From Limnohabitans sp. (GTDB lineage Bacteria > Pseudomonadota > Gammaproteobacteria > Burkholderiales > Burkholderiaceae_C), in the NCBI GenBank assembly GCA_021300495.1, contig JAJTDK010000019.1:1-64000 (forward strand): DNA of 64,000 nt, given 5' to 3'. Each line of letters opens with the position of its first letter. Position 1 is the stretch's first letter. The notes under the pieces are model-generated. The model was given only the letters and a program-made list of their open reading frames with translations, did not search any database and was not told the DNA's origin. The position numbers and the translations under genes were made by a program. Shown here in pieces: positions 1-64,000 of the stretch.

Positions 1-1
1 G

Positions 2-640
2 GTGTTGGCACTGTGTATCGCTATTCCGGTGGGCGTGTATGCAGCCACAAGGCCTTACTCTTTGTTTGACCAAATTGCCAGCACGCTGGCGTTCATTGGT
101 TTTTCATTGCCAACCTTCTTCACTGGTATTTTGCTCATTTTGTTTTTCAGCATTCACCTTGACTGGTTGCCGTTTGTTTACAGGGCCGACATCCCTGATA
201 CTGGCTGGCGCTTTTTCTGGGAGCACTTTAAGCAAATGATCATGCCGGTCACGGTGTTGGGTTTGTTTCAAGCAGGTGCCTGGACACGTTATGTTCGCTC
301 TGCTGTCCTCGATGTCATTCGCTTGGACTATGTCACCACGGCACGCTCCAAAGGCTTGTCAGAAAAGGTGGTGATCACCAAGCACGTTTTGCGCAATGCG
401 CTCATTCCCGTTGTCACCTTGGTCGCGCTTCAAATGCCGGCCATTTTTGGCGGTGCCATTGTCACAGAGCAAATTTTCCTGGTGCCCGGCATTGGCTCTC
501 TCATCATCAGTTCCATGTTGGCCAACGACACCCCGGTGGTCATGGCAGTGACTTTTGTGTTTTCCACCTTGGTCATCGCGTGTAATCTTTTAGCAGATAT
601 TTTGTATGGATGGCTCGACCCTCGCATCTCCTTCAGCTGA
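2..640 (+). CDS. ABC transporter permease, DppB/OppB-like (5' end cut by window edge)
   Basis: TM-rich ORF with the binding-protein-dependent permease motif (DYVTTARSKGLSEKVVITKHVLRNALIPV) and C-terminus LADILYGWLDPRI. Confidence 0.9.
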   Translation: MLALCIAIPVGVYAATRPYSLFDQIASTLAFIGFSLPTFFTGILLILFFSIHLDWLPFVYRADIPDTGWRFFWEHFKQMIMPVTVLGLFQAGAWTRYVRSAVLDVIRLDYVTTARSKGLSEKVVITKHVLRNALIPVVTLVALQMPAIFGGAIVTEQIFLVPGIGSLIISSMLANDTPVVMAVTFVFSTLVIACNLLADILYGWLDPRISFS

Positions 641-1544
641 CAACAAGGCCTTGGTGGCCAAGTCGTCAGCGCAGTCGCCAGGCCGAGAGGCATGGCGCCG
701 TTTTAAACGCCACAAGTTGGCCGTTGTTTGCACCCTTGTTTTAAGCTTCATTGTGCTGGCTGTCCTGCTGGGCCCGTTTGTCTGGCGAGTGCCCATCAAC
801 GAAATTGATTTTATGGCTCGCATGCAAGGCCCATCTTGGGCTCATCCTTTGGGCACCGATGATTTGGGACAAGACATCTTGGCGCGCGTGCTTTACGGAG
901 GCCGAATTTCATTGGCTGTAGGCTTGGCCGCCATGCTGATTGCCATCAGTGTAGGCGTGCTTGTAGGCGCAGTGGCAGGCATGTCCAAGGGACCTGTTGA
1001 TGTTTTTCTGATGTGGATCACTGACTTGTTTTTGTCCTTGCCACAATTGCCTTTGCTGCTCTTGATTTTCTATTTGTTCAACGACACCTTGAAAAAAATG
1101 GTGGGCCCAGAAGCAGGCGTTTTTATTTTGGTTGTAGCCGTGATTGGGGGGTTGCGCTGGATGCCTGTGGCCCGATTGGTCAGAGCCCAATTTCTCACAT
1201 TGCGCGAAAAAGAGTTTGTTGAGGCGGCACGTGCTTTAGGTGCCAGCCCTTGGCGACAGGTCACAGTGCACATTTTGCCCAATGCCATGGGCCCGGTCAT
1301 TGTGGCGGCTACCATTGATGTGGCTGCGGCCATCATTGCAGAGTCAACCTTGTCATTCTTAGGCTTAGGCTTTCCGCCAGACATTCCCACTTGGGGTCGT
1401 ATTTTGTTTGATGCCAAAGATCACATGGATGTGGCGGTTCACTGGGCTTTATTTCCGGGTGCTTTGATTTTTATCACTGTGCTCACCATCAATTACATTG
1501 GCGACGGTTTGCGGGATGCCTATGATCCTCGCCGCGTGCTTTAA
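606..1544 (+). CDS. ABC transporter permease, DppC/OppC-like
   Basis: OppC-type N-terminus, HPLGTDDLGQDILARVLYGGRISL, EAARALGASPWRQVTVHILPNAMGPV, ends DGLRDAYDPR; overlaps the upstream permease. Confidence 0.9.
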   Translation: MDGSTLASPSADNKALVAKSSAQSPGREAWRRFKRHKLAVVCTLVLSFIVLAVLLGPFVWRVPINEIDFMARMQGPSWAHPLGTDDLGQDILARVLYGGRISLAVGLAAMLIAISVGVLVGAVAGMSKGPVDVFLMWITDLFLSLPQLPLLLLIFYLFNDTLKKMVGPEAGVFILVVAVIGGLRWMPVARLVRAQFLTLREKEFVEAARALGASPWRQVTVHILPNAMGPVIVAATIDVAAAIIAESTLSFLGLGFPPDIPTWGRILFDAKDHMDVAVHWALFPGALIFITVLTINYIGDGLRDAYDPRRVL

Positions 1545-1556
1545 AGGGGCTTCTGT

Positions 1557-2534
1557 ATGTCAAACCCCTTGTTGAAAGTTCAAGACCTTCAAGTTCACTT
1601 TGACACCGATGACGGTGTGTTGCACGCAGTCGACGGTGTTAACTTTCACATCGACCGAGGTGAAACTCTCGGGGTGGTGGGTGAGTCGGGCTGCGGTAAA
1701 AGTGTCACCGCCATGACCATCATGAAACTCTTGGCCATGCCGCCCGGACGCATCGCCAACGGCCAAATATGGTTCGAGGGCACAGACTTGGTGCAAGCAG
1801 ATGCGCAAACTATGCGCAATCTGCGGGCTAAAGAAATTGCCATGATTTTTCAAGAGCCCATGACTTCACTCAACCCGGTTTTGAGTGTGGGTGAGCAAAT
1901 TGCCGAGACACTCAGGTTGCACGAAGGCCTGACACCTAAGCAGGCCATGGCCAAGGCCAGTGACATGTTGGGGCTGGTCAATATTCCCAAGCCCGCACAA
2001 CGGGTCAATGACTATCCCCATCAGTTTTCTGGTGGCATGCGTCAGCGGGTGATGATTGCCATGGCCTTGTCTTGCAAACCCAAATTGCTCATTGCCGATG
2101 AGCCCACCACCGCCTTGGACGTCACCATTCAAGCGCAAATCTTAGATTTGCTGAACGAGCTTAAATCTCAAATGGGCATGTCCATCATGCTCATCACGCA
2201 TGCTATGGGTGTGGTGGCCGAAACGGCTCAGCGGGTTGTGGTGATGTATGCCGGTCGTGTTGTCGAAGAGGCCAGCGTCGAAAAACTTTTTGCGTCGCCT
2301 GCACACCCCTATACCAAGGGTCTGATTCGTTCCATTCCCCGCATAGATTTTGACAGCGACCACAAACAACGGCTTGAAGCTATTCCTGGCTCGGTTCCAA
2401 AATTGATCAATCCACCCATGGGATGTCGCTTTGCACCGCGCTGCCAATACGCCAGCGATCGTTGCACACAAGAAATGCCAGAACTTCGTCAAATATCGAC
2501 TGGCCATTCAGTGGCTTGCCACTTCTCTCTCTAA
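1557..2534 (+). CDS. Dipeptide/oligopeptide ABC transporter ATP-binding protein, DppD-like
   Basis: Walker A GESGCGKS, signature [15 protein letters not shown], Walker [15 protein letters not shown]-terminal oligopeptide-type Cys motif. Confidence 0.92.
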
Positions 2535-2539
2535 CTCAA

Positions 2540-3538
2540 ATGTCAGATACGCAATCCATGTCCTCCAGCTCTACACCGCTTTTAGAAGTCAAAGGACTGA
2601 CCAAGTACTTTCCGATCAAAGGCGGTATCTTCGGGCGTGAAGTGGACCGTCTTCATGCGGTCGATGGCGTCAACTTTGAAATTGCTGCAGGTGAAACTTT
2701 GGGCATGGTGGGAGAGTCGGGCTGTGGCAAATCGACCACCGGGCGCTGCATCCTTCGATTGATTGAGCCCAGTTCTGGCGAAGTGAAGTTCAATGGCCAA
2801 AACGTCACAACCATGGGCTCTGATGCCTTGCGTGAAATTCGCCGTGACATGCAAATTATTTTTCAAGATCCGTTTGCATCTCTGAATCCGCGTATGACCG
2901 TGGAGGCCATCATTGGTGAGGCCTTGACCATTCACAAACTCACGCCTACGCCTGAAACCTACCGCGCACGCATAGTTGATCTTTTAGAAACCGTTGGCTT
3001 GAATGCAGATCACATGAAGCGTTTTCCGCACGAGTTTTCGGGCGGTCAGCGTCAGCGCATTGGCATTGCACGGGCCTTGGCGGTGTCTCCTAAATTGATT
3101 GTGTGTGATGAGCCTGTTTCGGCGCTCGATGTGTCTATTCAGGCCCAAGTCATCAACTTGCTTGAAGACTTACAAGCCAAGATGGGTTTGACCTATTTGT
3201 TCATTGCCCATGATTTGTCGGTGGTTGAGCACATCAGCAATCGCGTTGCTGTGATGTATTTGGGCCGCATTGTAGAAATTGCGCCTTCGCGTCAGTTGTA
3301 CACGCAACCTAAACACCCCTACACGGAGGCCCTGCTTTCGGCGGTGCCCATTCCAGATCCGAGCGCCAAGAAAAAACGCATTGTTTTGACGGGCGATGTA
3401 CCCAACCCCGTGAACCGGCCTAGTGGTTGTCACTTTCACCCTCGGTGCCCCAAGGCCACAGAACGTTGTCGCGTGGAAGAACCTGTTTTAAAATTTGTCG
3501 GCGAGCAGCACCAAGCCGCCTGTCACTTAAACGATTGA
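2540..3538 (+). CDS. Dipeptide/oligopeptide ABC transporter ATP-binding protein, DppF-like
   Basis: Walker [39 protein letters not shown]; start ATG at 2540 (MSDTQSM...) preferred over the longer ORF at 2423. Confidence 0.9.
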
Positions 3539-3580
3539 ATTGCTGACGCGCAAAGCGTCAACCTTACCGGGAGTCCCGAG

Positions 3581-5200
3581 ATGTTAAATTGGATTGATCA
3601 GCGCTTGCCGCTACGCTTCTTGGCGTTCTTTGTCATTGTGGTCCTGTGGGTTTTGTCGGCATTGCAATTGGTGGTTGGACAAGCGAGCTTTTTGTGGGTC
3701 TTGCTTTTATCGGCATTGGTCCTTGTCGGTATCCGTGATTTGCAGCAAACCCATCATGCCATTTTGCGCAACTATCCCATCATTGGCCATTTGCGGTTTT
3801 TACTTGAATTCATTCGGCCCGAACTGCGCCAGTATTTCATTGAAGGTGACAGCGAGGCTGTGCCTTTCTCTAGAGCGCAACGCTCATTGGTTTACGCCAG
3901 GGCAAAGGGCGATTCTGACAAGAGGCCCTTTGGTACGCAGTTGGATGTCCGAGAAGTGGGCTATGAGTGGTTGACTCACTCGATCAGCCCTTCTGTGATC
4001 GAAACGCATGATTTCAGAGTCCTTGTGGGAGGCCCCCAATGCAAGCACCCCTATGACATCAGTTTGTTCAATGTCTCTGCCATGAGTTTTGGTGCTTTGA
4101 GCGCCAATGCGATCATGGCTTTGAACTTGGGTGCCAAGAAGGGCGGCTTTGCCCATGACACGGGTGAAGGGTCTATTTCCAGGTACCACCGTGAACACGG
4201 TGGCGATCTGATTTGGGAAATTGGTTCTGGCTATTTTGGTTGCCGCAATGAAGACGGCACCTTCAGCCCTGAGCGCTTTGTTCAAAATGCCTTGTCGCCT
4301 CAAGTCAAAATGATTGAGATTAAATTGAGCCAAGGTGCCAAGCCTGGCCATGGTGGCGTTTTACCCGGGCCCAAAGTCACGCCCGAGATTGCAGAGGCCA
4401 GAGGCGTGCCTGTGGGCGTTGACTGCGTTTCACCCGCGGCACACAGCAGCTTTTCAAATCCTGTTGAGCTTTTGCAATTTGTGCAAAAGTTAAGAGAATT
4501 GTCCGAGGGTAAACCGGTTGGTTTCAAATTGTGCATTGGCCACCCATGGGAGTGGTTTGGCATTGCCAAGGCCATGCAGAAAACAGGGATCTACCCAGAC
4601 TTTATTGTGGTGGATGGCTCAGAGGGTGGCACAGGGGCCGCTCCTGTTGAATTTACCGACCACATGGGCATGCCGATGCTTGAAGGCTTGCGTTTGGTGC
4701 ACAACACCTTGGTTGGTTTGAAACTGCGCAAGCAAATTCGCTTGGGTGCCAGCGGCAAGATCATCAGTGGGTTTGATGTCATGCGCACTTTGGCTTTGGG
4801 CGCTGATTGGTGCAACAGTGCCAGAGGGTTTATGTTTGCCTTGGGCTGTATTCAAGCGCAAACCTGCCATACCGGCAATTGCCCCACAGGTGTGACCACG
4901 CAGGATCCAAAACGTCAGGTTGCCTTGGTCGTCCCAAGCAAAGCTGATCGCGTTAGAAATTTTCACCGCCAAACGCTGGAGTCTGTTCAGGAAATGCTGC
5001 AAGCCACTGGCCTGTCGGCTCCCTCAGACCTTCGTCTGAATCACATCATGCGCCGCGTAAGCGAGCACGAGGTTCAAAGCCTATCCGACTTGATCATGAG
5101 TGTGAAGGGTGGCGCCTTGCTTGAGCCTCAAGAATTAGAAGGCTTGTTTGCCAAATATTGGCAGGCAGCCAGCCCCGACAGCTTTCATTTGACAAATTGA
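3581..5200 (+). CDS. FMN-binding glutamate synthase family protein with N-terminal membrane segments
   Basis: GltS-type core (SFGALSANAIMALNLGA, GAKPGHGGVLPGPKVTPEIAE, VDGSEGGTGAAP, CQTCHTGNCPTGVTTQ-like motif) after two hydrophobic helices. Confidence 0.88.
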   Translation: MLNWIDQRLPLRFLAFFVIVVLWVLSALQLVVGQASFLWVLLLSALVLVGIRDLQQTHHAILRNYPIIGHLRFLLEFIRPELRQYFIEGDSEAVPFSRAQRSLVYARAKGDSDKRPFGTQLDVREVGYEWLTHSISPSVIETHDFRVLVGGPQCKHPYDISLFNVSAMSFGALSANAIMALNLGAKKGGFAHDTGEGSISRYHREHGGDLIWEIGSGYFGCRNEDGTFSPERFVQNALSPQVKMIEIKLSQGAKPGHGGVLPGPKVTPEIAEARGVPVGVDCVSPAAHSSFSNPVELLQFVQKLRELSEGKPVGFKLCIGHPWEWFGIAKAMQKTGIYPDFIVVDGSEGGTGAAPVEFTDHMGMPMLEGLRLVHNTLVGLKLRKQIRLGASGKIISGFDVMRTLALGADWCNSARGFMFALGCIQAQTCHTGNCPTGVTTQDPKRQVALVVPSKADRVRNFHRQTLESVQEMLQATGLSAPSDLRLNHIMRRVSEHEVQSLSDLIMSVKGGALLEPQELEGLFAKYWQAASPDSFHLTN

Positions 5201-5299
5201 TCTAAATCAAGCGTTTTGCATTTCAGGAAACGATGAAGGTTCCTGAGGTGTACGATGTGTTTTTGAGTAAGAGATCGATTGTCATAGATTGAGAGCGAC

Positions 5300-5761
5300 A
5301 TGTTGCGTAGTAAAAGCGATTTGCTGGTCACCGTGCATGTTGATTTATCTTGTGGCCATACCTATCATTTTCAAGCGCAAGGTTTTCCTGAGCAAGTCAT
5401 GCAAAGCATTGGCGTTCAAATTTTTGAAACTTTTCAAAGAACACAATTTCCTTCCAAATTAAAAATTGGCAATCAGCAGTTGGAGTTGGTGGGTTCGCCA
5501 GGCTCTGGGGTAGGGCGCGCACCCTCCCCAAGATCTGCCGAAATGGCCTGCAAGGCTGTCAATGCAAGATTGCCCACAGAGGATGAATACGATTATTTGT
5601 CTAACGTGGGTGATTGGAATGGCGGCGTAACCTGTGCCCGTGGCAAATTGTGGGCCATGGCCAACAACAAGGTCATGGCACCCGATCTGCGCAATCCTTC
5701 ACCCGTTAGGTCGGCTGCCGAATTCCCTGGGCAAGACTTTAGCTATTATTGTGTTCGTTGA
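5300..5761 (+). CDS. Hypothetical protein with a C-terminal formylglycine-generating-enzyme/SUMF1-like segment
   Basis: C-terminal region (MACKAVNARLPTEDEYDYLSN...) resembles the FGE/SUMF1 fold signature; N-terminal half not recognised. Confidence 0.55.
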   Translation: MLRSKSDLLVTVHVDLSCGHTYHFQAQGFPEQVMQSIGVQIFETFQRTQFPSKLKIGNQQLELVGSPGSGVGRAPSPRSAEMACKAVNARLPTEDEYDYLSNVGDWNGGVTCARGKLWAMANNKVMAPDLRNPSPVRSAAEFPGQDFSYYCVR

Positions 5762-5782
5762 TGCAACCGACTTGGACAAAAA

Positions 5783-6067
5783 ATGCTCTTCAAATTCAAA
5801 TCTAAAGTGACCGGCGATCTCATCATGCTAGAGCCCGACGCCAAGCGACTCCTCAAAATCATGGGCAGAGAAGAACAAGTCAAAGGTATTTTTTTGGCAG
5901 ATCAACTGCCTGCAGCCATTGCGTCGCTTGAATCGGCAGTGGCACAAGAAGAAGTTGAGGGCCTCAATGATCCAAAGCAAATTAGCTTGCGTCAGCGCAG
6001 TCTTCCCATGCTGAAAATGCTAAAGCAGTGTCTCGGCCAATCTGCCGATGTGGTTTGGGGTGTCTGA
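5783..6067 (+). CDS. DUF1840-like small protein
   Basis: 94-aa ORF starting MLFKFKSKVTGDLIMLEPDAKRLLKIMGRE, resembling DUF1840 proteins. Confidence 0.75.
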   Translation: MLFKFKSKVTGDLIMLEPDAKRLLKIMGREEQVKGIFLADQLPAAIASLESAVAQEEVEGLNDPKQISLRQRSLPMLKMLKQCLGQSADVVWGV

Positions 6068-6094
6068 ACACACAGAATGTGTTGGTTTGGCGTT

Positions 6095-6583
6095 TTATTT
6101 GGTGAACAAAGGCCCAGACAATTTAAAGCCAGCTTGAATGTTTCGTTTTGCAAACCATCCTTGGTTCATTTCCAGCACAAACCGAACGGGTTTCTTAGAG
6201 CAATGTGAGTCATCGTTCAGGGGCTTCATGTCTGCCAAATTAACGATGCTGCCATCGTCTGATACAAATGCGGCTGTCAGTGGCAACAGCGTATTGCGCA
6301 TCCAAAAACATTGAACAGCAGGTTGGTCAAAAACAAACAACATGCCTTCGTTTTGCGGCATTTCTTTGCGCCACATGAGCCCAATTTGTCGCTGTTCAAA
6401 GTCTTGTGCCAATTGCACTTGAATCAAATGCATACCAGCATTCAAAGTGGCTCGGGGCAGCTGGGTTTGCGGTAGACCTTGAGCGCTGACAGACATGGCT
6501 AAAAAGCAAGCTAAGAGGCACGCGGCAATGTATTTCCAAGCTTGGTTGCAAGAGCCAAAATGAAATCGAAACTCGTGATTCAT
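6095..6583 (-). CDS. DUF192 family protein with signal peptide
   Basis: Signal peptide then QLAQDFEQRQIGLMWRKEMPQNEGMLFVFDQPAVQCFWMRNTLLPL, a DUF192 pattern. Confidence 0.85.
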   Translation of the reverse strand: MNHEFRFHFGSCNQAWKYIAACLLACFLAMSVSAQGLPQTQLPRATLNAGMHLIQVQLAQDFEQRQIGLMWRKEMPQNEGMLFVFDQPAVQCFWMRNTLLPLTAAFVSDDGSIVNLADMKPLNDDSHCSKKPVRFVLEMNQGWFAKRNIQAGFKLSGPLFTK

Positions 6584-6660
6584 AGGGGGACGTGGTGGAA
6601 TTCAGTTAAGCATGATTGTGACTGATTTTGTCCTAGAATGATTTAACGGAGAGACTCTTC

Positions 6661-7914
6661 ATGTACCAACACATTCAAGTTCCATCACAAGGCGAAAAAA
6701 TCACGGTCAATGCTGATCAGACCTTGAATGTGCCTTTGAATCCAATCATTCCATTCATCGAAGGAGATGGTACTGGCATTGACATCACACCGGTCATGAT
6801 TCGAGTGGTGAACGAAGCCGTTCAAAAAGCCTACCAAGGTCAGCGCACCATTCATTGGATGGAAGTTTTTGCGGGCCAGAAAGCCACAAAGCTGTATGGC
6901 CAGAATGTTTATTTGCCTGCAGAAACCCTGAGGGCTTTAAAAGATTATGTGGTTTCAATCAAAGGCCCTTTGAGTGCACCACCTGGCGGCGACATTCGAT
7001 CTCTTAACGTCGCCATTCGTCAAGAATTGGACCTTTATGTCAGCTTGCGGCCTCTGAGGTATTTTCAGGGTGTGCCGTCTCCCGTTCGCGAGCCAGAGAA
7101 AACAAATATTGCACTCTTCCGAGAAAACTCCGAGGATATTTATGCCGGCATTGAATATGCGGCACACAGCGAGTCGGCTCAAAAGCTCATTGCTTTTTTA
7201 ACAAATGAGTTGGGTGCTAAAAGTATTCGTTTTCCAGAGACCTCTGGCATTGGCATCAAACCTGTTTCTAGCGAAGGCACACAACGTCTGATGCGAAAAG
7301 CCATTCAATACGCCATTGACCACGATAAACCCAGTGTGACCATTGTGCACAAGGGCAGCATCATGAAGTACACGGAAGGCGCTTTCCGAGATTGGGCTTA
7401 CCAGTTGGCTCAGTCAGAGTTCTCTGCACAACTCATTGACGATGGGCCTTGGTGCCTTATAAAAAATCCTAAGACAGGAAAAAACATCACGGTCAAAGAC
7501 ATTGCCATGGATGCTTTTCTGCAGCAAATTCTCATGCGGCCTCAGGAGTTTTCAGTCGTTGCAACTTTGAATTTAAATGGCGACTACATCTCTGATGCAG
7601 TCTCAGCGCAAGTCGGGGGAGTGGGTATTGCGCCAGGCGCCAACATGTCTGACAGCGTGGCATGCTTTGAAGCCACAGTAGATGCCATGGCCAAGTTTGC
7701 TGGCAAGGACTACGTCAATCCTGGCTCTGAAATTTTGTCAGCAGAAATGATGCTCCGTTACATGGGTTGGCCCGAAGCTGCTGACATCATCATTCGCGCC
7801 ATGGAAGATGCCATTCAAAGCAAACGTGTGACCCATGATTTTGCAAAACTCATGGAGGGGGCTTCTCAAGTGAGTTGCTCTGGTTTTGGCCAAGTGATGG
7901 TTGATTTCATGTGA
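6661..7914 (+). CDS. icd: Isocitrate dehydrogenase (NADP+)
   Basis: [62 protein letters not shown] motifs; 417 aa. Confidence 0.96.
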
Positions 7915-7947
7915 TGGCTCTTCATTTATCTGAGGCGCTTTGCTAAC

Positions 7948-8262
7948 ATGTACGAGGAAAATCAAAGCTCCGTGCCTGAATCCTTCATGATGTTGTACGT
8001 CAAGCAAGGACAGTACAAGCCCAGCTTGCCGCGTCATGAATTAACCCAACGGTATGAGTTATGCGAAGACATGGCTATGATGTTGATGGACACTGTCAGT
8101 ACGCAGCAATTTCAGCTTGGTATTACAGAAACCGATGCACTCGCAAAGTGCTGGCACGGCCTGTTGGAAACGCCTCTTTTAATCAATTCGGACGAAGCTT
8201 TCTGGGTGGTATGCCGCCTGGCTGAACTTTTGTCTTGGCCCATTCCAGAATCTTTAGAATAA
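7948..8262 (+). CDS. Hypothetical protein
   Basis: 104-aa ORF directly upstream of rng, no recognised domain. Confidence 0.5.
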   Translation: MYEENQSSVPESFMMLYVKQGQYKPSLPRHELTQRYELCEDMAMMLMDTVSTQQFQLGITETDALAKCWHGLLETPLLINSDEAFWVVCRLAELLSWPIPESLE

Positions 8263-8267
8263 GACCT

Positions 8268-9743
8268 ATGCAGCAAGATATTTTGATCAACTGGTCTCCC
8301 CAAGAAACCCGCGTTGCAGTGGTAGAGCAGGGTGCTGTTCAAGAGCTGCATGTTGAACGTTCTTTAGAGCGTGGCTTGGTCAGCAACATCTACCTTGGCA
8401 AAGTGGCCCGCGTTTTGCCGGGCATGCAGTCGGCCTTCATTGACATCGGCCTTGAGCGCGCAGCTTTTTTGCATGTGGCAGATGTCTGGCAACGGCAGCC
8501 TGAGGGCGAGCCCCCCCAAGTCGCACGCAGCAGTCAGACCTTGGTCCCCATTGAGAAGCAAGTTTTCGAAGGCCAAGCCTTGATGGTGCAAGTGGTCAAG
8601 GATCCTATCGGTACCAAGGGCGCTAGGCTTTCTACCCAAATTAGCATTGCTGGCAGGCATTTGGTCTTTTTGCCGCAAGACGACCACATTGGTGTGTCTC
8701 AAAAAATTCCATCTGATCAACGTGATGCTTTAAGGGCGCGTTTGCAAAATTTGGTGGGTGCACAGGGCGGTGGCTTCATTCTGCGAACCAATGCAGAAGA
8801 TAGCAGCGATGCAGAGTTGGGTGAAGACATTGCTTACCTTCGAAAAACATGGGCGCGAATCAAAGACGCTTCTATCAAGCTGCCAGTGCAGTCATTGCTT
8901 CACCAAGACCTGACTCTTTTGCAAAGAGTCTTGCGAGACCTTGTAGGCGAAGGCACACAAACCATTCGCCTTGACTCCAAAGAACAATTTGAACATTTGT
9001 CCGCGTTTGCCAAAGAGTTCATGCCGGCTTCAGCGGCCCGGCTTCAACTGTACAAGGGTGAGCGTCCTATTTTTGATTTGTATTCAATCGACGAGGAAGT
9101 GGCCAAAGCTTTGGGCCGTCGGGTTGAACTCAAGTCGGGTGGCTACCTCATCATTGACCAAACAGAAGCCCTGACCACTGTCGATGTAAATACAGGTGGC
9201 TACGTAGGCGCACGCAATTTTGATGACACCATTTTTAAAACAAATCTAGAGGCAGCGCATGCCATTGCTCGGCAACTTCGATTGCGCAATCTGGGTGGCA
9301 TCATCATTGTTGACTTCATTGACATGTCCCGCGAGGAGCATCAAACCGCAGTGCTTGACGAGTTTAAAAAACAATTAAGCCGCGATCGTGTCAAAACAAT
9401 GGCGGGTGGATTTTCGCAACTGGGTTTGTTGGAAATGACACGCAAGCGAACAAGAGAATCTTTGTCGCACATGCTGTGTGAGCCGTGCCCCAGTTGCGAC
9501 GGCAAAGGCAGTGTCAAAACCAACCGGACGGTGGTTTACGATATCCTGCGTGAAATATTGCGCGAGGCTCGTCAGTTCAATCCGAAAGAGTTTCGAGTGG
9601 TGGCTGCGCCTGCTGTCATTGAGTTGTTGCTGGATGAAGAGAGCCAGCATTTGGCTGCGCTGTCTGATTTTATTGCCAAGCCCATTTCGCTTCAGAGTGA
9701 AACCGCCATGGGTCAAGAGCAATACGACGTTGTGTTACTTTGA
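8268..9743 (+). CDS. rng: Ribonuclease G
   Basis: RNase E/G family: S1-like N-terminus (ERGLVSNIYLGKVARVLPGMQSAFIDIGLERAAFLH), DVNTGGYVG, IIVDFIDM, CPSCDGKG zinc link; start ATG 8268. Confidence 0.95.
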   Translation: MQQDILINWSPQETRVAVVEQGAVQELHVERSLERGLVSNIYLGKVARVLPGMQSAFIDIGLERAAFLHVADVWQRQPEGEPPQVARSSQTLVPIEKQVFEGQALMVQVVKDPIGTKGARLSTQISIAGRHLVFLPQDDHIGVSQKIPSDQRDALRARLQNLVGAQGGGFILRTNAEDSSDAELGEDIAYLRKTWARIKDASIKLPVQSLLHQDLTLLQRVLRDLVGEGTQTIRLDSKEQFEHLSAFAKEFMPASAARLQLYKGERPIFDLYSIDEEVAKALGRRVELKSGGYLIIDQTEALTTVDVNTGGYVGARNFDDTIFKTNLEAAHAIARQLRLRNLGGIIIVDFIDMSREEHQTAVLDEFKKQLSRDRVKTMAGGFSQLGLLEMTRKRTRESLSHMLCEPCPSCDGKGSVKTNRTVVYDILREILREARQFNPKEFRVVAAPAVIELLLDEESQHLAALSDFIAKPISLQSETAMGQEQYDVVLL

Positions 9744-9744
9744 T

Positions 9745-11541
9745 TCAAACCGCATCGCTTTTGTGATGCAGTCTTGAGTAAACACCGCCAGCCTTCAGAA
9801 GTTCCTCATGGCGGCCTTGCTCCACAATCTCTCCTTGCGACATGACGACTACCCTGTCTGCATGTTCGATGGTTGAGAGTCGGTGCGCAATGATCAAGGT
9901 GGTGCGCCCCTTCATGAGGTTTTGCAATGCATCCTGCACCCAACGTTCTGATTCATTGTCCAGGGCAGATGTGGCTTCGTCCAAAATAAGGATGGGTGCA
10001 TTTTTGTAGAGTGCTCGGGCAATGGCCAAGCGCTGTCGCTGTCCACCCGAGAGCTCAGTGGCGTTGTGTCCTAACAGTGTGTCCATGCCGAGGGGTAGCT
10101 TGCCCACATGTTCGTCAAGGTTGGCCGCTGCCAAACATGCTTGTATTTTGGCGCGATCAACGATCTGACCCAGGGCAATGTTGGCTGCAACAGTGTCATT
10201 GAGCATCACAACATCTTGACTGACCATGGCAAATTGTTGACGCAATTGTTGAAGTGGCCAGTCTTGTATGTCGGTGCCTTGCAAAATAACTTGCCCAGAA
10301 CTGGGCTGTACAAACCGAGGCAACAAATTGACCAAGGTGGTTTTGCCTGAGCCACTGGTGCCTACAAAGGCCACAGTTTCACCAGATTGAATGTTTAAGC
10401 ATAAATTGTTCAGGGCAGGCGAAGTATCGGCAGCATATTGAACATGGATGTTTTGAAATTCAATGCAGGGCCCCTGGCTGGCTTGCGATGCGGTGTTTTG
10501 ACTTTCTCCTTTTGAGCGGGTAGCGTGCCCATCTGCTTCAACTTGAACTTCTTCCAATAATCGCAAGCCTCTTTCAAGTGCGGCCAAACCTCGCGTGACG
10601 GGGGTTGCAATATCGGCCAGTCGCTTGATGGGGGAGACCAGCATCAGCATGGCGGTGATGAAAGCAACAAAGCCGCCTACGGTGGCACCTTGTAAGCCCG
10701 TTCGACTTTGGATCAATGCCACGACCAACACCGTTGACAATGCCACCGCTGCCATCAATTGCGTGAGGGGCGACATGGCCGCCGAAGCAATGGTGGATTT
10801 CAAAGCCAAACTTCTGAGTCTTTGGCTTAAAGTTTGGAAACGATTGAGTTGGCTTTCTTGGGCGCCGTGAAGTCGCACCATGCGGTGGGCCAAAACATTC
10901 TCTTCCACCACGTAAGCTAAATTGTCCGTGGCAGATTGGCTGTCTCGGGTGAGGCTATATAGACGCTTGGAGAGCTTCTTCATGATCCAGGCTGAACCAG
11001 GTACCACGATGAAGACCAGCATGGTCAGTTTCCAGTTTAAAAACATCAAGTAAGCAATCAAGGCCAGCAGCGTGAAGCCATCTCTTGAAAGGCCTAAAAG
11101 AGCTGAAATAAGCTGTGTCGCGCCTGTTTGTACTTCATAGACCAAGGTGTTGGACAAAGCACTTGCCGATTGTTTGCTGAAAATGGACATGTCAGCCTGC
11201 ATCAATCTGCGAAACAAAGCCTCGCGCAATGCTTGCATGCCGTCGTTGGCAATGCGCGCTAGAGCATACTGAGACACAAAAAATGCAAGGCCCCTGACGA
11301 AAAAAATACCGATGACGGCCGTTGGGACCATCCAAAGGGGCAGGCTGTTTTCGGCAAATCCCTCGTCTAGCAAAGGTTTGAAGAGGGCTGGAATGAGGGG
11401 CTCAGTGGCCGCAGCCACCAGCGTTGCCAAGATGGCCAGCGCCCAAGCGCCTCGCTGTTTGCCAAAATAGGGCCAAAGACGGCGCATTCGCTTCAGGTAA
11501 CTTAAGTCCTGCTGGGTGCTGTCTTGGGCGATTTGTGTCAT
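9745..11541 (-). CDS. msbA: Lipid A export ABC transporter permease/ATP-binding protein
   Basis: Fused TMD-NBD ABC exporter; Walker A FVGTSGSGKTTLVNLLPRF, LSGGQRQRLAIARAL, MsbA-like N-terminus; start ATG 11541. Confidence 0.88.
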   Translation of the reverse strand: MTQIAQDSTQQDLSYLKRMRRLWPYFGKQRGAWALAILATLVAAATEPLIPALFKPLLDEGFAENSLPLWMVPTAVIGIFFVRGLAFFVSQYALARIANDGMQALREALFRRLMQADMSIFSKQSASALSNTLVYEVQTGATQLISALLGLSRDGFTLLALIAYLMFLNWKLTMLVFIVVPGSAWIMKKLSKRLYSLTRDSQSATDNLAYVVEENVLAHRMVRLHGAQESQLNRFQTLSQRLRSLALKSTIASAAMSPLTQLMAAVALSTVLVVALIQSRTGLQGATVGGFVAFITAMLMLVSPIKRLADIATPVTRGLAALERGLRLLEEVQVEADGHATRSKGESQNTASQASQGPCIEFQNIHVQYAADTSPALNNLCLNIQSGETVAFVGTSGSGKTTLVNLLPRFVQPSSGQVILQGTDIQDWPLQQLRQQFAMVSQDVVMLNDTVAANIALGQIVDRAKIQACLAAANLDEHVGKLPLGMDTLLGHNATELSGGQRQRLAIARALYKNAPILILDEATSALDNESERWVQDALQNLMKGRTTLIIAHRLSTIEHADRVVVMSQGEIVEQGRHEELLKAGGVYSRLHHKSDAV

Positions 11542-11601
11542 TGATTTGATTTTAACGCGTGTCACAATGCTAAATTAGCGGTGTTATGACTTGCCAATCC
11601 T

Positions 11602-12903
11602 ATGAAAAAGACCTCATTCTTGACCTATTTTTCTCCTTTTAAGGCCCATTTGGGTGCTTTGCTTTTGAGCTTTGTCTTCGCCTCAAGCGCGGCATGGGCT
11701 CAGTTCAAAGTCGATGTCTCTGGTGTTGGACTGACGCAAGTTCCCATTGCCATTGCCACTTTCAAGGGCGAAGAAACTGCGCCGCAAAAGACGTCGGCCA
11801 TCTTGTTGGCAGATTTGGAAAGAAGTGGTCAATTCAGAGCAGTTCCCAATTTGGGTTTAAGCATGGACGAGCTCTCCCGACCAGACCATGCCATGCTGCG
11901 ACAAAAAAGTGCCGATGCCCTTGTGGCGGGCAGCTCAACGCGTTTAGCCGATGGCCGCTACGAAGTTCGAGCCAAGTTGTGGGACGTGGTTTCGGGTCAA
12001 GAGCGAGGTGACTACCGCGAAACTGTGGCCGCGGCAGACTTGCGTTTATCAGCGCACCGGCTTGCTGACTGGGTCTATGAAAAACTAACAGGCGAGAAGG
12101 GCGTCTTTGCGACCCGCATTGCTTACATTACCAAAACCACTGGTAAATACAGCCTTTGGATAGCTGACTCCGATGGCGAGAACGCTCAGTCTGCATTGAC
12201 AAGTGCAGAGCCCATCATTTCGCCATCTTGGTCGCCCAAGGGCAATCAGTTGGCCTATGTTTCATTTGAGTCTCGCAAGCCCGTTATTTACGTGCATGAG
12301 TTGGCCACAGGCAAACGCAAAATCATGGCCAATTTCAAAGGTTCTAACAGCGCACCCGCTTGGTCGCCAGATGGACGTTCTTTGTTGGCCACTTTAAGCC
12401 GCGATGGGGGCTCACAGTTGTACCTTATTGACGTTGCTTCTGGTGAAGCCAAGCGCTTAACCCAAAACGCAGGCATTGATACCGAGCCTAGCTTTTCGCA
12501 AGATGGCTCGAAGATTTACTTCGTATCTGATCGGGGGGGAAGTCCTCAAATTTACAAAATGAACGACTCAGGCTCGGGCGTTGAAAGAGTCACTTTCAGT
12601 GGAAGTTACAATATCTCACCCGCACTTAGCCCAGATGGGCGGTGGCTAACATACATCTCACGTGTTGGGGGGCAGTTCAAAGTTCAGGTGTTGAACTTGA
12701 GCACCGGCCAGACAAGTGCCATCACTGAAACCTCAGCCGATGAGCGCCCTAGCTTTGCACCCAACAGCAAGTTGATTGTTTATGCCACGGTGCTCCAAGG
12801 ACGCGAGGCGCTCATGACAACCACCTTAGACGGCAAGATCAAAGCCAGATTGTCTGGACAAAGTGGTGATATTCGTGAACCCGCCTGGGGTCCTTACCGA
12901 TAA
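11602..12903 (+). CDS. tolB: Tol-Pal system beta-propeller protein TolB
   Basis: Signal peptide, repeated WSPDG/FSQDG beta-propeller motifs, followed by pal and cpoB. Confidence 0.95.
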   Translation: MKKTSFLTYFSPFKAHLGALLLSFVFASSAAWAQFKVDVSGVGLTQVPIAIATFKGEETAPQKTSAILLADLERSGQFRAVPNLGLSMDELSRPDHAMLRQKSADALVAGSSTRLADGRYEVRAKLWDVVSGQERGDYRETVAAADLRLSAHRLADWVYEKLTGEKGVFATRIAYITKTTGKYSLWIADSDGENAQSALTSAEPIISPSWSPKGNQLAYVSFESRKPVIYVHELATGKRKIMANFKGSNSAPAWSPDGRSLLATLSRDGGSQLYLIDVASGEAKRLTQNAGIDTEPSFSQDGSKIYFVSDRGGSPQIYKMNDSGSGVERVTFSGSYNISPALSPDGRWLTYISRVGGQFKVQVLNLSTGQTSAITETSADERPSFAPNSKLIVYATVLQGREALMTTTLDGKIKARLSGQSGDIREPAWGPYR

Positions 12904-12925
12904 TTTTTAAAAGTTGGAGTTTTTC

Positions 12926-13444
12926 ATGATCAAACGTAGTCTTTGGATTTTGGCATTGACAGCAGCCTTGGCGGCTTGTTCATCGGGTGTTAAATTGAGC
13001 GAGGTGCCTGTTGAAGACAAAAACGCTTCTGCTTCGGCCCCCGCCTCAACCGATGCCGCACAAAGCAGCGTCGCGCCTGTTGTGGGCGGCAAAGCGGGTG
13101 CACAAGGTGTGGCGCCAGCTGGCGTGAATGTGGTGTATTTTGACTACGACAGTTTTGCATTGAAGCCAGAAGCGCGTGCTGTTTTGGAGCGCAATGCAGC
13201 ACATCTGCAAGCTAACAAACAATTCAAAGTTCAACTTGAAGGACACACCGACGATCGTGGCGGTCGTGAATACAACTTAGCCCTCGGTCAAAAGCGTGCT
13301 GAAACAGTTCGCCGCGCACTGACCTTGTTGGGTGTGAGCGATGCACAAGTTGAAGCAGTTAGTTTTGGCAAAGAAAAGCCTGCTGCATCGGGTGCCGATG
13401 AGGCAACTTATGCCAAAAATCGCCGTGTTGAAATCAAATACTGA
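12926..13444 (+). CDS. pal: Peptidoglycan-associated lipoprotein Pal
   Basis: Lipobox (LAAC), OmpA-like domain VYFDYDSFALKPEARAVLERNAAHL...LEGHTDDRGGREYN. Confidence 0.95.
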   Translation: MIKRSLWILALTAALAACSSGVKLSEVPVEDKNASASAPASTDAAQSSVAPVVGGKAGAQGVAPAGVNVVYFDYDSFALKPEARAVLERNAAHLQANKQFKVQLEGHTDDRGGREYNLALGQKRAETVRRALTLLGVSDAQVEAVSFGKEKPAASGADEATYAKNRRVEIKY

Positions 13445-13455
13445 TTGAATCTTTT

Positions 13456-14247
13456 ATGCGAAATCGGGCTTATTTATTCTTCCTCCAATTAGGCTTGGCA
13501 TGCTGGTTGTCTAGCCTAAGTCTGCTTGCCAATGCAGCCTTGTTTGGAGATGATGAAGCCCGACGCGCCATTTTGGATTTGCGACAGCGGCTTGAAGCAG
13601 CCCAGCAAAATTTGAAGTCTCAAACAGCTGAAATTGCGAAGTCTCAAGCGGCTGACAATGCCAACTTGAGGGGCAGTTTGCTTGAGTTGCAAAACCAAAT
13701 TGAAGGCTTGAAATCTGAACAATCAAGGCTTCGCGGCACCTTAGAAAATTTGTTGCGTGAGCTCACTGAAATTCAGCTGAAACAAAAAGACATTCTTCAA
13801 AGCGTCGACACACGGTTGAACAGGTTTGAACCTGTCAAAGTTGTTTTAGACGGTCTGGAGTTTCAAGCTGACCCTGCAGAGAAGAAGCAGTTTGACAACG
13901 CGCTGGCGGTCTTTCGAACGGGTGATTTTGCGGCTGCGCAAAGCAGCTTACTTGGCTTTTTGCTAAGTCACCCCGGCAGCGGTTATGCATCTTCTGCTCT
14001 GTTTTGGTTAGGCAATGCACAGTACGCCACCAAAGACTACAAAGAGTCGATGCTCAATTTCCGAAAGCTTTTGAGCATTGCGCCACTGCACACGCGTGCC
14101 CCAGACGCCATGCTGGCCATTTCGAATTGTTTGATCGAGCTCAAGGACTTGAAGGCCGCCAGAAAAGCCATGGAAGATTTGATCAAATTGCATCCCAGTA
14201 GCGATGCAGCACAAACAGCCAAAGATCGACTCAGTCGCTTGAAATAG
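13456..14247 (+). CDS. cpoB: Tol-Pal system protein YbgF/CpoB
   Basis: Signal peptide, coiled coil, C-terminal TPR repeats, immediately after pal. Confidence 0.9.
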   Translation: MRNRAYLFFLQLGLACWLSSLSLLANAALFGDDEARRAILDLRQRLEAAQQNLKSQTAEIAKSQAADNANLRGSLLELQNQIEGLKSEQSRLRGTLENLLRELTEIQLKQKDILQSVDTRLNRFEPVKVVLDGLEFQADPAEKKQFDNALAVFRTGDFAAAQSSLLGFLLSHPGSGYASSALFWLGNAQYATKDYKESMLNFRKLLSIAPLHTRAPDAMLAISNCLIELKDLKAARKAMEDLIKLHPSSDAAQTAKDRLSRLK

Positions 14248-14253
14248 TTCGGC

Positions 14254-15357
14254 ATGACTGAATCTCAACTTGCCGATTTGCAGTGGTTGGTCTTGAGTTC
14301 TACGGCTGTAGTCTCTGTGTTCTTGGGTGTCCTTTTTCACCGTTCGCATTTTTGTACCATGGGCGCAGTCAGCGATGCGGTCATCATGGAAAATTTTGAC
14401 CGCTTGCGTCAGTGGGCCCTGGCCTTGGCTGTTGCCATTTTTGGCTTTGGGTGTATGGCTTATGCGGGCCTGATTAACCCCCTTCAATCAATCTACGCTA
14501 CCAAGGACTTGTTGTGGCTCTCTTCCTTGCTGGGCGGCTTGTTGTTCGGCTGGGGCATGGTGTGGGCTTCTGGTTGTGGGTCAAAGACGCTGGTCCGTCT
14601 AGGTGCAGGTAACTTGAAGGCGCTGTGGGTGTTACTGGTCATGGGTGTTGTTGCGCTTTCTGCCATGAAGGGTGTCTTGGCCGTCGGACGGGCGCAATAC
14701 ATTGATGCCGTGACAATTGAAATGCCGCAGGGTCTGTTTGCGGGTGAGTGGGTGAGTCATTATCTGAATCTCTCGTTGCATGTTGGTATGTTGGTCGCGG
14801 CTTGTTCAGTTTCTTTGCTGTTACTTGTGTGGGTCTTGAAAGATCGACATTTTTTAACGCTTCACAACCTGATGGCGGGTATTTTGGTCGGCCTTGTGAT
14901 TTGTGGGGTTTGGTGGATTTCTGGTGCTTTGGGTCACGGCTTGGAACACCCCGAAACGCTAGAGGAATTTTTTCTCGCCACTTCCAGTCGCAAAATGGAA
15001 GCGCTTAGCTTCACGGGCCCGGTGGCCTTGGCTTTAGACGCGTTGATGTACTTCAGCGATGGCACCAAGCGCTTGACCATCGGTTTGGTCAGTGTGCTGG
15101 GGGTTTGTGCTGGCTCGTTCGTCAGTGCCTGGTTTCAAGGCACCTTGAAACTAGAAGGCTTTTCCAATGCCGTCGACATGCGCCGCCATCTCGTGGGTGC
15201 CAGCTTCATGGGAATAGGTGCCGTGCTTGCCATGGGGTGCTCTATTGGACAGGGCTTAAGCGGCCTCTCAACCCTCAGCCTCAACAGCTTGTTAGCCAGC
15301 TTGGCCATCGTTGCGGGGGCCTATGCGGCTTTGCAATACGATTTGCGTCAAGCATGA
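14254..15357 (+). CDS. YeeE/YedE family membrane protein
   Basis: Multi-TM protein with HRSHFCTMGAVSD, GMVWASGCGSKTLVRLGAGNLKAL and GAVLAMGCSIGQGLSGLSTLS motifs. Confidence 0.88.
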   Translation: MTESQLADLQWLVLSSTAVVSVFLGVLFHRSHFCTMGAVSDAVIMENFDRLRQWALALAVAIFGFGCMAYAGLINPLQSIYATKDLLWLSSLLGGLLFGWGMVWASGCGSKTLVRLGAGNLKALWVLLVMGVVALSAMKGVLAVGRAQYIDAVTIEMPQGLFAGEWVSHYLNLSLHVGMLVAACSVSLLLLVWVLKDRHFLTLHNLMAGILVGLVICGVWWISGALGHGLEHPETLEEFFLATSSRKMEALSFTGPVALALDALMYFSDGTKRLTIGLVSVLGVCAGSFVSAWFQGTLKLEGFSNAVDMRRHLVGASFMGIGAVLAMGCSIGQGLSGLSTLSLNSLLASLAIVAGAYAALQYDLRQA

Positions 15358-15387
15358 TTCAGCGCTAGCGTTTTTCAAAATTACGCC

Positions 15388-16191
15388 GTGACGCAAACAA
15401 ACATTGCCAGTCGAAGGTTTGGTGGCATGGCCAGGCTTTATGGCTTAACTGGTGCCGATCAAGTTGCACGTTCACACGTGTTAATTGTGGGCATTGGTGG
15501 CGTGGGTTCTTGGATCGCTGAAGCATTGGCCAGAAGTGGGGTTGGCGAGTTGACCTTGATCGACATGGACCACATTGCCGAATCCAATATCAATCGCCAA
15601 ATTCATGCGTTAGAAAGCACACTGGGACAGGCCAAAGTGTTGGCCATGAAAGAAAGAATTGCCCAAATCAATTCGGAATGTCGTGTTCATGTGGTCGATG
15701 ACTTTGTTTCGCCAGAAAACTGGTTAGGGCTTGTTGCCAACATCAATTCATCTGCGTCATGCTTGATGCCCATCACAGCTGTGATTGATGCTTGTGATCA
15801 AGTCAAGGCCAAAGTGGCCATGGCCGATTGGGCCATTCGGCAAAAAGTTTTCATGGTGACACTGGGAGCTGCTGGGGGCAAAAAAGAGGCCCATCGTGTT
15901 GAGCAAGCCGACCTGTCTAAGGTGACCCACGACCCTTTATTGTCCCAATTGCGGTATCGACTCAGAAAAGAAAAGGGCGCTCCCAAAGAGGGTAAAAAAA
16001 TAGGTGTCCTTTGCGTATTCAGTCGAGAGAACGTTGCGCCGCCCGACGCATCTTGCCTGATTGAAGGCGACGGCACACTCAACTGCCATGGCTATGGATC
16101 GGCTGTGACCGTGACGGCAAGTTTTGGCTTGGTGGCGGCCTCATTGGTCGTGAATTATCTTGCGTCAGGCTTGGCAAACCCTAAAATTTGA
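15388..16191 (+). CDS. tcdA: tRNA threonylcarbamoyladenosine dehydratase (ThiF/E1-like)
   Basis: E1-like Rossmann motif VLIVGIGGVGSWIAEALARSGVGELTLIDMDHIAESNINRQIHAL. Confidence 0.9.
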   Translation: MTQTNIASRRFGGMARLYGLTGADQVARSHVLIVGIGGVGSWIAEALARSGVGELTLIDMDHIAESNINRQIHALESTLGQAKVLAMKERIAQINSECRVHVVDDFVSPENWLGLVANINSSASCLMPITAVIDACDQVKAKVAMADWAIRQKVFMVTLGAAGGKKEAHRVEQADLSKVTHDPLLSQLRYRLRKEKGAPKEGKKIGVLCVFSRENVAPPDASCLIEGDGTLNCHGYGSAVTVTASFGLVAASLVVNYLASGLANPKI

Positions 16192-16217
16192 AGCTATAAT
16201 TTAAGGCTTGAGTAGAT

Positions 16218-16293
16218 GGGTCGGTAGCTCAGTCGGTAGAGCAGCGGACTTTTAATCCGTTGGTCGCGAGTTCGAATCTCGCCCGACCCACCA
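16218..16293 (+). tRNA. tRNA-Lys (anticodon UUU), CCA encoded
   Basis: gggtcgg...ccgaccc acceptor stem, anticodon loop CTTTTAA, GGTTCGAATCTC-type T arm, terminal ACCA. Confidence 0.97.
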
Positions 16294-16310
16294 AATACTC
16301 AAACCTTTTT

Positions 16311-16346
16311 AAAACCCCGCAAAGCTTGCTCTGTGGGGTTTTTTCT
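16311..16346 (+). terminator. Rho-independent terminator after tRNA-Lys
   Basis: aaaaccccgcaaagcttgctctgtggggttttttc: stem ACCCC/GGGGT followed by a T-run. Confidence 0.75.
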
Positions 16347-16368
16347 TGCCTGCCCAGGCTGCTCTCTT

Positions 16369-18357
16369 TCAAGCTTCAAGATCGAGTCTTTCCAATTCCT
16401 CTGACCAAGCCAGCCATTGAACTTCCAACTCTTCAAGGGCCGTGTTGACCGTTTTAAGCAACTTGCCTGTCTCTGCAATTTCCAAAGGTGGAAGCGGTGT
16501 CGCCAGTTTGCTTTCTAAGGCTAATTTTTCGGCTTCTAGCTTTGCTATTTTTAGATCAGCCTGTTCGATTGATTTTTTCAAAGGCTTGAGAAGAGCAGAT
16601 TTCTGTTGGCGTAAAAGAGCGTCTTCTTTTTTCTGGCCTGGCGTTCGGTTGGCTATCTTGGCCACAGGCTTTTGAGGCTCCGACTTAGCAGCACTTGGTG
16701 TTACAACTGGGGCATCAGCCTCATTGTTTTTGGCTTCCTCACGCAAGCGTTTGGATTCTTCTAACAAATAGCGCTGGTAATCGTCTAGGTCGCCATCGAA
16801 TGGTTTTATTTCTCCGCGGCCAACCAACCAAAATTCGTCACAAACTGCACGCAACAAAGCCCTGTCGTGACTGACCAACATGACGGTGCCTTCAAATTCA
16901 TTCAAGGCCATGGACAAAGCCTCGCGTGTTGCCAAGTCCAAGTGGTTGGTGGGCTCGTCTAACAACAATAGGTTGGGGCGCTGCCACACAATCATGGCCA
17001 AGACCAATCTGGCTTTTTCACCGCCGCTCATTGAGCCCACGTTTTGCTTCACCATGTCACCGGTGAAATTAAAGGTTCCTAAAAAATTTCGGAGGTCTTG
17101 TTCGCGGGAAGACTGTCCAGGGGTGGCGCCTAGTTCTTTGACCAAGCGGATCATGTGCTCCAGTGGATTGTCTAAAGGGTGCAAGACGTCCAGTTCTTGT
17201 TGTGCAAAATACCCAATATTCAGCCCCTTGCCCTCTGTCAGTTCACCAGACAAGGCTTTGATGCTGCGAGCGATGGTTTTAACCAAAGTAGATTTGCCTT
17301 GGCCGTTGGCACCCAAAATGCCAATGCGCTCTCCTGCCAAAACAGATTTATTGACTTGCTTGACAATGACTTTGTCGATGCCATCGACCGAATAGCCCAA
17401 GTTGGCATTGGTGATGGCCAGCATGGGGTTGGGTAAGTTTTGGGGCTCTTTGAATTCAAAGGTGAAATCTGCATCGGCCAAAACAGGCGCAATTTTTTCC
17501 ATTCGTTCAAGCGCCTTGACTCGGCTCTGAGCCTGTTTGGCTTTGCTGGCTTTGGCCTTGAATCGGTCAATGAACTTTTGCAAATGTGCAATCTTGTCTT
17601 GCTGCTTTGAAAACGAAGCTTGTTGCAATTCAAGTTGCTGAGATCTTAGAGTTTCAAAGGCGCTGTAATTGCCGCCATATCGATTGAGCTTGGCATGTTC
17701 AATGTGCAAGGTGACGTCAGTGACGGCATCTAGAAATTCTCGGTCGTGGCTGATCACGACCATGGTGCCCATGTAGCGTTTAAGCCAAGCTTCAAGCCAA
17801 ACCAAGGCGTCCAAATCCAAGTGGTTGGTGGGCTCGTCCAATATCAGCAAGTCGGAGGGGCACATTAAAGCGCGTGCCAATTGCAGTCGCATGCGCCAGC
17901 CGCCTGAGAAGCTGTTAACCGGCTGATCCAATTCAGCTGTTCGGAACCCTAAACCCAAAATTAAAGATTGTGCTCTGGGTACTGCGTCATGTTCGCCAGC
18001 ATCGGCCAAGTCAACGTGCGCATGTGCCATGGCCATGCCATCTTCTGATAGTTCTGCTGCATGAAGCACAGCACGCAACTCGGCCAATTTTGTATCGCCA
18101 CCCAGTACAAAATCTGTTGCACTTTCTTCTGTCTCTGGCATGTCTTGGGCCACTTGAGCCAAACGCCATTGTTTTGGAATGGAGAAGTCGCCACCGTCCT
18201 CATGCAAAGTGCCATTGAAAAGAGCGAAAAGGGTTGATTTGCCAGCGCCATTGCGTCCGACCAAGCCCACTTTTTCGCCGGGGTTGAGGGTGACGGAAGC
18301 AGCATCTAGCAACACTTTGGCGCTGCGGCGCAGAGTGACATTTTTCAGTTGGATCAT
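16369..18357 (-). CDS. ABC-F family ATPase (YheS/Uup-like)
   Basis: Two ABC NBDs without TMDs, LILDEPTNHLDLDALVWLEAWL and LLLDEPTNHLDLATREAL, linker and coiled-coil C-terminus. Confidence 0.92.
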   Translation of the reverse strand: MIQLKNVTLRRSAKVLLDAASVTLNPGEKVGLVGRNGAGKSTLFALFNGTLHEDGGDFSIPKQWRLAQVAQDMPETEESATDFVLGGDTKLAELRAVLHAAELSEDGMAMAHAHVDLADAGEHDAVPRAQSLILGLGFRTAELDQPVNSFSGGWRMRLQLARALMCPSDLLILDEPTNHLDLDALVWLEAWLKRYMGTMVVISHDREFLDAVTDVTLHIEHAKLNRYGGNYSAFETLRSQQLELQQASFSKQQDKIAHLQKFIDRFKAKASKAKQAQSRVKALERMEKIAPVLADADFTFEFKEPQNLPNPMLAITNANLGYSVDGIDKVIVKQVNKSVLAGERIGILGANGQGKSTLVKTIARSIKALSGELTEGKGLNIGYFAQQELDVLHPLDNPLEHMIRLVKELGATPGQSSREQDLRNFLGTFNFTGDMVKQNVGSMSGGEKARLVLAMIVWQRPNLLLLDEPTNHLDLATREALSMALNEFEGTVMLVSHDRALLRAVCDEFWLVGRGEIKPFDGDLDDYQRYLLEESKRLREEAKNNEADAPVVTPSAAKSEPQKPVAKIANRTPGQKKEDALLRQQKSALLKPLKKSIEQADLKIAKLEAEKLALESKLATPLPPLEIAETGKLLKTVNTALEELEVQWLAWSEELERLDLEA

Positions 18358-18469
18358 GAATGGGGGTGGACATCGGCCGCACTCAATGGGCGACCTAGGA
18401 AAATCAATTTGGGATGGGAGAGAGTTGTACTCAATTGCGCTTGATCATAGCCTTCCAAGAGAGCTTTTT

Positions 18470-19396
18470 TCATGACTTTGCGTCAATTTTCAAAAGAGCT
18501 TCTTTGGTGACCAACAAAACCTGGTCTTCACCCGCACTGGTTTCTAACCAGACTGCTTCTAGCATGGGAAAAGCCGCTTCAAAGTGCTCGCGTTCATTGC
18601 CAATTTCCAGAACCAAAATGGCTTTGTGGTTCATGCGGTCTGGCAAGTTAAGGAACAACTGGCGAATGAAATCCATGCCATCTGTGCCGCCGGCCAAAGC
18701 CAAAAGCGGTTCTGCTTTGAACTCAGCTGGCAGTCCTTGCATGCTGGCTTCACACACATAAGGCGGGTTACAAATGATGCAATCAAATGTTTGCGTCAGA
18801 CCTTGAAGGCCATCACTTTCAACAAGTTGGATGCGATGTGACAGATGGTGTTGATCAACATTGATTTTGGCCACGGCCAAGGCATCCTTCGAGATGTCAG
18901 CCCCAGTCACTTCAATTTCAGGGTAGGCCAAGGCACACAAAACAGCCAAACTGCCATTGCCAGTGCACAGGTCTAAAAACGAATGTGAAGCCTCTGACAG
19001 CCAAGCATCAAAGGCGCCTTCTGCAATCAGTTCTGCAATGAAACTGCGCGGCACAATGCTGCGCTCATCCACGTAAAAGGGAATGCCTTGAAGCCAAGCT
19101 TCCCGGGTGAGGTAAGCCGCTGGTTTGCGAGTTTGAATTCGTTCAGCAATGAGGGCTTGGCAAGCTTCGATTTGATTTGGCGAAATATTGCCTAAATCAA
19201 CTTTGGCATCGGCTGAAGCCACCTGCTGTTGCAAGCCGAGAATGTCTTCGTTTAAATCTAGATCTAAGGGAAGTTTGAGTTGCCACAAAATAAGCCAAGC
19301 GGCCTCATCTTGCGCATTCAGGGTGCCGTGACCAAATGCGACTTTGGCTTCATCTAGTCTGTTTGCGCTAGTGTGTATCAGTTCTTTGAGATCCAT
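18470..19396 (-). CDS. prmB: 50S ribosomal protein L3 N(5)-glutamine methyltransferase
   Basis: HemK-family MTase: FLDLCTGNGSLAVLCALAYPE, CNPPYV; PrmB-type N-terminal domain. Confidence 0.88.
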   Translation of the reverse strand: MDLKELIHTSANRLDEAKVAFGHGTLNAQDEAAWLILWQLKLPLDLDLNEDILGLQQQVASADAKVDLGNISPNQIEACQALIAERIQTRKPAAYLTREAWLQGIPFYVDERSIVPRSFIAELIAEGAFDAWLSEASHSFLDLCTGNGSLAVLCALAYPEIEVTGADISKDALAVAKINVDQHHLSHRIQLVESDGLQGLTQTFDCIICNPPYVCEASMQGLPAEFKAEPLLALAGGTDGMDFIRQLFLNLPDRMNHKAILVLEIGNEREHFEAAFPMLEAVWLETSAGEDQVLLVTKEALLKIDAKS

Positions 19397-19408
19397 CGCA
19401 TTGATGCC

Positions 19409-20606
19409 TTAAGGCTTTTGCCCCATCTCAATCGCGCAGGCCGTGTTCAAATTAAACAAGACCTTTTTGTAGATATCTTTAAGCGGTTCAATGTCGACCA
19501 ATGCCACATGCTCATCGATCTTGTGAATGGTGGCGTTGGGCGGGCCCAGTTCAATCACTTGCGGGCATGTTTGCGCAATAAAGCGGCCATCGCTGGTGCC
19601 GCCTGTTGTCGATAGCTCTGTTCGAAGTCCTGTCACGTCATGCTGTTCGAAGTCCTGTCACGTCATGAATAGCTTCTTGTACGGCTTTGACAAGCGTGCC
19701 AGGGGTGGTGAGGAATGGCAGGCCGCCCAGCGTCCACTCAATGTCAAATTTCAATTCATGTTTCAGCAGCACATCGGTCAGGCGTTTTTTCAAGGAGGCT
19801 TCGTTGGACTCGGTGCAAAAACGGAAGTTGAAATCAACGGTCATTTCACCTGGAATGACATTGGTGGCGCCAGTGCCAGCTTGCACGTTGCTGATTTGCC
19901 AGCTGGTTGGCGGAAAAAATTCATTGCCCCCATCCCACACCATGGCTGCCAATTCGGCCAGCGCAGGCGCGGCGCGGTGCACAGGGTTGTCTGCCAACTG
20001 CGGATAGGCAATGTGTCCTTGAATGCCCTTGACGATCAATTTGCCACTGAGTGAACCGCGCCTGCCGTTCTTGATCATGTCGCCAGTTTGTTTGACAGAT
20101 GTGGGCTCTCCCACAATGCAATAGTCTGGCGTTTCTTGGCGGGCTTGAAGCATTTCACAAATGCGAACGGTGCCATCCAGTGCAGGGCCTTCTTCGTCAC
20201 TGGTGAGTAAAAACGCAATGCCTAATGCAGGGTTGGGGCAAGCTTGGTAAAACTCTTGGGTGGCTACCACCATGGCAGCCAGTGAGGTTTTCATGTCGCT
20301 TGCGCCGCGACCAAACAATTTGCCGTCTCGGTGAGTGGGTGTGAAGGGATCGCTGGTCCATTGAGTCAAGGGCCCAGTGGGTACGACATCAACGTGTCCT
20401 GCAAATGCCAAGGTTTGGCCTGAGGTGCCAGCTCTTTTGGCCCAAAGATTTCGGACCCGAAAGTTGTCTGGCCCCAAATCAATCACTTCGCATTGGAAGC
20501 CCAAAGGTTCAAGGTGCGAATTGATCAAGGCCGTGCAGCCACCATCTTCGGGGGTCACGGAAGGCAATGAGATCAGTTGCTCTGCCAGTCGAAGTGTGGC
20601 GCTCAT
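19409..20606 (-). pseudogene. dapE: Succinyl-diaminopimelate desuccinylase, frameshifted by a 25-bp tandem duplication
   Basis: ORF from ATG 20606 ([23 protein letters not shown]...) ends at ...VTGLRTA* at 19638; the remaining C-terminus ([41 protein letters not shown]...) is in the 19409-19636 frame. Removing one 25-bp copy gives 1173 nt = 391 codons including stop. Confidence 0.9.
19618..19667. repeat. Exact 25-bp tandem duplication (ctgttcgaagtcctgtcacgtcatg x2) inside dapE
   Basis: Read directly: copies at 19618-19642 and 19643-19667 are identical. Confidence 0.97.
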
Positions 20607-21814
20607 GCGGGCCTGCCTGCTTTGATGAATCTTGCCATGCGGTGTGCAGCTTCCAAGCACTCTGCCGTTTCGGCCACCAAGGCCATTCGAACTCGGCCTT
20701 GGCCAGGGTTTTTTCCGTCGACGGTTCTGCCAATGTAGCTGCCTGGCAAGACAGTGACATTTTCTGATGCATAAAGCTCGCGTGCGAAATCGGTGTCGCT
20801 GTTGTGCCAAGCCGCTGGCACACCTGCCCACAAGTAGAAACTGGCATCGGGTAACTTAACATCCATGACCTCTGCCAGGACAGGCGTGACTTGTGCAAAT
20901 TTGGTGCGGTACAAATTGCGGTTTTCCACCACATGGTCTTCGTCGTTCCAGGCTGCAATGCTGGCGGCTTGAACCACACCACTCATGGCGCAGCCGTGGT
21001 AGGTGCGATACAGCAAAAAATCTTTGATGATGGCTGCATCGCCAGCTACGAAGCCACTGCGCAAGCCAGGCACGTTGCTGCGTTTTGACAAGCTTGTGAA
21101 GGCGATCAAACGTTTGAAATCTTTGTAACCCAAAAGAGAGGCAGCCTCTAAGCCACCTAAGGGTGGTTCATCGCGAAAATAGATTTCGCTATAGCACTCG
21201 TCTGAGGCAATGACAAAGCCATATTTTTCACTCAGCTCGAACAAAGTTTGCCACTCAGCCAGGGGCATGATTTTTCCGGTAGGGTTTCCGGGAGAGCAAA
21301 CAAAAACGAGTTGGGTTGTGCGCCAAATAGTCTCAGGCACTGAGTGCCAGTTGGCTGTGAAGTCGTTTTCAGGCGCATTGGCCACGTAGTAGGGCTCGGC
21401 ACCCCCCAAAAGCGTGGCACCTTCGTAAATTTGATAGAAGGGATTTGGACTGACAACGCGTGCACCGGGTTTTGTGGGATCTATGACCGCTTGAGCCAGG
21501 GAAAACAAGGCCTCTCTGGACCCATTGACGGGCAAAATTTGGGTGCTGGCTTGAATTTCAATGCGGTATCTGCGCTGGAGCCATTGGGCACACGCCTCCC
21601 GCATGCGCAATTCACCAGCAGTGGCTGGATATCCAGACAGTGCTGTATCAAGCGAGGCTTTGAGGGCGGTTTTGATGAATTCGGGCGTTGCGTGCTTGGG
21701 CTCGCCAATGCCCAAACTAATGTGCGCGCGGTCTGTGGGAGGGGTGACCGTTGCGAACAATTGGCGAAGTCGCTCGAAGGGATAGGGTTGGAGGGTGGCC
21801 AAGAGGGGGTTCAT
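20603..21814 (-). CDS. dapC: Succinyldiaminopimelate transaminase
   Basis: PLP aminotransferase ([25 protein letters not shown]) overlapping the dapE start; start [16 protein letters not shown] at 21814. Confidence 0.9.
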
Positions 21815-21950
21815 GCCCCAATTATCCGGCAATTGTGGGCCTGTTTTCGAGTTCAATTTCAGGTGTTTTCCAGACTGATGGGGCCCTTGGGTCGGTTAAC
21901 ATGGAGGCTTCTGGCACGAGTTGTGCCTACTGACCTAATTTCTGACTCCT

Positions 21951-24900
21951 GTGCGCCTCAATTCCATCAAATTATCTGGATTCAAATCCTTTGCAGAACC
22001 CACCAATTTTGTACTGCCTGGGCAGTTGGTCGGTGTTGTCGGCCCCAATGGTTGCGGAAAATCCAACATCATGGACGCCTGCCGCTGGGTTTTGGGTGAA
22101 TCCAAAGCTTCCGAATTGCGCGGTGAATCCATGCAAGACGTTATCTTCAACGGCACCAACAGCCGCAAGCCGGCCAGTCGGGCCAGCGTTGAATTGGTCT
22201 TTGACAATGCAGACCACCGTGCGGGTGGGCAATGGGGGCAATTTTTAGAAATTGCGGTCAAACGCGTTTTGACACGAGACGGCAACAGCAGTTATTTCAT
22301 CAACAACCAACCCGTGCGCCGACGCGATGTTCAAGATGTTTTTCTGGGCACAGGCTTAGGTCCTCGTGCTTACGCCATCATTGGTCAGGGCACCATCAGC
22401 AGAATCATTGAGTCACGGCCGGAAGAATTGCGTTTGTTTTTGGAAGAAGCTGCAGGCGTTTCTAAATACAAAGAACGGCGCCGCGAAACTGAAAATCGCC
22501 TTTCAGATACCAGAGAAAATTTAACGCGTGTTGATGACATTCTGCGCGAATTGAATGCCAATTTGGAAAAATTGGAGAAGCAGGCTGAAGTGGCTCAGCG
22601 GTTCAATGCTTTAAAAGCTGACAGCTCTTTAAAGCAGCAGCAGCTTTGGTTTTTCAAACGCGCAGATGCAGAATCCGATCAAGTCAAAATCAAAGCCGAT
22701 GCAGACAAGGCTGTCATTGATTTGGAGGCGCGCATCGCCGATTTGAGGCATGTTGAGGCAGACTTAGAAACCGTGCGGCAAGCGCACTATGCCGCTGGCG
22801 ATCAAGTCAATCAGGCGCAAGGCTTGTTGTACGAGGCCAGTGCTGAAGTTTCTAAATTAGAAGCTGAAATTCGCTTTGTAGTCGAAGGTCGGCAACGCGC
22901 TGAACAGCGCTTGCTTCAACTGCAGGCCCAATCAACAGAATGGTCCGAAAAGCAAATACAAGCCCTTGCAGAGTTGGAAGCCTTGGCAGAGCAGGCTCTC
23001 CAAGCCGAAGATCAAACCCTCACATTGGCTGCTCAAGTCGAAGATCAAGCCCAAGCCTTGCCTGATTTGGAAGAGGGCATGCGTCAAGCGCAAGCCAAAG
23101 CCAACGAGCAAAGAGGCAGTGTGGTGCAGGTTCAACAGCAAATTCAGGTCCTGGCGGCCGATCAGCGCAACATCGAAGACCAAACTCGGCAACTCTCACT
23201 CAGGCAAGAGCGTTTGATAGCCGATCGAAATGCACTTGATGCCCCAGATGAACAACGACTTGTTCAACTGCAAGAGCAATTGGCCGATGCAGATTCTTTG
23301 GCCAAGTTGACCAGTGGTACCTTGCAAGACTTAGAAGAACAAACGCCTCAATTGGACCAAGAGCGCCGAAATCAGCAGCAGGCCGTGAACGATGAATCGG
23401 CCAAATTGGCCGATCTCACGGCCAAGATTGAAGCGCTTAAATCCCTCCAAGAAAAAGTCAAAACCGATGGCAAACTCAAACCCTGGCTGAACAAGCACGG
23501 CCTTGATCAGTTGCAAGGTTTGTGGAGCAAGATTCACATGGAACCCGGCTGGGAAAACGCCATGGAATCTGCGCTTCGTGAAAGACTTTCATCACTGGAG
23601 GTTTCGAAGCTAGACATGGTGAAGGCTTTTGCATCCGATGCACCGCCTGCCAAGCTGTCGTTTTATTCACCGCCCAATGCGACTCAAACGCCGGCTCGAA
23701 AAGGGCTGCCTGCAGCTTGCCGGCCCCTGTCCGATTTGCTCAGATTGTCTGATGCTGGCCTCTCGGCATTGCTGACAGATTGGCTCCAATCTTATTTCAC
23801 AGCGCCCTCTTTGGAAGATGCCATGGCTTGGCGTGATCAACTCCAAGGCGCCGAATGTTTTGTGGTTCAGTCGGGTCATGCCGTTGGCAGACACAGTGTC
23901 AGTTTTTACGCTCCCGATTCTGAACAAGCAGGTCTCTTGGCCCGCGCCCAAGACATTGAAAATTTTGAAAAACAATTGCGTGCACAGACCTTGATTGCTG
24001 AAGAAACCAGGTCTGCCTCCGTTCGCGCTGAAGCTGCCTACTCCGATGCAGCGCAGCGCTTGGTGTCGGCCAGGCAAGAAGCCTCTGAGGCCCAAACAAA
24101 AGCCCACGAACTTCAGGTTGAAACACTTCGCCTGTCGCAATGGGCAGCGCAAACGCAGGCTCGCAGCGAGCAAATTGCAGCAGACATGTCAGAAATTGAC
24201 ATCCAGTTAGAAGCACTTCAAGAGCGTCGAATCACAGCGGAAGCCCGATTTGAAGAACTGGATATGCAGTTGGCTGACAGTCAAGAGCGCCACGCACAAC
24301 TAGATGAGCGCGTGATAGAAGCTGAGCGCAAACTGTCAGAGTGTCGTGAGCAGCAACGTACGCTTGAACGTTTGGCGCAAGAAGCCACTTTTTCGCAGCG
24401 CAGCCTTGAGGCCAGGCGCTCAGAACTTCAGCGTGGACTGGAAACTGCAGTTCAGCAAATTAAATCGATTGCGGATGAGCAAGAGCGAGCTAAGGAAGAA
24501 TTGTCCCGGCTCACCGATGCGGCGGCACAGGCCGGCTTGCAAAATGCATTGGCCATGAAAATGGACAGAGAGCAGGTTTTGGGTGCCAAACGCAGCGAAT
24601 ACGATGACCTCACTGCGCGATTGCGTGCCAGTGATGAAAGGCGCATGAGTTTTGAGCGTGAACTCGATCCGATGCGCCAAAAAATTACCGAGCTGCAACT
24701 CAAAGAGCAGGCCTCTCGTTTAGGGCTTGAGCAATACACTCAGTTGCTGCTTGATGCAGAGGCAGATCTTGAAGCCTTGGCCAAATCAATTGAAGATGGC
24801 CATGTTCGCTTAACGGGCTTGCAATCTGAAATCGATCGACTGAATCGTGAAATTATGGCTTTGGGCGCTGTGAACTTAGCGGCATTAGAAGAACTGACAA

Positions 24901-25478
24901 CATCCCGCGAGCGCAAGGCATTCTTGGACGCGCAGACCGCCGATTTAACCGAAGCCATGACCACGCTTGAAGATGCCATCAAGAAAATTGACGCTGAAAC
25001 CAGAGATCTCTTGGCTGGCACTTTCAAGATTGTGAATGAACATTTTGGCCGCATGTTCCCTGAGTTGTTTGGCGGCGGCAGCGCCCGCTTGGTCATGACG
25101 GGCGATGAAATTTTGGACTCGGGTGTTCAAGTCATGGCTCAGCCGCCAGGGCAAAAAAATCAGACCATTCACTTGCTGTCTGGGGGCCAAAAGGCCCTCA
25201 CGGCCATTGCCTTGGTGTTTGCCATTTTTCAGCTCAACCCAGCACCTTTTTGTTTGCTGGACGAGGTGGACGCCCCCTTGGACGACGCGAACACAGAGCG
25301 TTACGCCAAATTGGTCAAGAGCATGGGCAAAGAAACCCAATTTTTGTTCATCAGTCACAACAAGATTGCGATGGAGATGGCGGAGCAATTGATTGGCGTG
25401 ACCATGCAAGAGCAGGGCGTCTCCCGCATTGTTGCCGTTGACATGGAAGCTGCAGTTTCGATTGCCGAATCGGCCTGA
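21951..25478 (+). CDS. smc: Chromosome segregation protein SMC
   Basis: N-terminal MRLNSIKLSGFKSFAEPTNF...VGPNGCGKSNIMDACRWVLGE, long coiled coils, hinge, C-terminal LLSGGQKALTAIALVFAIF...LLDEVDAPLDDAN; GTG start. Confidence 0.96.
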   Translation: MRLNSIKLSGFKSFAEPTNFVLPGQLVGVVGPNGCGKSNIMDACRWVLGESKASELRGESMQDVIFNGTNSRKPASRASVELVFDNADHRAGGQWGQFLEIAVKRVLTRDGNSSYFINNQPVRRRDVQDVFLGTGLGPRAYAIIGQGTISRIIESRPEELRLFLEEAAGVSKYKERRRETENRLSDTRENLTRVDDILRELNANLEKLEKQAEVAQRFNALKADSSLKQQQLWFFKRADAESDQVKIKADADKAVIDLEARIADLRHVEADLETVRQAHYAAGDQVNQAQGLLYEASAEVSKLEAEIRFVVEGRQRAEQRLLQLQAQSTEWSEKQIQALAELEALAEQALQAEDQTLTLAAQVEDQAQALPDLEEGMRQAQAKANEQRGSVVQVQQQIQVLAADQRNIEDQTRQLSLRQERLIADRNALDAPDEQRLVQLQEQLADADSLAKLTSGTLQDLEEQTPQLDQERRNQQQAVNDESAKLADLTAKIEALKSLQEKVKTDGKLKPWLNKHGLDQLQGLWSKIHMEPGWENAMESALRERLSSLEVSKLDMVKAFASDAPPAKLSFYSPPNATQTPARKGLPAACRPLSDLLRLSDAGLSALLTDWLQSYFTAPSLEDAMAWRDQLQGAECFVVQSGHAVGRHSVSFYAPDSEQAGLLARAQDIENFEKQLRAQTLIAEETRSASVRAEAAYSDAAQRLVSARQEASEAQTKAHELQVETLRLSQWAAQTQARSEQIAADMSEIDIQLEALQERRITAEARFEELDMQLADSQERHAQLDERVIEAERKLSECREQQRTLERLAQEATFSQRSLEARRSELQRGLETAVQQIKSIADEQERAKEELSRLTDAAAQAGLQNALAMKMDREQVLGAKRSEYDDLTARLRASDERRMSFERELDPMRQKITELQLKEQASRLGLEQYTQLLLDAEADLEALAKSIEDGHVRLTGLQSEIDRLNREIMALGAVNLAALEELTTSRERKAFLDAQTADLTEAMTTLEDAIKKIDAETRDLLAGTFKIVNEHFGRMFPELFGGGSARLVMTGDEILDSGVQVMAQPPGQKNQTIHLLSGGQKALTAIALVFAIFQLNPAPFCLLDEVDAPLDDANTERYAKLVKSMGKETQFLFISHNKIAMEMAEQLIGVTMQEQGVSRIVAVDMEAAVSIAESA

Positions 25479-25519
25479 ACAAATCAATTTGATTGACACT
25501 GTACTTTGCACAACCTTAT

Positions 25520-29171
<3,652 letters not shown>

Positions 29172-29175
<4 letters not shown>

Positions 29176-30332
29176 AGTTTGGCCAATCTTTCGATGGCCG
29201 CATTCAAGGTGGCGTCTTTTTTTGCAAAACAAAATCGGATGACATTTTGGTCAAACGAGTCGCCATAAAAGGCGGACATGGGTATGGCTGCAACACCAAT
29301 TTCGCGTGTCAACCATTTGCAAAATTCAGCCTCACCCAAATCTTTTTCTGGCACCGACAGATTGGAAATATCGGCGCATTGAAAATAGGTGCCTTCGCCT
29401 GGCAGCAGCTTAAATTTGGTTTTTGACAATCCTTCTCTGAAGAGATCACGCTTGCGTTGGTAAAACTTCGGCAATTCCAAATAGGCTTGAGGATCTGACA
29501 TGTAGCTTGCCAATCCGAATTGCATGGGCGTATTCACGGTAAAAACAGCAAATTGGTGGACTTTGCGAAATTCAGCGGTCAATGCCGCCGGCGCTACAAC
29601 GGTACCCACTTTCCAGCCCGTCACATGATAGCTTTTGCCAAAGCTTGACACCACAAAGGCGCGCTCTGCCAAGCCTTTGTAAGAGCTTGCACTGTGATGT
29701 TGAAGCGGCTCATAAACCATGTGTTCGTAGACCTCGTCACTGATCAGCACAATCTGAGTCGGCGCCAAAATTTCTTGCAGCTTCAGCATGTCCTCGTGCC
29801 GCCAGACCATACCACTTGGGTTATGCGGGGAATTGATCAAAATAGCGCGAGTTTTGGACGTGATAGCAGCTTGAATTTTGTCGAAATCGGGTTTGAATGT
29901 GCCTGGCGTTAAGGGCACCCGGACCACAACGCCTCCGGCCATTTCGACGTTGGGCACATAACAGTCGTAGCATGGCTCCAAAACAATCACTTCATCACCA
30001 GCATGCACAACAGCAAGCATGATGGTGAGTAAAGCCTGCGTAGCGCCTGCCGTGATGGTGATTTCGGTTTGTGCATCGTAGTGACGCTGATAGAGGCTTT
30101 CAATTTTTTGCGACACAGCTTCACGCAAGGGCAAGACGCCAGGCATAGGTGGGTATTGATTGAGGCCTTCGTGCATGGCCTTTGTCACTGCATGGGTGAG
30201 TTGAGGATCGCATTCAAAGTCAGGGAATCCTTGGCCTAAATTGACAGCGCCTACTTCGGCTGCCAGTCCAGACATGACTGTAAAAATGGTTGTGCCTAAT
30301 TTGGGTTGTTTTGAAATCAACTGTAGCGTCAT
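29172..30332 (-). CDS. PLP-dependent aminotransferase, methionine aminotransferase (YbdL)-like
   Basis: [40 protein letters not shown] motifs. Confidence 0.85.
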
Positions 30333-30351
30333 GATGGCGTTTTAAAAGGAA

Positions 30352-31293
30352 TTAAAGTTCGTAGTCATTGACATGACCTGTCATGGCTTTTGTCACCAAG
30401 GCCGTAGTTAACCGATCGCTCAGTAACTCAGCAAATTGATAAACAAAGTTGCGCAGGTAGGCGCCTCTTTTAAAGGCGACTCGCGATACATTTTTGCCCA
30501 AGAGGTCACCCAAAGGACGCGCAACCAAATCGCCAGCAAGGTCATCTTTAACGGCCATTTCAGCCACAATGCCCACACCCAAACCCAAGCGCACGTATGT
30601 TTTGATCACATCTGAGTCAATGGCCTCGAGTGCAATTCGAGGGTGCAGTTTTTTGCTGGCAAATGCGGCATCAATGCGTGTTCGCCCCGTGAACGAGGGG
30701 TGGTAGGTGATGAGGGGTTCTTTGGCAATGTCTTCCAAATGCAGGTGTTTTTTCTTGGCCAAAGGATGGTCAGGTGCAACCACCAGCATGTGCTGCCATT
30801 CATAGCAAGGCAGTGTCACTAGCTCCTCGTAAGCTGCCAATGATTCTGTGGCCATGCCTATTTCGGCGGTGTCATCCAGTAGCATTTTGGCCACCTGATC
30901 GGGTGAGCCCTGGTGCAAGCTGATGTTGACATGCGGATACAGGTCGCGCAATTTGGCAACGGGAACTGGCAGCACATAACGTGCTTGGGTATGGGTGGTT
31001 GCAATGGACAGGGTGCCGCTGTCTTGCGCACTGTACTGCTCGCCGATGCGTTTCAAGTTGCCGATTTCACGCATGATGACTTCGATGCTTTTGAGAACGT
31101 GTTGTCCTGGCTCAGTGATCCGCTTCAGCCTTTTGCCGTGCCGAGCAAAGATGTCGATACCCAATTCATGCTCTAACTCAATGATGGCTTTGGAGACCCC
31201 AGGTTGAGAGGTGTGCAGCGCTTTGGCTGCTTCTGTGAGGTTGAGATTGCGGCGGGCGGCTTCTTGTACAAATCGAAATTGATGCAAGTTCAT
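30352..31293 (-). CDS. CysB-family LysR-type transcriptional regulator
   Basis: MNLHQFRFVQEAARRNLNLTEAAKALHTSQPGVSKAIIELEHELG...FARHGKRLKRITEPG, a CysB/Cbl-type N-terminus. Confidence 0.9.
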   Translation of the reverse strand: MNLHQFRFVQEAARRNLNLTEAAKALHTSQPGVSKAIIELEHELGIDIFARHGKRLKRITEPGQHVLKSIEVIMREIGNLKRIGEQYSAQDSGTLSIATTHTQARYVLPVPVAKLRDLYPHVNISLHQGSPDQVAKMLLDDTAEIGMATESLAAYEELVTLPCYEWQHMLVVAPDHPLAKKKHLHLEDIAKEPLITYHPSFTGRTRIDAAFASKKLHPRIALEAIDSDVIKTYVRLGLGVGIVAEMAVKDDLAGDLVARPLGDLLGKNVSRVAFKRGAYLRNFVYQFAELLSDRLTTALVTKAMTGHVNDYEL

Positions 31294-31336
31294 ATCAATA
31301 AACCCAGAAAGATTGAGTTTATTATGCCTTATGAAT

Positions 31337-31720
31337 CTAAAGATTAGACTTTAAGGCAATTGCCGCCATGGCGCGAGTCATTTCAGGCTCTTCACCGATG
31401 GCGTGACTTAATTCGAACGTCACTCCGGGATATTGGATGATGAGATCTTGCAGCAACAAGGGCAAATCTTCTCGGGCATGCCGGCCCACCCCCAAAAACA
31501 TGGGAACAATGCGAATGGCATTGACGCCCGTCTGAACCAAGCCAGCGACGGTAGTCGGCAAGTCAGGCTCGGTCAGTTCAAGGTAGGCGCATGCCACTTG
31601 TGTGTCAGGTGAAAGTTGCTTCATCTCATTGGCAACAGCTTCAATGGGACGTCGCCATAAGGCGTCTCTTGAGCCGTGAGCAAAAAGAATGATGGCGTGC
31701 GGGTAAGTCATGGCTGTCAT
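31337..31720 (-). CDS. CbiX/SirB-like sirohydrochlorin chelatase family protein
   Basis: AIILFAHGSRDALWRRPIEAVANEM...VPMFLGVGRHAREDLPLLL. Confidence 0.88.
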   Translation of the reverse strand: MTAMTYPHAIILFAHGSRDALWRRPIEAVANEMKQLSPDTQVACAYLELTEPDLPTTVAGLVQTGVNAIRIVPMFLGVGRHAREDLPLLLQDLIIQYPGVTFELSHAIGEEPEMTRAMAAIALKSNL

Positions 31721-31730
31721 TAAAAAACCT

Positions 31731-32837
31731 TTATTGACGTAAAACCAACCACCAAAATGTAGCCAGTGAAACCACGCTGTAAATCAGTGCGGGCGCGGCG
31801 GCTGTGAGCCAAGGCTGCCAATTTTGCAAATTGCCAATGAAGCCAAAAACGTTGTTCAGCAAATAAAAACTGATGCCAGCCATGACCCCTCCAAAAACAT
31901 AGCCTGCGATGTTGCCTGATCTGAAATGCAAATAAGCAAATGGCAAAGCAAGCGTCAGCATGACCCAGCAACTCAGTGGGTAAAACACCTTTCGCCAAAA
32001 TTGAATTTCATAGCGTTGTGCATTTTGACCATTGGCAGTCAAATGTCGCATGTATTGAAACAAGTCGATGGTTTTCATTCGATCGGGACTCAGGAGCGCA
32101 GCCGAAATCATCTCAGAAGTGATTTCAGTTTTCCATGACCATTCCGGCAGATTCAAAATTTCGATTCTCGAATCTTCGCCGCTTGAAATGTGAAAAATTC
32201 GCCGATCGACGGGTTTCAAAAGCCAAGATCCGTCATCCATTAACTGGGCGCTTGGCGCAAGGGTCATCGACTTGAGCCGACCTTCGTTGTCAAATTCATG
32301 AATGCGAATATTCTCGGGCTGGCCTTCGCTGCTCAGGGATCTGACGTTGACGGCAAATTGTGATTGCGTCTGCTTTTCTCGCAGCCAAGCGCCAGTTTGG
32401 CCAACAGTAATTTGCCCTTGGTAATGCGCTTTCAAAAGCTGTGCTTGTTTGTCAGTCCAAGGCGAGATGTAGTCACCTAATACGAAGGTGACAGTCACAA
32501 ACACAAGGCCCAATTGAAAGAGTGTGTGAAGTGCGCGCCAAGGACCCAAGCCGCCTGTTCTGAGGATGGTGAATTCGGAGCTCTGCGCAAACCGAGCCAT
32601 GACGAAAATAGAGCCAATCAAAACAGAAATAGGCAGCAACTCATACAAATGGCTTGGCATGAGTAAGGCCACATACATCAACGCATGCTGAAGTTGATAA
32701 CCCTGAAATTTGTTTCGACTCAGTGTTTGAAGTTGATCGACCAAGTCAAAAAAAACAAACAAGGCCAGAAAGCCAATGGCAACAAAACTAACCGCTCGAA
32801 TGATTTCTCCGTGAATTAATCGGCGAATTGTTTTCAT
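31731..32837 (-). CDS. lptG: LPS export ABC transporter permease LptG
   Basis: MKTIRRLIHGEIIRAVSFVAIGFLALFVFFDLVDQL...; YjgP/YjgQ family; start ATG 32837 overlaps the upstream lptF remnant stop (ATGA). Confidence 0.88.
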   Translation of the reverse strand: MKTIRRLIHGEIIRAVSFVAIGFLALFVFFDLVDQLQTLSRNKFQGYQLQHALMYVALLMPSHLYELLPISVLIGSIFVMARFAQSSEFTILRTGGLGPWRALHTLFQLGLVFVTVTFVLGDYISPWTDKQAQLLKAHYQGQITVGQTGAWLREKQTQSQFAVNVRSLSSEGQPENIRIHEFDNEGRLKSMTLAPSAQLMDDGSWLLKPVDRRIFHISSGEDSRIEILNLPEWSWKTEITSEMISAALLSPDRMKTIDLFQYMRHLTANGQNAQRYEIQFWRKVFYPLSCWVMLTLALPFAYLHFRSGNIAGYVFGGVMAGISFYLLNNVFGFIGNLQNWQPWLTAAAPALIYSVVSLATFWWLVLRQ

Positions 32838-32962
32838 GTGCCACCATCCGTTCTGCGCAACTGAGGCATAGCCAACATCATTTTCAGGATCGTGGCAAAA
32901 ACCACAAAGGCGGCAGCAAAACTTCGGGCTAAATCTTTTTGAATGGAAGAATGGAATAACAT
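32834..32962 (-). pseudogene. lptF: LptF remnant: N-terminal about 25 aa fused to a short C-terminus (42-aa ORF)
   Basis: Translation MLFHSSIQKDLARSFAAAFVVFATILKMMLAMPQLRRTDGGT*. The N-terminus matches the LptF start pattern (MLFxSSIRKELARSF...), position is divergent to pepA, and the stop overlaps the lptG start; a full-length LptF is expected here. Confidence 0.75.
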
Positions 32963-32985
32963 TGTTGGATTGGAAAACCTCAATT

Positions 32986-34473
32986 ATGAACTTTGATTTA
33001 AAAACACTTTCTTTGGCAGCCGCCGCAAAATCCCCCGCTGACGTCTTGATTGTCCTCATTTCTGAGCACTTTCAAGCCGCCAAAGACCCACTTTCCTTGC
33101 TGATCGAAAAAGCGATAAAAGCCAAGGACTTTTCAAGCAAAAAAGGGAAAGTTCTCCACGCCTATGGTGCGGCTGGTATTTCTGCATCCAAAGTGGTGTT
33201 TTTGGGGGTAGGAGCTGCCACTGCCGCAGACATGAAATCTGCCATGTCTGGGCTGACTGCCAGTTTGAAAGCCGCCGAAACCAAGAAGCTCACTGTCGTA
33301 TCGCCCGAACCCCTCAGTGCGCAGGCACTGCAAGCCTTGCTTTTGGCTTTGGCTGATGGCACCTATGTTTACGGCACCACCAAATCAAAACCCAGCACGC
33401 GCTCTTTAAGCCAAGTTAGCGTGGGTTTGCCCAGCGTTAATCTCAGCTTGCAAAACGCCTTGAAAGCCACTGTTGGCATGATCCAAGGCATAGAGTTTGC
33501 CAAAGAGTGGGCCAACCGACCAGCCAATCATGCAACGCCCACCATGTTGGCCAAGGCTGCCATGACCCTGGCCAAATCTGGCGCAATGTCATGCGAAGTG
33601 CTAGGCCCCAAAGAGGTTGCCAAGTTGGGCATGGGCTCTTTCATGTCCGTTGCACAAGGATCTGCCGAGCCGCTTCGTTTCATTGTGCTGAAATACCAGG
33701 GGGGCGCTAAATCTGAGGCGCCCACTGTGCTGGTGGGTAAGGGCATTACCTTTGATACCGGTGGTATTTCTCTCAAGCCACCAGGTCAAATGGACGAGAT
33801 GAAATTTGACATGGGTGGCGCTGCCAGTGTCTTAGGCGTTTTTAAATCCTTGAGTACCATCCAACCCAAAATCAATGTTGTGGGCTTAATCCCTGCCTGT
33901 GAAAACATGCCAGATGGCCTGGCTGTGAAGCCAGGTGATGTGGTCACCAGCATGAGTGGTCAAACCATTGAAATTTTGAACACAGATGCTGAAGGACGCT
34001 TGATTTTGTGTGATGCGCTCACCTATGCAGAGCGATTTAAACCTCAAGCGGTCATTGACATTGCGACGCTCACTGGTGCTTGTGTCATTGCATTGGGGGC
34101 TGTTCGAAGCGGCATGTTTGCCACCGAGGATAAACTGGCCCAAAGTCTCCTTCAAGCGGGAGATGAAGCCATGGATCTTTGCTGGAGAATGCCACTCGAT
34201 GAGGAGTATGCTGACGCACTGAAAAGTAATTTTGCGGATGTCGCCAATGTCGGTGGCAGCGAAGGTGGCGCTATCAAGGCTGCAAAATTTTTACATCGCT
34301 TTGCAAAAAAATACCCATGGGCTCATTTGGACATTGCGGGCACAGCTTGGAAAGGCGGGGCTTCCAAGGGTGCTACAGGCAGACCTGTTGGTTTGTTGCT
34401 GTCTTACTTGCTGGCCCAACAACCCAAGATTGCAAAAGCATCTGCGAAAAAGACGGGTCCTGCAACGAAGTAG
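32986..34473 (+). CDS. pepA: Leucyl aminopeptidase (M17)
   Basis: VLVGKGITFDTGGISLKPPGQMDEMKFDMGGAASVLG, NTDAEGRLILCDALTYAERF; start ATG 32986. Confidence 0.95.
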   Translation: MNFDLKTLSLAAAAKSPADVLIVLISEHFQAAKDPLSLLIEKAIKAKDFSSKKGKVLHAYGAAGISASKVVFLGVGAATAADMKSAMSGLTASLKAAETKKLTVVSPEPLSAQALQALLLALADGTYVYGTTKSKPSTRSLSQVSVGLPSVNLSLQNALKATVGMIQGIEFAKEWANRPANHATPTMLAKAAMTLAKSGAMSCEVLGPKEVAKLGMGSFMSVAQGSAEPLRFIVLKYQGGAKSEAPTVLVGKGITFDTGGISLKPPGQMDEMKFDMGGAASVLGVFKSLSTIQPKINVVGLIPACENMPDGLAVKPGDVVTSMSGQTIEILNTDAEGRLILCDALTYAERFKPQAVIDIATLTGACVIALGAVRSGMFATEDKLAQSLLQAGDEAMDLCWRMPLDEEYADALKSNFADVANVGGSEGGAIKAAKFLHRFAKKYPWAHLDIAGTAWKGGASKGATGRPVGLLLSYLLAQQPKIAKASAKKTGPATK

Positions 34474-34502
34474 TTCTGGAATCTGGTCAAGATTGAGATT
34501 GC

Positions 34503-34952
34503 ATGCACATGACGCAAGTTGATTTTCATTTCAATGCGCCTGACAAACTGCCTTATGTTTGCCGCTTGTTGCGCAAGGCCAGCGGCCAGGGCCGAAGGGT
34601 CGGCGTTTTGTCTGATCAAGAAACGTCGCACTTGTTGAATCAATTGTTATGGAATCTCAATGGATCTGACTTTGTGACGCATTGTTTACTGGCCGATTCT
34701 CCAAATATGGTTGAACAGTCGAGCGTCATCTTGGGTTCAATCTGGCAGGACTTGACCGCTCTTCAACAATTGGATGTTTTTCTCAATTTAAACGATTCAC
34801 CCCCCCCCAATTTGGAGGGCATTGAGCGATTAATCGAAGTGGTTGGCCCGGAAGAAAGTGACAAAGCAAGCGCCCGGCAGCGCTGGAAACATTACTCACA
34901 ACTCGGATTTCAGATCAATCGATTCGATTTGACCTCGGCAAAACCCAATTAG
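34503..34952 (+). CDS. holC: DNA polymerase III chi subunit
   Basis: VDFHFNAPDKLPYVCRLLRKASGQGRRVGVLSD..., adjacent to pepA as usual. Confidence 0.88.
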   Translation: MHMTQVDFHFNAPDKLPYVCRLLRKASGQGRRVGVLSDQETSHLLNQLLWNLNGSDFVTHCLLADSPNMVEQSSVILGSIWQDLTALQQLDVFLNLNDSPPPNLEGIERLIEVVGPEESDKASARQRWKHYSQLGFQINRFDLTSAKPN

Positions 34953-34974
34953 CCTCGGCTTTTGCCCTTTTTTT
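34939..34974 (+). terminator. Possible Rho-independent terminator after holC
   Basis: ggcaaaa...ttttgccc followed by a T-run. Confidence 0.45.
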
Positions 34975-35073
34975 TGCTCTGTTAAAGATCACGCCTCTTT
35001 AAAATGTTCCAAATTTGCGTTATCGTTACGGCTTGCTTGATTGAAGCAAAACCTCATTATTTCGGAGCTATTC

Positions 35074-36270
35074 ATGAAATTGTCTTCTCTTAAGACCCCT
35101 CTCACAGCGGTTGCAGTGGCCGCAGTTGTTTTGACACTCGCTGCCTGTGGCAAAAAAGATGGTGGTGGCGCTCAAGTCATCAAAATTGGTCACGTTGGAC
35201 CTACCAGCGGTGCCATTGCCCACTTGGGCAAGGACAATGAAAATGGTGCCAAGATGGCCATTGAAGAATTGAATGCGGCCGGCATCAAAATTGGTGACAA
35301 AGTTGTCAAGTTCGAATTGTTGGCTGAAGACGATGCTGCCGATCCAAAACAAGGCACTGCCGCTGCACAAAAATTGGTAGATGCCAAAGTTCAGGGCGTG
35401 ATTGGTCACTTGAATTCAGGTACCACCATTCCTGCATCACAGCTTTACAACGCTGCTGGCATTCCCCAAATTTCTCCTTCAGCCACCAATCCTAAATACA
35501 CACGCCAAGGCTATGCCGGTGCTTTCCGCGTTGTGGCTGATGACGTTCACTTGGGCGGCACATTGGGCAAGTACGCTGTTGAAACACTCAAGGGCAAGAG
35601 CATTGCCGTGATTGATGACCGTACAGCTTATGGCCAAGGTGTGGCTGAAGAATTTGAAAAAGCTGTTAAAGCAGCCGGTGGCAATTTGGTTGGACACGAG
35701 TTCACAACAGACAAAGCCTCTGACTTCAACGCTATCTTGACCACCCTCAAGGGTAAGAAGCCAGACATCATTTTCTTCGGTGGCATGGACGCTGTTGCAG
35801 GCCCTATGCTCAAGCAAATGAAGCAGCTTGGCATCAACGCCAAATTCATGGGTGGTGATGGTATCTGTACAGCTGAATTGGCCAAGTTGGCTGCTGAAGG
35901 CATGGCAGACGAAAACGTCTTCTGCGCTGAAGCAGGCGGCGTTGAAGGCGAACAAAAAGCTGGCATGGATAAATTCCGCGCCGACTTTAAAGCCAAGTAC
36001 AACGCTGAAGTTCAAGTCTATGCACCTTACGTCTATGACGCTGTCAAAGTCATGGTTCAAGCCATGGTGACAGCAGGTTCTTCAGACCCCGCTAAGTACT
36101 TGCCTGCTTTGAAGTCCATCAACTACAAAGGTGTGACCGGCAACATCGCGTTTGACGAAAAGGGCGACATCAAAAATGGCGCCTTGACTTTGTTCACTTA
36201 CAAAGCCGGAAGTCCACGCTTCGTCAAAAGCGGTGCCACCGTTGGCTCTCTGCCTCTGAATGCAACATAG
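35074..36270 (+). CDS. Branched-chain amino acid ABC transporter substrate-binding protein (LivK-like); C-terminus may be altered
   Basis: Lipobox LAAC, VIKIGHVGPTSGAIAHLGKDNENGAKMAIEELNAAG; periplasmic-binding fold type I; start ATG 35074. Confidence 0.9.
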   Translation: MKLSSLKTPLTAVAVAAVVLTLAACGKKDGGGAQVIKIGHVGPTSGAIAHLGKDNENGAKMAIEELNAAGIKIGDKVVKFELLAEDDAADPKQGTAAAQKLVDAKVQGVIGHLNSGTTIPASQLYNAAGIPQISPSATNPKYTRQGYAGAFRVVADDVHLGGTLGKYAVETLKGKSIAVIDDRTAYGQGVAEEFEKAVKAAGGNLVGHEFTTDKASDFNAILTTLKGKKPDIIFFGGMDAVAGPMLKQMKQLGINAKFMGGDGICTAELAKLAAEGMADENVFCAEAGGVEGEQKAGMDKFRADFKAKYNAEVQVYAPYVYDAVKVMVQAMVTAGSSDPAKYLPALKSINYKGVTGNIAFDEKGDIKNGALTLFTYKAGSPRFVKSGATVGSLPLNAT

Positions 36271-38234
36271 GCCTGCATGGGGTCCTGTCGATTTCCAGCT
36301 GAGTAAATGTGCTCATGCAGTTTTTGTGAGGGATCTTTGGCGAAGATGTCGCCAGCTTCTATGAATGCATCGAAACCATCTGCATCCAAGACTTCAGCCC
36401 ACATGTAAACATAGTAGGCCGAGGCATAACTGTTGGAGGAAAATAAATGCGAGAAGTGTGGCAACCTGTGTCGCATGCCGATGGCCGGTGGCATTTGAAT
36501 GCTTTGAAGCGTCTTTGACTCAAACTCTTGAAAATTCAAGTGTTCAATGTCGACAGTTTCATGCAGCGCTAAATCGACCAAGGCCGATGAGACGTACTCA
36601 ACGGTTGTGAAGCCTTGATTGAAGGTCTGGGCAGCCAGTATTTTTTCAATCAATGCCTTTGGCATGGGCTCTCCAGTTTCTGCATGCAAAGCAAATTCTG
36701 TCAATATTTGCGGTTGCATGAGCCAATTTTCAAAAACCTGAGAGGGAAATTCAACAAAGTCTCTTAGCACGCTGGTTCCTGAAAGGCGAGGGTATTTGAC
36801 CTGAGACAGCAGGCCATGCAGGCCATGACCAAACTCATGAAAGAGGGTTCTGGCATCGTCCAAACTGAGCAGCGTTGGTTTTCCTTCAGGTCCCTGTGAA
36901 AAGTTGTTGTTGTTCACAACAATGGGCCTAACTTCCTGCGTGAGGTTCATCGGATCTCGGTAGGTGCTCATCCATGCGCCAGATCGTTTGCTGCTTCGCG
37001 CAAAGTTATCGCTTAAAAACAAGCCAACATGTTTGCCATCAGCACTTGTCACTTCCCATCCCGTGACAGAGTTGTGGTACTTGGCAATGTTCTCGACCTG
37101 TTTGAAACTCACACCGAACAAGCGGTTTGCCACATGAAACATGGCTTCCATGAGTTTGTGCAGTTGCAGGTAGGGTTTGATTTCTGCTTCGTTCAAATCA
37201 AATTTCTCTTTGCGAACGCGCTCAGTCCAGAAGTGCCAATCCCAAGCGGCAAGATCACTTAGTCCAGAAAGCGTCTTCAAGTCTTCTCGCTCTTGAATGG
37301 CTCTTAATCTCGCGGGCGTCCATACGCGCATGAGTAAATCTCTGGCGTTTGCTGCGCTGCCCGCCATGGTGTCGGCCAAAGCATATTCAGAAAAATTCTG
37401 GTAACCCAAAAGGCGTGCTTGAGCCAATCGAATTTTTAAAATCTCTTTCATCACAGTTTCGTTGTTGTGAGCGCCCGGGTTTTCGCCACGTTTGCACCAT
37501 GCCAGCCACATGCTTTGACGCAAGTCCCGTCGTTCTGAAAAGGTCATAAAAGGCGTGATGGACGACCTGGAAAGCGTGAAGGCATGGGCGTTGTGTTGTT
37601 CAAGGCCACGTTCTTTGGCCAACTGCTTGGCTGCACTCTTTACGAAATCTGGCAGTCCTTTGAGTTGATCGGCCTCCGTGAGTACCATGCAGAAAGCTGC
37701 TTCATCTGCCAAAACATTTTGTGAAAATTGGGTAAAACAACTTGCCAGCTTTTCTGAATAGTGGGCAAAGGTTTGTCTGTCTTTGTCCTTCAGATTTGCG
37801 CCTGCCCGAACAAAATCTAAGTGGTATCTTTCAATCAAGCGAATGCTCTCGGCATCTAGCCCAAGTTTTGTTCTTTCTTGATGGAGTTTGTTGATGCGTT
37901 CAAAGAGTGCTGCATTCAAAAACATTGCCGCTGAATGGGCTGCAAGCTTTGGCGAGATGTCTCGCTCGATGGCTTGAATTTCAGGCGAAGTGTGTGATGC
38001 ACTTAAATTGAAGAAGAGGGCGGAGGTCTGGTTTAACAACTCGCCGCTGGCTTCGAGTGCAAGCAGGGTATTTTGAAAGCTTGGCGCTTGCGTCTGAGAG
38101 GCAATGGCTTGTATTTCGCCTTGGTGATTGGTTAAGGCTTGGTTAAAAGCTTCGGGGAAATGTGCTGCCTGGATGTCTTCAAAGGGCGGCATTTCAAAAG
38201 GTGTAGACCACTTTTGGAGCAAAGGATTTGTCAT
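36198..38234 (-). CDS. prlC: Oligopeptidase A (M3 family)
   Basis: TLFHEFGHGLHGLL zinc motif (HEFGH), M3 family length, C-terminal FRGREPTVAPLL. Confidence 0.92.
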   Translation of the reverse strand: MTNPLLQKWSTPFEMPPFEDIQAAHFPEAFNQALTNHQGEIQAIASQTQAPSFQNTLLALEASGELLNQTSALFFNLSASHTSPEIQAIERDISPKLAAHSAAMFLNAALFERINKLHQERTKLGLDAESIRLIERYHLDFVRAGANLKDKDRQTFAHYSEKLASCFTQFSQNVLADEAAFCMVLTEADQLKGLPDFVKSAAKQLAKERGLEQHNAHAFTLSRSSITPFMTFSERRDLRQSMWLAWCKRGENPGAHNNETVMKEILKIRLAQARLLGYQNFSEYALADTMAGSAANARDLLMRVWTPARLRAIQEREDLKTLSGLSDLAAWDWHFWTERVRKEKFDLNEAEIKPYLQLHKLMEAMFHVANRLFGVSFKQVENIAKYHNSVTGWEVTSADGKHVGLFLSDNFARSSKRSGAWMSTYRDPMNLTQEVRPIVVNNNNFSQGPEGKPTLLSLDDARTLFHEFGHGLHGLLSQVKYPRLSGTSVLRDFVEFPSQVFENWLMQPQILTEFALHAETGEPMPKALIEKILAAQTFNQGFTTVEYVSSALVDLALHETVDIEHLNFQEFESKTLQSIQMPPAIGMRHRLPHFSHLFSSNSYASAYYVYMWAEVLDADGFDAFIEAGDIFAKDPSQKLHEHIYSAGNRQDPMQAYVAFRGREPTVAPLLTKRGLPAL

Positions 38235-38465
38235 GAGGATAGGGGCTGTTTTGGAATGGGGTTATTTAACTTTAAGGGTTTACCTGAGGCCTAGGCCAAA
38301 GCGCTCAAAATATCCCTTAAATAATGTGATTTGTGATGAAATGAAGTCAAGTTAGATTATTCTTCAAACCTCAGCACTCTAGTGCATGTTGCCATCCCAA
38401 GTTTGAGGAAAATTGTGCATTTTGCCGTTGGTTTTAAATGGGCGCCCAACAAGCGACCCAACATC

Positions 38466-40268
38466 ATGAGCGCATGGCGTGCTTTTCAAAATGTCTGCCT
38501 GAGTTTGGTTTTAGGACTGACATGCGCATCAGTGCATGCCGCTCCCGATCCCAAGGCCAACCCGGCGGATCCTGAAAAAGTATTGCGCGTTGCGTTTCCC
38601 GTACCTGAGACCGGTTTTGATCCTGTCCGTGTGAACGACCTGTATTCAAACACCATCACTGCGGCTATTTTTCAACCCCTTTTGACTTACGACTGGATGG
38701 CCATGCCCACTCAGATCGTGCCCAATGCCGCAGAGTCCATGCCTGAGATTTCTGCTGACAACATCACTTACACGTTCAAAGTTAAAAAAGGCTTGTACTT
38801 CACACCGGATGAAGCCTTTAAAGGACAAAGGCGTGAACTCACTGCGCAAGATTTTGTCTACACCTTGCTGCGTCATGCAGACCCTAAAAATCGCAGCCCT
38901 CAGGTCTCTGACTTTGATGACAAGATTTTTGGATTCGCCGATTCAAGAAAGAGGGCGGTTGCCAGTGGAAAATTTGATTACGATCAAAAACACCCTGGCA
39001 TTTACGCCCTTGACAGGTACACCTTGGCCATTAAGTTGGTTCAGCCAGATCGAAATTTCCTGTCGCTATTGACCAACCCTTTTGCCGGCGGTATGGCGCG
39101 CGAGGTGGTTGAAAAGTATGGCTTCGAGGGCATCATGTCCAACCCTGTTGGAACAGGCCCTTACATCCTTGAAAAATGGGTTCGGGGTTCCAAAATTATC
39201 CTCAAAGCCAACCCTGAATTTCCCGGCTTCGTCTGGGACTTTCAACCGCCGCCTAACAAACCTGTAGAGCTTCGCATTGCCAGCCAAATGCAAGGCAGAA
39301 AAATGCCTCAAATTGGCCGCGTCGAGGTCAGCATCATTGAAGAGCCGCAATCCATGTGGTTGGCGTTCAGCGGCAAAGAAATTGATGCAGTGGGAGTGCC
39401 TCCGTCTTTCATTGAAAAAGCTTTGACGCCCAAAAATGATTTGCTTCAAACTTGGGTGGCTCAGGGTGTCAACATGTACAGAAGTGTTGAGCCCGATATT
39501 CGCTATCAGTTCTTCAACATGAAGGACCCCGTCATTGGTGGCTATACCCCTGAAAAAATTGCACTCAGGCGCGCCATCATCATGGGTTTTGATGTGGACG
39601 AAGAGATTCGAGTGATTCGAAAAGGTCAAGCAGTGAAGGCCCAGCAAATGGTGTCGCCGGTCATTGCAGGGCATGACCCAAATTACAAAAGCATTGTGAA
39701 GTTCAGCCCCTTGTCTGCCAATGCTTTGTTAGATCAATTTGGTTACAAGAAGGATGCCAAGGGCTATCGCAACATGCCAGACGGCAAACCCCTTGTATTC
39801 ACCATTTACTCGTCTACATCGTCCATTGATCGCGAAAGGGATGAGCTTTGGAAGAAATCAATGGACCGAATTGGCATTCGCCTGAAGGTTAAGAAGGACA
39901 AGTTTCCAGAAATGCTAAAGCAGGGCAAGCAATGTGCCATACCGTCTTGGGCTTTGGGATGGACGCGCTCATCCGAAGCCGAATTTGTGATGAAACTCTT
40001 GTATTCCAAAACCATTGGTCAAAACAATTACGCGTGTTTTGAAAATGCAGAATACGACGCCTATTTTGAGCAACTCAAGCGCTTGCCAGACGGCCCTGAA
40101 CGCACACGCGTTTTGCACAACATGTACCGTTTGATGGAAGTCAATGGCGTGCTCGGATTAAGTTCAACTGGCATTGCAACGCGGCTTAGCCATCAGCGTT
40201 TGGAAGGCTTTCGCAAACACCCTCTAATTTTGGGTGATTGGATTTACTATGACATTCAAAAACCTTAA
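38466..40268 (+). CDS. Peptide ABC transporter substrate-binding protein (family 5, YejA-like operon position)
   Basis: Signal peptide, LRVAFPVPETGFDPVRVNDLYSNTITAAIFQPLLTYD...; SBP family 5; start ATG 38466. Confidence 0.88.
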   Translation: MSAWRAFQNVCLSLVLGLTCASVHAAPDPKANPADPEKVLRVAFPVPETGFDPVRVNDLYSNTITAAIFQPLLTYDWMAMPTQIVPNAAESMPEISADNITYTFKVKKGLYFTPDEAFKGQRRELTAQDFVYTLLRHADPKNRSPQVSDFDDKIFGFADSRKRAVASGKFDYDQKHPGIYALDRYTLAIKLVQPDRNFLSLLTNPFAGGMAREVVEKYGFEGIMSNPVGTGPYILEKWVRGSKIILKANPEFPGFVWDFQPPPNKPVELRIASQMQGRKMPQIGRVEVSIIEEPQSMWLAFSGKEIDAVGVPPSFIEKALTPKNDLLQTWVAQGVNMYRSVEPDIRYQFFNMKDPVIGGYTPEKIALRRAIIMGFDVDEEIRVIRKGQAVKAQQMVSPVIAGHDPNYKSIVKFSPLSANALLDQFGYKKDAKGYRNMPDGKPLVFTIYSSTSSIDRERDELWKKSMDRIGIRLKVKKDKFPEMLKQGKQCAIPSWALGWTRSSEAEFVMKLLYSKTIGQNNYACFENAEYDAYFEQLKRLPDGPERTRVLHNMYRLMEVNGVLGLSSTGIATRLSHQRLEGFRKHPLILGDWIYYDIQKP

Positions 40269-40280
40269 AGGCACTGAAAC

Positions 40281-41219
40281 ATGAGTGCCTATATCTTTCG
40301 CCGCATCTGGCAAATGATTCCAACCTTGGCCGGTGTGATCTTGTTGGTCTTTTTTCTTTTCAATTGGATCGGTGGTGACCCCGCTTATGTGCTGGCCGGC
40401 TTGTTTTCAAACCAAGAACAAATTGACAGCATTCGGGCTGAGTTGGGGCTTGATCAACCGCTAGCAGTACAACTGTGGATTTTTGTCAAACAAGTTGCGA
40501 CTTTCAACTTCGGCAACAGTTGGACCACAGGTGAGTCAGTCGCCGATATTTTTGCAACGCGCTTGCCTGCTTCTCTGACACTGATGGCCCCTTTGCTCAT
40601 CATTGAAACACTGATTGCCTTGGTCCTTGCTTTGGGACTCGCATGGGTGCGAGGGTCTTCAATTGACCGCGGCACCATGGTCGTTTTTACAGCACTGATG
40701 TCAGTCAGTATTTTGGTCTTCATTATTTTGGGCCAATATGTGTTGGCCTATCGCTTGGGTTGGTTTCCAGTACAAGGTTGGAGCGACGACTACTGGAAAA
40801 ATATCAGTACCTATGCGCCTCTGCCTATCTTGCTAGGCTTGGTCGTCAGCATTGCCCCCAATACGCGATTGTTTCGAAGTTTCGTGCTCGACGAAGTCGA
40901 CCAAGACTATGTGAGAACAGCCAGAGCCAAAGGACTTTCTGAGCCTCGAGTGATGTTTGTGCATGTTTTGCGCAACGCCCTCATTCCTGTCATTACCTTT
41001 GTGATTTCCAATTTGCCAGGTTTGTTGCTTGGTGCTTTTTTGTTGGAAAGATTCTTTGGCATCCCAGGTGTAGGCCGAGAAATCATTTTGGCTGTTGAGC
41101 GAAGTGATTTTCCAGTGATCAAAGCCGTCACTGTTTATGTGGCCATTGCCACCATGATTTTCAACCTGATCGGTGACGTCTTGTATCGCCTCACCGACCC
41201 TCGTGTTCAATTGCGCTGA
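40281..41219 (+). CDS. ABC transporter permease (YejB/DppB-like)
   Basis: YIFRRIWQMIPTLAGVILLVFFLFNWIGGDPA, DYVRTARAKGLSEPRVMFVHVLRNALIPVITF, ends DVLYRLTDPRVQLR. Confidence 0.9.
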   Translation: MSAYIFRRIWQMIPTLAGVILLVFFLFNWIGGDPAYVLAGLFSNQEQIDSIRAELGLDQPLAVQLWIFVKQVATFNFGNSWTTGESVADIFATRLPASLTLMAPLLIIETLIALVLALGLAWVRGSSIDRGTMVVFTALMSVSILVFIILGQYVLAYRLGWFPVQGWSDDYWKNISTYAPLPILLGLVVSIAPNTRLFRSFVLDEVDQDYVRTARAKGLSEPRVMFVHVLRNALIPVITFVISNLPGLLLGAFLLERFFGIPGVGREIILAVERSDFPVIKAVTVYVAIATMIFNLIGDVLYRLTDPRVQLR

Positions 41220-41237
41220 AATCTGATTATCTTTTAC

Positions 41238-42296
41238 ATGATTATGCAAAGCCATCCAAATTCAGCTGACAACGCTCCCAATTCCTTGGGCAACTCGCTT
41301 TCAAAGGGGCCTGACAACGCCGTCAGTGAAGGCGCTTGGGCTTTGGCCTGGCGTCGCTTTAAATCGGATCGGGTTGGCGTGTGGAGTGGAATCACTGTGA
41401 TTCTCAGCTTGGCCTTGGTGTTCACCACCTTGGTCGGGCCTTTGGCTTCCGATTGGGAAAAAGAGGTTGCTGTTAACAATGCGCCGCCATCCTGGGCCAA
41501 GAGTGCAATTCAAGGCGATGACACAAGCAAGGCCATCCCTGAGGTCGTGCTGTACGAACCCACTTCTACGGATGTTGTAGATCCCATCGCAGTGCAATGG
41601 GAGCAGGCTCAAAAAGCTGTGAAGCCTGCTGGTGACAAGGTCAACGCCTTGGCGACACACCTGCCAATGGGCTCCGATAAATGGGGCAGAGACGTTTTAG
41701 CCAAGACGATTAAAGGTGCTGAAACCAGCATCTTGGTAGGCTTGGCTGCCGCTTTCATGGCCACGCTTTTGGGCTCTGTTTTAGGTGCCGTCTCGGGTTG
41801 GTACGGCGGCATTGTCGATGACTTGAGCAATTGGCTTTACAACGTTTTTCATTCCATACCAGGAATATTGCTGATCTTGGCCATTGCGGCTGTTTTGAAT
41901 ACCAAAGGCACCATGGCCGTGGTGCTCATTTTGGGCATCACAGGTTGGACGGGCACTTACCGATTGATGCGAGGTGAATACCTGAAGCACCGCAACCGAG
42001 AATATGTGAGGGCAGCAGATGCCATAGGCGCCTCTAACAACAGGCGCATGTTCGTGCATATTTTGCCCAACGTCAGCCATGTCATTTTGGTTCAGTTTTC
42101 ATTGCTGACGGTCTCTTGTATCAAAGCAGAAGTGATTTTGTCTTTCCTCGGATTTGGGGTGCCCGTTGATGGCGTTTCATGGGGCACCATGCTGACAGAA
42201 GCACAAAATGATTTGCTGGTGGGGTATTGGTGGCAACTCTTGTCTGCGACCCCATTGCCCAAATTTCTGACAATTTGTTGGAAGTTAAAAATTTGA
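41238..42296 (+). pseudogene. ABC transporter permease (YejE/DppC-like) with apparently replaced or truncated C-terminus
   Basis: Intact to ...SWGTMLTEAQNDLLVGYWWQLLSAT, then PLPKFLTICWKLKI*, lacking the usual final TM helix and LRDAxDPR motif found in the paralogs at 606-1544 and 57693-59135. Confidence 0.7.
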
Positions 42297-43935
42297 CCGT
42301 TGACTTCATCAGTGCCTCCAAAGCGCCGGTTCGAGCGGTTGAGTCGGTTTCATTCGTGATTCCCCGTGAACGCACAGTGGCGTTGGTGGGGGAGTCTGGC
42401 AGTGGCAAGTCTGTTAGCGCATTGGCCATCATGGGCTTGTTACCACCTCAAAATGCCATCGTTGGATTGCATTCATCGATTGAGTATGACAAGCGATCGT
42501 TGTTAAGTCTTTCAAGATCAGATTGGCAACTCATTCGAGGCTCTCGAATTGCCATGATCTTCCAAGACCCCATGACGTCACTGAACCCGGTGTACACAGT
42601 CGGCTTCCAGTTGGCAGAAATGTTGAAAGCTCACAAGCCTGTTTCAAACAAACAGGCTGCTGCGCGCGCTTGTGAACTCCTTGAAGAAGTGGGCATCCCC
42701 GAGCCTCAAAAACGCGTCAATTCTTACCCGCATGAACTGTCGGGAGGCCAGCAGCAGCGCGTCATGATTGCCATGGCATTGGCCTGTGAGCCAGAACTTT
42801 TGATTGCAGATGAACCAACCACAGCTTTGGATGTGACTGTACAGCGGCAAATTTTGTTGCTACTGGCTGAATTGCGTGAGAGGCGCCGAATGGCCATGCT
42901 TTTCATCACACACGATTTAGGCTTGGTCAGTGAGGTGGCCGATCATGCTGTGGTGATGCGCAAGGGAACTGTTCGTGAGGCGGGCCCTGTTAGAACACTG
43001 TTTAGCCAACCCCAAGACCCCTATACCAAGGCCCTGCTCAGTTGCCGCCCCAGCATAGATCGACAAGGCAAGCGACTGTTAACCATTGACGATTGGATGT
43101 CTACCCACTCAGGCGAAAATGCGTCCTCGACCGTTGCGCCATCGCCAGATACACCAGCCATGTCTGTTGCACCACCCAATTTAGACAAGCCCTTGTTAGA
43201 AGTACAAGGACTTCGCAAAGTCTTCAAGCGGTCTGGGCCATGGTTTCAAAGCGATGACTTTGTCGCGGTTGAAAATGTCAGTTTTAAATTGATGCGAGGC
43301 CAAACGGTAGGCTTGGTAGGCGAGTCAGGCTCAGGCAAAACCACTGTGGGTTTGTGTCTCCTAAGGTTGCATGAAGCCACAGCCGGCAAGGTATTATTTG
43401 ACGGAAAAAATTTGTTTGACATGTCGAACTCTGAATTTGCGGCCTATAAGCGCAGGCTTCAGATTGTTTTTCAAAATCCGTATGCCTCATTGAATCCGCG
43501 TTTTACAGTGGGCGAAATTTTGAGTGAGCCCATGCAACTGCACGGCATTGGCGCCAACAGTGCCGATTGGGAGAAGCAATCTCTCAGTTTGCTAGACAAG
43601 GTGGGCATGCCGGCATCTTTGCCATTGCCCGTTCTTTGAGTTTGTCACCCGAGGTGGTGGTGCTCGATGAGGCTGTCTCAGCTTTGGATGTTTCGGTTCA
43701 AGCCCAGGTCCTTAACTTGCTGAAAGATCTTCAGAAAGAATTAGGCCTTAGTTACTTGTTCATCTCGCACGATTTGGAAGTGGTGCGCTACATGTCCGAC
43801 TCTTTGCTGGTCATGAACAAAGGTCATGTGGTGGAGCAAGGTGATGCCGCTCAAATTTACCAGGCGCCGCAGCACGCCTATACACAGACATTGTTGGCGG
43901 CGGTGCCAAGAGTACAAGAAACGATTAGCGTTTAA
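42254..43935 (+). pseudogene. Dual-NBD peptide ABC ATPase (YejF-like), frameshifted with the second LSGGQ region deleted
   Basis: NBD1 intact ([23 protein letters not shown]). NBD2 Walker A is present (GESGSGKTTVG), then LLDKVGMPASL jumps to [26 protein letters not shown] in another frame near 43613. The frame has no obvious native start codon. Confidence 0.85.
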
Positions 43936-43955
43936 GGCTTTAGCCTTATGTGTGA

Positions 43956-45248
43956 TCAACTTGGATGAAGCCTTGAATCTTTGATTTCAGGCAATTGATG
44001 AATTGACTTCAGGCGGGGCCGAAGGGTGGCCACCAAGGCCACTAAGAGTGTGCCGATGCCCGCGCACAAAAGCGAACTTCGCATGCCAATGTGCTCTGCC
44101 ATCCAACCACCTAAAAGGGCGCCTGGAGCGGCAGGCAAAGTAATCAACCAGCGCATGGTGGTGGTCATGCGTCCTAAAAGCTCGGTGGGTGTGAACGCTT
44201 GCCTGAGCGATAAAAAATTCACAAAGAGCAGGGTGGCGCCCCAGCTAAAGCAAATGAGCATCCATGAAAATAAAAAAATACTGGGGAGCAAGCCCTCTAA
44301 CAATAAAAGGCTGATCCAGCCAACGGAGGTGATGGCAATGCCCACAATGAGTGCTGGGCCTAAGCCAATTTTTCGAGAGATGGGTGGGCCCGCCATGCCG
44401 CCTAAAACAGACCCAAGACCCATGGCAACAAAACTTGAGGCCACCAAAGTTTCATCAAGTCCTAAGTCCTTGACCGCAAAAATAATCTGAACAGACAGCG
44501 CCATTTGTGCAAAAAATTGCCACGCACCCACAATGGCCGCCATTTCGAGAAGCATGGGATGCGAGCGGACAAAGTTAAGGCCTTTCCACAATTCATCTTT
44601 GAAAGATCGGTCTTTCCATGTCGACCTTGGGGGCACTTCTTCATGGATGCGAATGCCTTTGAGCATGAGCACAGAACCAATTAAGAGCAAAGCGTCCATG
44701 ACCAACGCCAAGGGCGCGCCAAATACCCTGATTAAGATGCCTGCAAGCCCTGGGCCCATGACTTCTGCCATAGAACCCGCAATGGCATTTTGAGAATAGG
44801 CTTCGACCAATTTGTCTCGCCCAACCAATTGGGTCAGAACCAATTGCGAGGCCGAACCGGCAATGGTGTAGACCGCTCCGATGGCAAAACAGACGACATA
44901 CATGAGGTTGATGCTTAAGAGGTCAAGGGCCCATGCCAAAGGAATGGTTAACAATGACAATCCCATGACAATCTCGCCAGCGATGTAGACGGGTAGTTTT
45001 TGCATCCGATCTAGCAGCACGCCACCTGGCAAGGAAAGCAGCACAAAGGGCGCAATTTCCATGGCGGTGAGAAGGCCCATTTGGGTGGGCGAAGCATCAA
45101 GCAAGAAAACGGCCGTGAGGGGAAGCGCAAGAAGGGTGATTTGCCCGCCCAAATTGCTGAACAGGATGGAAAACCACATCCGCCTGTAACCGAGGATTTT
45201 GAACAGAGGGCTTCTGAAAATGTTCATGCGCTTCGTAACAAACCCCAC
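43956..45248 (-). CDS. MFS transporter (enterobactin exporter/EntS-like family)
   Basis: 12-TM MFS pattern, FSILFSNLGGQITLLALPLTAVFLLDASPTQMGLLTAMEIAPF. Confidence 0.85.
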   Translation of the reverse strand: MGFVTKRMNIFRSPLFKILGYRRMWFSILFSNLGGQITLLALPLTAVFLLDASPTQMGLLTAMEIAPFVLLSLPGGVLLDRMQKLPVYIAGEIVMGLSLLTIPLAWALDLLSINLMYVVCFAIGAVYTIAGSASQLVLTQLVGRDKLVEAYSQNAIAGSMAEVMGPGLAGILIRVFGAPLALVMDALLLIGSVLMLKGIRIHEEVPPRSTWKDRSFKDELWKGLNFVRSHPMLLEMAAIVGAWQFFAQMALSVQIIFAVKDLGLDETLVASSFVAMGLGSVLGGMAGPPISRKIGLGPALIVGIAITSVGWISLLLLEGLLPSIFLFSWMLICFSWGATLLFVNFLSLRQAFTPTELLGRMTTTMRWLITLPAAPGALLGGWMAEHIGMRSSLLCAGIGTLLVALVATLRPRLKSIHQLPEIKDSRLHPS

Positions 45249-45278
45249 TAAAACAGAGTTCTAGCAGGGTTTAAAAGA

Positions 45279-45368
45279 TGGCGGAGCAGGCGGGATTCGA
45301 ACCCGCGGTGGGGATAAACCCACACACGCTTTCCAGGCGTGCGACTTAAACCACTCATCCACCGCTCC
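45279..45368 (-). tRNA. tRNA-Ser (anticodon GGA), CCA encoded
   Basis: Reverse complement GGAGCGGTGGATGAGTGGTTTAAGTCGCACGCCTGGAAAGCGTGTG...GGGTTCGAATCCCGCCTGCTCCGCCA; long variable arm. Confidence 0.96.
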
Positions 45369-45485
45369 GAGCCTTTGAGTATAGCAGTTTAGGTATAGAT
45401 TCTTGAGCCCAACTGCCTCTGTGAGGCCGTTTATTCATTACACTTCGCCCCAGTTGTTTACTTTTTTACCCAAGGCGGTGGCCCT

Positions 45486-47614
45486 ATGAAATTTCGTTTT
45501 CCAATTGTCATCATCGACGAAGATTACCGCTCAGAGAACACTTCTGGACTGGGTATTCGCGCCTTGGCTCAGGCCATTGAAACAGAAGGCTTTGAAGTTC
45601 TGGGTGTCACCAGCTATGGCGACTTGTCGCAGTTTGCGCAACAGCAGTCGCGGGCCAGTGCATTCATCTTGTCAATTGACGACGAAGAGTTCACACCCGG
45701 GCCCGATTTAGATCCTGCCGTTTTAAGTTTGCGTGCCTTCATTGAAGAGGTGCGGCGCAAAAATGCAGATGTGCCTATTTATATTTATGGTGAAACAAAA
45801 ACTTCACGCCATATACCCAACGACATCTTGCGAGAGTTGCATGGCTTCATTCACATGTTTGAAGACACGCCAGAGTTTGTGTCACGGCATATCATTCGCG
45901 AAGCCAAAAGTTATTTAGAAGGTGTTCAGCCTCCGTTCTTCAAAGCTTTGTTGGACTATGCCGAAGACGGATCTTATTCTTGGCACTGCCCAGGTCACTC
46001 AGGTGGTGTGGCATTTTTGAAGAGCCCTGTGGGGCAGATGTACCATCAGTTTTATGGTGAGAACATGCTGCGTGCAGACGTGTGCAACGCCGTGGAAGAG
46101 TTGGGACAATTGTTGGACCACAACGGCGCCATTGGCGAAAGCGAACGCAATGCGGCACGTATTTTCAATGCCGACCATTGTTTCTTTGTAACCAATGGCA
46201 CCAGCACATCTAACAAAATAGTGTGGCACCACGCTGTTGCGCCAGGTGATGTGGTGGTGGTCGATCGCAATTGCCACAAGTCCGTTTTGCACGCCATCAT
46301 CATGACGGGTGCCATTCCTGTTTTCTTGAAGCCAACACGAAATCACTACGGCATCATTGGGCCCATTCCACAAAGTGAGTTTGCGGTGGCCAGCATTCAG
46401 GCCAAGATCAAGGCCAACCCACTGCTGAAAGGCGTTGATGCCAAAAAAGTAAAGCCTAGGGTGATGACCTTAACGCAATCAACTTATGACGGCGTTTTGT
46501 ACAACACCGAAGCCATCAAAGGCATGCTGGATGGTTATGTTGAAAACCTGCACTTCGATGAGGCTTGGTTGCCCCATGCTGCCTTCCATCCTTTTTACGG
46601 CACCTACCATGCCATGGGAAAAAAACGCCCGCGGCCTAAACATTCATTGGTCTACTCCACGCAATCGATTCACAAGTTGTTGGCCGGCATCAGCCAGGCC
46701 AGCCATGTGCTCATTCAAGATTCGCAAAACACCAAGCTAGACCGACACTTGTTCAACGAAGCGTATTTGATGCACACCAGCACCAGCCCTCAATACAGCA
46801 TCATTGCCAGCTGTGACGTGGCTGCAGCCATGATGGAACCCCCAGGTGGTACTGCATTGGTAGAAGAAAGCATTGCCGAGGCGCTTGATTTCCGTCGTGC
46901 CATGAGAAAAGTCGATAACGAGTACGGCAAAGACTGGTGGTTCAAGGTGTGGGGACCCGAGAATTTGGTCGACGAGGGTATTGGTCGTGCTGAAGATTGG
47001 ATTCTGCGCAGTGACCCGAAAAAGAAGGGCGGCAAGTGGCACGGGTTTGGTCAAATGACCGATGGCTTCAACATGCTTGACCCCATCAAGGCCACTATTG
47101 TGACGCCTGGTTTGAATTTGGATGGCAAGTTTGACAAAACAGGCATTCCCGCTTCAGTGCTGACCAAGTTTTTAACGGAACACGGTGTGGTGGTTGAAAA
47201 AACAGGTTTGTACAGTTTCTTCATCATGTTCACCATTGGCATTACCAAAGGGCGATGGAATTCTTTGCTGACTGCTTTGCAACAGTTCAAGGACGACTAC
47301 GACCGCAATCAACCCATGTGGCGCATCATGCCGGAGTTTTGTCAGAAGCAGCCTAAACGGAGCGTGTCTCGATTGATGAGCTTGAAGGTCGCATCACAGT
47401 GGGGCTTGTGACGCCTTACCCACCCGGTATTCCTTTGTTGGTTCCGGGTGAAGTTTTCAATAAGAAAATTGTGGATTACCTCAAATTTTCACGCGAGTTC
47501 AATCTTCAATGTCCTGGCTTTGAAACCGATATTCATGGCTTGGTGGAAGAGAAGGGCGATGACGGCGTGAAGCGATACTTTGCCGATTGCGTGCGTGTTG
47601 CACCTAAATCTTGA
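45486..47614 (+). pseudogene. Arg/Lys/Orn decarboxylase (fold type I), internal deletion with frameshift near 47358
   Basis: ORF 45486-47411 covers the N-terminal wing and PLP domain (CHKSVLHAII; HFDEAWLPHAAFHPFY; STQSIHKLLAGISQ). ORF 47399-47614 carries the C-terminus (GLVTPYPPGIPLLVPGE...GFETDIHGL). The reading ERVSIDELEGRITVGLVTPYPPG is in the second frame, while the segment between MWRIMPEFC and ERVSIDELEG is missing. Confidence 0.85.
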
Positions 47615-47628
47615 TTGAAACAAGCATG

Positions 47629-47660
47629 AAAAAACCGCTCCGAGGAGCGGTTCTTTTTTT
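47629..47660 (+). terminator. Rho-independent terminator after the decarboxylase
   Basis: aaaaccgctccgaggagcggttcttttttt: strong stem plus T-run. Confidence 0.85.
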
Positions 47661-47694
47661 GGTCAAGCCCCAGAACCAATCTGGGGCTTTGTGA

Positions 47695-50379
47695 TTAGAA
47701 CTTGTAGTTCGCTTTCACAACCAGTGCGCGACCCAGTGGGTCTGTGTAACGTGGATCGTAACCTTGTTGGAACGTAGCACCTTGGTTAGAGAAAGGTGGC
47801 TTGGTATCAAACACGTTGCGAAGCACAGCGCCCAATGTCAGGTTCTTCATGCCTGTGTAGCTCACGCCAAAGTCAACCAATGTGTAAGCTTTAACTTCAT
47901 TGATGTATGAAGGATCGGCATTTTCATCGGTGTAACCTGTCATGTGACGCACGCCAGTGCTGTAACGGTAGTTACCTTGTGCCATGGTGGTGGTCAAGTT
48001 GTGCTTCCAACGGAAGATGGGGCTTGCATCTTTGTACTTGCCAACGTTTTCAATGTACTCGCCACCGATTTCACGTTGGTATTGGTAGCTGTTCACAAAG
48101 GTACCGTCGTAGGTGAAGTTGGTCTTCAAGCCGGCGATGGTGGTTGTGTAAGCAGCACTGAAGTCCAAGCCATTGGTCTTCACATTGCCCAAGTTATCGG
48201 TCAATGTTTTGATGTAGGCAATGGCGTTAGAACCGGCTACTACTTGGCAACGTTCCCAATTCGCAGCTTCTGCTGTGCTCAGCGTATTGCATCGCACAAT
48301 TTTGCTTGCGTACTTGGCTTGGTCGTCAAAAATGGACTGCTCTGGGAACTCACTGATTTGGTTGTTCACACGCACGTTCCAGTAGTCAACGGTCATCAAC
48401 AGATTTTTGGCTGGCTGGAAGGCCGTTCCAAACGTGATTGCCTTTGATTTCTCAGGCTTCACATCTGGATTGCCACCGGTCAACCGCTGAGTCTGTTGGC
48501 CGCAATCACGCGACTGAATGCCAGCTGCGGTGGGAACACCTTTGGGGCACAAAATGGCGTCGTCCATGGCATTGCTAGAGAAAGTGCGAGCCTGTGGGCC
48601 GAACACGTCATCCAGTGAAGGTGCGCGAAAACCTGTGTTGGCAGAACCGCGCAACACTGCGGTTGGAGACAAGGTGTAACGGAAGCCAACTTTAGGGTTC
48701 ACACTGCTACCGAAGTCGCTGTAATTGTCAGCACGCAAAGCGGCTTGCAATTCCAACTGCTTGGACACAGGGAACAAAGCTTCGGCCACGAGTGCTGTAA
48801 CATCACGATTAGCCTTGTCTTTACTCACGTGATAAGGGCTACGACCAGCAGATGGAACGCTTGAAACCAATGCATCATCAGTGTCCGTGTTGTAAGACTC
48901 ACGACGAGCTTCAGCGCCCAATGAAACAGCTGCATTGCCGCCATCCATCTTGAACCAGTCACGGTTGAAGCGAGCGTCAATACCTGTGGCTGTTCCACGA
49001 CCTGTAGAGAACGTACCACGCGCTTTGGCAGCATCGATGTAATCAAGCGCAGCTGGGGTGTTGCTACCAAATGGGTTCAACAAACCACTGGTCACGCCCG
49101 CTTGAATTTTGGTCTTGCTGACATAGCCGTTGGTAGGGCCATCAGAGACAGTGCTAGAAGCTGAGTAGAAGCCAGTTTTGTAGTCCCATGCGCCTTCAAC
49201 ACCTGACAAATCAACCACAACACGGTTGGCTGTTGCGATAGAAGTGTTTTCACGACGACCTGCGGGAACCATGCGCCAACCAATACCGAGCAAGGCTTTG
49301 GTCGCATCCAAGCCTGCAAAATTTTTGGGATAGAAGGGGCTTGTGATGGGCATACTTAAGCCTGTCACTGGATCTGGTGCAACGCGAGCAACGTTGGTGT
49401 TCTCTGAGTGAACGGCTTCAACTGTCAACAAACGATCGCCACTCAAACGGAACGAGCCCTTGGCATTGATGTTCAAGTTTTCTGTTTCAGGAATGATGTC
49501 AATCGCTGATGTGTAATCGTAGCGGCACGTGACACCACCTTGATACAGCGATCCTGGGGGCGCGCAAGTTGGCGTTGTAATGTTGCCAGACTTGATAGCA
49601 CCAGCAGTGTTGTAGTAGTTGAAGTTGGCAGGAAATGTAGTGCCTGAAGTTTTGTTCAAACCATTGGCTGGAATCACGCCTGTCGCACCAAAAGCACGGT
49701 CAGTGGCTTTTGCGGATGCTTGATTCTTGTTGTCCAAAGAGAACCACAAGTTGTAACCGTCTTTAGACAAAGAGCCTTGGCCACCGGAGAAAGTGAAGCG
49801 TTTGATCTGGCCACCTGATGTTGAAGGATTGGTATTTTCAACGGCCAGGTCCATGCCTTGGTAATCACGTTTCGTAATGAAGTTGATCACACCGCCCACA
49901 GCGTCTGTACCATAAATGGCAGATGCGCCATCACGCAATACTTCGATGCGGTCTAGTGCTGCAAAGGGAATAGCGTTCAAGTCAACTGCGCTAGCGCCAA
50001 TGCCGAAGAAAGCCAAACGACGGCCATTCAATAAAATCAGTGTTTTGTTGGCACCCAAACCGCGTAAGCTGGCGTATGAGCCGCCACCGGTGCCAGAGCC
50101 AATACTTTGGCTACCACCCGTGCTAGATTGGCTTGAAGAAATACGCTGCACAATTTCTTCTGTGGAAGTCACACCCACAGACTTCAACTCTTCAGCTGAG
50201 TAGATCGAAACGGGCAGGGCACTTTGGTTTTCAATCGAACGTTTGATTGAAGAACCTGTGATGGTCACTGTATCAACCTGTTGAGCTTGTGCAAATTGCA
50301 TGCTCGCCAGCGTCAAAGCAGTGCCACCGAAAGCCAAGCAAAGTTGGCGATTCAGGGTGCTGATTTTGAATTGAGGCAT
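47695..50379 (-). CDS. TonB-dependent receptor (894 aa)
   Basis: Signal peptide, VDTVTITGSSIKR, plug domain (LRGLGANKTLILLNGRRLAFFG, IEVLRDGASAIYGTDAVGGVINFITK), C-terminal LGRALVVKANYKF. Confidence 0.93.
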   Translation of the reverse strand: MPQFKISTLNRQLCLAFGGTALTLASMQFAQAQQVDTVTITGSSIKRSIENQSALPVSIYSAEELKSVGVTSTEEIVQRISSSQSSTGGSQSIGSGTGGGSYASLRGLGANKTLILLNGRRLAFFGIGASAVDLNAIPFAALDRIEVLRDGASAIYGTDAVGGVINFITKRDYQGMDLAVENTNPSTSGGQIKRFTFSGGQGSLSKDGYNLWFSLDNKNQASAKATDRAFGATGVIPANGLNKTSGTTFPANFNYYNTAGAIKSGNITTPTCAPPGSLYQGGVTCRYDYTSAIDIIPETENLNINAKGSFRLSGDRLLTVEAVHSENTNVARVAPDPVTGLSMPITSPFYPKNFAGLDATKALLGIGWRMVPAGRRENTSIATANRVVVDLSGVEGAWDYKTGFYSASSTVSDGPTNGYVSKTKIQAGVTSGLLNPFGSNTPAALDYIDAAKARGTFSTGRGTATGIDARFNRDWFKMDGGNAAVSLGAEARRESYNTDTDDALVSSVPSAGRSPYHVSKDKANRDVTALVAEALFPVSKQLELQAALRADNYSDFGSSVNPKVGFRYTLSPTAVLRGSANTGFRAPSLDDVFGPQARTFSSNAMDDAILCPKGVPTAAGIQSRDCGQQTQRLTGGNPDVKPEKSKAITFGTAFQPAKNLLMTVDYWNVRVNNQISEFPEQSIFDDQAKYASKIVRCNTLSTAEAANWERCQVVAGSNAIAYIKTLTDNLGNVKTNGLDFSAAYTTTIAGLKTNFTYDGTFVNSYQYQREIGGEYIENVGKYKDASPIFRWKHNLTTTMAQGNYRYSTGVRHMTGYTDENADPSYINEVKAYTLVDFGVSYTGMKNLTLGAVLRNVFDTKPPFSNQGATFQQGYDPRYTDPLGRALVVKANYKF

Positions 50380-50551
50380 TATTGAGTCCTTTTGTATCTA
50401 AATGAATATGAGTTTGAACATAAAAATGATCTTTTAAAGCAACCAAACAACAGTGTTTGTTCAAAAAAAGACCAAAAGTTACATTTCAATGACCCATGCC
50501 CATGAATATGTGACAAAACCGAGAAAATTACTATTCTGACTTTCGTAAATG

Positions 50552-50590
50552 TTAAAAAAAAACAACGCCCTAAGGCGTTGCTTTTTTAAG
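50552..50590. terminator. Bidirectional-looking terminator downstream of fabI (minus) with A/T tracts on both sides
   Basis: ttaaaaaaaaacaacgccctaaggcgttgcttttttaa. Confidence 0.75.
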
Positions 50591-50607
50591 CTCAACGAAT
50601 GCCGAAT

Positions 50608-51393
50608 TTAAACGCCGCCAATGCCTCCAACAACATGGCTAAATCCACCATCGACATACACAATTTCGGCCGAAATACCCGCCGACAAGGGGCTCATTAA
50701 AAAAGCCGCCGTGTTGCCCACATCTTCAATGGTCACATTGCGACGAATGGGCGAAGTAGAGGCAACGGCGCTCAAAATTTTGCCAAAGTCTTTGATGCCA
50801 CTGGCCGCCAGCGTTTTGATCGGACCCGCACTGATGCCATTCACTCGGATCTTTTTGGGCCCCAACGAATCGGCCAGATAGCGAACGGAGGCCTCGAGTG
50901 AAGCCTTGGCCAAGCCCATGGTGTTGTAGTTGGGCACAACTTTGACTGCGCCCAGGTAGGTCAAAGTAAGCAAAGCAGCGTCTTCTCTTAAAAAAGGCAA
51001 AGCCGCCTTGGCCATGGCAGGAAATGAATAGGCACTGATGTCATGCGCAATTTTGAAGCCTTCACGGCTTAAGCCTTCCATGAAATCACCTGCAATGGCT
51101 TCTCGTGGAGCGTAGCCAATGCTGTGCACGAACCCATCAAACTGAGGCCAGTGAAGCGACAAGTCTTTGAACAAGTTTTCAATTTGGGCGTCGTCTCCGA
51201 CATCGCAGTCGAATATCAGCTTAGAACCAAAGTCAGCAGCGAATTCGGTAATTCTGTCTTTGAAACGTTCCCCCACGTAACTGAAAGCCAACTCGGCACC
51301 TTGCGCATGGCACGCTTTGGCAATGCCATAGGCAATCGATCGGTTGGACAAAACCCCCGTGATGAGGATTTTTTTACCCTTTAAAAAGCTCAT
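50608..51393 (-). CDS. fabI: Enoyl-[acyl-carrier-protein] reductase (NADH)
   Basis: [64 protein letters not shown]. Confidence 0.95.
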
Positions 51394-51556
51394 GTTGTCG
51401 TTCTCATTGATCAAAGTCTTATTTTGACACGCTCAGTTTTTGAATCTTCTGATTGCGCTGTTGGCTTTACGCAACACGGGGTGCTTTCGGTTAACTATTT
51501 ATTAGGGGTTCAGTAAACTGTCAAATTCATTAAAACTACTAAAAAAGGTCATCAAG

Positions 51557-54322
51557 ATGTTCAAGCCATCCAAGATCAGCCTGGCAGTCATGGTTCTCAT
51601 GAGCACAGGTTTTAGCCAAATGTCTATCGCTCAATCTTCAGGATTGGCAGAAGTCACAATCACTGGGTCTAATTTGAAGCGCGCTGACAAAGAAGGCACG
51701 TCCCCCATTCAGACCATTACAGCCAAAGAAATCGAACAGTCCGGAGCAAGCAGCGTTCTACAACTTTTAAAGGCAGTGCCTTCAATGGGTGTCGGTGGCT
51801 ACAACGACACGCCTGACCAAAACGGCTTTTCTAGGGGCGTTGCAACAGCCTCTTTGCGCGCTTTGGGCTCTACGTCCACATTGATTTTGCTCAACGGCCG
51901 ACGCATGACGCCTTCTGCTTATGCCAACCCTAACAATGGCCAGTCGACGCTTTATGACTTGAACAGCATTCCAATTTCTGCCATCGAGCGCATTGAAATT
52001 TTCAAAGATGGCGCTTCAGCTGTCTATGGCTCAGATGCCATGGCTGGTGTGATCAACTTCATTACCAAAGCAGGTTTTGTGGGTGGCGAGGTTTCTACAA
52101 GCATCGGCTCCAATGACAACCAAGAATTTGGTCGCCGCAATGTAAACGGCACCCTGGGTGTGGGCGATTACAAAGCAGATGGCAAGAGCTTGATGTTGTC
52201 TTTTGACTTGTCGACCCAGAATGCCACCACTGTGCGAGATGGCTCCTTTGACATCAGGGCCTCTGAATATGCTGCGATGAACAATCGCTTGAACCCCTAT
52301 TACAGCTACGTCACCAATCAGGTCGGCGGATCTGCTTATGGCATTGCAGCTTCAAGCTTCCTGTCAGGTCGCACTTTCTGTAACTACGATGGCGATGCAT
52401 TCACTGACGTGCAAACAGCCGGCGAAGACTTTAGTGTTTTAGGCATTGGTAAATTCCGGATCAATGAAAACTTATCCGCTTTTGGAGAATTTGCTTTCAA
52501 TGACACGAAAAGAACTTACCGCTCGCCTGCACGGACCATCAGTGGTACTTCTCCCACGACCAACTTCTTGGTAGGCGGCATTGCCGATCCGTTCCAAGCC
52601 ATTTTGCCCATCGGCCATCCTGACAATCCATTCAAAGATGCTCGCACGGCTGTGATCTATCGTTTTGACAACCTCAAAACGGGCACCAGTTTGCTTAACC
52701 AAAATGCACGGGTTTTGGGTGGCTTTAAAGGTGTTCAAGGCGTATGGGATTGGGAAACTGCAGTCTTGTGGAACCAGTCGCGTCGTGAAGAAACTTCCTA
52801 TGGCTTTCTTTACTTGCCCACTTTGCGCAAGTTGACGACCGAAAATCGTTCATTGGCTTCTCTCGCTGCAGATCCAACAATTTCCAGAGATTTGACCAAT
52901 GTCGGCGTTGCTGAAATTGTTCAGTGGGATGCCAAAGCCACGCGAGAGTTGGGACAGCTGGAGGGTGGCAAGATTGGCTTAGCGGTTGGTATCGAGGCCC
53001 GTCAAGAGCGCCTAGGCATCGATCCTGATCCTGCCAATGCACGCGGTGATATCTTAGGCTTGTCGACGACGGCCATTCAAAGTAAGCGAGACGTGGTGTC
53101 TTCTTTCTTCGAATTCCGTACACCGTTCACCAAAACTTTCGAGATGGATTTTGCAGGCCGTTTTGACAAGTACCCCAGTTTAAAAACCAATTTCGTACCC
53201 AAAGTGGGCGCCAAGTGGAAAGCACAAGACGGACTGGCTTTCAGGGGTACCTACTCAGAAGGTTTCCGTGCGCCCGCTTTGTCACAAGTGGCATCAGGTG
53301 GCGCGCAATTCTTCTTAAACGGTACGGTCGATCCAATTCGTTGTCCTGATGGCGTGACGCCTGTTGCAGGCGCAGACCAAACCGATTGCTCGAAGAGTGT
53401 GTCAGGCGTTGGTGGCTCCAACCCAGAACTCAAACCTGAGAAATCCAAGGGCTTCTCGCTGGGCATGATTTACTCACCCACCAAAGACATTGATGTTTTG
53501 ATTGACACCTACAAAGTGCGTCAAGAGAATGAAGTGGCATTGGGCAGCGCAACTTATCTGCTTGAGCACCCAGAACGATTTCCTGCGGATTCAATCACGC
53601 GTGACACCAATCCTTTGAACCAATTGAAGGATGCCAATGGCAACGCAATTCCAGGAACAGGCCCTTTGATTGCCGTCAAAACGCCATGGGTGAACCAAGG
53701 TGCCACTGAAATTACCGGCATTGACATTGAGTTGAAATCTCGCAACAACTTGGGCGAGTATGGCCGTTTGACATCTACGTTCAAGATGACGCACTTGATG
53801 TCCTACATGCGCGCAGAAGCACCTGGTGATTTCATGCGCAATGCCGTGGGTACCTATGGTGGTTTGAATGATTGGGCCACGTCCGTGGGTGCAATTCCGC
53901 GCAACCGCTTTAGCTTGTCAACCGCCCTAGAGCAGGGCTCACACATCTTCTTGGCAGCCATGAAGATGACCACCTCTATTTCTATGATGCGTCGCTATGA
54001 CGGCTCTACAGAATATCCAGTGGCATATTGTCACTACGGTTCTGGTCAGCCTAAAACTGCTACATCATTGGGTGGCGTGCCTCTGTACAACACCTATTAC
54101 CCAGATTGTAAAGTGCCATCGTGGAAAACATTTGATGTGGGTTACATGTACAACGGCATTAAGAACTTTAACCTGGGCGTGAACATCTCCAACGTGTTTG
54201 ACAAGCCAGCACCGTACTACCCTGGCTCTAATACCAGTACCACTGTGCAACAAGGTTACAACTCTGGGCTCTACAACAACACAGGTCGCTACACACGCTT
54301 TACAGCCAAGTACACTTTTTAA
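51557..54322 (+). CDS. TonB-dependent receptor (921 aa)
   Basis: Signal peptide, LAEVTITGSNLKR, plug (LRALGSTSTLILLNGRRMTPSAYA, IEIFKDGASAVYGSDAMAGVINFITK), C-terminal RYTRFTAKYTF. Confidence 0.93.
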   Translation: MFKPSKISLAVMVLMSTGFSQMSIAQSSGLAEVTITGSNLKRADKEGTSPIQTITAKEIEQSGASSVLQLLKAVPSMGVGGYNDTPDQNGFSRGVATASLRALGSTSTLILLNGRRMTPSAYANPNNGQSTLYDLNSIPISAIERIEIFKDGASAVYGSDAMAGVINFITKAGFVGGEVSTSIGSNDNQEFGRRNVNGTLGVGDYKADGKSLMLSFDLSTQNATTVRDGSFDIRASEYAAMNNRLNPYYSYVTNQVGGSAYGIAASSFLSGRTFCNYDGDAFTDVQTAGEDFSVLGIGKFRINENLSAFGEFAFNDTKRTYRSPARTISGTSPTTNFLVGGIADPFQAILPIGHPDNPFKDARTAVIYRFDNLKTGTSLLNQNARVLGGFKGVQGVWDWETAVLWNQSRREETSYGFLYLPTLRKLTTENRSLASLAADPTISRDLTNVGVAEIVQWDAKATRELGQLEGGKIGLAVGIEARQERLGIDPDPANARGDILGLSTTAIQSKRDVVSSFFEFRTPFTKTFEMDFAGRFDKYPSLKTNFVPKVGAKWKAQDGLAFRGTYSEGFRAPALSQVASGGAQFFLNGTVDPIRCPDGVTPVAGADQTDCSKSVSGVGGSNPELKPEKSKGFSLGMIYSPTKDIDVLIDTYKVRQENEVALGSATYLLEHPERFPADSITRDTNPLNQLKDANGNAIPGTGPLIAVKTPWVNQGATEITGIDIELKSRNNLGEYGRLTSTFKMTHLMSYMRAEAPGDFMRNAVGTYGGLNDWATSVGAIPRNRFSLSTALEQGSHIFLAAMKMTTSISMMRRYDGSTEYPVAYCHYGSGQPKTATSLGGVPLYNTYYPDCKVPSWKTFDVGYMYNGIKNFNLGVNISNVFDKPAPYYPGSNTSTTVQQGYNSGLYNNTGRYTRFTAKYTF

Positions 54323-54364
54323 GGCCGTATCTTTTGATTTAACGCTTAGTTGATCGTGACTACC

Positions 54365-54395
54365 AAAACGCCTCTTTTTGAGGCGTTTTTCTTTG
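54365..54395 (+). terminator. Rho-independent terminator after the TonB-dependent receptor
   Basis: aaaacgcctctttttgaggcgtttttctttg. Confidence 0.8.
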
Positions 54396-54461
54396 ATGAA
54401 GACTTATGACACATGGCATTCAGCTTGCGCTAAAGTACAGCATCTCTTGAAAATAAAAACC

Positions 54462-56708
54462 ATGTTCAGCCAAATCAAACGCTTGTATTTTTTTGTAGCC
54501 TGCACAATGGCTCTAAGCCTTCTGCTGGGCTGCGGTGGTGTCACGAACGAACCTGTACCCAAAGCCCTGCTGGCCGAAAATGTGTTGTTCAGCTCTTATC
54601 AAGAATCGCCTAAATATTTGGATTCCACTTCTTCTTACAGCAACAACGAAACGCCGTGGACTTATGCTGTCTACGAGCCGCCCTTGAAGTACCACTACCT
54701 CAAGAGGCCTTATGAATTGGAACCCCGTACCCTGACAGAGCTGCCCAGTGTTAAATTTTTGAGCAAGGAAGGCAAAGAGCTTTCGATTCAGACACCCGCT
54801 GATCAAATCGCAGAGAGTGTGTTTGAACTCAAAATTCAACCAGGCATTTTGTACCAGCCCCATCCTGCGTTTGCCAAGAAGCCAGATGGCGAGTACAGAT
54901 ATTTGTCTTTGAAGGAATCTGACTTTGAAGGCATTCGGAGGCCTTATGACTTTGAACACATGGGCACTAGAGAGTTGCGTGCAGAAGACTATGCCTACGC
55001 CATCAAACGTTTGGCAACGCCTCGCATCAAGTCACCCTCATTTGGCTTTTTGTCAGAAAAGATTGTGGGACTTGGCGAATATGGCAAACAAATCAAAACT
55101 TTCAATGAAAAACTGAAGGTCGGAAAAACAGCCAGAGAAGTCGGCCCCTTTGGCCATTTGCCTTGGCTGGACTTTAGAGAGCATGCGTTTTCTGGTGTTG
55201 AGGTGATAGATGCCCACACTCTGAAAATTCGAGTTGTTGGAAAATACCCTCAATTTAAATATTGGTTGGCCATGACCTTCCTTTCGCCTATCCCTTGGGA
55301 GGTTGATGCTTTTTACGCGCAAGAGGGCATGTCGCGGCGCAATTTAAATCCAGACACCTGGCCAGTCGGAACCGGGCCTTACATGCTCACCGAATATGTT
55401 CCCAATTCGCGCATGGAGTTGGTTCGAAATCCCAATTACCGAGGTGTTCCTTATCCATGCGAAGGTGAACCAGGCGACCAAGAAAAAGGCCTGCTGAAGG
55501 ACTGTGGCAAAAGAACGCCCTTTGTTGACAAGGTGGTGTCGGTCATCGAAAAAGAAGGAACTTCTGTGGCCACCAAATTCATCCAAGGCTACTACGACAT
55601 TCCGCAACTTGAACGTGGCGAGCCAGGCATTGGCTATCAGGTTTCAATTCAAGATGGCACCGGACGTGCCAAAGAATTGCTTGAACGAAAAATCCAACTG
55701 CCCAGCACCATTCAGGTTGGTTTTTGGCACTTCGGTTTCAATTGGTTAGACCCCGTTGTTGGTTTGGGTAAAACACCAGAAGACCAAGTTCGAAATAAAA
55801 AATTGAGGCAAGCATTGGCCATTGCCTTTGACTTTGAAGAGTATGTCTCTATCTTCGAAGATGACCGTGCTCAGGTCAATCACAGCGTGGTCGTACCTGG
55901 TTTATTTGGTAACAACTTGTCCAATCCCAACCCCGTCATTTACGACAAAATGTCAGATGGCAAATTCAAACGCAAGTCAATTGAAGTTGCTAAAAAATTA
56001 TTGGCTGAGGCAGGCTACCCAGACGGTCGAGATCTCAAAACAGGGCAACCCTTGGTATTGAACTACGACACGCAGGGCGTAGGGCCTGGATACAAAGCAC
56101 GCTTGGATTGGGTGTCTAAACAGTTTGCCAAGCTCAATGTTCAAATTGAAATTCGCAACACAGACTACAACCGTTTTCAAGACAAGATGCGCAAAGGTTC
56201 AGCCCAATTCTTTTTTTGGGGCTGGCTGGCCGACTACCCAGACCCAGAGAATTTCCTTTTCTTGTTATACGGCCCCAACTCCAAGGCCAAGTTTGATGGA
56301 GAAAATGCTGCCAATTTCGCAAATCCTGAATTCGATCAGTTGTTCGATCGCATGAAGGACTTGGAAGATACGCCTGAAAGGGCCGCCATGATTGCCCGCA
56401 TGATTGCAATCATGCAGGAAGAAATGCCCATGCTGTTTGGTTGGTCTGAAGAGTTTGGTGGCGCCTACCACCAGTGGGTGGGCAATGGTAAGCCCTCCAA
56501 TATCATTCGCGACAGCTTGCCTTATTTGAGAATTGATGCGCCACTGCGCACCAGCAAAATCAAAGAGTGGAACCAAGCCATTTGGTGGCCTCTAGCTGCA
56601 CTTCCTCTCTTGTTACTTGCAGTGGCTTGGCCTGCATGGCAAGCTTGGAAAAGGCGTCAATTACAGCGTGCCGTTCAAACGGGCGTTGCCACACCCAGGA
56701 GTTTGTGA
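54462..56708 (+). CDS. Peptide ABC transporter substrate-binding protein (family 5) with lipobox and C-terminal TM helix
   Basis: N-terminal LLLGCGG lipobox; SBP family 5 body (WPVGTGPYMLTEYVPNSRMELVRNPNYRG); C-terminal IWWPLAALPLLLLAVAWPAWQAWKRRQ. Confidence 0.85.
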   Translation: MFSQIKRLYFFVACTMALSLLLGCGGVTNEPVPKALLAENVLFSSYQESPKYLDSTSSYSNNETPWTYAVYEPPLKYHYLKRPYELEPRTLTELPSVKFLSKEGKELSIQTPADQIAESVFELKIQPGILYQPHPAFAKKPDGEYRYLSLKESDFEGIRRPYDFEHMGTRELRAEDYAYAIKRLATPRIKSPSFGFLSEKIVGLGEYGKQIKTFNEKLKVGKTAREVGPFGHLPWLDFREHAFSGVEVIDAHTLKIRVVGKYPQFKYWLAMTFLSPIPWEVDAFYAQEGMSRRNLNPDTWPVGTGPYMLTEYVPNSRMELVRNPNYRGVPYPCEGEPGDQEKGLLKDCGKRTPFVDKVVSVIEKEGTSVATKFIQGYYDIPQLERGEPGIGYQVSIQDGTGRAKELLERKIQLPSTIQVGFWHFGFNWLDPVVGLGKTPEDQVRNKKLRQALAIAFDFEEYVSIFEDDRAQVNHSVVVPGLFGNNLSNPNPVIYDKMSDGKFKRKSIEVAKKLLAEAGYPDGRDLKTGQPLVLNYDTQGVGPGYKARLDWVSKQFAKLNVQIEIRNTDYNRFQDKMRKGSAQFFFWGWLADYPDPENFLFLLYGPNSKAKFDGENAANFANPEFDQLFDRMKDLEDTPERAAMIARMIAIMQEEMPMLFGWSEEFGGAYHQWVGNGKPSNIIRDSLPYLRIDAPLRTSKIKEWNQAIWWPLAALPLLLLAVAWPAWQAWKRRQLQRAVQTGVATPRSL

Positions 56709-57685
56709 TGTTGCGATTTTTAACACGCAAGTTGGCCTATGGTTTGGCCATTTTGATCGGCATCAACTTGCTCACCTTTGTACTTTTTTTCAAAGTCAAT
56801 ACACCAGACGACATGGCACGCATGCAACTGGGTGGTAAGCGCGTCACACCCGAAGCCATTGAAAAATGGAAGGCAGAACGGGGCTACGACCGGCCTTTGT
56901 TTTTCAATGAACAAGAGCAGGGCATTGCAAAACTAAGCAATACATTATTTACGGACAGTTCTTTGTGCATGTTTGCCTTTGACTTTGGTCGCGCTGACAG
57001 TGGCCGTGACATTGCTTCAGAAATTGTGAGGCGTGCAGGGCCCTCCATTGCCTTGGCTTTACCGACCTTTGTTGTTGGCTTAGGCGTGTCGATTGTGTTG
57101 GCTCTGGGCTTGGCATTTTTCAGAGCCACCTACCTTGATTTTTGGGGCACCGTTTTGTGCGTGGTGTTCATGTCCATTTCGTCGCTTTTTTTCATTGTGA
57201 TGGGGCAGTTCATGTTCTCGCGAGTGCTGCAGCTCATGCCCGTTTCGGGCTTTGCGCCAGGGATGGATGCTTGGCGTTTCTTGGTGCTGCCAATAGCTGT
57301 GGGGATCTTGTCTAGACTGGGTGGCGAAGTGCGATTTAACAGAACGCTTTTCATGGAAGAAATTGGCAAGGACTATGTTCGGACCGCTAGATCCAAAGGC
57401 TTGTCTGAAAGCAGAGTCCTTTTGGTTCATGTTCTTCGAAATGCACTCATCCCCATCTTGAGTGCTTCTGTGGCAGTGATTCCTTTGCTGTTCATGGGGA
57501 GCTTAATCACAGAATCATTTTTTGCCATTCCAGGTTTAGGCAGTTATTTAATTGAAGCCATTGCAGGCCAAGACTTTGCCATCGTTCGTGCGATGGTTTT
57601 CATAGGTTCATTTTTGTACATCCTTGGTTTGATCTTGACAGACATCAGCTATACCTTGGCTGACCCACGCATTCGTTTGCAGTAA
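56708..57685 (+). CDS. ABC transporter permease (YejB/DppB-like)
   Basis: MLRFLTRKLAYGLAILIGINLLTFVLFF, KDYVRTARSKGLSESRVLLVHVLRNALIPIL, ends ISYTLADPRIRLQ. Confidence 0.9.
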   Translation: MLRFLTRKLAYGLAILIGINLLTFVLFFKVNTPDDMARMQLGGKRVTPEAIEKWKAERGYDRPLFFNEQEQGIAKLSNTLFTDSSLCMFAFDFGRADSGRDIASEIVRRAGPSIALALPTFVVGLGVSIVLALGLAFFRATYLDFWGTVLCVVFMSISSLFFIVMGQFMFSRVLQLMPVSGFAPGMDAWRFLVLPIAVGILSRLGGEVRFNRTLFMEEIGKDYVRTARSKGLSESRVLLVHVLRNALIPILSASVAVIPLLFMGSLITESFFAIPGLGSYLIEAIAGQDFAIVRAMVFIGSFLYILGLILTDISYTLADPRIRLQ

Positions 57686-57692
57686 GCCCACC

Positions 57693-59135
57693 ATGCAACC
57701 CGTATTCCTGTTAACCGATATTTTTGTTTATGCCATCCTGGTGTTTGTACTTTGGTACATCTGGCATGTTCGGTCAGATCGCAACCTAAGAGCCAATTGG
57801 CGCTTGGCCATGAAACGGCCTGTGGCCATGGTCAGCAGCATGGTCTTGGGTTTCTTTTTGTTGGTGGCGTTCACAGACTCCATTCATTACAGAAAAGCTT
57901 TACCCTCAGAACCAGGCCAGGCTGTTCAATATTCATCTGAAGCCAATTCAGTTCTTGATGAAATATTGCAACCCCTCGCAACTGCCAGAGAGCGAAGTTA
58001 TTCTGAACCATTGTCGGCAGTCGCATTTCGAAAAGAAACTTTCGAGCGTGATGGGGTGTCAGTCCGTGACTATCCTCGCCTGCGGTTTGGTGGCAAACAT
58101 CTCGACCAACCTGAGCTTCAACTTTCGGCTGATATTTCTAAACGAACTGCCGTTGCACTTGGGTGGGGAGCCTGCATTGTGGTTGGCGTACTCATGCTTG
58201 GACTTTTGCTGGCCAGTTATAGAAGCCAGCAAAGTTTGGCAATCGTTGCCTCTCAATTTATTAATGGGAAAACCGAATGGCCGTGGCGCTCCATGGCTAT
58301 CATCTTCACGCTCATGACCCTGGCAATTTGCTGGGTGGCATTCCTTTCACAGGGCTACCATGTGTTTGGCACTGATCGAACTGGCAATTCAGTGTTGGTC
58401 TTCGCCATGAAGAGCGTTCGCACCGCCTTGGTCATTGGTGGGTTAACGACGTTGGTGGTATTGCCTTTGGCGCTGCTGCTGGGCGTCATGGCTGGCTATC
58501 TGCGTGGCTGGGTGGATGAGGTCATTCAATATGTCTACACCCTGCTTGCATCGATTCCAGATGTTCTCTTGATTGCAGCCTCGGTGTTGCTGCTCCAAGT
58601 CTTCATCGATAAAAATCAAGGTATTTTTGAAACATCTTTAGAACGTGCCGATGCCCGTTTGTTTTTCTTGTGCCTGATCTTAGGAATCACCTCGTTCACG
58701 GGACTGTGCCGTCTGGTTCGCGGTGAAACTTTGAAGTTGCGCGAATTGGAATACATCCAATCTGCCAGAGCTTTTGGTGTCTCTACACCTCGTGTTTTAT
58801 GGCGTCACATCATCCCTAACTTAATGCACTTGGTGCTGATCAATACCGTCATGCAATTTTCTAGCTTTGTCTTGGCTGAAGCTGTTTTGTCCTATGTCGG
58901 AGTGGGCGTCGATCCAAAGACAGCCAGTTTTGGCGTGATGATCAACACCGCCCGTGCTGAGCTGGCGGCGACGCCTTTGGTTTGGTGGTCATTGACGACC
59001 GCCTTCGGATTCATGTTCCTGATTGTCCTCAGTGCCAACTTACTGGCCGATGCCATCAGAGATGCTTTTGATCCTCGAACCAGACTTCGCAGTGCAAGTT
59101 CGGCATCAGCCCCAACGCAAGAGGTGGCAGCATGA
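57693..59135 (+). CDS. ABC transporter permease (YejE/DppC-like) with long N-terminal extension
   Basis: C-terminal half is canonical (HVFGTDRTGNSVLVFAMKSVRTAL, SARAFGVSTPRVLWRHIIPNLMHL, ADAIRDAFDPR), preceded by about 220 aa with several extra TM segments. Confidence 0.88.
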   Translation: MQPVFLLTDIFVYAILVFVLWYIWHVRSDRNLRANWRLAMKRPVAMVSSMVLGFFLLVAFTDSIHYRKALPSEPGQAVQYSSEANSVLDEILQPLATARERSYSEPLSAVAFRKETFERDGVSVRDYPRLRFGGKHLDQPELQLSADISKRTAVALGWGACIVVGVLMLGLLLASYRSQQSLAIVASQFINGKTEWPWRSMAIIFTLMTLAICWVAFLSQGYHVFGTDRTGNSVLVFAMKSVRTALVIGGLTTLVVLPLALLLGVMAGYLRGWVDEVIQYVYTLLASIPDVLLIAASVLLLQVFIDKNQGIFETSLERADARLFFLCLILGITSFTGLCRLVRGETLKLRELEYIQSARAFGVSTPRVLWRHIIPNLMHLVLINTVMQFSSFVLAEAVLSYVGVGVDPKTASFGVMINTARAELAATPLVWWSLTTAFGFMFLIVLSANLLADAIRDAFDPRTRLRSASSASAPTQEVAA

Positions 59136-60967
59136 CCCAACAACTGAATGTGAAGAATCTGGTGGTTGATTTGCAAACAGAGTCGGGCATGGCCCGCGCG
59201 GTGGACGCACTCAATTTGACCCTTCAAAAAGGCCAAACATTTGCATTGGTCGGCGAATCGGGTTGCGGTAAATCCATGACCGCACTTTCTTTGCTTCGCC
59301 TGTTACCTGACAATGCTGTGATCCAAAGTGGCCAAGTCAAATTATCGGATGTTGATGTATTTCAGCTCAGTGAAAATCAGATGCGATCGATTCGGGGGCG
59401 CCGAATCTCCATCATTTTTCAAGAGCCCTCCACCAGCCTGAATCCGGTCATGACGGTAGGCGATCAAATTTTGGAAGTCATTTCTCAGCACACTTCATTG
59501 AAGGGGGAGGCGGCTCGTGGGCGTGCGCTTGAATGGCTGACCAAAGTAGGCTTGCCAGAGCCTGCAAGGCGAATGGGCAGTTACCCTTTTGAAATGTCTG
59601 GGGGGCAATTGCAGAGAGTGATGATTGCCATCGCCTTGGCGGCAGAACCAGATTTATTGATTGCAGACGAGCCCACAACGGCTCTTGATGTGACCATTCA
59701 AGCGCAAATTTTGGATTTACTTAAAAGCCTGCAAAAGGAGCGCGGCATGGCCATGCTTCTCATCACCCATGATTTGGCCGTTGTGAGTGGCATGGCTGAT
59801 CAAGTGGCCTTGATGTATGCGGGTCAAATTGTTGAAGTCGCTTCGGCTGCAGATTTTTTTGTCCGACCCTCGCACCCTTATGCCAAGTTACTGCTTCAGG
59901 CATTGCCGGGAGAAGACTTACGAGGTCGTCAATTAGCGGCCATTCATGGCACTGTGCCTGCTCTGACGCAAGTTTTTCAAGGGTGTCGCTTTGCGCCAAG
60001 ATGCCCCTATCAAATGGCGTCATGTGTTGAAAAACCCGTCACCATGACAGCCTTGGCAGAAGATCACCATGTTCGATGTGTCAGGGCTAATGATGTCGGA
60101 CTGCAAGCCTTGTCTCTTTCACCATTGCGCGATCGTTCCAGCATGGTGTCCGTCGATCATTCAGTCTTGCTCTCTGTACAAAACTTGTCAGTGACTTATT
60201 CAATGGGCGGTGGGGTCTTGGGGGGGCGCCAAAGTTTTCAGGCAGTTAAGAACGTCAGTTTTGACATTCAAAAAGGTCAAACATTGGCTTTGGTTGGGGA
60301 GTCAGGTTGCGGCAAAACCACCATCGGCAAAGCGCTTCTTCAATTGTTAACACCACAAACTCAGGTCACTGGCCATGCTGTTCTTCAGGGACAAAATTTG
60401 TTTCAATTAAAAGGACGCGACCTGATGGCGTCGCGTCGTCAATTGCAAATTATTTTCCAAAATCCTTTTGCCTCTTTGAATCCTCGCATGCGCGTGCAGG
60501 AAATATTGGAGGAGGGCATGAAGAGCCTTCACCCGGAGTGGTCGACCCACCAGCGTCATGCAGACTTGAAGGTTTTGATGGACCAAGTGGGTCTGCGCAA
60601 GGATGCCCTAGACCGATACCCTCACGAATTTTCTGGTGGCCAGCGTCAAAGAATTGCCATTGCAAGAGCGTTGGCTGTGAAACCAAGTTTGATCGTTTGT
60701 GATGAGCCCACATCGGCACTGGATGTCTCGGTACAGGCGCAAATTTTGAACTTGCTCAAAGAACTTCAAGATTCGCTGGGCGTCAGCTTCCTTTTTGTGA
60801 CCCACAACATCGGGGTTGTGGCTTATTTGGCTGACAAGGTGGCTGTCATGCATGAAGGGGAAATTGTGGAAATTGGAGATGCTTCTCAAATTTTGAACAA
60901 TCCGCAGGCAATTTATACAAAAACCTTGCTTTCAGCCGTGCCTCAACTGAACCAGACACTGGTCTAA
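59132..60967 (+). CDS. Dual-NBD peptide ABC transporter ATP-binding protein (YejF-like)
   Basis: Two complete NBDs: [33 protein letters not shown] and [33 protein letters not shown]. Confidence 0.93.
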
Positions 60968-61039
60968 GTTGCCGTTTTTTTCCAACAAAATCGTTCCAAA
61001 TCAAGTATTTATGGATTAGAATGCGGGTTCACGACCAAA

Positions 61040-61068
61040 CGGGCGGGTTTTCACCGCCCGTTTTTTTT
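61040..61068 (+). terminator. Intrinsic terminator or leader attenuator between the yejF-like gene and rimP
   Basis: cgggcgggttttcaccgcccgtttttttt: GC stem plus 8 Ts. Confidence 0.8.
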
Positions 61069-61165
61069 GGCCGATCGATTAGTGAGCAGGGTTTTTACTG
61101 CTCATCAATCTATGAAAAAAATGAACGAATTTTGAGTCAACCCTTTTTAAAAAGATCCATTTCGC

Positions 61166-61750
61166 GTGGCATTGCAGCAGATTGTTGAAGAAACCGTAGC
61201 CGGCTTGGGCTATGAACTGGTTGAGATTGAACGCTCAGCCGGTGGTCTTGTGCGCATCACCATCGACAACCCATGGCAAGACGGTGTGGACCGATTTGAA
61301 ATCCCCTTGGTCACAGTTGAAGATTGTGAAAAGGTTAATCGGCAATTGATGTTTGCTCTGGAGGTGGATGGTGCCGAGTACCGCCGTTTAGAAGTGTCAT
61401 CACCTGGCATTGACCGTCCGCTGCGCAATGAAAAAGACTTAGCTCGCTTTGAAGGTGAGTTAATTGATATCACGTTGAAGGCCCCCTTGGGTGAGGCCGC
61501 AGCTGGTTTGGTCAATGCAACGCGCAAGAAGTTCAGGGGAACACTTGAAAAAGCCGATGCCGAGAATACGTGGCAAATTGTTTGGTCAGATGCACCAGAG
61601 CCAAAGCCGGGTGCGCGTGTCAGCAAAAATCGTCCGCCAGTGCCCATGCAGGTGCTTGGCTTTTATTTGAATGAATTAAGAGAGGCGCGTCTCGCGCCAG
61701 TGGTTGATTTCAAGGGCCGCAAGCCCAAAACAGACTTAGGAGAGAAATAA
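61166..61750 (+). CDS. rimP: Ribosome maturation factor RimP
   Basis: GTG start; [33 protein letters not shown]...[24 protein letters not shown]; upstream of nusA. Confidence 0.94.
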
Positions 61751-61751
61751 C

Positions 61752-63236
61752 ATGAACCGCGAACTGTTGATGCTGGTTGAAGCCATCTCACGTGAAAAGA
61801 ACGTTGAACGTGACATCGTCTTTGGTGCCGTTGAATCTGCTTTAGCTCAAGCCACCAAAAAGATTTACGAAGGCGACGTCGATATTCGCGTGGCCATTGA
61901 CCGTGACAGCGGCAACTACGAAACTTTCCGCCGCTGGCATGTGGTGCCAGATGAAGCCGGCCTCCAACTCCCTGACCAAGAAATCTTGCTGTTTGAAGCC
62001 TTGGAGCAAATTGCGGACATTGAAGTTGACGAGTACATCGAAGAGTCTGTTGAATCATTGCCCATTGGCCGCATTGGCGCCATGGCAGCCAAACAAGTCA
62101 TCTTGCAAAAGATTCGCGATGCCGAGCGTGAAATGTTGCTTAACGAGTTCATGGCGCGCGGCGAGAAAATTTTGGTCGGTACCGTTAAGCGCATGGACAA
62201 AGGCGACATCATTGTCGAGTCTGGCCGTGTTGAAGGCCGCCTGCGTCGCAGCGAAATGATTCCCAAAGAGAACCTTCGCAATGGCGATCGCGTTCGCGCC
62301 ATGATCATGGAAGTCGATCTCACCTTGCGGGGTGCACCCATTATCTTGTCTCGTTCCTCACCCGAATTCATGATTGAACTTTTCAGTCAAGAAGTTCCCG
62401 AAATAGAACAAGGCTTGTTAGAGATTAAATCTTGCGCACGCGACCCCGGTTCACGTGCCAAGATTGCAGTGTTGTCTCACGACAAACGCGTCGATCCAAT
62501 CGGCACCTGCGTCGGTGTTCGCGGCACCCGCGTCAATGGTGTTACCAACGAATTGGCCGGCGAGCGTGTTGACATTGTGCTGTGGAGTGAAGATCCAGCT
62601 CAATTTGTCATTGGCGCTTTGGCACCGGCCAACGTTCAATCCATTGTGGTGGACGAAGAAAAGCACGCCATGGACGTGGTCGTTGATGAAGAAAACTTGG
62701 CCATTGCCATTGGCCGCGGCGGACAAAATGTTCGCTTGGCTTCCGACCTCACCGGTTGGAAAATCAACATCATGGATGCCGCTGAATCTGCTCAAAAGCA
62801 AGCTGAAGAAACAACTGGCATTCGCGCATTGTTCATGGACAAATTGGATGTTGACCAAGAAATTGCAGACATTCTGATTGAAGAGGGCTTCACAAGCTTG
62901 GAAGAAGTGGCTTATGTGCCCATCCAAGAAATGTTGGAGATTGACAGCTTCGATGAAGACACTGTGAATGAACTCCGCACTCGCGCCAAAGATGCTTTGC
63001 TCACACAAGAAATCGTGCGCGAAGAAAGTGTTGACGATGTCTCTCAAGACCTCCGCGATCTTGAAGGCCTGACCCCAGAGCTAATTGCTAAATTGGTTGA
63101 AGCGGGTGTCAATACACGCGACGATCTGGCCGACTTGGCCACTGACGAACTCACCGACATCACCGGACAAACCGATGGTGAAGCCACCGCCCTGATCATG
63201 AAAGCCCGTGAACATTGGTTCGCTGGTCAGGCCTAA
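61752..63236 (+). CDS. nusA: Transcription termination/antitermination protein NusA
   Basis: [35 protein letters not shown]1/KH domains ([29 protein letters not shown]), C-terminal repeats. Confidence 0.96.
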
Positions 63237-63259
63237 TCTCAAGGAGGCTAGAACCCCAT

Positions 63260-64000
63260 ATGTCCAGTAATACTGTCGCCGAGTTCGCTAGCGAACTCAA
63301 AAAATCACCAGATACCTTGCTAGAGCAATTGCACTCAGCAGGTGTCAACAAGTCAGCGGCCACCGACGCGCTGACTGAAAACGACAAGCAAAAGCTTTTA
63401 AGCTATTTGCAAGCTAGCCATGGCACTGTCGCCGGCGAGCGTAAAAAGATCACGTTGGTGAAAAAATCTACCAGCGAAATCAAACAAGCCGATGCCACAG
63501 GCAAAGCAAGAACCATCCAAGTTGAAGTGCGTAAAAAACGCACCTTCATCAAGCGCGATGACGAAGTTGAAACGACACCAATCGAGCCTGTCGAGCCTGC
63601 GGCGCCTCTCATTGATCATGCTGAATTGGCAAAGCGCGAAGAAGAAGCCCGCAGTCAAGCCGAGTTGTTAAGGCGTCAAGAAGAAGAATTGGCCGAAAAG
63701 CGCCGTGAACGTGAAGCCAAGGAACTGGCCAAACGCGAAGAGGCTAAAGCCAAGCAAGCGTCTGAAACCGATGCTGCTGCTGTGCAATCACCTGAAGAGC
63801 TTGCGGCCCAAGCCGCTGCCATTCGCAGTGCCAAAGTTGCCGCTGCGCAACACGAGGCAGACAGCATCAATGCCGCTTCTAAGCCTGTTGATCCTTCAAT
63901 TGCCCAATCTGCCGAAAACGAACGCGTCAATGCTGAAGCTTTGGTCAAAGCTGGCAAGGCAGCCAAGATCAAAGCCGCAGAAGATCAGGCTGATGCCGAC
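63260..64000 (+). CDS. infB: Translation initiation factor IF-2, N-terminal part (runs past the window end)
   Basis: SD aaggagg at 63241, [50 protein letters not shown] then an acidic/basic Ala-rich linker; directly after nusA. Confidence 0.92.

Follow-up and report, generated by a model that had tools for sequence, protein, structure and literature searches.

LptF (YjgP; TIGR04407, PF03739) is part of the LptB2FGC exporter. It is normally essential where LPS is present, it is essential in E. coli, and its gene is usually fixed in the order lptF-lptG. The gene remnant described here was found in the window, a stretch of 64,000 nucleotides from a genome of Limnohabitans sp. (G000). It derives from such an lptF, and the relocated copies detected in related genomes score as LptF. 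In contrast to the usual situation, the gene has here left the slot between pepA and lptG for a setting of lipid A modification genes, and lptG stands alone behind a short stub.

A connection between lipid A modification and this exporter was described in Burkholderia cenocepacia, in which L-Ara4N on lipid A is needed for LPS export and the loss of ArnT is tolerated only in combination with a suppressor in lptG (LptG D31H) (PMC5377068). Both there and here, an ArnT glycosyltransferase is tied to a subunit of LptFG in the Burkholderiales; in B. cenocepacia the link consists of genetic suppression in lptG, whereas here it is the physical linkage of an arnT-like gene with a replacement lptF. Hypothetically, the dependence of B. 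cenocepacia on L-Ara4N might provide a plausible mechanistic reason for this linkage.

The remnant also resembles ATGA-coupled leader ORFs, which are short and possess a stop codon overlapping the next start; unlike these, the putative leader would be what remains of an essential gene of full length. A further parallel is the divergent (reciprocal) resolution of duplicates, because genomes of this genus contain only the native lptF (G020, G001), only a second copy, termed LptF2 (G088, G073), or both. The difference is that an essential transporter subunit is concerned, and that another, apparently horizontally moved type of copy occurs in the genus. The case is of a known kind, in which an essential transporter subunit is relocated and replaced. 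A search of the open-licence literature for LptF paralogues, for lptF together with arnT and for remnants serving as leader ORFs revealed no direct precedent for this variant.

In the window, lptG (positions 31731 to 32837, minus strand; PF03739 match with 217 bits) is intact, and the divergent gene pepA, encoding leucyl aminopeptidase, is located at positions 32986 to 34473 of the plus strand, with an upstream region that overlaps the 5' end of lptF. Between them lies an ORF of 42 codons (32834 to 32962, minus strand; translation MLFHSSIQKDLARSFAAAFVVFATILKMMLAMPQLRRTDGGT, followed by the stop codon). Its start is 23 nt away from the ATG of pepA, and its stop codon overlaps the start of lptG (ATGA). 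The sequence-only reading had regarded this ORF as a fusion of the N- and C-termini of lptF which lacks about 1 kb and retains the flanks and the coupling to lptG. Comparison with a close relative, G020 (97% complete; 95.9% and 94.7% identical amino acids in LptG and PepA, respectively), bears this out. There, the slot is filled by an intact LptF of 370 amino acids, and in a DNA alignment with its gene, codons 1–26 of the remnant (32885 to 32962, minus strand) correspond to the N-terminus, and the final approximately 15 codons with the stop (32834 to 32884, minus strand) to the C-terminus. Compared with lptF as it occurs intact in close relatives (1113 nt), 984 nt (328 codons) are missing in frame. 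The ORF showed no match to Pfam and comprises only the two ends of the full-length PF03739 permease of about 350 residues. In seven relatives, codons 1–26 are nearly invariant at the protein level; G000 deviates from them at five residues among codons 15–26 and additionally at codon 27. These observations confirm that the region from 32834 to 32962 is a truly truncated native lptF.

The 42-codon fusion is also found, with its junction unchanged, in another species, represented by an independent MAG of an uncultured member of the Burkholderiales (G088, from ERR864077, contig CALCBL010000026.1, 94% complete). The two stubs differ in 13 of 129 nt, and the loci share 93.8% identical nucleotides. 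Because the junction is common to both, the deletion dates back to their common ancestor, before the species split. A stub of 55 codons is present in G073 (96% complete). A single deletion common to G073 and the pair G000/G088 was considered, as in both cases the deletion begins after codon 26; however, the 3' breakpoints are unlike each other, and genomes with intact lptF are placed between them in the LptG tree, in a region which is weakly supported.

G088 possesses exactly two PF03739 genes, namely lptG behind the stub and, on another contig and beside ugd, the gene of a protein of 367 amino acids, LptF2. The LptF2 of G073 is 89% identical to it, and in both genomes LptF2 is the sole LptF; from this status it was inferred that LptF2 pairs with LptG and LptB. 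LptF2 proteins form one clade (100/99) from ten genomes, and the other eight also contain the native lptF (split over contig ends in G068). These relatives show that LptF2 is an ancient second LptF, which coexists with the native gene in eight members of the genus. LptF2 reached 319.9 bits with the NCBIfam equivalog model of LptF (TIGR04407, cut-off 230) and 53.8 bits with that of LptG; by this comparison LptF2 is predicted to be an LptF.

LptF2 is encoded in a block with the order ppk, LpxF-like PAP2 phosphatase, ArnT-like protein, ArnC-like protein, LPG-synthase-like membrane protein, second PAP2 protein, NAD-epimerase, lptF2, ugd and MFS protein. The matches of the LpxF-like phosphatase (E-value 3.5e-32), the ArnT-like (1.4e-38) and the ArnC-like protein (4e-52) are all below the equivalog cut-offs, and for this reason exact activities are not claimed. 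G001 contains the same block minus precisely lptF2, with ugd and the epimerase gene separated by about 109 bp, and its native lptF is intact, which indicates that the copies were kept or lost in opposite combinations across species. The clean absence is located at positions 8569 to 8678 of locus L128 (G001:C1:1030000-1049900), from ugd to the epimerase gene. Two ORFs of about 676 and 180 amino acids were observed between lptF2 and ugd at the loci L033, L034, L116 and L117; they are absent from this position in G009 and G088.

As consequences of a real loss, the sequence-only reading had named a displaced lptF, LptG homodimers or the absence of LPS. Of these, the displaced gene is the one supported, by the full-length LptF2 of G088, the homodimer is not needed, and the absence of LPS found no support. 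In G000 itself, a fragmented draft of 132 contigs which is 86% complete, the second YjgP/YjgQ protein to be expected in the first case did not appear: in the assembled 86%, lptG is the only match to the LptF/LptG family. The epimerase, PPK, ArnT-like protein and LptF2 of the block were not found in the assembly either, and a DNA search with the ugd-containing stretch yielded a single match of 120 nt only. The same queries detected their counterparts in G088, G073, G098, G001, G079 or G005 (67–88% identical amino acids or about 75% identical nucleotides), so the whole block, including LptF2, appears to be unassembled in G000. Most likely, LptF2 of G000 is thus encoded in the unassembled part together with the ppk-to-ugd block; its presence is deduced from what G088, the sister species, encodes and from LptF being essential. 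In the same genus, the assemblies of G061 (99% complete) and G095 (94% complete) show no match to the LptF/LptG family.

Beyond what had been read from the window, the loss of lptF recurs in the genus. Nine members are devoid of lptF in the slot between pepA and lptG. Beside G000, G088 and G073, these are G022, G096 and G066 as well as G052, G046 and G042, and all six encode a full-length LptF elsewhere, immediately beside a gene for an ArnT-like protein. This ArnT-linked LptF scored 319.4 bits with the LptF model (cut-off 230) and 55.9 bits with that of LptG, and forms one clade (100/100), which is different from LptF2. In the LptG tree, its hosts occupy two distinct positions; a single LptF clade in two host groups suggests that an arnT-lptF cassette was transferred horizontally and that the native lptF was lost afterwards. 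At six loci in varied chromosomal settings (L032, L068, L080, L122, L124 and L125), the ArnT-like gene lies directly upstream of the relocated LptF gene, and the two genes resemble a cassette that has moved horizontally. An ArnT-like gene near the cassette type, with no adjoining LptF gene, occurs at positions 8073 to 9677 of locus L131 (G057:C42); G057 retains its native lptF. On the LptG tree, lptF has to change between lost and retained three times; at least two changes are still required when only branches with strong support are considered. The number of loss events is at least two and probably three or more.

The explanation we favor, with a probability of roughly 80%, is that the stub is inherited, that LptF2 supplies the LptF function, and that the stub is kept as a promoter region of pepA and for the coupling of lptG. 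The native lptF was deleted to an in-frame stub of 42 codons in the ancestor of G000 and G088. LptF2, encoded in the unassembled 14% of G000, would form the LptF half of LptB2FG together with LptG of the window, and LPS export would continue through these two proteins. Approximately the first 15 nt of the stub would be retained as part of the pepA promoter region, the frame ending on the lptG start would deliver ribosomes to lptG (termination-reinitiation), and the peptide itself would be functionless. The persistence of the stub might thus be explained by its 5' end and by its frame.

With regard to the 5' end, the lptF start ATGTTATTC is kept in all nine stubs. All of them contain a DNA element of 14 nt, ATGTTATTCCATTC (positions 32949 to 32962, read on the minus strand), with C or G as the tenth base; on the plus strand it includes TAACAT, a candidate -10 of the pepA promoter. 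On the pepA strand, the lptF start reads GAATGGAATAACAT; this stretch is located immediately upstream of pepA and might represent a -10 region. A scan for sigma70 consensus promoters and terminators between 32600 and 33300 yielded no site at the threshold and no -35/-10 pair. Each of the 39 intact lptF genes has TTA as codon 2, TTC as codon 3 and a codon 4 ending with AT, whereas other leucine codons vary, which indicates a constraint on this DNA in addition to that on the protein. With regard to the frame, eight of the nine stubs are open (25–55 codons) and possess a stop overlapping the lptG start. As judged from sequence, these eight would qualify as leader ORFs, with a frame ending on the next start across lineages. 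In the ninth stub (G042), a frameshift of 1 nt causes the frame to end about 10 nt before lptG.

It is also possible, albeit less likely, that LptF2 is working and the stub is simply a pseudogene in decay, whose start and frame have survived due to recency or by chance. Its amino acid changes are indeed neutral, and in simulations the chance of an open frame was 0.3–0.7 per lineage without indels, so that retention alone is not significant and the support for coupling is moderate. Mere decay agrees less well with the preservation of the start in nine of nine stubs from at least two loss events, of which eight end on the lptG start, and with the fixation of codons 2–4 at the DNA level even in intact genes. 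Furthermore, an in-frame deletion is expected by chance in only about one third of the events.

A function of the 42-codon ORF as a small membrane protein that originated from the first LptF helix is very improbable. The ORF is hydrophobic and open in two species; however, between G000 and G088 the pN/pS ratio of the stub is 0.97–1.00 (lptG 0.08; pepA 0.10), and the stubs of G052, G046, G022 and G066 have only the first residues in common. Neutral amino acid change and sequences differing between lineages make a function of the peptide unlikely, and the conserved small membrane protein which would have spoken against the fusion interpretation was not encountered. Equally improbable is an export of LPS without LptF by an LptG homodimer (LptB2GG). 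It would fit the solitary lptG in the available part of G000, but the near-complete genomes G088 and G073, in which this stub or a similar one is present, both encode a full-length LptF2, and lptG shows no unusual evolution.

An assembly or binning artefact, with a full-length lptF in the organism and a chimeric or collapsed contig, might be suspected because of the fragmented state of the draft, but is highly improbable. The identical junction with diverged flanks in the separately assembled species G088 excludes an error in a single genome, the five amino acid changes affect retained codons that are otherwise almost invariant, and no long repeat was found at the junction of the deletion. A loss of LPS, completed or in progress, could account for the missing export gene and is scarcely conceivable, as LpxC, LptA, LptC and LptD are present in G000 and strong purifying selection acts on lptG.

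On a broader scale, and only tentatively, LptF might be regarded as an exchangeable specificity subunit: variants would travel with ArnT-like and LpxF-like lipid A genes and take the place of the native lptF when lipid A is modified, and the leader ORF that remains would be under selection because it maintains the translation of the solitary lptG. The repeated replacement of lptF by copies linked to ArnT-like genes within one genus would provide a testable case for LptF contributing to the choice of the lipid A form that is exported. The nine stubs would likewise serve as natural replicates that indicate which parts of a lost gene are still needed by its neighbors.
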